This document shows, piece by piece, positions 1 through 47,841 of a stretch of 47,841 nucleotides of DNA; position 1 is the stretch's first letter; each line of letters opens with the position of its first letter. The DNA comes from Chloroflexota bacterium (lineage in GTDB: Bacteria > Chloroflexota > Dehalococcoidia > Lucifugimonadales > Australimonadaceae). Where the stretch lies: contig VXQP01000105.1 of assembly GCA_009838965.1 (NCBI GenBank), positions 1 to 47,841 on the forward strand. Direction: 5' to 3'. The notes beneath the pieces are model-generated. The model was not told where the DNA came from. It saw nothing but the letters and a program-made list of their open reading frames with translations, and searched no databases. A program made the position numbers and the translations under genes.

Positions 1-177
1 GGCGGGCGGTGGGGTTCGGGTTTGAGCAGGTGGAGGCGCTGGAGTGGCAGTCGGAGTCGGCGGGACTGGAGTGGCCGTCGGGACCGGCGTTGCCGTGGGG
101 TCGCTCTGGCAGGCTGCCAGCAGGGACAGGAGGATGACTGGGAGCAGTACCGTCCATGTTCGCTTGATTGACAGCAT
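1..177 (-). CDS. Pro/Thr-rich lipoprotein, N-terminal part (cut by window edge)
   Basis: Start of an exported lipoprotein whose 3' end lies outside the window. The ATG sits behind GGAGGTCATCGG. The first 23 residues form a lipoprotein signal: Lys5/Arg6, a hydrophobic stretch, then lipobox LLAAC with Cys23. After the Cys comes a low-complexity tether of TPVPT/PTPTA-like repeats, the same style as the lipoproteins at 3549, 13478, 30131 and 47586. In those that can be read through, the tether precedes a solute-binding domain, so this may be another binding protein. Only 59 codons are visible and the mature domain is unseen. A promoter with 17-bp spacing lies about 100 bp upstream, so it is probably transcribed on its own after the permease gene. 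Confidence 0.8.
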   Translation of the reverse strand, partial: MLSIKRTWTVLLPVILLSLLAACQSDPTATPVPTATPVPPTPTATPAPPPAQTRTPPPA

Positions 178-277
178 CCGATGACCTCCAATCCGGCGAA
201 TGGGCAGGCCCCGGGGCGCCTTGGAATCGTTCGAAGCACAGGGAGGGCGCCGGCGACGCGCAATCTGTTTAGGGGCG

Positions 278-306
278 AGTCTAGTGAAGCGACTTTCCTT
301 TGACAA
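278..306 (-). promoter_or_regulatory. Sigma70-like promoter for the 1-177 lipoprotein
   Basis: On the minus strand TTGTCA (306-301) is followed by 17 bp and TAGACT (283-278). It lies between the permease stop and the lipoprotein start, with a predicted leader of about 95 nt. This is a match by eye to the -35/-10 consensus only. Confidence 0.45.
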
Positions 307-342
307 GGCCGATGGGTTGGTAATGGCTTTCACGATGGCCTC

Positions 343-2169
343 CTAAGCGTTCCGAGCGGGTACGGTCGACGAAGCAGGGGTAGCAGGAGTCTCGGTGACG
401 CCGAACCTGCGAGCGACCTTCATGTCCTGCCGCAGGCCCAGCTTCAGCGCGTAGTGTCGCCCGATGAGAGCCAGGATCAGGGTGTACACCATGATCACGA
501 GGCTGATGATTCCGGCATTCTCGGTCCTGCCGAGCTCGGGGGAGGCCCACTCCAGCCCGATGATCGACAAGGTCACGGTGTCGCGGGAAGCCAGCAGGAT
601 GATGCTCGACGTCGTGGATGCGGCGCTGATGAAGTTGAGCATGCCTATGAGGACCATCGTGGGCATCAGGAGCGGGATCACGATCCTGAAGTAGGTCTTG
701 AACCAGCCGGCGCCAGCCACGCGTCCGGCTTCCTCCACGTCGCTTCCGAGCTGGACCATGACGCCCTTGAAGATGTTGGTCCCGGTGGTATTCCCGGCTA
801 TGAGCACCACCAGGATCAGCGCCCAGATGGAGCCGTACAGGAACTGGAGGCCCGGGACTGAGAGGAACATCAGGAGCAGTCCCAGGCTGGAGATGATGCC
901 GGGGAAGACCGCTGAGACCCAGATGGTGGCGTCCAGGATGCGGCGTCCCCGCCATTTCGTGCGGACGAGCATATAGGCGATGAGGGAGAAGAGGATGGGG
1001 CTGCCGATGCCAGCGCTGAACGCGAGGATGGTGGTCGTCCGCAACCCCTTCAGGAAGATGGGATCGGTGAAGACATCCACCCAGTGCTGCGTGGTCCAGA
1101 GGGGCACTGCCTGGAAGAAGCCTACTCGCGACATGAAGCTGCCGATGATGATGACGAAGAAGGGCAGGGCAGTGAACATGGCGATGAGCAGGATGATTCC
1201 GATGAGAACCACCCACCGCCAGCGCCCGATGTCGATGAGTCCCGGCCTGAAGCTGCTGGAGATAGTCGTGTAGTGCCGGCGGCTGACGATCCAGCGCTGC
1301 ATCGGGAAGATGATTGCGATGATGACCATCGTGAGGCTGGCGAGGACGATGGCGTTGCCGTACTGCGGAATGAACTGGGACGTCTGGTTGAAGATGAGGG
1401 TGGAATAGACGAAGAAGCCCCAGCTCGCGCCCAGGATCCATTCGGTCTCGAACCCGCTGAAGATGCGGAGGAGCTGGAGCGCGGTGACGAGGATGACGGG
1501 CGAGATCATGACCGGCAGCGTCACCTTGAAGATGGCGCCGAACTTGGACGCACCGGAGACGCGCGCCGCCTCTTCCAGGGCCTGGTCCATGTTGCGGAAA
1601 GCCGGTGTGAGCAGGATGACGAAGTAGGAGACGCTGTCCGACTGGAGCTTGGTCCAGACGATGCCCCAGAAACTGTAGATGTTGAACGGGCCTTCCTCGA
1701 TGAACGGGAGCAGTTCGAGCGCGGTGTTGACCATGCCGATGTCCGGGTCGAGCAGCATGATCCAGCCGACCGTGTTCGCGAGGCTCGGGAAGACGAAGGA
1801 GATCCAGAAGAGATACTCGAGTCCGTGGGTCCAGGGGATATGGGTGCGGGCGAGGATGAGGGAGATGGCTATCGCAAGAGGGAAACTGAAGATGAAGTTG
1901 AGGAACCAGAGGGTGAACGTGTTCCGTATCGCCTCGAAGATGCGGGGGTCTCTGAACGACTCGATCCAGTTGTCGAAGCCCCAGACGATGGGCGGAACGA
2001 GGAAGTCGTCCGCGACGTTGAAGCTGAGGATGAGCAGCAGGATGACCGGGAACATGAGGTAGAAGCCGAGCACCAGGATGGTGACGGCCATGACCATCGT
2101 TCCGGTCTCCGACCGCAGTCGTGAAACCAGCCAGTTTGGGACGCCTGACCGGAGTGGTATAGCGGCCAA
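343..2169 (-). CDS. ABC transporter permease, fused double domain (FbpB/iron(III)-type)
   Basis: Inner-membrane permease of a binding-protein-dependent importer, 608 aa, with two BPD_transp_1 domains in one chain as in FbpB-type transporters. Hydrophobic segments run through most of the protein. Each half carries the cytoplasmic EAA loop that docks the ATPase: ALEEAARVSGA at about 197-207 and DVEEAGRVAGA at about 480. The start is TTG, 6 nt after GGAG. It follows the binding-protein gene, separated by a perfect hairpin at 2194-2232, so the two very likely work together. No ATP-binding subunit is adjacent or elsewhere in the window. It is a paralogue of the permease at 14789. The family also transports polyamines, phosphonates and other solutes, so the substrate is unknown. 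Confidence 0.92.
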   Translation of the reverse strand: MAAIPLRSGVPNWLVSRLRSETGTMVMAVTILVLGFYLMFPVILLLILSFNVADDFLVPPIVWGFDNWIESFRDPRIFEAIRNTFTLWFLNFIFSFPLAIAISLILARTHIPWTHGLEYLFWISFVFPSLANTVGWIMLLDPDIGMVNTALELLPFIEEGPFNIYSFWGIVWTKLQSDSVSYFVILLTPAFRNMDQALEEAARVSGASKFGAIFKVTLPVMISPVILVTALQLLRIFSGFETEWILGASWGFFVYSTLIFNQTSQFIPQYGNAIVLASLTMVIIAIIFPMQRWIVSRRHYTTISSSFRPGLIDIGRWRWVVLIGIILLIAMFTALPFFVIIIGSFMSRVGFFQAVPLWTTQHWVDVFTDPIFLKGLRTTTILAFSAGIGSPILFSLIAYMLVRTKWRGRRILDATIWVSAVFPGIISSLGLLLMFLSVPGLQFLYGSIWALILVVLIAGNTTGTNIFKGVMVQLGSDVEEAGRVAGAGWFKTYFRIVIPLLMPTMVLIGMLNFISAASTTSSIILLASRDTVTLSIIGLEWASPELGRTENAGIISLVIMVYTLILALIGRHYALKLGLRQDMKVARRFGVTETPATPASSTVPARNA

Positions 2170-2193
2170 TCGAAGCTCCAGTGTGGGATTGGC

Positions 2194-2232
2194 GCCGGTC
2201 CCAAGGTTACCAGAGAAGTCCTTGGGACCGGC
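2194..2232 (-). promoter_or_regulatory. Intercistronic hairpin between binding-protein and permease genes
   Basis: A perfect 13-bp inverted repeat (GCCGGTCCCAAGG at 2194-2206; complement at 2220-2232) with a 13-nt loop fills the 75-bp gap between the binding-protein stop (2245) and the permease TTG (2169). No T-run follows on the minus strand. It therefore looks more like a 3' mRNA stabiliser or attenuator, giving more binding protein than permease, than a full terminator. A hairpin in the same position is present in the TctC-TctA operon. Confidence 0.75.
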
Positions 2233-2244
2233 CTTGCGCGCTGA

Positions 2245-3549
2245 CTACGGCAGGTTGTAGTTCACCCAGGCGTCGTAGCCGAGTTCCTTGTAGAGGTCGT
2301 TGAAGAACACTTCGGTGCTCTCGCGGACCTGGAACCACTCGTCGTTCAACTCATAGACCACGAGGTACTGGTCGAGCGTACCCTCAGCCCTCCACTTCGG
2401 CACGTTCTGGAGCGTCTCCTGGAGGTGCTGTGGGAAGGTGCCCAGCGTCACGTCGGAGCGCAGGGAGACGGCACCCAGAGGCCCGAAGGAGGACGTGCTC
2501 TCGATGTCCGCGGTCTGGCCGTCCCTGGAGTACCACCAGTTGACGAACAGTTTGGCGGCGTTCGGGTGGGGGGCCTGGTCCAGGACGCCGACGCCTCCGC
2601 TGATCTCGGTCGAGAGGGCGCCGACGGTCTTGGTGAGGGTGAGCTCTCTGACCGGGAGTTGCAGGTTCTGGAGCGCCCTGAAGTCACGCCCGCCGCCGAA
2701 GAGACCGAAGTCCCACTTGCCGTGGGCTACGCCTTCCGCCAGCTCCTTGTCGTCCTCGGCGCCGACCAGGTCCATGTCGGTCTCGCGGTGAATGGCCTCG
2801 AGGAATTCAGGCCCAAGGTCAGGAGCGAGCCAGAGCCTTGCGATGACCGACTTGCTGCCTGGGTTGTTCATGGCGCGCATGGCCATGCGGCCCTTGAACT
2901 CGGGGCGGAGCAGGTCATGGTAGGTGTTGATGCTGTCGAGTTCCTCTTGCGTGACGTTGTCGGTGTTGTACCAGATGGTGCCGATCGGCCCCACACTGAG
3001 CGCGTCCGACATGACGTACTTCTTCTCGGAGTCGGACCAGAGCACATTCGTGAAATGCCATCCGGTGGAGCGGTCGAGCACGTCGGGGTGGATCAGCAGG
3101 GGCTCTATCGGGACGAAGGCCCCGGCTTCGCGCAGGCGCTCCATCGAGCCGCCACCAACGGTGGAAATGTCGACGGTGTAAGCGCCACGCGACCGCTCGG
3201 CAAGGATGCGGTTGGCGTTGTCGGCGCCGCTTCCGCTGCTCGTGATGACGTTGATGCCGAACGTGTCACCGAAAGTCTCGAAAGCGAAGCGGCCGGTCCG
3301 GGAGTCCGAGCCACTCAGCGCGATGACGAGTTCGCCCTCCTCCTGAGCGGCGGCGATCAGTTCGGCCCACTCTTCAGCGAAAGGGTCCGGGGTGGGCGTG
3401 GGCTGCGGCGTCACGCCGGAAGGCACGGGTGTGGGAGTAGCAGCCGGGGGTGCCGACGTGGGAGTTGGTTCATCTCCCCCACAGGCTGCGGCGAGCCCGA
3501 GAAGGACGCATACAGCTATCAGCCTGGCGGTGACGTTGACTCTCTGCAT
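2245..3549 (-). CDS. ABC transporter extracellular solute-binding lipoprotein (iron(III)/family 1-like)
   Basis: Substrate-binding protein of an ABC importer, 434 aa, anchored outside the membrane. The signal peptide ends in lipobox GLAAAC with Cys23, followed by a Pro/Thr tether to about residue 55, then an ABC SBP fold (EGELVIA beta strand near 73, a tyrosine-rich hinge region, C-terminal YDAWVN). The ATG at 3549 follows GGGAGGGGAACG. The reading frame stays open further upstream, but that part has no signal-peptide start. It is followed by its permease after a hairpin, and a candidate promoter lies upstream. Its paralogue at 13478 shares the (A/Q)AAQ(E/D)EG(E/K)LVIA entry. The ligand is not deducible, and 'iron' in the family name should not be taken as the substrate. 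The surrounding enzymes suggest an organic acid. Confidence 0.9.
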   Translation of the reverse strand: MQRVNVTARLIAVCVLLGLAAACGGDEPTPTSAPPAATPTPVPSGVTPQPTPTPDPFAEEWAELIAAAQEEGELVIALSGSDSRTGRFAFETFGDTFGINVITSSGSGADNANRILAERSRGAYTVDISTVGGGSMERLREAGAFVPIEPLLIHPDVLDRSTGWHFTNVLWSDSEKKYVMSDALSVGPIGTIWYNTDNVTQEELDSINTYHDLLRPEFKGRMAMRAMNNPGSKSVIARLWLAPDLGPEFLEAIHRETDMDLVGAEDDKELAEGVAHGKWDFGLFGGGRDFRALQNLQLPVRELTLTKTVGALSTEISGGVGVLDQAPHPNAAKLFVNWWYSRDGQTADIESTSSFGPLGAVSLRSDVTLGTFPQHLQETLQNVPKWRAEGTLDQYLVVYELNDEWFQVRESTEVFFNDLYKELGYDAWVNYNLP

Positions 3550-3661
3550 CGTTCCCCTCCCGCGGTCGGTTGCAGTACGTCGTGTGCCCTCTCCCTCGCG
3601 TACGAGCGTCTGGTTGGCTTGGTTCCGACGAGTCTCTCTCGCGCTCGCTGTGAGTGAGCGC

Positions 3662-3691
3662 AGAATACGCTTGTTCTTTTGTCCAGAGCAA
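3662..3691 (-). promoter_or_regulatory. Candidate promoter for the binding-protein gene
   Basis: On the minus strand TTGCTC (3691-3686), an 18-bp spacer and TATTCT (3667-3662) lie in the 169-bp gap between the amidohydrolase stop and the binding-protein start. The leader just downstream contains a short inverted repeat (GCGCTC/GAGCGC at 3641-3661). This would allow the transporter genes to be transcribed separately from the upstream enzymes. Confidence 0.4.
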
Positions 3692-3718
3692 GTTTCTTGG
3701 AAGGGTTCTCTCCCAACC

Positions 3719-4828
3719 TCAGGCGCTGGCAAGCGTACGGGTCTTGCGCCACTCTTCGAGTGCCGGATCGAAGGGCGGGTCGGCCATGGGCGCGGGGATG
3801 GGCTTGCCGTAGAGCTGGGCGACGTTCTCGGCCAGCACCTTCGCTTGCGTCGTTGGTTCAAGGTGCCCCAGCGTGCGCTCGATCACCTCGTCGGAGAAGA
3901 GCCAGATATTGCCGGTGCCGACGTGGGGATAGTCCGTGGACCACATGAAGTTGTCCGCGCCGTACCACTCCAGTAGTCGGCCGCCCACCTCGTCTTCGGT
4001 GAAGGTGGAGTAGCACTGCCGGTAGAAGTACTCGCTGGGCTTGAGAGGGAGGGACTGACGCCGGGAGCGTTTGTCCATCTCCGTCAGCCAGAAGGGGATC
4101 CACCCGACTTCCACCTCGGCCACGATGATCTTCAAGCGGGGGTGACGCTCCAGCACGCCCGAGCAGATGATGTCTGTCAGCGCCTCCGCGGTGACCTGCT
4201 TGTGGCCGCTGGCGCTGCGCTTGAGCGATGCGAGATGGTCCCGTCCCCGGCCTGCTTCGCGGGCTGCGGCATCGTACGAGCTGAACCCGGTGTTGATGTG
4301 CATGCTGACGGGTACGTCCATGTCCTGCGCCGCGGCCCAGAACCGCTCGTAGTGGTCGGAGCTGAAGGGGATCTCGGGAGGGGGCACCATCCATATCGTC
4401 GCGCCGACGAGGCCCGCCTTCCGGCAGCGTTCGAGCTCACTGATGGCGTTGTCGATGTTCCAGAGCGGGATCTCGGGCTGTCCCCAAAGGCGGTCAAGGT
4501 CCTCCTGGCAGAACTCGATCATCCAGTCGTTGTAGACACGGGCGCACGCTTCTGCCGCCTCAGGAGGCCTCTCGTTGTCGTACATGTCCTTGCCGAAGGT
4601 GGGGTAGAGGACCTCGGCGAGGACGCCGTCACGGGCCATGTCTTCCAGCCGGGGGCCGGGCTCGTACCCGCCCGCCCTGAAGTAGAAGCCGGTGCCGTAC
4701 TCGTGCCGCAGGTGGATCGCATATTTACGGAACCGCTCCGGGAGCCGCGTCTCCCACAGGTCCAGCGGCTCGCACATGTGGGAGTCCGCCGATATGCGGG
4801 GCTGGCGGTCGCTTACTAGGGTGCTCAA
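3719..4828 (-). CDS. Amidohydrolase, COG2159 (ACMSD/LigW-like) family
   Basis: Metal-dependent TIM-barrel enzyme of about 369 aa, in the family that holds ACMSD, gamma-resorcylate and 5-carboxyvanillate decarboxylases and the LigJ hydratase. Visible metal-site motifs are ADSHMCEP near residues 14-21 (D-x-H in place of H-x-H), MHINTG on the central strand, and STDYPH near the C-terminus. I take TTG at 4828 as the start because it sits 6 nt after GGAGGTGA. The open frame beyond it has no such site. It is a close paralogue of the proteins at 4863-5990 and 17723-18877 (shared EPLDLW, AARVYNDWMIEFCQEDLDRLWGQ-like block and YPH). It is the last of three amidohydrolases in a row, 34 bp after its neighbour. 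Decarboxylase or hydratase activity is inferred from the family; the substrate is unknown. Confidence 0.9.
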   Translation of the reverse strand: MSTLVSDRQPRISADSHMCEPLDLWETRLPERFRKYAIHLRHEYGTGFYFRAGGYEPGPRLEDMARDGVLAEVLYPTFGKDMYDNERPPEAAEACARVYNDWMIEFCQEDLDRLWGQPEIPLWNIDNAISELERCRKAGLVGATIWMVPPPEIPFSSDHYERFWAAAQDMDVPVSMHINTGFSSYDAAAREAGRGRDHLASLKRSASGHKQVTAEALTDIICSGVLERHPRLKIIVAEVEVGWIPFWLTEMDKRSRRQSLPLKPSEYFYRQCYSTFTEDEVGGRLLEWYGADNFMWSTDYPHVGTGNIWLFSDEVIERTLGHLEPTTQAKVLAENVAQLYGKPIPAPMADPPFDPALEEWRKTRTLASA

Positions 4829-4862
4829 GGCTTCACCTCCAACGCGTACCTCTACAGAATGG

Positions 4863-5990
4863 TCAGGAGATGCCGACGTAGTACCCGTCCCGCTCTGCGC
4901 ACCACTCCTGCATCGATTCGTCGTACTCGGAGGGCGCGGGCATACGCTCCGGAATGGGCTTGCCATAGAGCGCGGCGACGCTCTCGCGGACGACCTTCGC
5001 CCGCGTCTCGCCGGGGAGATGACCGAGATCCCGATCGATGATCGCTCCGGAGAAGAGCCAGGTATCGCCGGTTCCCGGGTGCGGGTAGTCGTTCGCCCAG
5101 AGGAAGCTGTCCGCGCCCCAGCGCGAGAGCAACTGTCCCCCGACGGGATCGTCGCTGAAGGTGGCGTAGCACTGCCGGTAGAAGTACTCGCTCGGCTGGA
5201 GCGGGAGGTCGCCCTTGCGGCGCAGCCGCTTGTCGAGCTCTTCCAACCAGAACGGGACCCACCCGATCTCGGTCTCGGCGACGATGATCTTCAGCCGGGG
5301 ATGCCGCTCGAGCACGCCTGAGCAGATGATGTCAGTCAGGGTGTCCGCAGCGATCTTCTTGTGGCCTGTCGCCGTGAAGCTCAACTCGGAGAGCGCGTCT
5401 CCCTTGTTGCGGGTGCGGACCGACTCTGCCGCCTCGGCATAGGGGCCGAAGCCGTTGTTGATGTGCATGCTGATGGGCGTTTCCGTGGCCTCGGCGGCGT
5501 CCCAGAATCGCTCGTAGTGGTCAGACGAGAACCGCAAGGGGTCCGGCGGCACCATCCATGTGGTGACGCCAGCCAGCCCCTCATTTCGGCACCGCTCCAT
5601 CTCGATGATGGCGTTCTCGATGTTCCAGAGAGGGAGAAGCGCTTGTCCCCACAGGCGGTCAAGGTCCTCCTGGCAGAACTCGATCATCCAGTCGTTGTAG
5701 ACGCGGGCGGCGGCTTCCGATATCTCCGGTTCGTAGTCGAGCCGGAACACGCTCTTGGCCCGCGTGGGGTAGAGGACGTCCGCAACCACGCCATCGGCGG
5801 CCATGTCCTTGAGGCGGGCCACCGGGTCCCACCCACCCTCGCGCCGGTACTGCCCCTTGCCGTATTGCTGGCCGGGCCAGTGGAAGGCGCGGTCGCGGTA
5901 CCTGGGCGGCATCCGCTGCTGCCACAGGTCGAGTGGCTCAGCGACGTGCGCGTCGGCCGAGATTTTGACTTCTGCAGTAGGGTCGACCAT
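4863..5990 (-). CDS. Amidohydrolase, COG2159 (ACMSD/LigW-like) family
   Basis: Second member of the amidohydrolase trio, 375 aa. The N-terminal metal motif is SADAHVAEP (D13-x-H15), with MHINNG on the central strand and ANDYPHPG near the C-terminus. The ATG at 5990 follows AAGGAGGGCAC and matches the N-terminus of its paralogues; 16 extra open codons upstream are ignored. It is strongly similar to the 3719-4828 product over the whole length (shared YNDWMIEFCQEDLDRLWGQ and DIICSGVLERHPRLKIIVAE), so the pair probably arose by local duplication. It starts 13 bp after the preceding amidohydrolase stop, which implies one transcript. Reaction inferred: non-oxidative decarboxylation or hydration of a carboxylated ring or ring-cleavage product. 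Confidence 0.9.
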   Translation of the reverse strand: MVDPTAEVKISADAHVAEPLDLWQQRMPPRYRDRAFHWPGQQYGKGQYRREGGWDPVARLKDMAADGVVADVLYPTRAKSVFRLDYEPEISEAAARVYNDWMIEFCQEDLDRLWGQALLPLWNIENAIIEMERCRNEGLAGVTTWMVPPDPLRFSSDHYERFWDAAEATETPISMHINNGFGPYAEAAESVRTRNKGDALSELSFTATGHKKIAADTLTDIICSGVLERHPRLKIIVAETEIGWVPFWLEELDKRLRRKGDLPLQPSEYFYRQCYATFSDDPVGGQLLSRWGADSFLWANDYPHPGTGDTWLFSGAIIDRDLGHLPGETRAKVVRESVAALYGKPIPERMPAPSEYDESMQEWCAERDGYYVGIS

Positions 5991-6003
5991 GTGCCCTCCT
6001 TCC

Positions 6004-7203
6004 TTACGCGCCAACGCCCGCCAGCGACGGGACAACACCGGCCAGCTGGGGCATGAACCGGAGCGCGTTCTCTCCCAGCAGCTTGATCTTGGCGCTCTCA
6101 GGCATCTCCTGTTCCGCGATCAGCGGGACTCCTTCCGGCCAAGGACTGCCGCCGTGGGGGTAGTCCGTTGAGAACAGCCACAGGTGCTCTCCGAGGGTCT
6201 CGACCGCGTAAGGGATGTGCTGCTCGTCTGCCTCAACGGAGACGAAGAGTTGCCCGCTCTCCACGATCTCGGAAGCGGTCCGCTTCATCTTGGGCGTGAC
6301 GGTGGAACCCGGAGTGAAGCCGTCGTCCAGCTTCTCGATGAGATAGGGCATCCACCCGCCGAAGCTCTCGAACAGACCGATGCGGAGGCCGGGAAAGAGG
6401 TCGAAGACCCCTCCGCCAACCAGGGCCGTCAGCGCGTACTGCCCGCCGATGGCGTGGTAGAGGCCGTTGGGCGCGTGCACCCAGGGGGTCAGCGGAGGCC
6501 GGTTGGCGCCGCCGTGAACCCAGAGCGGCAGATTGAGGTCCTGGCACGCCGCGTACAACGGATAGAGGTCCGGGTTGTCCAGCATCCGGCCGTCAGGGCA
6601 GGCCCTCGGCAGATGCATGCCGGCGAAGTGTGGGTCTTCCTTCGCCCAGTACTCGAGCTGGGCGAGGCTCTCGGGAATGTCGCGCATGGTGAGCCCGCCC
6701 ATCCACCAGAGCCTCCCGTTGCCCTCGGCGCAGTAGTTGCTCATGAAGCGATGGTAGGAGCGGTGAAGTGCGCTCTCGAACCCGACGTCGCCGAGCGTGC
6801 AGAAGCCGTCAGCCTGGCTGGGAAAGATGAAGCTGACGTCGACGCCCGCGACCTCCATGTCGCGCAGGCGTATCGACGGGTCCCAGTTGCAGGTGGGGTC
6901 GATGTCGTATCCCCTGCCGGTAACGGTGGGCGCCGGTCGCGCCGGGCGGTCCTGAGGCAGCGCGGGGTCAGCCAGCTCGAACGCCTCGTCCAGCCCAAGG
7001 GGGCGGTCCGGGTGGCGGGGCCAGAACAGCGGCGTGAAGCCCACGTCGCCGGGCTTGGCCTGCCTTGAACGAACAGCTGCACTGAACCAGGCGTACTTCT
7101 CCCGGTACTCGGGGTCCATGGTCTCCTTGTACGTCCTGTCCAGCTCCCAGTACTCGCGGAGGTGGCAGTCCGCGTCTACGACGATATGTCCGTTGTAACT
7201 CAT
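6004..7203 (-). CDS. Amidohydrolase, COG2159 family (longer, divergent member)
   Basis: TIM-barrel amidohydrolase of 399 aa, longer than its two neighbours owing to an insert at about residues 50-95. The metal motif is VDADCHLREY (D12-x-H14), followed by WVHGGANR on the middle strand and FSTDYPHGGSPWP near the end. The start is ATG behind CTAGGAGGAGTG. The gene lies 13 bp after the LigB-like dioxygenase gene, and such tight spacing between an extradiol dioxygenase and an amidohydrolase suggests it acts on the ring-cleavage product. LigJ (4-oxalomesaconate hydratase) is a known example in this family. It is clearly more distant from the other two, so a different step is likely. The exact reaction is inference. 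Confidence 0.88.
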   Translation of the reverse strand: MSYNGHIVVDADCHLREYWELDRTYKETMDPEYREKYAWFSAAVRSRQAKPGDVGFTPLFWPRHPDRPLGLDEAFELADPALPQDRPARPAPTVTGRGYDIDPTCNWDPSIRLRDMEVAGVDVSFIFPSQADGFCTLGDVGFESALHRSYHRFMSNYCAEGNGRLWWMGGLTMRDIPESLAQLEYWAKEDPHFAGMHLPRACPDGRMLDNPDLYPLYAACQDLNLPLWVHGGANRPPLTPWVHAPNGLYHAIGGQYALTALVGGGVFDLFPGLRIGLFESFGGWMPYLIEKLDDGFTPGSTVTPKMKRTASEIVESGQLFVSVEADEQHIPYAVETLGEHLWLFSTDYPHGGSPWPEGVPLIAEQEMPESAKIKLLGENALRFMPQLAGVVPSLAGVGA

Positions 7204-7216
7204 CGCGACACTCCTC

Positions 7217-8179
7217 CTAGCGCCAGTAGGCGAGGGTAACCCCGTGGCCGGTCCCTGCAAGGGAACGGTAGCAGGGGACGTAGTCGATCAATGTCATGTC
7301 CAGGTCATCCACGGCGCCCGCGAGGACGACCCAGTTGAGGATTTCCGGCGTCCCCGGAGCGCGATTGAGCCGCTCCCGCGGCAGGTAGCTCAGCGTCTCG
7401 ACATCCTTGTGCCGGAGCGCCTCGATGACCTGTCGGTCCAGCTCCTCGTCGATGATCTGGTGACTGAGTCCCCCGGACGCCATGATGGCGACGCGCATAT
7501 CGCTGTCCCACGACTCGATGGCCCGCCGGATCGACTGCCCCACCGCGTAGCACCGCGCTGATGTGGCCTGATGTGGGAGGTAACGGCTGAGCAGGAATGG
7601 CACGACGGGTGTGCTGCGGTCGGGCAGGAACATGTCGTAGGCGAAGGTGAACGGGCCCTCGATGCCTGCTGTGGGGTCGGACTGGAAGCAGCTTGCCACG
7701 TCGATGCCGTCGGCGATGAGGCAGTGCATCAAGCGGTCCGCAAGTTCCGGGCAGATGGCGTAAGGCTCCACCTGCCTGAACGTCTGCAGAGGTTCGGCCG
7801 CCTTGCGCCGACCGCTGGTCTGGTGCCCGGAGCGTTCTACCTTCGACTCAGAGTGGCTCATGTAGATGCCGAACACCGGCTCCATGCGGTCCTGCGGAGT
7901 TGCCCCGTGGGGGTTGCTGACGCACACGATGGCTTCCGGCGCGGTCTCCTGCAGCACGTTCGACATTGATTCGATGGCGCGCTGGATGGATTCATAGCGT
8001 TCCTGGAGCACCTCCGGCTGGAGCTCGCGCTCGATCTCCGGCGAGGCCGACGCGAGCACCGCGTCGAAGTCGTAACGCGGGTCCTCCATGTCCTTCTGCC
8101 CGAGTCGCAGCCAGTCCTCCGGCTGCGATTGGATCGTCGGCCCGTGAGAAGCCCCTATCCCCAGAACAATCTCCGCCAT
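7217..8179 (-). CDS. Class III extradiol ring-cleavage dioxygenase, LigB-like
   Basis: Non-haem Fe(II) dioxygenase of 320 aa, related to the catalytic subunit of protocatechuate 4,5-dioxygenase. Family iron ligands are visible: His12 in GASHGP, His91 in VSNPHGAT, and the SGGLSHQIIDEE region near residue 240 that leads to the acidic ligand. The ATG follows GAGGAGGAGATGTGCA. Family members open catechol-like rings (or related enediols) with O2. No separate LigA small subunit is present beside it, so it may be a single-subunit type. It sits between a zinc dehydrogenase and an amidohydrolase with gaps of 18 and 13 bp, in the middle of the gene train downstream of a Rieske oxygenase. This fits a sequence of hydroxylation, ring opening and hydration or decarboxylation. 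Confidence 0.85.
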   Translation of the reverse strand: MAEIVLGIGASHGPTIQSQPEDWLRLGQKDMEDPRYDFDAVLASASPEIERELQPEVLQERYESIQRAIESMSNVLQETAPEAIVCVSNPHGATPQDRMEPVFGIYMSHSESKVERSGHQTSGRRKAAEPLQTFRQVEPYAICPELADRLMHCLIADGIDVASCFQSDPTAGIEGPFTFAYDMFLPDRSTPVVPFLLSRYLPHQATSARCYAVGQSIRRAIESWDSDMRVAIMASGGLSHQIIDEELDRQVIEALRHKDVETLSYLPRERLNRAPGTPEILNWVVLAGAVDDLDMTLIDYVPCYRSLAGTGHGVTLAYWR

Positions 8180-8197
8180 TGCACATCTCCTCCTCGT

Positions 8198-9295
8198 CTA
8201 CGGCATCAGGGTTACGTGGATCGCCTCCGGCTCACCCTCGCCCGCAGCGGTGTCCAGGGCACGCCTCACTTCCGGCAGCGGAAACTGGTGGGTCGAGATC
8301 TCGAGCAGCTCCGGGTAGCTGCCGGATGTCAGGTAGGCGATGGACTCGGACACCGACGAGTACGAATGTCCGTGCGCGGTCTTGATGGTGATGTCCTTTC
8401 GCCGCCGCTCGCCGACCGCGCTCAGGGAGATGGGGTCGTCTCCTGCTGCGGCCAGCACCAGCGTGCACTCCTTGCTCGCGACTGAGAGGGCGTCGGAGAC
8501 GGCTCCCACGCCGCCGCCCGTCACGTTCACTACCACGTCGATGCCGTCGCCGCCCGTGATCTCTTGCACCCGCTCCCTGAGGTCCTCAGTCTCGATGTCG
8601 ATGGTGTAGTCGGCCCCGAGGCGCTTCGCCATGTCGAGGCGAACGGAGTCGCGGCTCAGTCCGGTCACGATGACGCAGTCGGAGCCGGCCTGGCTCGCCG
8701 CGAAAGCGCAAGCAAGCCCCATCTGCCCCGGCCCCTGGACCAGGACGTTCTTGCCGCGCTGCGCTCCGCCGTAGCGGCACGCCCATTCGATGCCGTTAGC
8801 GAGCGGGAGGTAGAGCGCCAGCACGTGCACCGGGACTGGCTTATCTACACGATGCATCACCGTATTCCGGGGCAGGTACATGTACTGGCTGAAGCCACCC
8901 CAGATGGAAGGCCACACGTCTGTCGTCGTGGAGCCGTGCCTGAGCAGAGTTCCGTAGCCGCGGTCCGTCTGATTGCAGAACCGGAACCGTCCCGTGTAGC
9001 AGTACTTGCAATGGAAGCAGGGCACGTACTCTTCCGGGATGACGAGGTCGCCTTCCTTCACCCCCCAGCGTTCGGCGGCCTCTCTCCCCACGGCAGCCAT
9101 CACTCCAACGTTCTCGTGTCCCATGATCCTGGGCACGGGGACCGGCTGCCGGTACGACCGGACGTCGCTGCCGCAGATGCCGACGGCTTCCACTTTCATG
9201 AGCCCCGTCTCTGACGTGAGTTCGGGTACGTCGTACTCGCGGAGCTCGAACTGCTTCGGCGCCACGAGGGTGGCGGCCTGAGTCTTCGCGACCAT
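8198..9295 (-). CDS. Zinc-dependent medium-chain alcohol dehydrogenase (MDR family)
   Basis: NAD(P)-dependent dehydrogenase of 365 aa. Catalytic zinc motifs are Cys41 (GICGSD) and His60-Glu61 (MGHENVG). The structural zinc lobe has C93-x2-C96-x2-C99-x7-C107. The Rossmann loop is QGPGQMG. It follows the Rieske oxygenase gene by 15 bp and precedes the LigB-like gene by 18 bp. The product is strongly similar to that of 33031-34152 (shared [32 protein letters not shown]), and that copy is also next to a Rieske gene. The pair therefore looks like a functional module, for example oxidising an alcohol or diol made by the oxygenase. Substrate and cofactor preference cannot be read. Confidence 0.9.
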   Translation of the reverse strand: MVAKTQAATLVAPKQFELREYDVPELTSETGLMKVEAVGICGSDVRSYRQPVPVPRIMGHENVGVMAAVGREAAERWGVKEGDLVIPEEYVPCFHCKYCYTGRFRFCNQTDRGYGTLLRHGSTTTDVWPSIWGGFSQYMYLPRNTVMHRVDKPVPVHVLALYLPLANGIEWACRYGGAQRGKNVLVQGPGQMGLACAFAASQAGSDCVIVTGLSRDSVRLDMAKRLGADYTIDIETEDLRERVQEITGGDGIDVVVNVTGGGVGAVSDALSVASKECTLVLAAAGDDPISLSAVGERRRKDITIKTAHGHSYSSVSESIAYLTSGSYPELLEISTHQFPLPEVRRALDTAAGEGEPEAIHVTLMP

Positions 9296-9310
9296 CCTCG
9301 ACCTCCCCGT

Positions 9311-10636
9311 TCAGCTGCCGAGTGCGGCATAGAGCCTGGGACGCTGGCGCTCGATGCACTCGTCGAACGTGACGTCCTTCTCTTCCACGAACTGTACGCC
9401 GACCACGGAGTACGCCTCCGGCGTATGCGGTTCGGCGGGCTCGATGCCCTCCTGCAGGTCGATCGCCTGGCCAAGCATCAGGCGCCGGGCCTGGATGATG
9501 GCGATGTCCGTCACGCCGAGGTGCTCCTTGGTGCGATTGGCGATGGCACCCATCGTGACCTGGGCCATCGAGTCCTGGATGCCCGTGCCGGCAAGGCCGG
9601 TGAAGTTCACTTCCTTCTGCATCTTCCGGTCGATCAGGAAATCGTTCTCGCGGTTGCGAATGGTCCGGTAGGTGCCGGGGACGAGCCCGCCGTGCATGTT
9701 GACCCCACCTGCGAGGTCGTGGTCGGTGGCGACCCCGGCCAGCTGGCGCTCCCGCTCCTCCTCCGTGTATGGGCGGTCCACCCTGGAGGAGAGGTTGAAC
9801 GACCAGCAGTTGTAGTCGTCAATGGGAACGAAGGCGTGTCCGCCTCCGCCGCGGGGCGTCATGGAGTAGAAGGGCATGAGGAAGTGGTTGAAGCGCCAGT
9901 AGTACTTGTTCTCGGCTTCGAGGTTCCTGCACGCGCCTACCAGCAGACCGTAGTCCGTGCGCTTGGTCATGAACTTCGGCGCATCGTCCGCCGTCCGGTA
10001 CAGGAGGTCGAGGTCCGTGCTGTCCTTGATGCGCTCCTTGTAGGCGTCGGTCTTGCGGTAACGGTCGAGGCCGGCGTGCAGGAAGTTGGTGTGGACGGAG
10101 TCGATACCCCCGTCGATGGCCTGGGCGAAGTTGCACTCCCTGAGGTACTTGGTATGGAGCCGGTGCTCCTCCGGCACGTCCATGAAACGGAACTGCGGGA
10201 GCTCGGGCGGCATGAACTCCTTGGGCCCGAGGTACGCCCAGATGAGTCCTCCGCCATCCCTTACCTCATAGGAGATCAGTTTGACTTTGTGCTTGAAGTT
10301 GCTCTCCGGCGACTCGGTGGGCATATCGATGCAGTTCCCGGCCACGTCGTACTTCCAGCCGTGATAAGCGCAGCGGAGGCCGCCCTCCTCGTTGCGCCCG
10401 AAGAAGAGGCTGGTCTGCCGGTGCGCGCAGAGTTCCTCGACGAGGCCGAGCCTCCCCTCGCTGTCGCGGAAGGCGACAAGGTCCTCGCAGAAGATGCGGA
10501 CGCGCACAGGGGGGCAGTCCGGCTCGGGCAGCTCCTCCTGCAGCAGGATGGGCGTCCAGTACCTCCGCAGCAGGTCGCCCATCGGAGTGCCGGGGCCGAC
10601 CCTCGTCAGCATCTCCGTCTGCTCGACGCTCAGCAT
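9311..10636 (-). CDS. Rieske [2Fe-2S] aromatic-ring oxygenase, alpha subunit (phthalate-dioxygenase type)
   Basis: Terminal oxygenase component of 441 aa. The Rieske cluster site is C70-x-H72 ... C89-x2-H92 (CAHR, CAYHGW). The mononuclear iron site is D179-x2-H182-x4-H187 (DSVHTNFLH). Length and the opening VGPGTPMGDLLRRYW match the single-component-type oxygenase family around phthalate 4,5-dioxygenase and O-demethylases. The start lies 1 nt after the cupin stop codon, so translation is probably coupled. No reductase or ferredoxin is encoded nearby. It is closely similar to the protein at 34193-35527 (shared RVGPGTPMGD/QVGPGTPMGD, GRNEE-GLRC-YHGWKYD). Hydroxylation or demethylation of a ring substrate is the expected role; which substrate is unknown. 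Confidence 0.93.
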   Translation of the reverse strand: MLSVEQTEMLTRVGPGTPMGDLLRRYWTPILLQEELPEPDCPPVRVRIFCEDLVAFRDSEGRLGLVEELCAHRQTSLFFGRNEEGGLRCAYHGWKYDVAGNCIDMPTESPESNFKHKVKLISYEVRDGGGLIWAYLGPKEFMPPELPQFRFMDVPEEHRLHTKYLRECNFAQAIDGGIDSVHTNFLHAGLDRYRKTDAYKERIKDSTDLDLLYRTADDAPKFMTKRTDYGLLVGACRNLEAENKYYWRFNHFLMPFYSMTPRGGGGHAFVPIDDYNCWSFNLSSRVDRPYTEEERERQLAGVATDHDLAGGVNMHGGLVPGTYRTIRNRENDFLIDRKMQKEVNFTGLAGTGIQDSMAQVTMGAIANRTKEHLGVTDIAIIQARRLMLGQAIDLQEGIEPAEPHTPEAYSVVGVQFVEEKDVTFDECIERQRPRLYAALGS

Positions 10637-10637
10637 G

Positions 10638-11840
10638 TCAGTCCTCCTTCAGCCACTCTTCGTCCCACTCGAAGTCCGGGTTCGTGTACGCCTCCTCCGG
10701 CATGAGCGAGGTGAGCCCGCGCTTGGCCAGCTCCTCCTCGAACTTCTGCCGGATCCAGGGGTCCTGCTCGTGGAAGGGGATCATGCGCCTCGAGTCGGCG
10801 GAGGGGTTCGCTCCCGGCCGTGGCGCCCGGATGCGGAGCTGCCTGTTCTCGACGGGGCCCGCGTTCATATGCATGTGGTACCAGTGGTAGGGCGGCACGA
10901 ACACAGCCCCTTCCTTCCACGGCGCGACCAGATAGTCGCCGCCTTCCGGCCACATGAGAACGAACCCGTCGGCTTCCTGGATGCCGACGATGGTGACGCC
11001 CGCCGCGTGGCGATGGGCGGCTCGATACCTTCGCGAGGGAAGCACCATGAGGCTGGTGCTGAACGCGGAGCCGGGGAAGAAGATGCCGCCTCGGTAGGAG
11101 AGGCGGCCCGCCCCGCCGCCGACTTCCAGCTTGTCCCACACCGACAGGTCCGGGAAAAAGTTGCCGTACCACCGCATGCTGCTGCCGGAGGAGCGGCGGT
11201 CATCAGCTAGGGTGCCTGTTCCTGAACCTGGCTCGTAGCCCATCGACCGGGCCCCCGACGAGAAGCTTGCCTGTCCGAACAGACGTACGGGTTGAGCCGC
11301 AGCCGAGTAGAACTTCGCCTGGTTCCCGTAGAGTTGGGTGGTGTCGACGTAGGGGTTGTTGAAGAAGTAGTCCTCGCTCGGGTTCGTGCCCATGGCCATT
11401 GGCAACAGGTTCACGTGGAGCGTGATTGCGGACTGGTCGCCTCTCGCGTTGCTCAGTTCGTAGTTGTAGTTGACCGGGATGCGGAACAGGCTGTGCTTCT
11501 GCCACTCGAAGGTGATCTTCGGCTGGCCCTCGGCCCAGACGTTCGCGATGCCGTTCCCCTCGAAGACGTAGATAACCTCTTCCAGGGCCATCCGGAACGG
11601 AGGGATCGTCTCTCCGGGGGGAATCTCCAGTACGTGGACGTGCTCGATGCCCCGGTGTCCCTCGAGGCTGATAACGGCGGCGGGGCATCCGCGGAGCGAC
11701 CAGTATCCGCGCTCCAGGGTTCTCGCGTCCTCGACGTAGTATCCCCTGTGGACGGGCACGTCCTGCTTGGCCAGCCAGCCGTCATAGGCGTGGTTGCGCC
11801 AGAAGTCGACTACCTCGGGAAGGGCGGATTCTGTGACCAC
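10638..11840 (-). CDS. Bicupin-domain protein, copy 1
   Basis: About 400 aa with two cupin-like barrels. The C-terminal cupin keeps metal-binding histidines (RYRAAHRHAAG near 273-281 and YHWYHMHMN near 318-325). In the N-terminal cupin the usual H-x-H is replaced (PPFRMALEEVIYVFEG near 80-95), so that barrel is probably structural. The start is GTG at 11840, aligned with the ATG of copy 2 and preceded by the same GGAGGAGGTCC site. It has its own promoter, just after the copy 2 stop. The product is about as long as gentisate-1,2-dioxygenase-like bicupins, but the family assignment stops at 'cupin'. It leads the Rieske/dehydrogenase/LigB train, suggesting a role as dioxygenase or isomerase on the same compound. 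Confidence 0.85.
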   Translation of the reverse strand: MVTESALPEVVDFWRNHAYDGWLAKQDVPVHRGYYVEDARTLERGYWSLRGCPAAVISLEGHRGIEHVHVLEIPPGETIPPFRMALEEVIYVFEGNGIANVWAEGQPKITFEWQKHSLFRIPVNYNYELSNARGDQSAITLHVNLLPMAMGTNPSEDYFFNNPYVDTTQLYGNQAKFYSAAAQPVRLFGQASFSSGARSMGYEPGSGTGTLADDRRSSGSSMRWYGNFFPDLSVWDKLEVGGGAGRLSYRGGIFFPGSAFSTSLMVLPSRRYRAAHRHAAGVTIVGIQEADGFVLMWPEGGDYLVAPWKEGAVFVPPYHWYHMHMNAGPVENRQLRIRAPRPGANPSADSRRMIPFHEQDPWIRQKFEEELAKRGLTSLMPEEAYTNPDFEWDEEWLKED

Positions 11841-11919
11841 AAGGACCTCCTCCTGTTGACGCCGCGCCTGGGCGAGTACCAGAGGCCCTGAGAGGGCGCA
11901 GCGAGCGCTGCTTGCTCGG

Positions 11920-11948
11920 ACGGTACGACGCTGTCCGTGCACTGTCAA
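11920..11948 (-). promoter_or_regulatory. Sigma70-like promoter of cupin copy 1 and the downstream catabolic train
   Basis: On the minus strand TTGACA (11948-11943), a 17-bp spacer and TACCGT (11925-11920). The block GTCGTACCGTCCGAGC around the -10 is identical to that upstream of cupin copy 2, showing that the promoter was duplicated with the gene. Between this -10 and the ribosome site the leader is about 40 bp longer than in copy 2 and contains a small hairpin (GCAGCG/CGCTGC). Confidence 0.65.
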
Positions 11949-11964
11949 ATGGACTGAGGAAGGC

Positions 11965-13155
11965 TCAGTCCTCCTTCAACCACTCCCCGTCCCATTCGAA
12001 GTCTGGATTCGTGAATCCCTCCTCCGGCATGAGCGAGGTCAAGCCCCGCTTTGCCAACTCCTCCTCGAACTTCTGCCGGATCCATGGGTCCTGTTTCGTG
12101 AACGGGATCATACGGTCGGGGTCAGCGGTAGGGTTCGCTCCCGGCCGGGGTGCCCGGATGCGGAGCTGCCTGTTCTCGACCGGCCCGACATTCATGTGCA
12201 TGTGGTACCAGTGGTAGGGCGGCACGAATACCGAGCCTTCCTTCCAGGGCGCAACGAGATAGTCGCCACCCTCGGGCCACATGATGACGAAGCCGTCCGC
12301 CTCCTGGATGCCGACGATGGTGACGCCCGCCGCATGACGATGGCCTGCGCGGTACCTTCGGGAGGGCAGCACCATCAGGTCGATGCTGAAGGCTGAGCCG
12401 GGGAAGAAGATGCCGCCACGGTAAGCGAGGCGGCCCGCGCCGCCACCGACCTCCAGCTTGTCCCACACCGACAGGTCGGGGAAGAAGTTGCCGTACCACC
12501 GCATGCTGCTTCGGGGAGAGGAAGCCGGCGCCAGGGCGCCCGTGTCCGGTGCGTGCCTCATTGCCATGGCTCCGGAAGAGAAGCTCGCCTGCCCGGACAG
12601 TTGGACGGGACGAGCGGCTGAGTAGAACTTCGCCTGGTTCCCATAGAGCTGGCTGAGGTCAACGTAGGGGTTGTTGAAGAAGTAGTCCTCGCTGGGATTC
12701 GTGCCCATCGCCATCGGCAGCAGGTTCACGTGGAGCGTCAGCGCAGGCCGATCACCCCTTGCGTTGCTCAGTTCGTAGTTGTAGTTCACGGGGACGCGGA
12801 AGAGGCTGTGTTTCTGCCACTCGAACGTTATCTTCGGCTGTCCCTCAGCCCAGACGTTCGCGATGCCGTTGCCTTCGAAGACGTAGATCACCTCTTCTAG
12901 GGCCATGCGGAACGGGGGGATCGTCTCTCCCGGAGGTATCTCCAGCACATGGACGTGCTCAACGCCACGGTGGCCTTCGAGGCTGATGACGGCAGCCGGG
13001 CATCCGCGCAGCGACCACCATCCGCGCTCCAGTGTGCGGGCGTCCTCGACGTAGTAGCCGGTGTGGACCGGCACGTCCTGCTTGGCCAGCCAGCCGTCGT
13101 AGGCGTGGTTGCGCCAGAAGTCGATCACCTCGGGAAGGGCCGATTCTGTGACCAT
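11965..13155 (-). CDS. Bicupin-domain protein, copy 2
   Basis: Paralogue of copy 1, 396 aa, nearly identical over most of the chain. Differences cluster at about 183-225 (the loop before SMRWYGNFFPDLSV), where both length and sequence vary. The same asymmetry is seen: the first barrel lacks H-x-H (PPFRMALEEVIY) and the second keeps AGHRHAAG and YHWYHMHMN. The ATG at 13155 follows GGAGGAGGTCCC. It is the first gene of the leftward train, with a promoter 40-70 bp upstream that faces away from the rightward transporter operon. Keeping two near-identical copies in tandem, each with a promoter, suggests dosage or slight substrate divergence. The catalysed reaction is unknown. Confidence 0.85.
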   Translation of the reverse strand: MVTESALPEVIDFWRNHAYDGWLAKQDVPVHTGYYVEDARTLERGWWSLRGCPAAVISLEGHRGVEHVHVLEIPPGETIPPFRMALEEVIYVFEGNGIANVWAEGQPKITFEWQKHSLFRVPVNYNYELSNARGDRPALTLHVNLLPMAMGTNPSEDYFFNNPYVDLSQLYGNQAKFYSAARPVQLSGQASFSSGAMAMRHAPDTGALAPASSPRSSMRWYGNFFPDLSVWDKLEVGGGAGRLAYRGGIFFPGSAFSIDLMVLPSRRYRAGHRHAAGVTIVGIQEADGFVIMWPEGGDYLVAPWKEGSVFVPPYHWYHMHMNVGPVENRQLRIRAPRPGANPTADPDRMIPFTKQDPWIRQKFEEELAKRGLTSLMPEEGFTNPDFEWDGEWLKED

Positions 13156-13193
13156 GGGACCTCCTCCTGTTGACGCCCCTCTGCTCCGCTCGG

Positions 13194-13222
13194 ACGGTAC
13201 GACGGAGCCTGGTGCTAGTCAA
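13194..13222 (-). promoter_or_regulatory. Sigma70-like promoter of cupin copy 2
   Basis: On the minus strand TTGACT (13222-13217), a 17-bp spacer and TACCGT (13199-13194), with a predicted leader of about 32 nt. It is the leftward half of the divergent control region (13156-13477). The rightward promoter lies 124 bp further on, leaving room for a regulator site between them. Confidence 0.6.
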
Positions 13223-13345
13223 TCAACGTTTGGTTCTGTCTGTTTCCTATAGCGTAATCCGCTTATCTTTCCGACCATGACGCCGAAACTCGAACCAGTT
13301 TCGCTGCTCTTTCGTGTAGATGCTCGCCCTACTTCCGGTGACGCG

Positions 13346-13374
13346 TTGAATTTCGGCGAAGAGCAGGCTACGAT
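13346..13374 (+). promoter_or_regulatory. Sigma70-like promoter of the rightward transporter/catabolic operon
   Basis: TTGAAT (13346-13351), a 17-bp spacer and TACGAT (13369-13374). The leader to the ATG at 13478 would be about 97 nt. The rest of the 322-bp divergent region (13156-13477) holds no gene I can support. Confidence 0.55.
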
Positions 13375-13477
13375 TCGCCCGTCCCTGGGCCACGCAGGCA
13401 GTGCAGGGGACACGTTCGGCGTGCGTGGCAGACCGGCGGAGCGGTCGGTCCTTGCAGAGGGGACTGGGAGGAACGAC

Positions 13478-14764
13478 ATGAGCTTCACCGATCGATTCGC
13501 GCGGTTTACAGCTCTGGTGGCCCTGGCTGTTGCGGCAGCGCTGCTGACCGCCGCATGCGGCTCAGACCCCACGGCCACACCTGTACCTACCCCGACGCCC
13601 CCTCCTCAGGCGACTCCAACCTCCACGCCCACTGCGGACGAGCAGTTCCAGGCGGAGTGGGATGCGCTGATCAAGGCGGCGCAGGACGAAGGCAAGCTGG
13701 TCATAGCCGCGGGAGGCTCCGGCGCGCGTGACAGCAGACCCGTCTGGGATGTCTTCCAGGACCAGTTCGGCGTCGAAGTGCTCATCACCACGGGCACCAG
13801 TAACGAGGTTGTCCAGCGTCTGCTGGCCGAGCAGTCGGCCCAACGCTATGAGGTTGACCTGTTCATGATGGACATTCTCAAGCAGAACCAGGTGATAGAC
13901 GCCAACGGGCTGCGGGAGCTGGAGCCTCTGCTGGTCCACCCGGAGGTGACAGACCTGTCGCTCTGGTACAACAACCAGTACCTCTGGGCTGACGTGGACA
14001 GGAAGTACGTGCTGGGATATGCCGCCATCGTGAACCGTGACAGCATCATCACGGCCGGCTACAACACGGACATGGTCAGCGAAGAGGACATCGAGCGCAT
14101 CATGGTGGACCAGGACTTCGTCGCCCCGTGGTTCGTCGAGAAGTTCAAGGGGAACGTCCTGATGATGGCGCCTCCCCCGTACTCCACAGCGGGAGGAGGG
14201 AACTACTACACGATAGCCAAGCACCCGTCTCTTGGCCGTGAGTTCCTCAAGGAGTTCATGACGGTGCTCGACTCGGCATGGGAGACAGACAACCGCCGGG
14301 CGTGCGACTTCGTCGCTCAGGGCAAGTACGCGTGGGCATTCTTCGGGTCCAACGTGGCGCAGTGCCTCGACGAGCTGAGCGAGTCCGGCCTGCCGACAGC
14401 GGAATTCGAGATGGAGGCAGGGGCCGGCCAGGAGCCGTTCCTGAGCGGCGGCTCGTCCGCGATGCAGATCAGCGCACCCATCAACCCGCCTCACCCGAAT
14501 GCCGCGCAACTCGCGCTCAATTGGCTCCTCTCTGTCGAGGGACAGACCGCGAACAATGAGCTCGCGAACGTACGAGACAACAGGTACCCGAGGCCGAGCC
14601 TCCGGAACGACGTGCCTCCAGGGAAGACGGATCCGGACCAGCGCCGGGAGCCGGGAGTCATCTACGAGCTCTGCATCGAGTGCAACCCGAACGAGCACAT
14701 AGAGGCAATAGAGATATACGAGTACGCACAGGGAATATACGAGGAGATACAGGGCATCAATTGA
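13478..14764 (+). CDS. ABC transporter extracellular solute-binding lipoprotein
   Basis: Binding protein of 428 aa. The signal peptide has Arg6/Arg9, a long hydrophobic core and lipobox LLTAAC with Cys27. The tether TPVPTPTPPPQATPT follows, then an SBP fold beginning KAAQDEGKLVIA. I chose the ATG at 13478 (GGGAGGAACGAC upstream) over the longer open frame from 13277, because only this start gives a signal peptide at the N-terminus. It is followed 24 bp later by its permease. It is a paralogue of the protein at 2245-3549 but clearly diverged in the ligand domain, so it probably captures a different solute. A C-terminal CIECN pair of cysteines is unusual. It opens an operon of amidohydrolases and a Rieske oxygenase. 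Ligand unknown. Confidence 0.9.
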   Translation: MSFTDRFARFTALVALAVAAALLTAACGSDPTATPVPTPTPPPQATPTSTPTADEQFQAEWDALIKAAQDEGKLVIAAGGSGARDSRPVWDVFQDQFGVEVLITTGTSNEVVQRLLAEQSAQRYEVDLFMMDILKQNQVIDANGLRELEPLLVHPEVTDLSLWYNNQYLWADVDRKYVLGYAAIVNRDSIITAGYNTDMVSEEDIERIMVDQDFVAPWFVEKFKGNVLMMAPPPYSTAGGGNYYTIAKHPSLGREFLKEFMTVLDSAWETDNRRACDFVAQGKYAWAFFGSNVAQCLDELSESGLPTAEFEMEAGAGQEPFLSGGSSAMQISAPINPPHPNAAQLALNWLLSVEGQTANNELANVRDNRYPRPSLRNDVPPGKTDPDQRREPGVIYELCIECNPNEHIEAIEIYEYAQGIYEEIQGIN

Positions 14765-14788
14765 TCCGATCGAGGGAGGGTCGGGTAG

Positions 14789-16525
14789 ATGGCAAGCGTA
14801 GCAGCTGCACGAGCGATCGCTACTGTCGGGGGCCTGCGCCCCCGACGGAGCACGTACTTCATGGCCGTGCTCCTGGTAGTGCTGGGCTTCTTCCTCATCT
14901 ACCCGATCATCCTCATACTTGGCCTCAGCTTCAACACGGCCGAATACATCTGGTTCGGAGAACGGGAATGGGGCCTGGCCAACTGGAGGGTGGCCTGGGA
15001 GGAGCCACGGCTTCTCCGGGCCCTGGGCAATACCCTGATGGTCTGGATCCTGGTAGTGGTGATCAGCTTCCCGATCGCCACAGTTATCGCCTGGACCCTC
15101 GCGCGCACCAATATCCCGTTCAGCAACACGCTGGAGGTCGTGTTCTGGGTGTCGTTCATGATGCCGGGGCTCGCCACCACGCTCTCCTGGATCATGCTGA
15201 TGGACCCGTCCATCGGCCTTTTCAACAAACTGCTGGAACGCCTCCCGTTCGTTGAAGAAGGCCCGTTCAACATCTTCAGCGTGCCGGGGATCATATGGGC
15301 GCACCTGATGGCCAACGGGATATCCACCAAGGTCATGCTGCTGACGCCCGCGTTCCGCAACATGGACTCGCGGCTGGAAGAGCAGGCCCGCGTGGGCGGG
15401 GCGGGCAACCTGCAGACCATGATGCGGGTCACGTTGCCCCTCATGATCTCGCCCATGGTGCTCGTCTTCTCCCTTCAACTGCTGCGCATCCTATCGGGGT
15501 TCGAGATCGAGTACCTGCTGGGGACGCCCATCGGCTTCTTCGTCTACTCCACGCTGATCTATGAGTTGGTGGATGCGAACAACCCACCGCTCTACGGTCA
15601 GGCCACAGTGCTGGCCAGCCTGACACTGCTTGTCGTCGCGCTGGTCATACCGGTGCAGCGCTGGGTGAGCCATCGCCGCCGGTATACGACGATAACCGGG
15701 CAGTTCAAGCCCGGACTGCTCGATCTGGGCAAGTTCAAGTGGGTCATCTTCGGACTCATGGCGGGGCTCCTGATCGCGCTGACGCTCCTCCCCGCGGCGA
15801 CGCTGACGGTGGGCAGCTTCATGAACCGCATCGGCTACTTCAACATCGACCCGCTGTTCAGCATGAAGCACTGGGACTTCGTGCTGGCCGACAACTTCTT
15901 CTGGGTGGGTCTCCGCACGACGCTGACCATCTCTATCGCCGCCGCCATTGGAAGCCCGCTCCTCTTCATGATCCTTGCGTACATCCTGGTACGGACGAGG
16001 TTCGCAGGGCGCATCTATCTGGACCTCGTCATCTGGACGTCGGCGGCGATCCCGGGGATCCTCTCCGGGCTTGGCCTCTTGCTCATCTTCCTGGGCACGC
16101 CCGGTCTTAGCTTCCTGTTCGGAACGGTATTCGCGCTCATCATCGTGGTGCTGCTCCAGGGCAATACGGTCGGGGTGAACATCAGCAAGGGCGTACTCTT
16201 GCAGGTGGGCGCGGAGATCGAGGAGGCCGCCCGCATAGCGGGCGCGAGTTGGACGAGGACGTTCGTCCGCATCATGATTCCCGTGTTGATGCCGACGCTG
16301 ATACTGCTCGCGATGATCAATTTCGTATCCGCTGCGGGCGCCACCTCGAGCGTGGTGCTGCTGGCGAGCCGCGAGACGATGACGTTGTCGCTCGTCGCGC
16401 TCGATTACGCGACGGGCGACTACCTGGAAGAGGCGGCCATTGTGAGCGTAATCATCACCTTGTTCACGACTGTGCTGGTGTTCGCCGCACGCTGGCGAGG
16501 CTTGCGCATGAGCGTGCACCATTAG
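14789..16525 (+). CDS. ABC transporter permease, fused double domain (FbpB/iron(III)-type)
   Basis: Inner-membrane permease of 578 aa with two BPD_transp_1 halves and about a dozen hydrophobic segments. The EAA loops are RLEEQARVGGAG in the first half and EIEEAARIAGAS in the second. The second fits the consensus better. The ATG follows GAGGGAGGGTCGGGTAG. It partners the binding protein 24 bp upstream. Like the paralogue at 343-2169 it lacks an adjacent ATPase gene, so both systems must borrow one. The similarity runs through the whole chain (shared EEGPFNI, LLTPAFRNMD, QLLRI-SGFE, FFVYSTLI), making the two transporters duplicates whose binding proteins diverged. Confidence 0.93.
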   Translation: MASVAAARAIATVGGLRPRRSTYFMAVLLVVLGFFLIYPIILILGLSFNTAEYIWFGEREWGLANWRVAWEEPRLLRALGNTLMVWILVVVISFPIATVIAWTLARTNIPFSNTLEVVFWVSFMMPGLATTLSWIMLMDPSIGLFNKLLERLPFVEEGPFNIFSVPGIIWAHLMANGISTKVMLLTPAFRNMDSRLEEQARVGGAGNLQTMMRVTLPLMISPMVLVFSLQLLRILSGFEIEYLLGTPIGFFVYSTLIYELVDANNPPLYGQATVLASLTLLVVALVIPVQRWVSHRRRYTTITGQFKPGLLDLGKFKWVIFGLMAGLLIALTLLPAATLTVGSFMNRIGYFNIDPLFSMKHWDFVLADNFFWVGLRTTLTISIAAAIGSPLLFMILAYILVRTRFAGRIYLDLVIWTSAAIPGILSGLGLLLIFLGTPGLSFLFGTVFALIIVVLLQGNTVGVNISKGVLLQVGAEIEEAARIAGASWTRTFVRIMIPVLMPTLILLAMINFVSAAGATSSVVLLASRETMTLSLVALDYATGDYLEEAAIVSVIITLFTTVLVFAARWRGLRMSVHH

Positions 16526-16571
16526 GGGACGTTGAACGGACGGCAAGGGGCGCCATCAGAGGAGGACCGCT

Positions 16572-17684
16572 ATGGCCGCGAGAACCGCGACGCGCATCGT
16601 TGACTGCGACAGCCACATCGTCCCCCGCGTAGACCTCGATTCGCTGAGCGACCTCCTTCCGGATGGGCTGACCGCACAGGCCCGCGACATGTATGCCAGG
16701 GAAGCGCGGCTCTGGGCCGAGCCTCCGTCGACGCGAGGGTTCGGCGCAGGCGCGGAGGTCAAACGTGTCCCACTCCGCGACCCCGAAGAGCGGGTGAAGG
16801 TGCTCGACGAGGAGCTCGGTGTCGATACGCAGGTGCTGATCCCGCACGGGCCGTTCGGCCATCTCTACGGTGGGACACCGGAGGGCGACGACCGGCCGTT
16901 GCCGGTCCGCATCGCCATGATCAAGGCCTACAACAATGCGGTCGGCGCGATACAACGGCAGTACCCCGATCGGTTCGTCGCAACCGCCATCCTCCCGTTC
17001 GACGACCTGGAGGAGTCGCGCAAGGAGTCCGTCCGCGTCGTCAGGGAACTGGGCATCGAGGCTATCCAGATACCCTCTAATTGGATGGGACAGAACTTCG
17101 ATTGCATGGAACTTTATCCCTTCTGGGACACCATCAATGAGCTGGACGTTCCCATCTTCGTCCACCACATCCCGCAGAGCTGCGCCGGGTCCCTGATCGA
17201 CCACGCGCCCCGGTACCCCATCATCGGCTCCGACCGCATGCGACGGCTCCACGTTGGCGTGTACGTCGGGTTCGGGCTCGAGTACAGCCTGACGGTCGCT
17301 GCGCTGTCGCTCGGCGGCGTATTCGACATGTTCCCTAATCTGCGGTTCTGCTTCTTCGAGGCCGGAGCAGGATGGCTGCCGTACGCGATGATGGGGTGCG
17401 ACCGCTCCTTCTATATCCAAGGCAACTGCTCGCGCACGCCCAACCTGCCCAGCAAGCAGATCAAGCAGCACTGCTTCACGGCCATCGAGTCCACCGAACA
17501 CATCCCGGCTCTCATCCAGATGATGGGGAGCGAGAACTTCTTCTATGGTTCGGACTATCCCCACGGGGAATTCATGAAGCTGCCCAACTACGTGAACGCT
17601 GTGACCGACCTCGACGGCATCACCGAGCGGGACAAGGAGAACATCCTTGGCCGCACGATGCTGACCGCCCTGAAACGTGAGTAA
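16572..17684 (+). CDS. Amidohydrolase, COG2159 family
   Basis: TIM-barrel metal-dependent enzyme of 370 aa. The N-terminal motif is DCDSHIVPR (D13-x-H15), the middle-strand histidines are in IFVHHIPQ, and the C-terminal Asp is in YGSDYPHGE. The start is ATG behind GGAGGACCGC. It lies 46 bp after the permease and 38 bp before another amidohydrolase. It is a different subgroup from its neighbour: the N-terminal third is longer, with LLPDGLTAQARDMYARE-like helices, and the EPxDLW element is missing. It is therefore probably a separate step rather than a backup copy. Family reactions are decarboxylation, hydration or hydrolysis of carboxylated substrates, including those of ring-cleavage pathways. 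Confidence 0.88.
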   Translation: MAARTATRIVDCDSHIVPRVDLDSLSDLLPDGLTAQARDMYAREARLWAEPPSTRGFGAGAEVKRVPLRDPEERVKVLDEELGVDTQVLIPHGPFGHLYGGTPEGDDRPLPVRIAMIKAYNNAVGAIQRQYPDRFVATAILPFDDLEESRKESVRVVRELGIEAIQIPSNWMGQNFDCMELYPFWDTINELDVPIFVHHIPQSCAGSLIDHAPRYPIIGSDRMRRLHVGVYVGFGLEYSLTVAALSLGGVFDMFPNLRFCFFEAGAGWLPYAMMGCDRSFYIQGNCSRTPNLPSKQIKQHCFTAIESTEHIPALIQMMGSENFFYGSDYPHGEFMKLPNYVNAVTDLDGITERDKENILGRTMLTALKRE

Positions 17685-17722
17685 TCTCGAAGGCTGGCGC
17701 ACGTCCGGAATGAGGAGTTGCC

Positions 17723-18877
17723 ATGACCACATCACCCGCGAGTGACCAGGAGATACGCATATCGGGGGACTCGCACGTTTCGGAACCCCCGGATCTGTGG
17801 CAGAAGGAGATGCCTCTGAAGTACCGCGACCGCGCGCTCAGCTTTCCCCGCACCGAGTACGGCCGGGGCAACCACGCGCGCGCAGGAGGCTGGGACCCGA
17901 AGGAGCGGCTGAAGGACATGGCTGCCGACGGCATCAGCGCCGAGGTGCTCTACCCCACGTTGGCCAAGGGACTCTTCGAGCAGTTCTTCTTCGAGCCGGT
18001 GGACCTGCCGCTCGGCCAAGCGGGAGAACAGGTCTACAACGATTGGATGGTGGACTTCTGCAAGGAAGCCCCTGACCGGCTCTGGGGCCAGGCCTTCATC
18101 GGGCTCTGGGACATCGACTATGCCATCAGGGAGATGCAGCGTGCCAAAGATGGCGGTCTCAAGGGAGTGGCAACCTGGATAGCCCCGCCGGATGAGTTGC
18201 CCTTCACCGGCGACCACTACGAGCGGTTCTGGTCGGCGGCCGAAGAGATGGACATGCCCATCGGCTGGCACATCAACACGGGGTTCGGCGCCTATGTCAC
18301 GCGCGCCGACGAAGACCGGTTCGGAGTCATCACGCGTCAGGCCTATGGCCACAAGGTCGTCGCCATGAAGGCCATAGCGGAGATGATCCTCTCCGGGGTG
18401 TTGCAGCGCCACCCCCGGCTCAAGATCGTCCTCTCCGAGTTCGAGGTGGGGTGGATCCCGTTCTACCTCGAAGACCTCGACCGGAAGCTGGGCAGAGGCA
18501 GGAACGTAGGGCTCGACCTGTTCCCCAGCGAATACTTCAGCAGGCAGGTGTACTCGACGTTCATGCAGGACGGGGTCGGGGGCTATCTGCTCCAGCGGTG
18601 GGGGGCCGACAACTTCGTCTACGCGAACGATTACCCGCACGGGGGCGGCATCTGGCCCTACACGGACGACACGATCGAACTCACCCTGAGCGACCTGCCG
18701 TCCGAGACACGGCGAAAAGTACTCGGCGAGACGATGGCGAAGGTGTACGGTCAGCCCATGCCGGACCCTATCGAGCGTATGGAGTCGGACTACACGGACG
18801 AGATATGGAGCCGTCCCTGGCTCAAGAAGGCTGGGGAGTTCACCTTTGACAAGAGCACGATGGGGCTCAAGATATAG
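17723..18877 (+). CDS. Amidohydrolase, COG2159 (ACMSD/LigW-like) family
   Basis: TIM-barrel enzyme of 384 aa. Motifs are GDSHVSEPPDLW (D16-x-H18), GWHINTG, and ANDYPHGG near the end. The start is ATG after GAGGAGTTGCC. It belongs to the same close subgroup as the products at 3719-4828 and 4863-5990, which sit on the opposite side of the divergent promoter; shared elements include MPLKYRDRA/MPPRYRDRA, YNDWM and ILSGVLQRHPRLKIV. It is located between another amidohydrolase and a Rieske oxygenase gene. The repeated pairing of this subgroup with transporter and Rieske genes suggests one conserved conversion used in parallel pathways. The specific substrate is not visible. Confidence 0.9.
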   Translation: MTTSPASDQEIRISGDSHVSEPPDLWQKEMPLKYRDRALSFPRTEYGRGNHARAGGWDPKERLKDMAADGISAEVLYPTLAKGLFEQFFFEPVDLPLGQAGEQVYNDWMVDFCKEAPDRLWGQAFIGLWDIDYAIREMQRAKDGGLKGVATWIAPPDELPFTGDHYERFWSAAEEMDMPIGWHINTGFGAYVTRADEDRFGVITRQAYGHKVVAMKAIAEMILSGVLQRHPRLKIVLSEFEVGWIPFYLEDLDRKLGRGRNVGLDLFPSEYFSRQVYSTFMQDGVGGYLLQRWGADNFVYANDYPHGGGIWPYTDDTIELTLSDLPSETRRKVLGETMAKVYGQPMPDPIERMESDYTDEIWSRPWLKKAGEFTFDKSTMGLKI

Positions 18878-18944
18878 CCATGCTGCGTCCGGCTGGTGCT
18901 GGCGCGCGGGAACGGGCGTACGGGATTCGCGAAGGAGGTAGGCC

Positions 18945-20288
18945 TTGAGGAACGACGAAGAACTCGAGATGATCCAGGTGGGGCCGGGAACACCGTCCGG
19001 CGATGTCTTTCGCCGCTACTGGCTGCCTGTGGAGGTCTCCCAGAACGTGGGTGGCGGCAGCAACCGCGGTGTCAACAATCCCGTCCGCGTCACCGTCTTC
19101 GGCGAGCACCTCATCCTGTTCCGCGACTCCCGGGGCGAGCCGCACCTCATGGGCGAGCATTGCAGCCACCGCGGCACCTCTCTCAGCTATGGCCGAGTGG
19201 AGGACGATTGCATCCGCTGCCTCTACCACGGCTGGCTCTACGATGGCGACGGCAACGTGGTCGAGATGCCCGGCGAGCCGCCCGGCAGCAGGTTCAACGA
19301 GAAGGTCACGCACCTCTCTTACCCGTGCTTCGAGGTCGGGGGGCTGATATTCGCCTACATGGGGCCGCCGGAGCTGAAGCCCCTCTTCCCCCGGTACCAC
19401 CAGCTGTTCAGCGACGACGGTGTCCGCGTGACCGGCAACGGCGGCTACGTCGAGCGATGCAACGTGTTCCAGGCCCTCCACGACAACAACATGGACCCGT
19501 GGCACGGCGAGATTGCCCACGGCTGGTTCAGGGATCCGCCGAAGGTCGGGTCGATGTACTGGGGCCCCGACGGCCAGCTTGCGACGCCTGTGAAGTTCGA
19601 GCGCACGCAGTGGGGGACGCGCATGAAGGTGCTCAAGGAGATGTCCAAGCACCCCGGCCAGTTCATGTACCACGAGACTCATACCGTATGGCCGACCCAG
19701 CGCTGCAACCAGGACAACGCGGGCAGCATAAAGTGGGCAATGCCGGTGGACGACTACAACACTCGCTGGTTCACCGTCGACTTCTACCCCTTCGAGGACG
19801 GGAAGATCTCCAAGGAAGGGCAGGCTGCTATCGACGCGATGAACAGCCCGCTGCCGAGCATCGGCAGGGCAGGCGACCTGCCGCCCGACTGGGCGCAGCA
19901 GGTCGGCTCCTACTGGAACTACGGCCATCCGTGGCGGCAGGGCAACATCTGGGAGGATGAGGTAGCCCAGCAGACCCAGGGGCCCGCGGAGCGGAACTAC
20001 CTCCCGGACTGGGAGCAGTGGCACTTGGGCACCACCGACGAGGGACTCATCCTCAATCGCAGGGTCTGGAGGGAGCAGATGGTGCGGGTGAAGGAGGGTC
20101 AGGACCCTATCGGGATCATCCGTGCTCCCGAGGACAACGGCATCATCCGCATCACGTCCGACAACATCGCCGGCCTCAGCAGGGAAGAAGGGATGCGGCT
20201 GTTCAACATGAACCAGGAGGAGCGGTCCGCCATGGTGGCAGGCCGGCCCTTCCACACCAGCGGCAGGGCCAGGCTCGGGCACGAGTAG
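18945..20288 (+). CDS. Rieske [2Fe-2S] aromatic-ring oxygenase, alpha subunit
   Basis: Oxygenase of 447 aa starting at TTG, which lies 6 nt after GAAGGAGG. Rieske ligands are C73-x-H75 (CSHRG) and C92-x2-H95 (CLYHGW). The mononuclear iron triad is D184-x2-H187-x4-H192 (DPWHGEIAH). The opening IQVGPGTPSGDVFRRYW places it in the same large family as the other two Rieske proteins here. It is the most distant of the three, with a loop insertion GGGSNRGVNNP at 36-46 and a longer C-terminal part. It is followed by a Gfo/Idh/MocA dehydrogenase instead of a zinc dehydrogenase. No electron-transfer partner is encoded alongside. It is expected to hydroxylate or demethylate the compound imported by the operon's transporter. 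Confidence 0.92.
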   Translation: MRNDEELEMIQVGPGTPSGDVFRRYWLPVEVSQNVGGGSNRGVNNPVRVTVFGEHLILFRDSRGEPHLMGEHCSHRGTSLSYGRVEDDCIRCLYHGWLYDGDGNVVEMPGEPPGSRFNEKVTHLSYPCFEVGGLIFAYMGPPELKPLFPRYHQLFSDDGVRVTGNGGYVERCNVFQALHDNNMDPWHGEIAHGWFRDPPKVGSMYWGPDGQLATPVKFERTQWGTRMKVLKEMSKHPGQFMYHETHTVWPTQRCNQDNAGSIKWAMPVDDYNTRWFTVDFYPFEDGKISKEGQAAIDAMNSPLPSIGRAGDLPPDWAQQVGSYWNYGHPWRQGNIWEDEVAQQTQGPAERNYLPDWEQWHLGTTDEGLILNRRVWREQMVRVKEGQDPIGIIRAPEDNGIIRITSDNIAGLSREEGMRLFNMNQEERSAMVAGRPFHTSGRARLGHE

Positions 20289-20315
20289 CGGGCTCGCCGC
20301 TCGTTCAGGAGGAGC

Positions 20316-21353
20316 ATGTCGGATACGGTTCGTATCGGCATAGTCGGGGCCGGGGGTTTCACGCGCCGCCGTATGCTTCCCAACCTGCTCGCTGTCGAGG
20401 GAGCGGAAGTGGTGGCCGTCGCCAACCGCAGCCTCGAGAGCGCCGAGCGGGTCGCGGCGGAGTTCGGCATCCCTGCTCCGATGGGCGACTGGCGGGAGTT
20501 GGTGGCGCGGGACGATATCGACGCGGTATTCGTCGGCACGCAGCCCTACTTCCACCACGAGGCCGTTATGGCAGCGCTCGACGCGGGGAAGCACGTGCTC
20601 TGCCAGACGCGTATGGCCACGAGCCTCGCACAGGCGCGGGAGATGCTGGCCAAGGCCGAAGAGACGGGGCTGAAGGCTCGTCTGGCACCGCCGACCTCGT
20701 ACGAGCACGCGCGCCGCTACGTGAAGCACCTGCTGGACGACGGCTACGTTGGCGCAGTCCGGCAGGTGTTTGCCTACTACCTCGTCTCTGACTACGCGGA
20801 CGGCTCAGGCCCGCTGCAGCGTCGACAGGACCATCGCATGTTCGGTGCGGTCAACCCCCTGCACCTTGGCCTCGACTGGGACGTGCTCAGGCTCTGGTTC
20901 GGAGACCCCGATCAGGTCCTTGCGTGGGGGCGCACGTTCACGCCGCAGCGGGCCGACGGGCCCGGCGGAGGGTTCATCGCTGTCGAGATGCCGGACGCCC
21001 TGACGGTTGTCGCTGAGATACCGGGAGGCGCCACCGTGACCTGCATCCAGAGCGGCGTAACGCTCTTCGGCGAGGAACGTGTCGAGATATACGGGGATGA
21101 GGGAACGTTGGTCTACCCGCGGAAGGGTGAGCTGTTGGGCGCCCGGAGGGGCGAAGAGGGGCTGGCGCCTCTGCCGGTCCCTTCCGGTTTGGAAGAGACG
21201 TGGCACGCGGAAGAGGACTTCGTGCGCCTCGTGCGCGGAGAGGACGTCGGAGAGAGTGACACCTTCCGGGACGGTGTGAAGAACATGGAGTTCCTGGAGG
21301 CGTCCGCGCTCTCGCTCACCCGGGGTGGATGGGTCGACCTCCCCCTGCCCTAA
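20316..21353 (+). CDS. Gfo/Idh/MocA-family oxidoreductase with altered EKP motif
   Basis: NAD(P)-dependent dehydrogenase-like protein of 345 aa. The N-terminal Rossmann fold has IGIVGAGGFT (7-16), the FVGTQPYFHHE segment follows, and the C-terminal alpha/beta substrate domain includes NPLHLGLDWDVLRLWFG. The normally conserved E-K-P motif, whose Lys is catalytic, is replaced by Q97-T98-R99 (HVLCQTRMA). It is therefore either an unusual dehydrogenase or uses the fold differently. ATG follows CAGGAGGAGC. It lies 27 bp after a Rieske gene and 32 bp before a PanB-like gene. LigC of the protocatechuate 4,5-cleavage pathway belongs to this superfamily, giving one possible role as a semialdehyde or hemiacetal dehydrogenase. 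This is inference. Confidence 0.85.
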   Translation: MSDTVRIGIVGAGGFTRRRMLPNLLAVEGAEVVAVANRSLESAERVAAEFGIPAPMGDWRELVARDDIDAVFVGTQPYFHHEAVMAALDAGKHVLCQTRMATSLAQAREMLAKAEETGLKARLAPPTSYEHARRYVKHLLDDGYVGAVRQVFAYYLVSDYADGSGPLQRRQDHRMFGAVNPLHLGLDWDVLRLWFGDPDQVLAWGRTFTPQRADGPGGGFIAVEMPDALTVVAEIPGGATVTCIQSGVTLFGEERVEIYGDEGTLVYPRKGELLGARRGEEGLAPLPVPSGLEETWHAEEDFVRLVRGEDVGESDTFRDGVKNMEFLEASALSLTRGGWVDLPLP

Positions 21354-21385
21354 GTGTAGGGTTCGGATATACGAAGGAGGGAACA

Positions 21386-22165
21386 ATGGCGATGCTCACT
21401 GTCGAAAACCTGCACGAGATGAAGCGCAATGGCCAGAAGATCGCCGCGGCGGTCGTCTACGAGTTCCAGATGACGAAGATATGCGAGATGGCCGGTGTGG
21501 ACGTGCTGTCGGTCGGCGACAGCCTGGGTCGGAACATGCTCGGGCACGACCACGTCGATGAGTGCACCGTGGACGACATGATCCCCTTCGCGCGGGCGGT
21601 CGTACGTGGCAGGGAGCGGGCTATCGTGAGTGTGGACATGCCCACCGTGCCCTCCGCTGCTGGAGTGGAGGCCGTGGCAGCCGCGGCCAAACGCTTCAAG
21701 GAAGAAGCGGGTGTGGACATGTGCAAGATCGATATCCGGACGCACGAGGAAGAGCTCTTCGACGAGGTCTACGCCGTCCAGGAGGTCGGCTTGCACGCCT
21801 ATCCCCAGATCGGCTTCCCCACGCAGGGGGCAGCACGCGGGATCCAGGGCGGGGCGGAGGTCCACGAATACGTCCAGAAGTGGGCGCACAAGATCGAAGA
21901 AGCGGGCGCCGCCATGATCGACCTCACGAACGTGACGCCAGACATCTACGCCGACGTTTGCTCCAGCCTCCGCATCCCCGTCATCGGCGGGCAGGCCCCA
22001 CCGGAGGCCGACGGCAAGATCCAGGTGATGGTGAGCGGGACGGGCTACTCCTACGCTACCATCGGCCGCGACGATGGCCGTCCCGACGGCGCCAAGTTCA
22101 TGTACGACGTGATGAAGTCAATCATCGACAGCATCCACGCCGGCAACTGGACGACGCGCCAGTAA
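21386..22165 (+). CDS. PanB-like (ketopantoate hydroxymethyltransferase superfamily) protein, divergent
   Basis: TIM-barrel protein of 259 aa with the PanB signature VGDSLGRNMLGHDHVDECTV and metal residues Asp45 and Asp84 in the same numbering as E. coli PanB. Lys114 (CKIDI) and IGFPTQG (PanB: IGLTPQ) are also kept. However, the acidic residue after the lysine is Asp116, and the catalytic Glu of the ECVP motif becomes Asp179 in MIDLTNVTP. True ketopantoate synthesis is therefore doubtful. A related carbon-carbon bond reaction (aldol or retro-aldol, lyase) in the catabolic pathway is a reasonable alternative. The ATG at 21386 follows GAAGGAGGGAACA; the open frame further upstream overlaps the dehydrogenase gene and is rejected. 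No panC or panD is nearby. Confidence 0.8.
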   Translation: MAMLTVENLHEMKRNGQKIAAAVVYEFQMTKICEMAGVDVLSVGDSLGRNMLGHDHVDECTVDDMIPFARAVVRGRERAIVSVDMPTVPSAAGVEAVAAAAKRFKEEAGVDMCKIDIRTHEEELFDEVYAVQEVGLHAYPQIGFPTQGAARGIQGGAEVHEYVQKWAHKIEEAGAAMIDLTNVTPDIYADVCSSLRIPVIGGQAPPEADGKIQVMVSGTGYSYATIGRDDGRPDGAKFMYDVMKSIIDSIHAGNWTTRQ

Positions 22166-22180
22166 CCCCTCGGAGGGTGG

Positions 22181-22289
22181 ATGCCTGCCCCGAGCGATAG
22201 TATCTGGCTCATCGGCGGTATCCCCGGCGCTCGGAAGAGTTCGGTTGCGAGGGAACTGGCTAGGCGTCGGACCCCGGGCGGGCTAGGAT
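22181..22289 (+). pseudogene. Possible remnant of a P-loop kinase/NTPase N-terminus
   Basis: Behind GGAGGGTGG an ATG opens a frame reading SIWLIGGIPGARKSSVARELA, which looks like the first strand and Walker A loop of a small-molecule kinase. The loop has RKSS where GK(S/T) is required, and after about 30 codons the frame loses any family resemblance and runs into the following gene. No downstream kinase sequence follows. This looks like a truncated, decayed copy; chance resemblance is possible over so short a stretch. Confidence 0.35.
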
Positions 22290-22493
22290 ATGGCCATGCC
22301 AGCATCAGACGACCTCATCCGACAGCTGATCGAGGCCCGCTTCGCCGGGAAGCTCTCTCCTGAAGAGGTCGAGACACTGCTGCCCTATGTCCGGCGCGGA
22401 CAGGCCACGAGCGAGCGACTCGCGGCATTCCCGCTGGAGGGCCTCGACCCACGGCTCGTGTCGTACATCTCCGACAAGCGGCTGGCGCCATGA
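22290..22493 (+). CDS. Small amidase-associated protein (GatC/AtzG-like role)
   Basis: 67-aa acidic helical protein. Its TGA overlaps the ATG of the amidase (ATGA), so the two are translationally coupled. Sequence features are an N-terminal helix LIRQLIEARFAG, a middle segment PEEVETLLPYVRRG, and a C-terminal AAFPLEGLDP. The FPL element followed by an acidic tail resembles short segments or subunits that accompany amidase-signature enzymes, such as GatC or AtzG, which act as small stabilising partners. The resemblance is structural and positional, not a clear sequence match. Start could be this ATG or the one 6 nt later; no strong SD is visible, only AGGA. Function as a chaperone-like subunit is inference. 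Confidence 0.6.
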   Translation: MAMPASDDLIRQLIEARFAGKLSPEEVETLLPYVRRGQATSERLAAFPLEGLDPRLVSYISDKRLAP

Positions 22494-23920
22494 ACGAACT
22501 GCTCTTCGAACCCATCTCGTCCATTGGCGAGCAGTTGCGGACGCGAGCCGTCTCGTCCGTTGAGCTGGTCAGCGCCGCACTCGAACAGATCGCGGAGACG
22601 GACAACCGGTTGAACGCGTTCCCCGTAGTGAAGGCCGAGGAGGCCCTTGCATCCGCCGAAGCCGCTGACGTCGAACTCGCACAGGGGCGCTGGCGAGGCC
22701 CGCTCCATGGCCTCCCTGTGGGCGTGAAGGACAACATCGCAGTGGCGGGGTGGGTTACGACCTGCGGGTCGCCCATCCTCGCGGAGCACGTCACGGACTT
22801 CGACGCCGCCGTGGTCGAGCGCCTGCGGAGTGCCGGGGCGGTCGTGCTCGGCAAGAACAACATGCACGAATGGGCGCTCGCGGGCAGCTGCATCCAGAGT
22901 GTGTTTGGCTCGACGCACAACCCGTGGAACACTGACCACATCACGGGCGGGTCGAGCGGCGGATCGGCGGCTGCCGTGGCTGCGGGACAGGCGTTCATGT
23001 CCATCGGCACGGACGCTCGCGCGTCGATCCGTAACCCTGCGTCCTACTGTGGAGTGGTGGGGTTGAAACCCACGCACGGGCTCGTCAGCCGGTTCGGGGA
23101 GCTCCCGCCGACCAGTTCGTGGTACATGACCCTCGGCCCCATAGCGCGGCGCGTTGAAGACGTGGCGCTGACGATGGATGCCATCGCCGGATACGACCCC
23201 CGTGACCCGTCGTCGGCTGACGCGGAGCATAGGGAGTACGCTGCGCGACTCGACGGGGGTGTATCTGGGCTCCGCATCGCTGTCGTGACGAACTATTTCT
23301 ACAGCGACACGCTGCCAGAGGTGGCGGAGAACGTGCGCGCGGCAGCCGACACCCTCGCCAACCTGGGTGCCGAGGTCGTCGAGCTCGAGATCGGGATGTT
23401 GGAGCACTGGCCGCTGATCGAGTCCTCGTTCGAGGGCGAGAACAAGGGCTGGCTGTTGGAGTTGGCGCTGGAGCGCGGCGGCGAGTTCCTCCATGACGAC
23501 ATCCGGTACCGCATCCTGGCGAGCGCCTTCACCAACACCGTGGACACGATGCGCTCCACACGGATACTCAGCATGCTGCGTCACGAGGTGCAGGACCTCA
23601 TGCGCGAGACCGACCTGCTGCTCACGCCCACCAACTCCACGCCCGCATACCGCGCCGACGCCAGAGACGTTGCGGTCCGCGAGGGATCAGTCGATGTCGA
23701 AGCGCCGGGCGGGCAGGGCAGGATCACGACACGGCTGACCGTGCCGTTCAACGCGCTGGCGCTGCCCGCGATCTCGGTGCCGTGCGGCTTCTCCTCGGAG
23801 GGTTTGCCGATCGGTCTGCAACTGGTGGGGCGCGCCTTTGAGGACGACATGGTGCTCAGGGCGGCGCGTGCGTACGAGCAGGCAGGGCAGGGCTACCAGC
23901 GCCCGACGGTGGTGCGTTAG
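22490..23920 (+). CDS. Amidase-signature family hydrolase
   Basis: Amidase of 476 aa that would cleave an amide (or carbamoyl/ester) bond. The Lys-cisSer-Ser triad is present with family spacing: K80 (GVKDN), S155 (GGSSGGS) and S179 (ASIR). The oxyanion loop before the nucleophile reads G-T-D-A-R-A-S, where almost all relatives have D-T-G-G-S or similar, so the active site is modified. Translation is coupled to the 67-aa protein upstream. The stop overlaps the stop of the cyclic amidohydrolase gene on the other strand by 4 bp. It is not a GatA of tRNA amidation: no gatB/gatC genes are nearby and the context is catabolic. A likely role is removing ammonia or a carbamoyl group from a nitrogenous intermediate. 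Confidence 0.88.
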   Translation: MNELLFEPISSIGEQLRTRAVSSVELVSAALEQIAETDNRLNAFPVVKAEEALASAEAADVELAQGRWRGPLHGLPVGVKDNIAVAGWVTTCGSPILAEHVTDFDAAVVERLRSAGAVVLGKNNMHEWALAGSCIQSVFGSTHNPWNTDHITGGSSGGSAAAVAAGQAFMSIGTDARASIRNPASYCGVVGLKPTHGLVSRFGELPPTSSWYMTLGPIARRVEDVALTMDAIAGYDPRDPSSADAEHREYAARLDGGVSGLRIAVVTNYFYSDTLPEVAENVRAAADTLANLGAEVVELEIGMLEHWPLIESSFEGENKGWLLELALERGGEFLHDDIRYRILASAFTNTVDTMRSTRILSMLRHEVQDLMRETDLLLTPTNSTPAYRADARDVAVREGSVDVEAPGGQGRITTRLTVPFNALALPAISVPCGFSSEGLPIGLQLVGRAFEDDMVLRAARAYEQAGQGYQRPTVVR

Positions 23921-25290
23921 CCCGCCGAGGAGCTGACGCGCTGGATGACCCGCCCGCTTCCCGGCTCGGCGAGCACCTCGCCGTCCCGGAAGATGATCTC
24001 TCCGCGCCGGATCGTCATCGTCGGCCAGCCCGTCAGCGTCATCTCGTCGAAGGCGCTCGTGAAGCGGCTGTGGGTGGAAGCGGCGTTCACCGTCTTCTCG
24101 AGATCGAGGTCGACGATGGCGAAGTCCGCGTCGCTGCCGACTGCCATGATGCCCTTCTGCGGGTAGTAGCCGAACGTCCGGGCCGGGTTGAGCGAGGTCA
24201 CCTCGGCGATCTTCTCGAGGCTGATGCGCCCCTGCTTGAGGCCGAACGTGATGAGCACGGGCAGGATCGTCGCCATGCCGGCGAATCCCGGACGCTCCTC
24301 CCAGAGCGCGCTGCCGCTCTTCTCGATAGGCACGTGGTCCGAGCCTACTGTCGTGATGTCGCCGCTCACCAGCCCTTCCCATAGACGGTCTTGGTTCTCG
24401 GTGTCGCGGAGAGGCGGGCTCACCTTGCCGATGCCGGCGCGGTGGCCGTGGAACACCTCGTGGTCGGCGGTCAGTCCCAGGTAGTGGGGACACGTTTCGA
24501 GTACGATGCGCGCCCCGCGCTCCTTTGCGGCGATCGCCGCGTCGATACCTGCGCCGACCGTAACGTGCGGGATGTACAGCGGGCAGCCGAGCAGTTCAGC
24601 CATCCAGATGGCACGGAGAATGTCCTGCTCCTCCACGAAATCCGGCCTCGAGTCGGTATATGCCTGCAGGTCCTGCCTGCCGGTCTGCTTCACCTCCGCC
24701 GTGAACAGCTGGACGAGAGGGTGGTCTTCGGCGTGGACCATGCAGAACGAGTAGTCGCCGAGATGCCTGATGCGCTCCATGCCCGCGTAGAGCACGCCGT
24801 CATCCGCCGTGACGATGCCTATCGGGTTCCCGGGCTCGTAGCCGCCCATGTAGAACTTGAACGTCCTGATGTCGAACCGTTCGGAGAAGCCGAGGATGTC
24901 TTTCGCCTGCTCCATCCCGCTCACGATGAAGTGGAACGAGGTGTCGACGAGCGACCGCTCGGCAGACAGTTCGATGCGCTCCGTAACGTTCTCGTATCCC
25001 ATGCTGTCGGAGCGCAGGTACTGCAGGAATGAGGTGACTCCCCCTGCAGCCGCGCTCTGCGTCTCCGTGATGATGTTCTCCATGAAGGGAGTCCGACCGC
25101 CCATGTGGACGTGGGGGTCGAACAGGCCGGGGAACACGTACTGTCCGCTGCAGTCGATCACCTGCTCTGCGGATGGGAGGTCGGACTTCGCGGCGATCGC
25201 GGTGATGCGGCCATCCTCGACCGCCACTCCGGCGTCGAGCACACCCCACGGGGTGACGAGCCTGCCGTTCTCCAGTACGAGGTCTGCCAT
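23917..25290 (-). CDS. Dihydropyrimidinase/allantoinase/dihydroorotase-like cyclic amidohydrolase
   Basis: Amidohydrolase-superfamily enzyme of 457 aa that opens cyclic amides such as hydantoins, dihydropyrimidines or allantoin. The binuclear metal site is complete: H60-x-H62 (DPHVH), K145 (TFKFYMGG, the expected carboxylated lysine), H186 (MVHAED), a His in YIPHVTVG, and Asp in VGSDHVP. The small beta-sandwich is formed by the first 50 and last 80 residues. ATG follows CGGAGGCCTAC. It lies 12 bp after the deaminase-like gene, forming the distal end of the TTT-transporter operon, and converges on the amidase. Cyclic amidohydrolase plus amidase is a common pairing for breaking down ureide or N-heterocyclic compounds. 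Exact substrate not determinable. Confidence 0.88.
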   Translation of the reverse strand: MADLVLENGRLVTPWGVLDAGVAVEDGRITAIAAKSDLPSAEQVIDCSGQYVFPGLFDPHVHMGGRTPFMENIITETQSAAAGGVTSFLQYLRSDSMGYENVTERIELSAERSLVDTSFHFIVSGMEQAKDILGFSERFDIRTFKFYMGGYEPGNPIGIVTADDGVLYAGMERIRHLGDYSFCMVHAEDHPLVQLFTAEVKQTGRQDLQAYTDSRPDFVEEQDILRAIWMAELLGCPLYIPHVTVGAGIDAAIAAKERGARIVLETCPHYLGLTADHEVFHGHRAGIGKVSPPLRDTENQDRLWEGLVSGDITTVGSDHVPIEKSGSALWEERPGFAGMATILPVLITFGLKQGRISLEKIAEVTSLNPARTFGYYPQKGIMAVGSDADFAIVDLDLEKTVNAASTHSRFTSAFDEMTLTGWPTMTIRRGEIIFRDGEVLAEPGSGRVIQRVSSSAG

Positions 25291-25302
25291 GTAGGCCTCC
25301 GT

Positions 25303-26769
25303 TCATCCGCACGTGCGCGCGAACCGCAGTTCCAGCGCGCCGACCCGTTCTTCCAGCTGACGGAGTATGGGGTCCGTCTCCTCGAACCGCGTGAAGCGCT
25401 CGGGGAGGCTGGCCCATACCCGCGATGCGAGCTCCTGCGCCTCGCCGAGCACTGCGTCCACGTCGATGGTCTGTATCCGGCGGTCCCGGACGACGACCTC
25501 TCCGCCCACGATAACCGTTTCGACGGACATGCCCAACTCCGAGTAGACGATCTGGTTCATCAACTGCTCCTTGGGCGCGAGGAGGAGCGAATCGGTGGCG
25601 AGCACCGTCAGGTCCGCTTTGCAGCCCGGAGCGATGCGTCCTAGGGGCTTGCCCATCACCGCAGCGCCGCCATGCCAGCACATGCGGAGCGCGTCCTCCG
25701 CCCTGGGCCATTCGTCCGGAGGGTTCGCGATGCGGTGCAGGATTGCGGCGGACTTCACCGTCTCGAACATGTTCTGGCTGTCGTTGCTCGACGCCCCGTC
25801 CGAGCCGAGTGCGACGTTGACGCCTGCACGGACGAGTGCAGGAGCGGGAGCGATGCCCGCACCGAGCTTCTGGTTGCTGACCGGGTTGTGGACGATGCCG
25901 GTGTCGGTCTCGCCCAGCATCGCAACCTCTTCATCGCTGAGCCAGATGCCGTGTGCGAACGAGGTCCACTCCTGTAACCCCCCGAGCGCTCGCAGATAGC
26001 TGACGGTCGACCCGGCGAAACGCTCTTCCGCCACGGGCACCTGCGACTTCGCCGAGAGCAGGTGCGTCTGCAGACGCACGCTCTTCTGCCGCGCTAGCAC
26101 AAGCGACCCCTCGAACAACTCTTGCGAACAGCGAGGGACGGAGGATGGGCCGAGCATCGGGGTCAGTAGCGGGTGTCGGTTGTTCCACCTGTCGATGAAG
26201 CGCTCCGCGCGGTCCAGCGAGTCGTTGACGTTCGCTCGTCGGGCACGGCTCGTGAGGTCTTCGGGGGCGTCGATCAGCCCCAGCGGAATGGAGGAGAAGA
26301 AATCGAGGTCGGCGTACTGGGTGGCGACGTTCGCCCGCATCCCGATATCGATGTACGCCTGCATCACGGCGTCCATGCCTTCGTCGTACCAGGCGGGTTC
26401 CGTGCGGTTGCAGTCGAGCACCGCGGTCGTGCCGGTGCTGAGCATCTCTATCGCCCCCAGCATGGCGGAGACGTACAGGTCGCGAGGCTCCAGCCGTGCT
26501 CCTGCGCCGCCGTACGAGGCGAGCACCATCCATGCGTCGAGCGGGAGCTTGTCGCACAGCCCCTTCTCGATGGACTGGTTCGAGTGCGTGTGCGCGTTGA
26601 TCAGGCCGGGGATGACGACCTTTCCGGTGACATCGAGGACGTCCGCTCCGGGCGGTGCCGTCACATCTCCGACCGCTGTGATCTCATCGTCTGCCACCAG
26701 CACGTCAGCCTGAACGAGTGGTTCGTCAGGCTGGAGGAGATAACCGCCCTTGATGAGGAGATCAGGCAT
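25303..26769 (-). CDS. Amidohydrolase, deaminase/chlorohydrolase type (SsnA/AtzA/TrzN/MtaD group)
   Basis: 488-aa metal-dependent hydrolase. Mononuclear metal site motifs are H60-x-H62 (NAHTHSN), LQTHLL, FAHGIWLSD and LGSDGASSND. N- and C-terminal strands form the composite sandwich (LIKGGYLLQPDE, ADLTVLATD, VIVGGEVVVRDR). Family members deaminate or dechlorinate aromatic N-heterocycles (S-adenosylhomocysteine, guanine, triazines). ATG is at 26769 with only a weak SD (GGGAACGAAG). An extended -10 promoter with an overlapping palindrome lies upstream, so the gene and the cyclic amidohydrolase 12 bp downstream may form a sub-operon. The pair suggests sequential deamination and ring opening of a nitrogen heterocycle. 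The true substrate is unknown. Confidence 0.88.
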   Translation of the reverse strand: MPDLLIKGGYLLQPDEPLVQADVLVADDEITAVGDVTAPPGADVLDVTGKVVIPGLINAHTHSNQSIEKGLCDKLPLDAWMVLASYGGAGARLEPRDLYVSAMLGAIEMLSTGTTAVLDCNRTEPAWYDEGMDAVMQAYIDIGMRANVATQYADLDFFSSIPLGLIDAPEDLTSRARRANVNDSLDRAERFIDRWNNRHPLLTPMLGPSSVPRCSQELFEGSLVLARQKSVRLQTHLLSAKSQVPVAEERFAGSTVSYLRALGGLQEWTSFAHGIWLSDEEVAMLGETDTGIVHNPVSNQKLGAGIAPAPALVRAGVNVALGSDGASSNDSQNMFETVKSAAILHRIANPPDEWPRAEDALRMCWHGGAAVMGKPLGRIAPGCKADLTVLATDSLLLAPKEQLMNQIVYSELGMSVETVIVGGEVVVRDRRIQTIDVDAVLGEAQELASRVWASLPERFTRFEETDPILRQLEERVGALELRFARTCG

Positions 26770-26808
26770 GTGCTTCGTTCCCGGTGGACGGGTAGGTGAC
26801 TCGGCCGC

Positions 26809-26836
26809 ACTATAGCACCTCGTTCCGAGTGGAACG
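26809..26836 (-). promoter_or_regulatory. Extended -10 promoter with overlapping palindrome
   Basis: On the minus strand TGC-TATAGT (extended -10; hexamer 26814-26809) lacks a good -35. Instead the perfect palindrome CGTTCC-N4-GGAACG (26821-26836) covers the spacer/-35 area. That arrangement fits a regulator-dependent promoter for the two hydrolase genes. No cognate regulator is encoded in the window. Confidence 0.35.
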
Positions 26837-26851
26837 GGCGCAGGACGGTCG

Positions 26852-28924
26852 TCAGCTGAACAGCCAGTCCCGGATGAAGGGCTTGGGCCAGAACACGTTG
26901 AGCAGGTTCTCCATGAGCCCGAGCGTGACCGCAGCGATCATCCCCATGGAGACGAGTACCCAGATCCAGCCCTTTCCCCGCAGACCCATCGCGATGGGGA
27001 GGTAGAACAGCGGGAAGAGGATGGCGGACGCCTGGAAGCCTATGAAGCCGATGGCCACGATGAACCCCAGGAGCCACCCGATGAGTGGGAGAAGGCGTCG
27101 TACGGCCGCGGTGTCCGTGCCGGTCCGCATGCCGATGTCCATGATCCGCAGCGCGCTTCTGCGCGTGGTGAACTCCAGTACCGCCAGGAGGGCCATCAGC
27201 GAAAGGAATGCGATGGTGGCCCACATCGGCACGAACGCCGCGCTCGGGACATGGCCCAGCGCTTCACGCAGCACGACCACCGTTACCCAGCCGATGAGGA
27301 TGGCCCAGAGCAGGTATTCCCACTGCCAGCGGAGATTCAAAGAGAGCGATGGCAACCATGCCAGTACCCCCGTTCGCCTGGCTTCCTGCGCGCGTTCATC
27401 GTCTGATCCCCCGGCGATGATCGGCTGCTCGATGTTGCTCTCTGCCTGTGGCCGCAATGCCCAGAGCAGGAAGCTGATCGCCGCGGCGCCCAGGATGAGG
27501 ATTCCGAGCGTGAAGGGCCTCGTGAGGAAGATAAGTACGCCATCGCCCATCTGGAGCGCCGGCCATGCGTTCTGCTCGACCACTGGGCCGAGGATGAAGG
27601 CGATGATGAACGGCGGGCGTGGCCAGCCGTGCCATTTCATCGCGAGTCCCAGCGCCCCCATCGCCAGCACCACGTAGATGTCGGCCATGTTGAACCGGGA
27701 CTGGTAAGCAGCCAGCAACATCAGCGGGAAGAGTGTGGCGGCGATGAAGGGATACGGCACCTGTGTGAGCCTGAGCAGGAGCGGCGTCATCGCAAGCGCG
27801 AGAATGACCATGAGCACGTTGCCGATGCCGATCGAGAGCACCACTCCAACCGTGATATCGAGGTGCTCTCCGAGCAACGGCAACCCCGGAGCGATCCCGT
27901 ATCCGAGGATCACGGCGAGCAGGATCGCCCATGGAAGGCTGCCGGGGATACCGAACCCCAGCGTCGGGACCGCCTGGCCGGAGTTCTGAGCGTTCTGGGC
28001 AGACTCGGCAAAGAGCAGGCCGTCCAGGCTCCCCTTTCCGAACTGTGACCGGTCCTTCGTGAACACGATGCCGAGCATGTAGGAGAGCCAGTCGATGACC
28101 CCGGAGCCGACTCCCGGTATGACTCCGAGTCCTACGCCGAAGAGCCCCTGGCGTATGGCCACGCGCCAGCGCCGGAGGCCGTATTGGATGCCTTCCCATA
28201 TCTGACGGTTGGACAGCTTCGTGCCGGGGGCGGACACGGGCTTGCCCGTCATCGTCAGGTCGAGCACCTCAGGGAGCGCGAAAAGCCCGAGTACGACCGG
28301 GATGATGGGCAGTCCTCCGTTGAGGTAGAGGATGTCGAACGTGAACCGTGGCTGGGCTGAGAATGAGCTCAGCCCTATCGTTGCTATGACCAACCCGAGC
28401 ATCGCCCCTGCGAGCCCTCGCAGGAATGCGCCGCGCGAGAGCACGGAGATCATGAGGATGCCGAACAGGGCCATCGCTGTGATCTCAGGGAAAGAGAAGC
28501 GGATGATGAACGGCCTGATGACAGGGAGCAGCAAGGCCAGGGCGATAGCGCCGGCCACTCCTCCGATGGTCGACACCGCGTAGACGGCCCCCAGGGCTCT
28601 AGCCGCTTCTCCTCTTTGAGCGAGTTGGTGCCCCTCCAGGAAGGTGACCTGCGTGGGAGCGGTGACGTACCCCAGCAGGATGGCAGGGACCGAGTCCATG
28701 GTGTTGGCGAGCGAGATGATTGCCGCAACGAGCATCACGCCATGAACAGGGTCCAGGTTCAGGATGGCGAACGGGACGAGGATGGAGGCTATCGTCAGGC
28801 TGCCCACGCCGGGGATCATCCCCAGCGGCCCGGCGAGCACCAGCGCGATCCCCAGGATCAGCCAGAACTGCGGGCTGGTCAGAAAATCCGCTATCAGGGG
28901 TACGCTCTTCGCGAGAGCTTCCAT
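26852..28924 (-). CDS. Tripartite tricarboxylate transporter, TctA-TctB fused membrane protein
   Basis: 690-aa integral membrane protein. Residues about 1-500 are TctA, the large permease of TTT family secondary transporters (GPLGMIPGVGSLT, NTMDSVPAILLG, the conserved GVIPGVGSGVIDW, and PTLGFGIPGS). Residues about 510-690 add a charged linker (GGSDDERAQEARR) and four hydrophobic segments matching the small TctB subunit. Fusion in the order A-B gives a single-chain transporter. ATG follows GAGGTATAAGGA. It is located 76 bp after the TctC binding protein, with a strong hairpin between. It imports di/tricarboxylates or aromatic acids by ion gradient together with TctC. The substrate is unknown, but the adjacent amidohydrolases suggest an organic acid. 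Confidence 0.9.
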   Translation of the reverse strand: MEALAKSVPLIADFLTSPQFWLILGIALVLAGPLGMIPGVGSLTIASILVPFAILNLDPVHGVMLVAAIISLANTMDSVPAILLGYVTAPTQVTFLEGHQLAQRGEAARALGAVYAVSTIGGVAGAIALALLLPVIRPFIIRFSFPEITAMALFGILMISVLSRGAFLRGLAGAMLGLVIATIGLSSFSAQPRFTFDILYLNGGLPIIPVVLGLFALPEVLDLTMTGKPVSAPGTKLSNRQIWEGIQYGLRRWRVAIRQGLFGVGLGVIPGVGSGVIDWLSYMLGIVFTKDRSQFGKGSLDGLLFAESAQNAQNSGQAVPTLGFGIPGSLPWAILLAVILGYGIAPGLPLLGEHLDITVGVVLSIGIGNVLMVILALAMTPLLLRLTQVPYPFIAATLFPLMLLAAYQSRFNMADIYVVLAMGALGLAMKWHGWPRPPFIIAFILGPVVEQNAWPALQMGDGVLIFLTRPFTLGILILGAAAISFLLWALRPQAESNIEQPIIAGGSDDERAQEARRTGVLAWLPSLSLNLRWQWEYLLWAILIGWVTVVVLREALGHVPSAAFVPMWATIAFLSLMALLAVLEFTTRRSALRIMDIGMRTGTDTAAVRRLLPLIGWLLGFIVAIGFIGFQASAILFPLFYLPIAMGLRGKGWIWVLVSMGMIAAVTLGLMENLLNVFWPKPFIRDWLFS

Positions 28925-28936
28925 TCCTTATACCTC

Positions 28937-28973
28937 AATGGTGGCCCGCCCTGTGCAAGAGCGGGCCACCATT
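28937..28973 (-). promoter_or_regulatory. Intercistronic hairpin between tctC- and tctA-like genes
   Basis: Perfect 13-bp inverted repeat (AATGGTGGCCCGC at 28937-28949; complement 28961-28973) with an 11-nt loop, lying in the 76-bp gap after the TctC stop codon. No minus-strand T-run follows. It occupies the same place as the 2194-2232 hairpin in the ABC operon, so a role in raising binding-protein mRNA over permease mRNA is likely. Confidence 0.75.
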
Positions 28974-29000
28974 TCTATCAACCAACGATGAGTCGTGCGC

Positions 29001-30131
29001 TTAGAACTTCGACTCGTACGTCTCAACCCACTCGTCGTAGATGGCGTCGAGGCGGCGCAGGTCGAAGTTCGCTGCAACCTCTTCCGCGTCCGCTCCGGCG
29101 ACGATGCTCGGCGGGTTGCCCGTGACTTCCTGGAACTCCGCTCCGAAGGCCGGGTCGGCAAAGGCCTCGTATACGGCTGCACGGAGTATCTCCACGATCG
29201 AGTCAGGCGTGCTCGGCGCCATGGTCATCCCATCGAAGAAGATGCCGTTCGACCCTGCGTTCTGCAGCGTCACGATGTCATCGCGCAGTTCACTCGGAAC
29301 GATGTCGGCGATGTTCATCAGGTCGTCGGGCAACTCAGGCAGCTCGGCGCTGGGCAGGATCGGGATGTCCGCTGACGATGCGATGGCCCACGGACGGAAC
29401 TCGCCGCTCTCTATCCAGCCCGGCCGCAGGCGCTGGAGGAAGTAGGGGCTGAATGTGCGGCCGTCGACGTCGCCGCGCTCCATGACGGTCACGCCGACGT
29501 TGTAGGCGGGGGATATCCCAAAGATGTGCTCGATAGGCACACCAAGCTCCTTGATGAGGATGCTGTCGATGACGAAGCCCGAACCGGCCGGGGAGATCTG
29601 GGGGAGTATGACCGGAGTGTCCCCGCCGAACGAGTCCTGCATCCGGTTGTACGGTACGTCCCGGTGGACCATGTAGATGTTCGGGCGGTTCAGATAGAAG
29701 ACCCGGCGGAAGTCCTGCCACTCGTAGGTGACCCCGGGCACGCTCAGCACGTTGTCAGGGTACCCACCGACACCGTACGTGATGGTCAACCCGTCGTCCG
29801 ACCCTCCGTGAAACTCGTTGAGGAACGCCTCGAACCCGGCCCGGTCGGGTTGGGTCGTGACTTCTATCGACGGGTTGCCGGGGATGAACTCGGAAAGCTT
29901 GGAGGCTAGGAACCTGCCCTCCGTGTCCGCCCCGCTGCCCACGCGATAACCGATCACCATCCTTATCGTCTTGCCCTCGTAGTAGGGTGCAGGCTCTGGT
30001 GTGGGGGTTGGGGTCGCGGCAGGAACGGGAGTGGCTGTCGGTGTCGGCGTTGGGTCAGCGCCGCACGCTGCGACGAGCACAGCCAGCAGCCCGCCCAGTG
30101 CTATCAGCATCAGTCTCTTTGTCATTCTCAT
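29001..30131 (-). CDS. TctC/Bug-family solute-binding lipoprotein
   Basis: 376-aa extracytoplasmic binding protein of the TTT transporter. The signal peptide has Arg2/Lys5/Arg6, a hydrophobic core and lipobox LVAAC with Cys23. The tether TPTPTATPVPAATPT follows, then a Bug fold beginning YYEGKTIRMVIGY. Bug proteins normally capture carboxylates through two water molecules held by beta-alpha loops; here those loops read VGSGADTEG and ISPAGSGFV. ATG at 30131 follows GGGAGGAAACCG. A second ATG two codons on is less well placed. It lies 38 bp after an amidohydrolase stop and 76 bp before the TctA-TctB gene. Gram-positive-like lipid anchoring, rather than periplasmic export, agrees with a Chloroflexota-type envelope. 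Confidence 0.88.
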   Translation of the reverse strand: MRMTKRLMLIALGGLLAVLVAACGADPTPTPTATPVPAATPTPTPEPAPYYEGKTIRMVIGYRVGSGADTEGRFLASKLSEFIPGNPSIEVTTQPDRAGFEAFLNEFHGGSDDGLTITYGVGGYPDNVLSVPGVTYEWQDFRRVFYLNRPNIYMVHRDVPYNRMQDSFGGDTPVILPQISPAGSGFVIDSILIKELGVPIEHIFGISPAYNVGVTVMERGDVDGRTFSPYFLQRLRPGWIESGEFRPWAIASSADIPILPSAELPELPDDLMNIADIVPSELRDDIVTLQNAGSNGIFFDGMTMAPSTPDSIVEILRAAVYEAFADPAFGAEFQEVTGNPPSIVAGADAEEVAANFDLRRLDAIYDEWVETYESKF

Positions 30132-30169
30132 CGGTTTCCTCCCTTGCTATGTGGTCTTGGGTTGCTACT

Positions 30170-31255
30170 TCATGATGCCTTGAGACCGTAGAAAACCTGG
30201 GCGTTCGTTCGGAGGATCCCCTCCTTGTCCTTGAAGGACATGTCCTCTCGTTCGAGCAGTTCGTTGATCTCCTCGTTGATCGTGTCGTCGTTCACCTCAT
30301 GCGGGAAGTCCGAGGAGAACATGAACGGTTCGCTGCCCGCGACGCTCACGGCGTAGCCGATGGCGCCCTCGTCGCCTTCGACGCCCACGAACAGGCGGCG
30401 CTCCTTCACCAGGCGGAGGATGTACTCGGCAATGCTCTCGCCCTTGTGCAGTTGCAGGAACGCTGAGTGCGGGTCAGCGGGGATGAACGCTTTGTGGGAA
30501 CCGTTGAAGCGCTCCAGCGCCAGCAGGAACCAGGCCAGGCCGCCCTCAAGGAAGCCCCAACGCACGTTGGGGAACTGGTCGAACACCCCGTTGAACAGCA
30601 GGCTGCCGAAGCTGATGGTGATGCCGAACGGGTGCCCCATCGCGTGGATCGGTGCAAAGAGGTTCAGGTTGTCCATGCCGAGGCCCATGTGACAGCCGCC
30701 GTGGAAGGCGACGGCGATGCCCAGCCGGTTGGCCTCCTCGTACACGGGCCAGTACACCTTGGCGCCGACGTGGTTCGCCAGGCCGGTTGACGGCAGCATG
30801 ATGCCCGCCATGCCCAGCTCTTCGATGCATCGCCGCATCTCGGCTACCGCGGCCGGGGGGTTCTGCATGGGTACGAGCCCCATGCCCATCAGGCGGGGTG
30901 TGTGCCGTGTGAAGGTGTCGTACAGCCAGTCGTTGTAGGCCTGACACGCCGCCGTGGCGTAGTCCAGGTCAACCATGCGCCCGCACGCTAGGCCGGACGT
31001 CGGATAGAGCACTGCGCCTTCGATGCCGGCGCGGTCCTGGAAGTCCACCCAGCGGTCGACGGGTGCAGGCATGAACGAGCCTGGCGGGCGGATAGTCAGC
31101 CCTTCGTGCAGGTGGTCCAGCGCTGGGAACACCTTCCCTACGCGGCGGCTCAGGTACTCCCCGTACTCCTTCGGGAAGTAGGTGGCGATGGCAGGCTCGT
31201 CTTCGAGGACGTGTCCGTCACCGTCGATTATCCCTATCTTTGACTGGACTACCAT
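30170..31255 (-). CDS. Amidohydrolase, COG2159 family
   Basis: TIM-barrel metal enzyme of 361 aa, with IIDGDGHVLEDE (D13-x-H15) at the N-terminus, AVAFHGGCHMG on the middle strand and FSSDFPHEVN near the C-terminus. I set the start at ATG 31255, giving MVVQSKIGIIDGDGH at the front. The open frame continues 155 codons upstream but overlaps the dehydrogenase gene and has no family features. Start spacing to GAGAGGAGCAGGGG is good. It stands between a zinc dehydrogenase (32 bp) and the TctC lipoprotein (38 bp). This is the sixth D-x-H type amidohydrolase of the window and differs from the others in the region after residue 60. Probable role: decarboxylation or hydration of the TTT-imported acid. 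Confidence 0.87.
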   Translation of the reverse strand: MVVQSKIGIIDGDGHVLEDEPAIATYFPKEYGEYLSRRVGKVFPALDHLHEGLTIRPPGSFMPAPVDRWVDFQDRAGIEGAVLYPTSGLACGRMVDLDYATAACQAYNDWLYDTFTRHTPRLMGMGLVPMQNPPAAVAEMRRCIEELGMAGIMLPSTGLANHVGAKVYWPVYEEANRLGIAVAFHGGCHMGLGMDNLNLFAPIHAMGHPFGITISFGSLLFNGVFDQFPNVRWGFLEGGLAWFLLALERFNGSHKAFIPADPHSAFLQLHKGESIAEYILRLVKERRLFVGVEGDEGAIGYAVSVAGSEPFMFSSDFPHEVNDDTINEEINELLEREDMSFKDKEGILRTNAQVFYGLKAS

Positions 31256-31287
31256 GCCCCTGCTCCTCTCGCCGCGTTCAGCTTCGC

Positions 31288-32394
31288 TTACACCGCCGAA
31301 GGTTGTGGCAGGACAACCGCTTTGACTTCTCGGAACTCGGACATCGCCTGCAATGCGTCGCCGGTGCCCTCCAGAGAGTAGGTGCCGGTGATCATCGACT
31401 CGAAGGGGAAATGCTTGCTCTGGGTCGACAGGAACTGCACTGCCTGCAGGAAGTGCCTGGCCTCCGCCTGCAGGACGCTCGTAATGGTCAGGTACTTGGT
31501 CGTCATCGCAAACATCGGCACTTCGAGCGTGCCGCCTCCCCCACCGATGCTGATGACCCGGCCTCCCCTGCGGACGAGGTCCAACGCCTCGGGGATGGCG
31601 TGCGCGGTGGCGGCCTGGATAACCACGTCCACTCCCACACCGCGTGTTCGCTCCGCGATCCACGCCTTCCGGTCTGCCATCGACGTCTGCTCGATGTCCA
31701 TGGTGCCCGCGGCGCCCCAACTCCTCGCGACTTCGAGACGGGACTCTGGAGCCCCGAACGTGAACACCTGATCTGCGCCCTTGGCAAGAGCGACCGCCAG
31801 GCAGTAGAGCCCCACGGGCCCTGCGCCCTGTACCAGCACTGTCTCGTGGCTCTTGATGGGGCCGAGCCTCTCAGCAGCGTGCATCGCCGTCCGCAAGGCG
31901 CAGGCGGCCGATGCGGCGAGCGGCGCAGGCACGCCGTCCGGAACGGGGATGAAGTCAGCCCCGGGAGGGTAGTAGTGGTAGTCGGCGGTGCCGCCGAGCA
32001 GGTAGGGGTACTGGTCGACCCGCTCCCTGCCGTACCGTGCCCCTTCAAGGCACAGGCTTGGCTGCATCGCTACGGAGCAGTGGTAGCAGTGACCGCAGAA
32101 CGGATAGTTCCCGATGATGCGTTGACCCGGCTGGACCGGATTGTTGAAGACGTCCCTGGGGTTTCCTGCAACGTCTACAACGGTGACGGCGGTCTCGTGA
32201 CCGGGGATGTAGGGCAGTTTCTCGGGCCCTACGAAGCTGTGTCCGCCCCAGATGTGCACGTCCGTGCCGCACAGCGTCGCCGCATCGACGCGGCCAAGCA
32301 CGCTGCCGGGTTCCATGTCAGGCAGAGGAACGTCCTGAACCGAAAGGGGCTTGGCGAACTCGGTCACCACTGCTGCACGGACTGTCTCTGCCAT
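31288..32394 (-). CDS. Zinc-dependent medium-chain alcohol dehydrogenase (MDR family)
   Basis: 368-aa dehydrogenase. Catalytic zinc residues are Cys42 (LCGTD) and His66-Glu67 (IPGHET). The structural zinc cysteines are C100, C103, C106 and C115, the last spaced by eight residues instead of the usual seven. The nucleotide-binding loop is VQGAGPVG. ATG follows GAGAGGTGTA. This protein is a different subgroup from the two Rieske-linked dehydrogenases, closer to sorbitol/threonine-dehydrogenase-like MDR enzymes. It is the first gene of the leftward transporter operon, 32 bp before an amidohydrolase. It presumably oxidises an alcohol intermediate with NAD(P)+. Confidence 0.88.
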   Translation of the reverse strand: MAETVRAAVVTEFAKPLSVQDVPLPDMEPGSVLGRVDAATLCGTDVHIWGGHSFVGPEKLPYIPGHETAVTVVDVAGNPRDVFNNPVQPGQRIIGNYPFCGHCYHCSVAMQPSLCLEGARYGRERVDQYPYLLGGTADYHYYPPGADFIPVPDGVPAPLAASAACALRTAMHAAERLGPIKSHETVLVQGAGPVGLYCLAVALAKGADQVFTFGAPESRLEVARSWGAAGTMDIEQTSMADRKAWIAERTRGVGVDVVIQAATAHAIPEALDLVRRGGRVISIGGGGGTLEVPMFAMTTKYLTITSVLQAEARHFLQAVQFLSTQSKHFPFESMITGTYSLEGTGDALQAMSEFREVKAVVLPQPSAV

Positions 32395-32429
32395 TACACC
32401 TCTCCCCCACGCACTGCCGGAGGACTGTG

Positions 32430-32635
32430 GACCTGACCCTTACACAGCCGATTCGTGCCAACCGGCGCGAGCATACACCCCGGTCATGGGCGCCACAAGG
32501 AACGGTGCCGTGTGTTCGCCCAGAAGCACGTGAGGCAGGGCCCCCGTCCCCTTTGCACAACCCGTCCCTCACCCCTGTACCACAGGCGACGGTGACACCT
32601 GGCCCTTACGCAGTCGTGCTCCAACCGCGTACGCT
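32430..32635 (+). repeat. Imperfect direct repeat in the dehydrogenase intergenic region
   Basis: Two related blocks begin ACCTGACCCTTACACAGCCG (32431-32450) and ACCTGGCCCTTACGCAGTCG (32597-32616). They differ at 3 of 20 positions, and both are followed within a few bases by CCAACCG. The spacing is 166 bp. Function is unknown; they could be duplicated binding sites or remnants of a duplicated promoter of the leftward dehydrogenase. Confidence 0.5.
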
Positions 32636-32737
32636 GGTTCCATGACTGTCGTACCGGCAACACTCATAGATTGCGTCTATGGCTCTCAGGCTCAGCTATC
32701 GACGGAGTCTATAGCTCCGGCGCAAAACTTGTTTTCG

Positions 32738-32889
32738 TTGGCCACCTTGTTCAATTTTCGCGGGAAGCAGGTCGTGGCCTTGCACACAGCGGCACAAGGT
32801 GGCCAAGGTGGCCAAATCGAATGGACGATTTACTCGTAACGCCGGCAACAAGGTGGCCAGAATTCTCCCTGGTGGGCCACCTTGTTCAA
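32738..32889. repeat. Cluster of inverted and direct GGCCACCTTGTT repeats
   Basis: GGCCACCTTGTTCAA occurs at 32740-32754 and 32875-32889. The reverse form (A)ACAAGGTGGCC occurs at 32794-32804 and 32847-32858, and AAGGTGGCC again at 32805-32813. The pair 32847-32858 / 32875-32886 is a perfect 12-bp stem with a 16-bp spacer. The cluster ends 40 bp before the -35 of the rightward promoter. Confidence 0.75.
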
Positions 32890-32928
32890 GATGAGGTCGC
32901 GTCGGCTGCTGGACACACGCGTTAAACA

Positions 32929-32957
32929 TTGACCCTCTCTCCCGCTGGGGGTATCTT
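32929..32957 (+). promoter_or_regulatory. Sigma70-like promoter of the dehydrogenase-Rieske operon
   Basis: TTGACC (32929-32934), a 17-bp spacer and TATCTT (32952-32957), among the better matches to consensus in the window. The leader to the ATG at 33031 is about 65 nt. Confidence 0.65.
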
Positions 32958-32965
32958 GTCGGCGT

Positions 32966-32987
32966 ACGTGTCCGCACGCGGACGCGT
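32966..32987 (+). promoter_or_regulatory. Inverted repeat at the predicted transcript start
   Basis: ACGTGTCCGC / GCGGACGCGT separated by 2 bp, matching at 9 of 10 arm positions. It begins about 8 bp after the -10, where a repressor would block initiation; as RNA it could also form a 5' hairpin. Confidence 0.4.
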
Positions 32988-33030
32988 CTGGCAGGATTGA
33001 AAGAAGAACCTCTAGTGGAGGCGAGGCGCG

Positions 33031-34152
33031 ATGGCAGAGAAGGCACTGGTTTCAGCGAAGGTGGGCCCGAACCAGACCGAGCAGATGGAATTTGATCTGC
33101 CGGACATCCCGGTAGACGGCGCGCTTCTGAAGGTAGAGGCGGCGGGAGTCTGCGGCAGCGACGTTGGCGGTTACGAGCGGGAGATGAGCGGGGGCCCGGT
33201 CATCATGGGTCATGAGAACGTCGGCTACCTCGCGAAGGTCGGCCACGTCTTTGCGAACCGCTGGGGCGTGAAGGAAGGCGACATGGTCGCATTGGAGGAG
33301 TACCTCCCGTGCGGTCGCTGCGAGTTCTGCCGCGTCGGCGAGTACCGCCACTGCTTCGCCACCGACGCTTCCGCGAACGCCTCCGCCATCCGCTACGGCT
33401 CGACGTCTGTGGAAGTGGCACCGTCACTGTGGGGCGGCTACGCGCAGTATCTCTACGTTCCCCCGAACGCGCCGCTGCACAAGGTACCTGACGGCATCAC
33501 GGCCGAGGAGGCCGCGATGGCCCTGCCCATGGGCAACGGGATCCAGTGGGCACTCATCGAGGGCCAGGTCGGCTACGGCAAGAGCGTCCTCATCCAGGGG
33601 CCCGGCCAGCAGGGGCTTGCCTGCGTCGTTGCGTCGAAGCAGGCGGGCGCAGATTGCATCATCATCACCGGCAAAGGCGCAAAGGATGCCCGGCGGATGG
33701 AGGTTGCACGAGCCCTCGGCGCCGATTTCACTATCGATATCGACGAGGAAGACCCGCTCCCCCGTATCAAGGAGATAACCGGCGGCGGACCGGAAGCCGG
33801 TGTGGACGTGGTCGTGGACTGCACCTCCCATGCAGGTAAGGGGCCGACGCTCCTCGCCATCGAGGCGACGAAGCGCAAGGGCGGCAGGATGGTCGCGCAG
33901 GCGGAAGCCCCGATCTTCCCTGACTTCCCCATCGGCAGGCTCACGCGCAAGTACATGACCCTGGCCAGCGCACGCGGCCACAGCTTCGAGGCGGTAGAGC
34001 TTGCACTGCGCCAGATCGCGTCGCACCGCTTCCCGCTCGAGCTCATGCGGACGCACACGTTCGGGCTGGTGGATGTCCACACCGCCATCCGGGCAGTGGC
34101 CGGAGAGGGCTACGACGACGCCATCCACGTATCCATCCTTCCCTGGGAGTAA
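33031..34152 (+). CDS. Zinc-dependent medium-chain alcohol dehydrogenase (Rieske-linked subgroup)
   Basis: 373-aa NAD(P)-dependent dehydrogenase. Catalytic zinc: Cys41 (GVCGSD) and His61-Glu62 (MGHENVG). Structural zinc: C94-x2-C97-x2-C100-x7-C108. Cofactor loop: QGPGQQG. ATG follows GGAGGCGAGGCGCG. The product closely parallels that of 8198-9295, including RWGVKEGD and the [17 protein letters not shown] / TTDVWPSIWGGFSQYMY block. In both places the partner gene is a Rieske oxygenase, but the gene order is reversed (here dehydrogenase first). Transcribed from a clear promoter with an inverted repeat at the transcript start, it seems independently regulated. A role coupled to the Rieske product is inferred. 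Confidence 0.9.
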
Positions 34153-34192
34153 GGCAAGCAGGACAACGTCTCCATCAGGAGGTAACGAGACC

Positions 34193-35527
34193 ATGCTCTC
34201 GATAACTGAGAACGAGAAACTGACACAGGTCGGCCCCGGGACGCCGATGGGCGACTACATCCGCCGTTTCTGGATGCCCTTCCGCCTCTCCAGCGACGTC
34301 CCCGAGGCGGACGGCGAACCTGTGCGCGTCCGTCTCATGGGCGAAGATCTGCTCGCTTTCCGCAGCACGGACGGGAAGGTCGGTCTGATCCAGCGCAACT
34401 GCCCGCACCGCTGGGCTGACCTGTTCTACGGGCGCAATGAGGAGAACGGCCTCCGCTGCACCTACCACGGCTGGAAGTACGACGCGCAGGGCAACTGCGT
34501 CGACATGCCGACCGAGACCGACGAGAGCAGTTACAAGGACAAGATCAAGATAGCGGCCTACCCGGTGGAGGAAGTCGCAGGCCTTCTCTGGACGTACATG
34601 GGGCCGAAAGACCTGACCCCTGAGCTGCCTGACTTCGAGTACCTCCGTGTGCCGGAGTCTCACCGGTTCGCCTCATGGAACTGGCAGCAGACCAACTACG
34701 CCCAGGCGATCGAAGGCGGCATCGATTCCGCTCACTCCAACTACCTGCATGCCACGCTGGATGCATACCACATGACCGACGCCTGGCAGGACCAGTGGCA
34801 GCGTTCCCAGAACCTCCGCGACAAGTACCACGCACGCGACCAGCACCCGAAGTTCTTCGCCGAGGACACCGACTACGGCGTCATCACGGGCGCTCGGCGC
34901 GACACCGGCGAAGGGGAGTTCTACTGGCGCTACAACCTCTTCCTGCTGCCGTTCTACACCATGCCGCCGTCGGCCCCGTCCCAGAAGTTCTTCCACGCGT
35001 TCGTGCCCATAGACGACCTCCACAACATGCGCTGGACGTTCGTGTGGAACCTCAAGAGCGCGCTGCCGTCGGGCTCGATCGAGGAATGGCGGAACGGCGC
35101 GGGCCTGCACGCTGCGTCGCTCCCCGGCCAATTCCGCATCGGCTCCACCGCCGACTCCGTTCCCATCTTTGCGGAGCACTTCCCGCTCCGCAACAAGGAG
35201 AACGACTACCTCATCAGCCGCGACTACCAGAAGCGGCTCACCTTCACCGGCATCACCGGCACTGGCGAGCAGGACCTCTCCGTGCAGGAAGGCATGGGGC
35301 ACATCACCCCACGCAACAAGGAGCACCTCGGCACCACGGACATCGGCATCATCAAGTCCCGCCGCCGTCTGCTGAAAGAGGCCACTGCATTGCAGGACGG
35401 AGAGGAGCCCTACTCCGCATCCCACGGCAGTGTCTACTACGTTCGTGCGGGAGACACCCTTCTCTCTCCCGAAGAGAACTGGGTGCACGACCAGAAGATC
35501 AAGAACCTGCAGACCGCTACCTGGTAG
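34193..35527 (+). CDS. Rieske [2Fe-2S] aromatic-ring oxygenase, alpha subunit (phthalate-dioxygenase type)
   Basis: Terminal oxygenase of 444 aa. Rieske cluster ligands are C70-x-H72 and C89-x2-H92 (CPHRW, CTYHGW). The mononuclear iron triad is D178-x2-H181-x4-H186 (DSAHSNYLH). The start is ATG at 34193 after CAGGAGGTAACGAGACC; the frame is open further upstream, but that part overlaps the dehydrogenase gene. It matches the 9311-10636 protein from the opening (ML-SIT/SVE ... VGPGTPMGD) to the C-terminal KEHLG-TDI-II--RR-L block. It forms a two-gene operon with the dehydrogenase 40 bp upstream, ended by a hairpin at 35554-35582. Reductase partner not encoded here. Expected role: hydroxylation or O-demethylation of an aromatic or similar ring. 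Confidence 0.93.
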   Translation: MLSITENEKLTQVGPGTPMGDYIRRFWMPFRLSSDVPEADGEPVRVRLMGEDLLAFRSTDGKVGLIQRNCPHRWADLFYGRNEENGLRCTYHGWKYDAQGNCVDMPTETDESSYKDKIKIAAYPVEEVAGLLWTYMGPKDLTPELPDFEYLRVPESHRFASWNWQQTNYAQAIEGGIDSAHSNYLHATLDAYHMTDAWQDQWQRSQNLRDKYHARDQHPKFFAEDTDYGVITGARRDTGEGEFYWRYNLFLLPFYTMPPSAPSQKFFHAFVPIDDLHNMRWTFVWNLKSALPSGSIEEWRNGAGLHAASLPGQFRIGSTADSVPIFAEHFPLRNKENDYLISRDYQKRLTFTGITGTGEQDLSVQEGMGHITPRNKEHLGTTDIGIIKSRRRLLKEATALQDGEEPYSASHGSVYYVRAGDTLLSPEENWVHDQKIKNLQTATW

Positions 35528-35553
35528 CGCGTCCATCCCCACTGGACGTAACG

Positions 35554-35582
35554 ACGAGGGCAGGAGATTCTCCTGCCCTCGT
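35554..35582 (+). terminator. Rho-independent-like terminator after the Rieske gene
   Basis: A stem of up to 14 bp (ACGAGGGCAGGAGA / TCTCCTGCCCTCGT), essentially perfect, begins 26 bp after the Rieske stop. It is followed by the weakly T-rich GTTAGTATTC. It separates the catabolic genes from the repair/housekeeping genes. Confidence 0.7.
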
Positions 35583-35621
35583 TAGTATTCTGCGCGCGAT
35601 ACCGAACTGCACCGGCTCGGT

Positions 35622-35627
35622 TAGAAT
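35622..35627 (+). promoter_or_regulatory. -10-like element close to the AlkD-like start (near-leaderless)
   Basis: TAGAAT (35622-35627) ends 11 bp before the ATG at 35639, and there is no Shine-Dalgarno between them. This would give a transcript starting within a few bases of the start codon. The -35 is poor, so this is a weak call. Confidence 0.3.
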
Positions 35628-35638
35628 GACCTCACGTC

Positions 35639-36397
35639 ATGACGAACCGTCGCTATCAACGTTCCGCACCCGCGCCTCCTCCTGATCCCGCGCTGGTGGA
35701 GGGCAGCGCGAATGAAGTCCGCCGCCGGTTGCGCCAGGCTGGCCGTAAGGACGTAGCCGAACGCATCCGCAAGGAGGCAGGCCGGGACGCGCCTTGCTAT
35801 GGAGTGCCGTCTGCCGAGGTCTATCGCATCGGACTAGACCTCGTCCGGCGGCTGCGCTCCGTGGGGCTTCCCGCCACCATCGCTATCGCGGACAACCTCT
35901 TCCGCACCGGCAACGTCGAGGAAGGACTCGTCGGCGCGCAGATAGTCGGCGCGCTGGCGCGCCTCATCACTGGCGACGACTTCCAGCGCATCGAACCGTG
36001 GGGGGATACGCTGACCGCCCCGCAAACGGCTGATGCTCTGGGTGCGAACTGCCTCAGCCCGGCCCTTGCTGCCAAGCCCTCCCTCGTCAAGACGATGCGC
36101 GAGTGGGCGCGCTCCTCGAATCCCTCCAAGCGGCGCGCAGCCGTCTCCGCGTTCGGCCCGCTCGTGCGGGAAGGGCGTTTCATGACGGATGCACTCGAAG
36201 TCGCCGAGGTCGTCATGAAAGACGACAGCGAGGAAGTACAGCGTGGTGTCGGTACGATGCTCATGGAGGCGACTCGTCTGAAATCCGACCGCGTTGTCGA
36301 GTTCCTCATGGAATGGAGAGAGCAGAGCCCCCGCCTCATCCTCCAGACCGCTGCTACCAAGCTACGGCCTGCCCAGCGCGGACAGGTACTCGGCTGA
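35639..36397 (+). CDS. DNA alkylation repair protein, AlkD-like (HEAT-like repeats)
   Basis: 252-aa all-helical protein resembling AlkD, a DNA glycosylase that removes alkylated bases using a solenoid of HEAT-like repeats. Visible features are YGVPSAEVYRIGLDL near 53-67, the repeat SNPSKRRAAVSAFGPLVREGR, and MKDDSEEVQRGVGTMLMEATR, which matches the DN-WVRKAIGWALRE helix pair of AlkD. The Trp of that helix is absent, so base excision activity is uncertain. The N-terminal 30 residues are Pro-rich. Its TGA overlaps the ATG of the following membrane-protein gene (TGATG), indicating coupling. A terminator lies upstream, so it starts a new transcription unit. Confidence 0.75.
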   Translation: MTNRRYQRSAPAPPPDPALVEGSANEVRRRLRQAGRKDVAERIRKEAGRDAPCYGVPSAEVYRIGLDLVRRLRSVGLPATIAIADNLFRTGNVEEGLVGAQIVGALARLITGDDFQRIEPWGDTLTAPQTADALGANCLSPALAAKPSLVKTMREWARSSNPSKRRAAVSAFGPLVREGRFMTDALEVAEVVMKDDSEEVQRGVGTMLMEATRLKSDRVVEFLMEWREQSPRLILQTAATKLRPAQRGQVLG

Positions 36398-36768
36398 TGA
36401 CGAACAACCCGGAGGCGCGTCCTGCCCCCGGCATCGGACGGCGGCTCTATCGCGGGTTCGCATTCGCGCTCATCGTTGGTCTGGCCGGCGCCGGGCTCAG
36501 CGGCGTCCCGGCCCTCTTCATCCAATCGATATTCGTCGGCGAGGCCCAGCGGTGCATCGAGGCCATCGAGATGGCCGAGGCGGGAGGCGATGTGACGCTG
36601 ACCTGTCCTGACGAGTTCACCGATCCACCGGTCTGGCTGCCCGTCATCATGGTGGTTGGGGGCACAGCCCTTGGCGCGGCTGGAGGCCTTGCTTACGGCA
36701 TAGCCTCACCAGGGCGCAGAGCACGCGGTTCCACGCCTCGGGCGGAGTCTCCATGGCTGCCCTTCTGA
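36397..36768 (+). CDS. Small membrane protein of unknown function
   Basis: 123 aa with two predicted transmembrane helices (about 20-43, FAFALIVGLAGAGLSGVPAL; about 78-100, LPVIMVVGGTALGAAGGLAY). The extracytoplasmic loop of about 35 residues between them holds two cysteines (QRCIEA, LTCPDE) that could form a disulfide. The C-terminal tail is basic, with RRARGS. The ATG shares a base with the stop of the AlkD-like gene, so translation is coupled. I do not recognise the family. It could be a membrane partner or merely a hitchhiking gene. Confidence 0.6.
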   Translation: MTNNPEARPAPGIGRRLYRGFAFALIVGLAGAGLSGVPALFIQSIFVGEAQRCIEAIEMAEAGGDVTLTCPDEFTDPPVWLPVIMVVGGTALGAAGGLAYGIASPGRRARGSTPRAESPWLPF

Positions 36769-36834
36769 GAGCGAATAGAGCACGGCGGATTCCGCGCAAC
36801 TGCCGTCGCTAAGGCGTCGCACCTGCCATTTTGG

Positions 36835-36854
36835 CCGTGTATCCTTAAACACGG
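36835..36854 (+). promoter_or_regulatory. Short inverted repeat before the TolB-like gene
   Basis: CCGTGT-N8-ACACGG followed by TTTCTCTC lies 8 bp before the ATG at 36863 and covers the place where a ribosome site would be. No clear SD is seen. It could be a weak terminator for the upstream pair or a translational control hairpin. Confidence 0.35.
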
Positions 36855-36862
36855 TTTCTCTC

Positions 36863-37897
36863 ATGCGATATCACTTCATTCGCGTTCCTATCGCTGTACT
36901 CACGGTCGTCCTCCTTCTGGGGACGGCGCTGCCTGCGTGCACCCCCTTCCCGGAACCTGACTACATCACCTACACGTCGGGACTCCCGGGTGCTCGCGAC
37001 ATCGCAGTCGTCCGGCCGGATGGCGGCCACGCGTTCATACTTACCGACGATCCTCAGGGGCTCTCTTCCGACAACTTCGAACCCGTCTGGGACCCCAACC
37101 GCCAGCGTATCGCCTTCCTCAGCAACCGTGACGGGAACATCGAGGTCTACGTCGGTGTGGCTTCCGAGGACGCGCCCGTTTTCTACCGGATTACCAACTC
37201 AGAGTTCGACGAATCCCAGGTCTCCTGGTCCGCAGATGGCAATCGCATCGCGTACACGTCCGAGGACCATGAGGGGAGGCGCACCGTTCAGCACGTTGCG
37301 CTCAACGAGCTCGTCCCGACCGCCGTTGTATTCGGAAGCGAAGGCGAAACCGACGCTGCGTGGTCTCCCACTGACAACCTGATCGTCTTTGCCAAGCTCA
37401 AGGAGAACGGCGAGTCCGATGGCATCTTCCTCCGTGACCCTTCGAATGTGAATATCGTCCAGCTCACCGCAGGCCCCCACCACTTCCCCACATGGGCGCC
37501 GGACGGCAAGAGCATCGCCTACGTCTCTACCCAGAACGATGGCCAAAAGGACATCTACGTCATCAACGTCAGCGCGCTCGGTCCCACCTCGGAACCGCTC
37601 CGGGTCACCCAGGATGGCGCTGACGACTACGGACCCTCATGGTCGCGGGACGGCAGCAGGATCGCGTTCATCTCCGACCGCTCCGGCAATGCCGACGTCT
37701 ATACCATCGCCCCGAACGGAGGCGGCTTGGTGATGATCACGCAGAACGCCGTGAACGAGTTGTCGGTTGCATGGGGGCCCGACGGCAGCCTCGTCTTCCC
37801 TTCCGGCCCGGAGGACCGGACGGCGCTCTTCATCGCGGACGCAGACGGCCAGCAGCAACTCACGTCCGGTGCGACAGCGACCTTCCCGGACTGGTAG
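36863..37897 (+). CDS. TolB-like beta-propeller lipoprotein (PD40/WD40-like repeats)
   Basis: 344-aa exported protein. The signal peptide ends in lipobox ALPAC with Cys26, and here there is no Pro/Thr tether. The rest is a run of about six PD40 blades with the repeat pattern P-W/F-x-P/D-D-G-x-x-I-A-F/Y-x-S (for example QRIAFLSNRDGNIEVYV, NRIAYTSEDHEGRR, SRIAFISDRSGNADVYT). Such propellers usually bind proteins or peptides at the cell surface. A TolB role with Pal is unlikely, as no tol genes are present. The start was chosen for the signal peptide. It precedes the nuclease gene by 9 bp, possibly in one transcript, with no functional link visible. Confidence 0.85.
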   Translation: MRYHFIRVPIAVLTVVLLLGTALPACTPFPEPDYITYTSGLPGARDIAVVRPDGGHAFILTDDPQGLSSDNFEPVWDPNRQRIAFLSNRDGNIEVYVGVASEDAPVFYRITNSEFDESQVSWSADGNRIAYTSEDHEGRRTVQHVALNELVPTAVVFGSEGETDAAWSPTDNLIVFAKLKENGESDGIFLRDPSNVNIVQLTAGPHHFPTWAPDGKSIAYVSTQNDGQKDIYVINVSALGPTSEPLRVTQDGADDYGPSWSRDGSRIAFISDRSGNADVYTIAPNGGGLVMITQNAVNELSVAWGPDGSLVFPSGPEDRTALFIADADGQQQLTSGATATFPDW

Positions 37898-37906
37898 CCT
37901 CCCTTC

Positions 37907-39700
37907 GTGGGGATCGACGCTCTCACCCATAGTGACGCAGGAATCTTTGCCGCCCCTGCTTCTCCCGAAGCATGGGGGGACTGGGTCTCGGCCACGCGGC
38001 TGAGGGGTTATCTCCTGAAGAACACGCTCGGCGACTGGCTCAATCTGTACGGCGAGGCCAACGGATTCCAGCGTGACGACGCATCAGAAGATTACGATGA
38101 GCGACTCGTCTTCGCGCCGTTCATCATGGGACAGGGGGGCAGGTTCGAGACAGCAGTCGCCGCGCACCTCAACTCCCTCCACGAGCTCACGACCATCTCT
38201 CGCGAAGCGGACGACGTGCGGGAGTTGGAGGTCGCCCGGCAGACCTTCCAGGCACTCGCGGATGGCAGGCCCATCATCCACCAGGCCGTGCTCTGGAACC
38301 CGGAATCCAGGACCTACGGTGCGGCCGACTTCCTCATCCGTTCCGACGTCTTCGACGCGCTGTTCCCCGGGCATCTCGCGCCGGGAGAAGCCGCCATCGC
38401 CGCGCCGGACCTCGGAGGGTCGTGGCACTACGTCGTGGTGGACGCCAAGTTCACCACGGTACACGCCTCCAAACAGGGCGAGGTCGGCAACAGCGGCTCG
38501 TCGCCCGCCTACAAGGCGCAGCTGTATGTCTACAACGACGCGCTTGCCCGCCTGCAGGGCTACGCACCGCGTCGGGCGTTCCTGCTCGGGCGCAGTTGGG
38601 AGCAGAGTTCGGAGCGCGTAACCAATGCCATGAAGCGGCTCGGCCAGGTTTCCATGAGCGCGGAAGTGCAAGTGGAAGTGGAGGCTGCGGCTGCGTGGGT
38701 GCGCAGACTGCGCTCGGAGGGCGCGCAGTGGCAGCCGCTGCCGACGCCGACGGTACCCGAGCTGTGGCCCTCCGGTGGGGACTGGCCCTGGGAGAAAGCT
38801 GTCAAGGACATCACAGAGAGGTTGGAAGACCTCACGCAACTCTGGCAGGTCGGCACTGAGAGGCGTGACAAGGCTGTGCGCAACGGCATCACCTCTTGGC
38901 ATGACCCGCAGGCTACCGCCGAATCGCTCGGTGTGACGGGGCCGAGCACGCAACCGGTACTGGAGGCGATCCTCGACGTGCACCGGAACGACGGCCCGGT
39001 TGTTCGCCCCACCCATGTCCGCGCCGCGGAGAGCGAATGGCGTGCGCAGCCTCCGCTCGAGTTCTTCGTGGACTTCGAGTACGTCACCGATCTGAAAGAT
39101 GACTTCTCCACGTTCCCCGAACGCGGCGGGCAGACCATCATCTTCATGATCGGCTGCGGGCACATGGAGAACGGCGAGTGGAAGTTCGCGCAGTTCACCA
39201 CCGATCGCCTGGACGAACCCAGCGAGGCGCGTGCGATAGACGCGTGGCTCGCCCACATGCGGGAGACCCAGGCCCGGCTCGGGGGTGAGGATGAGCCGCG
39301 CCTCTTCCACTGGGCACCTGCGGAAGAGGTCAACTACGAGACGGCGTACAACTCGGCGCGGAAGCGGCATCCTGCGAAAGGCTGGCCCACCGTCAACTGG
39401 TTCGACCTGCTGCGGAAGGTCGTTCGCAAGGAACCGGTCGTCGTCCGTGGTTCGATGGGCTTCGGGCTCAAGTCCGTCGCCCGGGCGTTCCATAGCCACG
39501 GACTCATAGAGACCGACTGGGGCAGCTCCAAGGTGGACGGGATGGGCGCGATGGTCGGCGCGTGGCGCTGCGACGACGAGGCTGCCGAGCGTGGTGTTTG
39601 CCTCATCGACACCCCGCTCATGGAAGAGATCGCCGCCTACAACGAAGTGGACTGCAAGGTGATGCAGGAGATCCTCCACTACCTCCGCGCTCACCACTAG
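37907..39700 (+). CDS. Two-domain nuclease: RecB-like PD-(D/E)XK plus RNase-H-like exonuclease (TM0106 family)
   Basis: 597 aa. The N-terminal half has the RecB-type nuclease motifs (RFETAVAAHL; GAADFLIRSD as motif I Asp; YVVVDAKFTT as the D-x-K; QLYVYNDALAR as the QxxxY motif). The C-terminal third is an RNase-H/DEDD-like fold with FFVDFEYV (D-x-E) and the closing YNEVDCKVMQEI. The middle contains a helix-rich linker. The layout matches the uncharacterised TM0106/YprB-type nuclease family; biological role unknown (DNA repair or RNA processing). No helicase or CRISPR genes are adjacent. The GTG start at 37907 is the only one after the previous stop with a reasonable fit and has no clear SD, so the start is less certain than the frame. 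Confidence 0.82.
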   Translation: MGIDALTHSDAGIFAAPASPEAWGDWVSATRLRGYLLKNTLGDWLNLYGEANGFQRDDASEDYDERLVFAPFIMGQGGRFETAVAAHLNSLHELTTISREADDVRELEVARQTFQALADGRPIIHQAVLWNPESRTYGAADFLIRSDVFDALFPGHLAPGEAAIAAPDLGGSWHYVVVDAKFTTVHASKQGEVGNSGSSPAYKAQLYVYNDALARLQGYAPRRAFLLGRSWEQSSERVTNAMKRLGQVSMSAEVQVEVEAAAAWVRRLRSEGAQWQPLPTPTVPELWPSGGDWPWEKAVKDITERLEDLTQLWQVGTERRDKAVRNGITSWHDPQATAESLGVTGPSTQPVLEAILDVHRNDGPVVRPTHVRAAESEWRAQPPLEFFVDFEYVTDLKDDFSTFPERGGQTIIFMIGCGHMENGEWKFAQFTTDRLDEPSEARAIDAWLAHMRETQARLGGEDEPRLFHWAPAEEVNYETAYNSARKRHPAKGWPTVNWFDLLRKVVRKEPVVVRGSMGFGLKSVARAFHSHGLIETDWGSSKVDGMGAMVGAWRCDDEAAERGVCLIDTPLMEEIAAYNEVDCKVMQEILHYLRAHH

Positions 39701-39753
39701 TCGCCTCTCCGAACTCTGCCGAAATCGTTTCATCTGCAATCCTCTAGCCTCTC

Positions 39754-39782
39754 TTGCCGGGTACCGTTAGGGGTGCTACCAT
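39754..39782 (+). promoter_or_regulatory. Candidate promoter of the etfBA genes
   Basis: TTGCCG (39754-39759), a 17-bp spacer and TACCAT (39777-39782) in the 146-bp gap before etfB. A second -10-like TATAGT lies at 39827-39832 without a matching -35. Choice between them is open. Confidence 0.35.
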
Positions 39783-39846
39783 CCGATTGTGCATTCTTTC
39801 TCAATCTTTCTGCTGACGATCCCGGATATAGTGAGGTCAGGCACGG

Positions 39847-40641
39847 ATGACGCTGCACATAGTGGTGACCGCCAAGCAAGTGCTCGACCCCGAAACCCCG
39901 CTATCCGCCTTCAACGTCGCCGATAACGCCGTCTCCACCGCGGGCAACATCCCCCCGGTTGTCAACGGGTACGACGAGCAGGCTGTCGAGGCGGCCCTGC
40001 GCATCAAGGAAGCCCACGGCGACGCGAAAGTCACTGTGCTCTCCTGCGGTACGGATTTCGCCCTGGACGTCATCAAGAAGCCACTGGCGATGGGGGCGGA
40101 CGAGCTCGTTCTTCTGCAGGATGCTGCCTTCGAGAATTCCATAGATCCCACCATGGCGGTCGCGGCGCTCACGGCTGCCATCCGCAAACTGGGCGACGTG
40201 GATATCGTCATCTCCGGGAGGCAGGCGAGCGACTGGGACAACGCGCAGGTGCCGCTTGGCGTTGCGGAGTCCCTCGGATGGGCGGTCGCGACCATCGGGC
40301 GGAAGGTCGACGTGCAGGACGGTACGGCTCGCGTCGAGCGCGTCCTGCCGGACGGCCACGAGACCGTCGAGGCGCCGCTGCCCGCAGTCGTAACCGTGTC
40401 GAACGAGCTGGGCACGCCCCGGTACCCCAACATGCGCGGCATCATGGCGGCGCGGCGCGTGCAGCCCACCGTCTGGACCGTTGCTGACCTCGACCTCGAC
40501 GGCACGGCCTCTCCTGCGTTCGAACTCGTGTCCCTGAAGAAACCGGAGCGCGCGGTGCAGACCGAGATGATTGCCGGCGACGACGACGCGGACGCTGGAC
40601 GCAAGCTCGCCCTCCGCCTCCGCGAGGAGCGGGTGCTCTGA
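39847..40641 (+). CDS. etfB: Electron transfer flavoprotein, beta subunit
   Basis: 264-aa beta subunit of ETF, the soluble FAD/AMP heterodimer that collects electrons from acyl-CoA and other dehydrogenases. Family features: TLHIVVTAKQVLDPE at the N-terminus, NGYDEQAVEAALRIKE, SGRQASDWDNAQVPLGVAESLG (AMP-binding region), and a C-terminal arm that would hold the alpha subunit. ATG follows GTGAGG. The stop overlaps the start of the alpha subunit by one base (TGATG). Length and motifs are those of a normal ETF, not the bifurcating type flanked by acyl-CoA dehydrogenase genes. It may serve dehydrogenases of the catabolic island, but no dehydrogenase is adjacent. Confidence 0.93.
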   Translation: MTLHIVVTAKQVLDPETPLSAFNVADNAVSTAGNIPPVVNGYDEQAVEAALRIKEAHGDAKVTVLSCGTDFALDVIKKPLAMGADELVLLQDAAFENSIDPTMAVAALTAAIRKLGDVDIVISGRQASDWDNAQVPLGVAESLGWAVATIGRKVDVQDGTARVERVLPDGHETVEAPLPAVVTVSNELGTPRYPNMRGIMAARRVQPTVWTVADLDLDGTASPAFELVSLKKPERAVQTEMIAGDDDADAGRKLALRLREERVL

Positions 40642-41606
40642 TGGCTGACGCACTCATCATCGGCGAGGTCTCGGACGGCGCACCCGCGTCTGCGACGCTG
40701 GAAGGCATCGCCGCGGCGCGCGCCCTGGGGGTCGACCAGGTGGCCGTCCTGATGCCGGGCGCGGACTCTGCGAGCGCAGCCTCCGCCGCCATCGCGGGTG
40801 GTGCGGACATCGTCTATACCGTCGCCGACGGCCCGGCTGCTGACGGCGAGTTCGACGCGCTGGTGGACGCGGCACAGGCCGCCGTCACGCTGAGCGGGGC
40901 ACGCTATGTCATCGGCGCGAAGACGCTCACCGGACGGGACGTGATGCCGCGGCTCGCCTTCCGGCTCGGCACCGCGCTGGCGTCCGACTGCTCCGCCGTT
41001 TCCCTCGACGACTCGGGACGCCTCATCGCGACCCGGCCGGTCTACGGCGGCAACGCGGAGGCGTCGGTTGCCTGCCTCGGCAGTGTTGCTGTCGCCTCGC
41101 TGCGGCCCAAGAGCGTGGATGCGCTCGAATCGGACGCCTCGCGCTCCGGCGAGGTGTTGCCGCTGGAGTTCGAGGCGAACGTGCGTACCCGGGTGCTGGA
41201 ACGTGTCGAGGAGGCAGGAGAGGGTGTTCGCCTGGAGAATGCGCGCGTCGTCGTCTCCGGCGGGCGTGGACTCGGCGGGCCGGAGCCGTTCGACTCGCTG
41301 CGGGAGCTGGCGAACATGCTCGGCGGTGCGGTCGGCGCGTCCCGTGCGGCCTGTGACGCGGGTTGGGTCCCCTCCGGTTACCAGGTCGGCCTCACGGGTA
41401 AGACGGTGACACCGGACCTGTACATCGCTGTCGGGATATCCGGGGCGAGCCAGCACATGGCCGGGTGCAGCAACTCCCGAACGCTCGTGGCCATCAACAA
41501 GGATGCCGGGGCTAACATCTTCAAGGAGGCCCGCTTCGGGGTCGCCGGAGACTGGCAGAAAGTGCTGCCCGCTTTCATGGAACAACTGCACGAGCTGATG
41601 GGGTAG
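40641..41606 (+). CDS. etfA: Electron transfer flavoprotein, alpha subunit
   Basis: 321-aa alpha subunit of ETF. The FAD domain is well conserved: [57 protein letters not shown] and [12 protein letters not shown]. The N-terminal half is the variable ETF alpha/beta domain. ATG overlaps the etfB stop, so the subunits are co-translated. The complex passes electrons to a membrane ETF:quinone oxidoreductase, which is not seen in this window. The gene is followed 25 bp later by a small unknown protein. Confidence 0.94.
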
Positions 41607-41631
41607 GATTAAGCGAGAGGGAGGTCGGACG

Positions 41632-42078
41632 ATGGCAGACCAGGAATACGACCGCGAGATGGCTGAAGCGATCGAGCACGCCGAGACGTCGGAGGTGGTC
41701 TGCATCATCCTTCCGCTCATCAACCAGTGCCTGGTCTACGACAACCGGAGCACGGCGGAAGACCCGCCGCGCATCTCGGTCTCGCCGCCGCTCGGTTCGG
41801 CTGAGCGCCGCCTGCGCCACGTCAACCGCGCCCGCCCCAACATGCCCCACGCACGGGAGCTCGCTGCCATCCCCTGGGTCGGTTCGATCCGGAGCCTCGA
41901 GGAGTCCGGCGTCTGCGACATGCTGTACCGCCGCGTCAGCGGCTCCGGCTTCGACTCGGTGCAGCGCCAGTACGATGAGGCATTGGACGAGTTGCGGCAG
42001 TGGGAGCGGCGCTCCACCATCGCTATGATCCGCGGGCAGGGGCCCTACCACACGCTCTGGTCGCGCAACGGCTCCTAG
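41632..42078 (+). CDS. Hypothetical protein, 148 aa, after etfBA
   Basis: ATG behind GGGAGGTCGGACG, 25 bp after etfA, so probably in the same transcript. It is soluble, with no signal peptide. Notable segments are VVCIILPLINQCLVYDNR, which could be a beta-hairpin, a middle part RVSVS-like strand followed by PPLGSAERRLRHVN, and a C-terminal pattern DEALDELRQWERR, probably helical. No known catalytic motif is visible. I do not recognise the family. Good ribosome site and codon use like the neighbours support it as a real gene. Confidence 0.65.
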   Translation: MADQEYDREMAEAIEHAETSEVVCIILPLINQCLVYDNRSTAEDPPRISVSPPLGSAERRLRHVNRARPNMPHARELAAIPWVGSIRSLEESGVCDMLYRRVSGSGFDSVQRQYDEALDELRQWERRSTIAMIRGQGPYHTLWSRNGS

Positions 42079-42133
42079 CTGGCGGGGCCTTTCCCATTCA
42101 GGGCACCCACAAGGGATGCCCCTGCATCAGCCA

Positions 42134-43246
42134 TCAGCCCCAGACTGCTCGCGCCGTTTCCGCGACCACACGGAGTTTCGCGTTCTGCTCCGCGATGCTG
42201 AGCTTGTTGCCGACGATCGACGTCCCGAAGCCGCACTGCGGGCTGATCCCAAGCTGCTCCCGGGGAAAGTGCCGCGCGGCCTCGGCGATACGCTCCGCAA
42301 GCCCTTCCGGCGTCTCGGGACGGGGCGACTTGGTCGTCACCAGCCCGAGCACGACCGTCTTGTCGTCGGGTACGGAGCGCAGCGGTTCGAACGAGCCTGA
42401 GCGTTCGTCGTCGTACTCCAGCATGAGCCGCTGCGCGTTCACACGCCGCAGCACGGGTTCCACGAGCCGGTCGTAGCCGCCTTCGGCCAGCCAGCGGCTT
42501 CCCTGGTTGCCCTTGCAGAGGTGGAAGGCGAACGTCACATCCGGGAAGCCGGCCATGACGGCGTTGTCCAGCTCGACGCCCTGCGCGACCCAGTCCTCCG
42601 CCGTCCAGCCACGGCTCCGGTAGAACTCAGCCCACGTGGGATCCAGCACGAGCGGGTACTGCGGGGCATCGAGTTGGACGTACGTTGCGCCGAGCCTGAC
42701 GAGCTCCTCGATCTCCTCCCGGAGTATCTGCGCGACATCGGCCAGGAACGCGTCGAGGGTCGGGTAGGCCGCTGCTGACTTCGCGGGAGACCAGAAGTTG
42801 GCGAAGAGGCTGGGGCTTGGCAGCGTTATCTTCGGGATGCGGGTAGTGCGGCCTCGAAGGTAGGTGAACTCCTCGGCTGAGAGGTGACGCTTGCGCCGGA
42901 GCGTGCCGGTGACCCCGAGCGTGGATGGGCGCTCCCTGTTCAGGTCCCCGACCCGTTCGTCGCCCTTCCAGTCGCCCCAGAGGAACGCGTTGAGGTCGAA
43001 CTCGCCGAAACCCTCGACCGCCTCCGGCATCTGGCTCTGGAACGAGAGCCTGCGTATCTCCCCGTCGGTGAGTGTCTCCAGCCCCGCCTCCTCCTGTGCG
43101 GCGACAGCCTGATCGACTGCGGTGTCCTCGACTCGCTTGAACTCCGCGGGCCCGATCCGCCCGGCGTCGAAGTCCTCGCGCGCGGCCAGCAACTCTGCCG
43201 GCCTGATCATGCTGCCGACCACGTCGGCGTGGGGCAGGTCCGTCAT
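42134..43246 (-). CDS. Cobalamin-independent methionine synthase-like protein (MetE C-terminal family)
   Basis: 370-aa single-domain protein related to the catalytic half of MetE (COG0620). The zinc ligands are visible: His and Cys in FHLCKGN, Glu in MLEYDDE, and Cys in SPQCGFG. The N-terminus DVVGSMIRP and the segment TYVQLDAPQYP fit the family barrel. It lacks the whole N-terminal half of classical MetE, so it is a 'core' type enzyme that may transfer methyl groups to homocysteine or another thiol from an unknown donor. In a catabolic setting it could also accept methyl groups from demethylation, but no such gene is adjacent. ATG at 43246 overlaps an upstream short frame (CCATGA). A long inverted repeat lies just upstream. 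Confidence 0.85.
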   Translation of the reverse strand: MTDLPHADVVGSMIRPAELLAAREDFDAGRIGPAEFKRVEDTAVDQAVAAQEEAGLETLTDGEIRRLSFQSQMPEAVEGFGEFDLNAFLWGDWKGDERVGDLNRERPSTLGVTGTLRRKRHLSAEEFTYLRGRTTRIPKITLPSPSLFANFWSPAKSAAAYPTLDAFLADVAQILREEIEELVRLGATYVQLDAPQYPLVLDPTWAEFYRSRGWTAEDWVAQGVELDNAVMAGFPDVTFAFHLCKGNQGSRWLAEGGYDRLVEPVLRRVNAQRLMLEYDDERSGSFEPLRSVPDDKTVVLGLVTTKSPRPETPEGLAERIAEAARHFPREQLGISPQCGFGTSIVGNKLSIAEQNAKLRVVAETARAVWG

Positions 43247-43271
43247 GGTGTTCGCCTACGTTTCTTTAAGC

Positions 43272-43392
43272 GTTTCATCGTGTTACATCCTGTCACTTTC
43301 ACTCGTGGACTTTCTGTAGGTCCTGCAACCCGTTCGTTACGTTCTGTCCTTCCTTTGTAACCCGATGTGCCTGGGATGTAACCGGATGAAAC
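43272..43392. repeat. Long-range inverted repeat upstream of the metE-like gene
   Basis: GTTTCATC-GT-GTTACATC (43272-43289) is repeated inverted as GATGTAAC-CG-GATGAAAC (43375-43392), matching at 16 of 18 positions with 85 bp between. A related TGTAACCCGATG half-site occurs at about 43357-43368. The near copy lies 26 bp upstream of the metE-like ATG. This resembles paired operators for a looping or dimeric regulator. Confidence 0.6.
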
Positions 43393-43493
43393 AGCCGCTC
43401 GGGGGCGGAACAGGTATGGGGCGTGCTCCGTCTGCCGGTTGGAGACAGAGTACGCGGTCATGGGCTTCGGCGTAAGAGGCGGATGTCACATCG

Positions 43494-43513
43494 GCGGGCA
43501 GACGTTTGCCCGC
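43494..43513 (+). repeat. 7-bp hairpin upstream of the small Arg/Gly-rich gene
   Basis: GCGGGCA-N6-TGCCCGC, a perfect short stem placed 12 bp before the -35 element of the promoter at 43526. It could be an operator or a terminator remnant. Confidence 0.4.
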
Positions 43514-43525
43514 GCCGTTGTCCAC

Positions 43526-43554
43526 TTGGCGGGCAAGCCATCGCCTGCGATAAT
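43526..43554 (+). promoter_or_regulatory. Sigma70-like promoter of the small Arg/Gly-rich gene
   Basis: TTGGCG (43526-43531), a 17-bp spacer and GATAAT (43549-43554). The predicted leader is about 60 nt to the ATG at 43622. Confidence 0.45.
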
Positions 43555-43621
43555 GGTGGAGATTCCCCACCGGCGTGAACGCTCAAGAACGCAGCGGCGC
43601 AAGCACGCTGAGGCGAGGCAT

Positions 43622-43879
43622 ATGTCATACCAGGTCTATTTCGCAGATCTGACCGAGGAGAACCGCGGGCTCACCATGACGCTCCTTCGGTTGAAGGAAG
43701 AGGCGGGGGAGATCGAGCCCGACGAGGCCAAGCTCCTGGAAGAGCTGCGCGGCAGTCCCACGCCCTGGCCCGCGATAGCGGACGAACCCCAACCCCGGCA
43801 GCACTTCAACCGTGGCGGCGGGCGCCGCGGTCCTCGCCGTGGCCCCTCCAACGGACGCGCCTACCGCATCGAGGGCTGA
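43622..43879 (+). CDS. Small unknown protein with Arg/Gly-rich tail
   Basis: 85 aa starting at ATG 43622; the frame is open upstream, but the promoter at 43526 and GAGG 6 nt before this ATG favour the short form. The N-terminal part YQVYFADLTEENRGLTMTLL and a helical middle (KEEAGEIEPDEAKLLEELR) are acidic. The C-terminus is strongly basic (FNRGGGRRGPRRGPSNGRAY), like RGG tails of RNA-binding proteins. It ends 10 bp from the convergent mfd stop. I do not recognise the family. RNA or nucleic-acid binding is inferred from composition only. Confidence 0.6.
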   Translation: MSYQVYFADLTEENRGLTMTLLRLKEEAGEIEPDEAKLLEELRGSPTPWPAIADEPQPRQHFNRGGGRRGPRRGPSNGRAYRIEG

Positions 43880-43889
43880 GCCGGGAACG

Positions 43890-46800
43890 CTACCGCGTCG
43901 AGGCCTGAGCGAGTATCTCGCTCAACTCCCCGGCCCGCTGCCGGAACGCAGCAAGTTCCTCCAGCACTTCCAGCAGCGCCTGTCCCCAGGGTGTCCGTCC
44001 CTGCTCGAGCGGGACGTGCACCTGCTGGTTCCCCACCGTCGTCCCGTGTCCGAGCGCGCGCTCCAGCGCGATGCGCGCTCCTCCCACCTCGTCGACCAGC
44101 TTCAGCGTGACACGGTCGGTGCGGCGCGTTACCGATTCCACCCCCGCCGTCTTTGCCAGCACGCGTACGCGTACGCCGAAGAGCAGGTTGTGCAACTCGT
44201 CCGGCAGCCGGTGGCCGAAGCGCTCCATGAACTCGCGCGGCAGGTCGTCGACAGCCTCGATGGTCGTGGCGCGCGCCAGCCGCTGGTACATCGCCATCCG
44301 CGCGGGCATGTGCGGTACGAGCTCCTCCGGGATCGAGGCGGGCAGGCCGAGGTCGATGATCGGGTCAGGCGTCTGGGGCGGAGGCGGGGCGCCGCCTTCC
44401 CGCATCGCCCGCAGTTCGGCCACGGCCTCCGAGAGCAGCCGTGTGTAGAGGTCGAACCCCACGGCCTGGATGTGCCCGCTCTGCTCACCGCCGAGCAGGT
44501 TGCCCGCGCCGCGTATCTCCAGGTCTTTCATCGCGATGCGGAACCCGGCGCCGAGTTCGGTTGCCGCCATGATGGTCTCCAGCCTGCGCTTCGCCGTATC
44601 CGTCAGCCGCCGCCCGCGCTCCACGAGCAGGTAAGCGTAGGCGCGCTGCGATCGCCGCCCGATGCGCCCGCGCAGCTGGTAGAGCTGTGCCAGCCCGAAC
44701 CGGTCCGCGTGGTCCACGACCAGCGTGTTCACGTTAGGGATGTCCAGGCCGGACTCGATGATCGTCGTGCAGACGAGCACGTCCCCCTCGCCGTCGGCGA
44801 AGCGCTCCATGATCTCCGCGAGTTCGTCCTCCGGCATCTGCCCGTGTCCCGTGAGTATCCGCGCCTCCGGCACGAGGTCGCGCAGCGCTCCTGCCGCCAG
44901 GTGGATGCTCTTCACACGGTTGTGGAGAAAGAAGACCTGCCCGCCCCGGTCCAACTCGCGCTGCACCGCCTCCTTCACGAGGTCGTCCGAGCGTTCCGCG
45001 AGGTACGTCTTGATGGGGAGTCGCTCCTCCGGTGGGGTCTCGATGGTGGAGATGTCACGTATGCCGGACATCGCCATGTGGAGCGTGCGGGGGATGGGCG
45101 TTGCCGTGAGCGTGAGCACGTCCACCTCGCTCCGTAGTTCGCGCAGCCGCTCCTTGTGCGCCACGCCGAAGCGGTGCTCCTCGTCGATGATAAGGATGCC
45201 GAGGTCCTTGAAGTCCACGTCCTTCTGCACGAGCCGGTGGGTGCCGATGACCACGTCCACTTCGCCGCTCTTCAGTCCGCGCACCACCTCGTCCTGCTCC
45301 TTCGGGGTGAGGAACCGGCTGAGCATCTCCACCCGTGCAGGGAAGGGGCCCAGACGCTCGGTGAAACTGCGGTAGTGCTGTTGCGCAAGGACGGTCGTGG
45401 GCACCAGCACCGCCGCCTGTTTCCCGCTCATCACCGCCTTGAACGCAGCCCGCAGCGCGACCTCCGTCTTGCCGTAGCCAACGTCGCCGCAGACAAGCCG
45501 GTCCATCGGGCGCGCGATCTCCATGTCCTCCTTGACGTCGTCTATCGCCCGCTGCTGATCGGGCGTCTCGACGAACGGAAAAGCGTCCTCCATCTCCCGC
45601 TGCCACGGCGTGTCGTTGCCGTGCGGAAAGCCCTCCGAGGACTCGCGCCGGGCGTAGAGCGCCAGCAGGTCAATCGCGAGCCGCTTGGTGGACTCCCGTG
45701 CCCGCGATACTGCGCGCGTCCATTCCTGCCCGCCGAGACTCGTCAGCGACGGTGGCTTCTCCTCTCCTCCGGCGTAGGGCGAGAGCCGCGCAAGATGCTC
45801 CATCGGCACGTAGAGGCGGTCGCCGCCCGCGTATTCGAGGATGAGGTACTCGCGTCCACCGGGTGCGTCTGTCTCCTCCGACCGTGAACCCGTGCCGGCG
45901 AAGCGTCCTATGCCGTGGTCGACGTGCACGACGTACGCTCCGGGCGTCAACTCCTCGACCGTCGTCGCCTGGAAGCGTTGCGCATGCCTCCGGGCGCGGG
46001 TAACGCGCTGCTTGCGCGCACCGAAGACCTCCGCGTCCGACAGCAGTGTGACGAGCGTTTCGCCGCCTTCCTCCGCTGCGAGCGTCCACCCTCCCGCGAC
46101 GGTTGTGTGCACGACGGTGACGCTTCGCTCCGGCGCGGTGTCCAGCGTCCGCTCCTCCCCGGCTCCCACGTCCGCCTCGGCGAGCAGTTCCCGCAGCCGC
46201 TGCGAGTGCTGCGTCGCGATCACGACCGCACCGCGATGTCCAGCCTGCACGGCCTCGGCGAGGTCCTCGATGGCGCCCTGATAGGACGGCGCGGCGTCGA
46301 ACGGGAGCGCCACGGCGGCGGCGCCTGTCTCTCCCTGGTGGTAGCGGCTGAGCTCCAGTCGAGTGAGCCCCTCGAGCATCTGCGAGACCGTGTCCCAGTC
46401 GGCGAGCGGTGCGGGGAAGCCCATCGGCAGGGCCCCGCGCTCCTCCTTCGCAAGGCGCATCTTCTCCGCGCCACCCTCCACGTGCCGCGCCGCCTCGACG
46501 GTCTCGGAGGGCTCGTTCATCACCACAACGACGTCGTCCGGCAGGTGGTCGAGCAGCGTGTGACGCAACAGGAAGCCGGCGTAGAACGAGGCGTTGTCCA
46601 GGGACACCCCGGCGAGCAGGTCGGCCAGTTCGTCCTGGATGCGGTCGCGCTCGGACGTGCCCGTGTTGGCGAAGTCCAGACCGCGTATGAGTTCGTCGAT
46701 CCGCTCGTGGTCAGCGAGCAGGGGAAGCGTCTCTCCAGCGGGGAGCACCGTAACCGCGTCCAGGTGCTCGCCGGACCGCTGCGTGTTCGCGTCGAACGCG

Positions 46801-47423
46801 CGGATCGAGTCGACCTCGTCGCCCCACAGGTCTATCCGCACGGGACGGTCGTGCCCCGGCCCGTAGACGTCGACGATGCCGCCTCGCCTCGCCACGGTGC
46901 CGGGATGGTCCACCATCGACCCGACGCCATAGCCCAGGCGCGCCCAGTGGGTCAGCATGGGCTCGACGGCAAGGTGCTGTCCGCGCGTGAGCGTGTGCAT
47001 CGCGTCCCGCAGCACGGCGGGCGGGAGCGTCTTCTGCAGGAGCCCCGTTACCGACGCGACGATGAGCGCAGGCGCATCGGCTGCCTGGTGCAGCGCACCG
47101 AGGGCGCGGATGCGCTCGTGCACCGTCCCTGCTTCCACGGAGAGCCGCTCGTAGGGCAGCACCTCCGCCTCCGCGAAGTGCAGCAGCGGGGCATCTTCGC
47201 CGCAGTACGCCTCCAGTTGGTCGAGCAAGCGGCGCGCGTCGTCAGGATGGGGACAGAGCACCAGCACCGGGCGTTGGAGGTCACGCCACAGTCCCGCGAT
47301 CACGAGGGGTTTGGCCGCGTCCGGTGCAACGGCGGCATGGGCGCCGCCGGACGCCATCGCTTCCGTCGTCCGCCGGTAGGCCGACGCCTGCCCGAGCACA
47401 TCCAGCAGTCCCGTGAGACTCAA
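43890..47423 (-). CDS. mfd: Transcription-repair coupling factor Mfd
   Basis: About 1177 aa, full length for Mfd, the ATPase that removes RNA polymerase stalled at DNA lesions and recruits UvrA. Domain order: UvrB-like module in the first third (LPYERLSVEAGTVHERI, ARRGGIVDVYG); RNA-polymerase-interacting, CarD-like domain (YVVHVDHGIGRFAG near 500); helicase domains with Walker A GDVGYGKTEVAL, DEEH box (IIDEEHRFGV), TATPIPRT, and the TRG-type motifs RGRIGRRSQRAYAYL; C-terminal D7 domain. I start it at TTG 47423, 6 nt after GGAGGG; 30 more open codons upstream are not family-like. It is convergent with the small gene at 43622 and divergent from the lipoprotein at 47586. Confidence 0.95.
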   Translation of the reverse strand: MSLTGLLDVLGQASAYRRTTEAMASGGAHAAVAPDAAKPLVIAGLWRDLQRPVLVLCPHPDDARRLLDQLEAYCGEDAPLLHFAEAEVLPYERLSVEAGTVHERIRALGALHQAADAPALIVASVTGLLQKTLPPAVLRDAMHTLTRGQHLAVEPMLTHWARLGYGVGSMVDHPGTVARRGGIVDVYGPGHDRPVRIDLWGDEVDSIRAFDANTQRSGEHLDAVTVLPAGETLPLLADHERIDELIRGLDFANTGTSERDRIQDELADLLAGVSLDNASFYAGFLLRHTLLDHLPDDVVVVMNEPSETVEAARHVEGGAEKMRLAKEERGALPMGFPAPLADWDTVSQMLEGLTRLELSRYHQGETGAAAVALPFDAAPSYQGAIEDLAEAVQAGHRGAVVIATQHSQRLRELLAEADVGAGEERTLDTAPERSVTVVHTTVAGGWTLAAEEGGETLVTLLSDAEVFGARKQRVTRARRHAQRFQATTVEELTPGAYVVHVDHGIGRFAGTGSRSEETDAPGGREYLILEYAGGDRLYVPMEHLARLSPYAGGEEKPPSLTSLGGQEWTRAVSRARESTKRLAIDLLALYARRESSEGFPHGNDTPWQREMEDAFPFVETPDQQRAIDDVKEDMEIARPMDRLVCGDVGYGKTEVALRAAFKAVMSGKQAAVLVPTTVLAQQHYRSFTERLGPFPARVEMLSRFLTPKEQDEVVRGLKSGEVDVVIGTHRLVQKDVDFKDLGILIIDEEHRFGVAHKERLRELRSEVDVLTLTATPIPRTLHMAMSGIRDISTIETPPEERLPIKTYLAERSDDLVKEAVQRELDRGGQVFFLHNRVKSIHLAAGALRDLVPEARILTGHGQMPEDELAEIMERFADGEGDVLVCTTIIESGLDIPNVNTLVVDHADRFGLAQLYQLRGRIGRRSQRAYAYLLVERGRRLTDTAKRRLETIMAATELGAGFRIAMKDLEIRGAGNLLGGEQSGHIQAVGFDLYTRLLSEAVAELRAMREGGAPPPPQTPDPIIDLGLPASIPEELVPHMPARMAMYQRLARATTIEAVDDLPREFMERFGHRLPDELHNLLFGVRVRVLAKTAGVESVTRRTDRVTLKLVDEVGGARIALERALGHGTTVGNQQVHVPLEQGRTPWGQALLEVLEELAAFRQRAGELSEILAQASTR

Positions 47424-47544
47424 GCGATCCCTCCGTGCTGTCGCGATAGACGCAGACAAGCGCCCCACGCTCAGATATCGAGGGACGCACTTGTTGCCGG
47501 TTGGCCCCGGCATGGGGTTGAGTGTAACAGGCCGCGCTGTCTCG

Positions 47545-47573
47545 TTGACGGAGCGGGGGCGCGTCGCTAATGT
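47545..47573 (+). promoter_or_regulatory. Sigma70-like promoter of the terminal lipoprotein gene
   Basis: TTGACG (47545-47550), a 17-bp spacer and TAATGT (47568-47573). The distance to the ATG at 47586 leaves only a very short leader containing GAGGG. Confidence 0.5.
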
Positions 47574-47585
47574 TCCTTGAGGGTT

Positions 47586-47841
47586 ATGTCGCCTTCACGC
47601 ACCCTCCCCATCTCCCGCCTCGCGACGATGCTTTCGGGGCGGTCAATGTCCTGCGCCGCGCTCCTGTGCGTGTGCGCGGCGCTCCTCGCGCTGGCCGCAT
47701 GCAGGCCGGAAGAGCCGACCCCTACGCCTCCCCCGGAGCCGACGCCGACTCCCACGAGCACACCGACGCCCACGCCGGTGCCTACGTTCACTCCGGTGCC
47801 GACGGCAACGCCTACGCCGAGTCCGACCGCCACCGCCACTC
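47586..47841 (+). CDS. Pro/Thr-rich lipoprotein, N-terminal part (cut by window edge)
   Basis: 85 codons of an exported lipoprotein that runs off the window. The signal region ends with a hydrophobic core CAALLCVCAALLALAAC and lipid-attachment Cys39. The long N-terminal stretch (about 20 residues before the core) is unusual, so an internal ATG at 47628 is an alternative start. After the Cys a tether of at least 45 residues repeats PTPT/PTPVP. This is the same design as the binding proteins of this window, but the mature domain is outside, so its function is unknown. GAGGG lies directly before the chosen ATG. Confidence 0.75.
   Translation, partial: MSPSRTLPISRLATMLSGRSMSCAALLCVCAALLALAACRPEEPTPTPPPEPTPTPTSTPTPTPVPTFTPVPTATPTPSPTATAT

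Follow-up and report, generated by a model that had tools for sequence, protein, structure and literature searches.

The window analysed here, a stretch of 47,841 nucleotides from a Chloroflexota bacterium, contains a dense array of short inverted repeats (32738-32887) just upstream of the promoter of an alcohol dehydrogenase (ADH) gene, which raises the question of what the repeats are and whether they belong to that gene. The initial annotation had offered three options, namely a multi-site operator, a folded DNA or RNA element, and the scar of a mobile element. The last comes closest, although the end that we found looks intact rather than scarred, and the idea of multiple binding sites also survives. 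We read the genus as SAR202 Chloroflexota, taking its sponge association from isolate names.

The repeat array and the unit that contains it

The array holds five copies of GGCCACCTTG in alternating orientation, three of them extended by TT. Exact matches to GGCCACCTTGTT lie at 32740-32751 (+), 32847-32858 (-), and 32875-32886 (+), and matches with one or two mismatches at 32793-32804 (-) and 32802-32813 (-). When 10-mers were scored in 250-bp windows tiled over the contig, allowing at most one mismatch, one 10-mer had five placements in the window of the array, compared to one to four in 381 tiled windows. The five-copy array described initially is thus upheld, as is its perfect 12-bp stem, which corresponds to an inverted pair with a 16-nt loop (I4); two further perfect pairs (I1 and I2) reach 13 bp. 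Across the 3.0-Mb genome, exact GGCCACCTTGTT is confined to the three array copies and one isolated match on C4.

A blastn search of the genome with positions 32630-32930 returned 18 matches. We retrieved ~70 copies across genomes and aligned them to locate their edges, which are sharp: conservation runs from (G/C)(T/C)GACA to ..CTT(G/A)NTC and the flanks are random. The unit begins at 32592, and the array is its right half (Table 1). Within the element the order is left end, TACGCT, ATG, short hairpin, word A, box GGGAAGCAGGCCRYGGCCT, B1'B2', TTTACTCGTAA, C', and D. The ATG (32642) follows TACGCT by 6 nt, the spacing of a leaderless start, and is where the ORF of longer copies starts. A conserved small protein in solo, ORF-less copies (ATG...TAA, 65 aa in the window) was rejected, as most copies either interrupt this frame or have a different one. 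The box CGGGAAGCAGGYCRYGGCCT is still recognisable in a 49%-identical subfamily.

Table 1. Features of the element and of the adjacent host gene
Feature	Coordinates	Strand	Basis
Complete solo (ORF-less) element copy, 296 bp	32592..32887	+	edges from aligning ~70 copies
Left end GTGACACCTGGCCCTTACGCAGTCG...TACGCTG	32592..32636	+	pattern search; common to elements of five species
Conserved TACGCT, putatively -10-like	32630..32635	+	alignment
Short hairpin CATAGATTGCGTCTATG, kept in solo copies	32665..32681	+	copy alignment
Word A TTGGCCACCTTGTTC	32738..32752	+	word matches and copy alignment
Near-palindromic conserved box CGGGAAGCAGGYCRYGGCCT	32761..32780	+	nearly invariant among copies
Words B1'/B2' ACAAGGTGGCCAAGGTGGCCA, tandem, 9-bp period	32794..32814	-	word matches and copy alignment
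Conserved spacer GATTTACTCGTAA	32827..32839	+	copy alignment
Word C' AACAAGGTGGCCA	32847..32859	-	word matches and copy alignment
Word D GGCCACCTTGTTC, right edge of the element	32875..32887	+	word matches and copy-edge alignment
Promoter TTGACC-17-TATCTT of the host ADH gene downstream	32929..32957	+	9/12 consensus match
Zinc-binding alcohol dehydrogenase family protein, 373 aa, host gene	33031..34152	+	Pfam ADH_N, ADH_zinc_N

The promoter and the palindrome that had been grouped with the array are both present, the former by its consensus match and the latter as GTCCGC-AC-GCGGAC at 32970-32983, just past the ADH promoter, but both fall outside the element. Promoter-like sequence similar to 32929-32957 also occurs in relatives that lack the element (G001 and G003), and hairpin-forming variants of the palindrome are found at the equivalent place in G004 and G001. 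Judged by these comparisons, neither the promoter nor the palindrome that follows it depends on the element, and the palindrome resembles an operator or leader feature of the host. An operator specific to ADH was rejected in view of the dispersed copies and of the species without the element. What stands of the operator option is the behaviour expected of multiple protein sites; the sites are the element's own and not those of the ADH promoter.

Dispersal of the element

Five of the six species in the genus carry elements of the type seen in the window, at ~14-17 copies per genome. No member of this family was found by blastn in G001, and other genera gave very short matches only. A search with the left-end pattern returned 43, 62, 51, 29, and 53 matches in five genomes and 3 in G001, with a control count of 0. 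The search of the genome and its relatives that the initial annotation had proposed therefore revealed not a word confined to this spot, or scattered at random without conservation, but an entire element dispersed in many copies at many sites.

Occupancy of individual sites differs between species. The lysA site carries an element in G005 that is absent from G003, G000, and G004; the nadK site is occupied in G003 and not in G000; and the secA site has a 1.8-kb copy in G004 that is missing from G003 and G005. Presence and absence were read from orthologous genes, and owing to intergenic divergence the empty sites are not base-exact. The ADH site is occupied in G000, G004, G002, and G005. Because several sites are common to several species, many of the insertions are likely to be old. 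Upstream of nadK, L227:2220-2480 (G004) and L228 (G005, reverse) share the left end but carry other words (TGAGCAG.. and TGGCTCA..), pointing to a larger superfamily of elements. At lysA, elements with different words from two species (L221 and L089) lie within ~10 bp of one place, which suggests that a preferred target was hit independently or that one element replaced another there.

Terminal inverted repeats were not detected across copies (mean 5.96/20 identities, chance ~5-6), target-site duplications of k = 2-8 were no commoner than in permuted flanks, and no transposase or integrase was found between the element ends, where an ATPase is the sole gene found. The argument for mobility is therefore made by presence/absence and dispersal. 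The array is one end, the right one, of a small mobile-type element present in scattered copies.

ATPase-bearing copies and copy-specific words

Long copies of ~1.75 kb have a single ORF of 511-544 aa between the same ends. The same right end directly follows such an ORF at ~10 loci; among those examined, five share the left end as well. In the main subfamily the box of the array is 20-58 nt past the stop codon. Each genome of the five species has between three and eight matches to this ORF. The copy in the window is best read as an ORF-less derivative of this longer element.

The encoded protein combines a zinc-finger-like N-terminus with a RecA/DnaB-like ATPase domain and ends in a winged helix. 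Its profile matches (AAA_25, E 1.7e-14; a weak DnaB-like PHROG match, 8.7e-8) are of the RecA/DnaB-like class and include no known transposase and no SaPI Rep or Cch2 family; no primase or polymerase was found in the element. The whole-protein model was poor (pLDDT 54) and the fold search was run on the C-terminal domain, which models as a winged helix: its arrangement is helix-helix-helix-strand-strand (core pLDDT ~88-94) and Foldseek ranks PadR/MarR-type winged helices as its best matches (prob ~0.99, E 0.025). In four of the long copies (L142, L143, L144, and L146), REP-like palindromes ATTCCCGCGAAGGCGGGAATCC lie in frame within the ATPase ORF (SVIPAKAGIQS), and such palindromes are also close to many element edges and flanks. 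A large serine recombinase gene apparently interrupts the ATPase gene at the same point (..GAVFPAHMKAL) in L145 and L150. We rejected it as the element's own recombinase, as it appears to interrupt the gene in G002 only; it is probably another element.

Short inverted or direct repeats also follow remote ATPase genes (L187 and L190; G014 and G027), and likewise a similar gene on the gut scaffold MT839352, so the pairing of gene and array predates the genus. MT839352 (L240, 2290-3390 for the ATPase and its 3' repeats) is a human-gut scaffold labelled as phage; it has a relaxase-like motif (HMDEETPHIH) at the end of the record and seems to be a mobilizable element and not a phage.

Each copy of the element has its own word, which it uses at all five positions. 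Among ORF-bearing copies the word is, for example, GCACACCTTGTTC in L144 and GGCACTCTTG in L141; the exact word of the window is absent from the ORF-bearing copies examined in its own genome, GCACACCTTGTTC being the closest. Complementarity between words on opposite strands was far greater within a copy than between copies (z of -12.5 for A:B, -9.6 for C:D, -10.4 for A:C, and -10.1 for B:D), and same-strand pairs had no own-copy excess. Among ten full-length copies, word distance was correlated with winged-helix distance (Mantel r 0.72, p 1e-4) and not with distance in the N-terminus (-0.10) or the ATPase core (-0.16); with 17 C-termini the correlation of word and C-terminus was r 0.59. Such covariation would be expected if a binding domain and its sites co-evolve. 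Joint exchange of gene end and array as one module by recombination could also produce it.

Interpretation and comparison with known systems

We consider it probable that the five words are iteron-like sites for the cognate ATPase, in a Rep-helicase/origin-type module of a mobile-type element. The array is read as iteron-like because its anatomy matches that of initiator-helicase/iteron modules (SaPI Rep, SCCmec Cch2, and pRN1), and the reading builds on dispersal, sharp edges, presence/absence between species, coherence of words within copies, covariation of word and winged helix, and the 3' repeats of relatives. The ATPase would bind the five words as double-stranded DNA through its winged helix and, once loaded at the array, would open the DNA. 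By analogy with SaPI Rep/ori or SCCmec Cch2, the array would then be an origin-like or processing end from which the element replicates and moves, and solo copies would be served by ATPase supplied in trans.

Under another explanation, the copies form a dispersed structured-RNA family, either an sRNA or a leader, transcribed from a promoter of its own at TACGCT, and the words are covarying stem helices. The conserved -10-like start, the strong covariation of opposite-strand words, and the aim of solo copies at downstream genes would suit such an RNA, as would the predicted fold of the array as RNA, which beats most shuffles (z -2.6; as single-stranded DNA it beats 200/200, z -4.1). Against this, wobble pairs are not favoured among the mismatches of the putative stems, with G:U against A:C counts of 22 and 20 for A:B, 23 and 28 for C:D, 19 and 20 for A:C, and 21 and 35 for B:D, which suits a DNA word better than RNA stems and disfavours RNA helices as the cause of the covariation. 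All four opposite-strand pairings covary, as one binding word predicts, and the words follow a DNA-binding-type protein domain. The genes downstream have no common theme, and the Rfam 15 covariance models gave no match in the window. The folded-RNA option of the initial annotation is accordingly disfavoured, and we regard an RNA family as unlikely.

Domesticated cis-regulatory elements, kept upstream of promoters to control the adjacent gene, would account for the placement of solo copies, which usually lie just upstream of another gene's promoter. With orthologous sites collapsed, 32/35 distinct sites point at a codirectional gene (32:3, p 4e-7), and in tandem regions alone 16/17 solo sites point at the next gene (16:1). 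Some sites, such as the ADH site, are also common to several species. The strength of this bias hints at an additional part for regulation or selection. The same bias could arise if an inward-reading element promoter were selected against, however, and the genes concerned are functionally unrelated (leuS, idh, lexA, ADH, and dioxygenases). The ADH gene does without the element in G001 and G003, and the word changes between orthologous copies, so that we find control of adjacent genes quite improbable as the main explanation. An ordinary MITE moved by a DDE-type transposase encoded elsewhere, with the ATPase as a passenger, would have similar size, copy number, and dispersal, and a left end common to many families. 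With inverted repeats at chance level, no target duplication for any of the lengths examined, and only the ATPase gene found between the ends, this is very unlikely.

Returning to the iteron-like reading, a bolder proposal is possible but doubtful: that these elements are a new class whose sole gene, a RecA/DnaB-like initiator ATPase, reads copy-specific iteron ends by its winged helix. Such an element might spread without a conventional transposase, possibly by replication from its end, and seed dozens of ORF-less copies upstream of promoters while word and winged helix co-evolve. No description of these elements or of this compact arrangement was found in the open-licence literature searched. 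If the iteron-like reading is right, one ATPase gene plus iterons would be a minimal Rep-origin module acting like a transposon, with 30-60 related left ends per genome across a sponge-type SAR202 Chloroflexota genus. The word/winged-helix pairs of the copies offer a ready set for testing initiator-site co-evolution, and an element without a transposase poses the question of how such elements move.

Hairpin-forming ends without terminal inverted repeats recall REP/BIME-RAYT and IS200/IS605 elements, from which ours differs in having no HUH (Y1) transposase, a word that varies over most of its length, and five repeats. Like bacterial MITEs and small intergenic repeats (e.g. RU-1/RU-2; PMC10969869, PMC2759123), the solo copies are short, dispersed, intergenic, and ORF-less with defined ends. 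The terminal inverted repeats, target-site duplication, and transposase-bearing full-length partner of classical MITEs or DDE insertion sequences are lacking here, however, and the long partner encodes an ATPase. The structured repeat region 3' of a gene resembles the pRN1-family replicon of Sulfolobus, which requires a stem-loop region immediately after the 3' end of its replication-protein gene; pRN1 is a plasmid with another replication protein and no dispersed chromosomal copies described there (PMC4234260). The closest likeness in anatomy is to SaPI Rep-ori and SCCmec Cch2-ori, in which an ATPase/helicase gene with a C-terminal DNA-binding-type domain is directly followed by short repeats, the iterons to which the C-terminal domain of Rep or Cch2 binds (PMC7581432). 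The staphylococcal helicases occur in single copy, on large islands that also encode an integrase or recombinase and in most cases a primase. Our element, by contrast, is multi-copy and ~1.75 kb long, has no gene besides that of the RecA/DnaB-like ATPase, and exists in many copies without the ORF. The element nevertheless has the marks of a Rep-helicase/iteron module, an ATPase gene with a C-terminal domain and downstream repeats that covary with the winged helix only, and we read it as working like the SaPI Rep/Cch2 modules, a likeness that we draw from anatomy.
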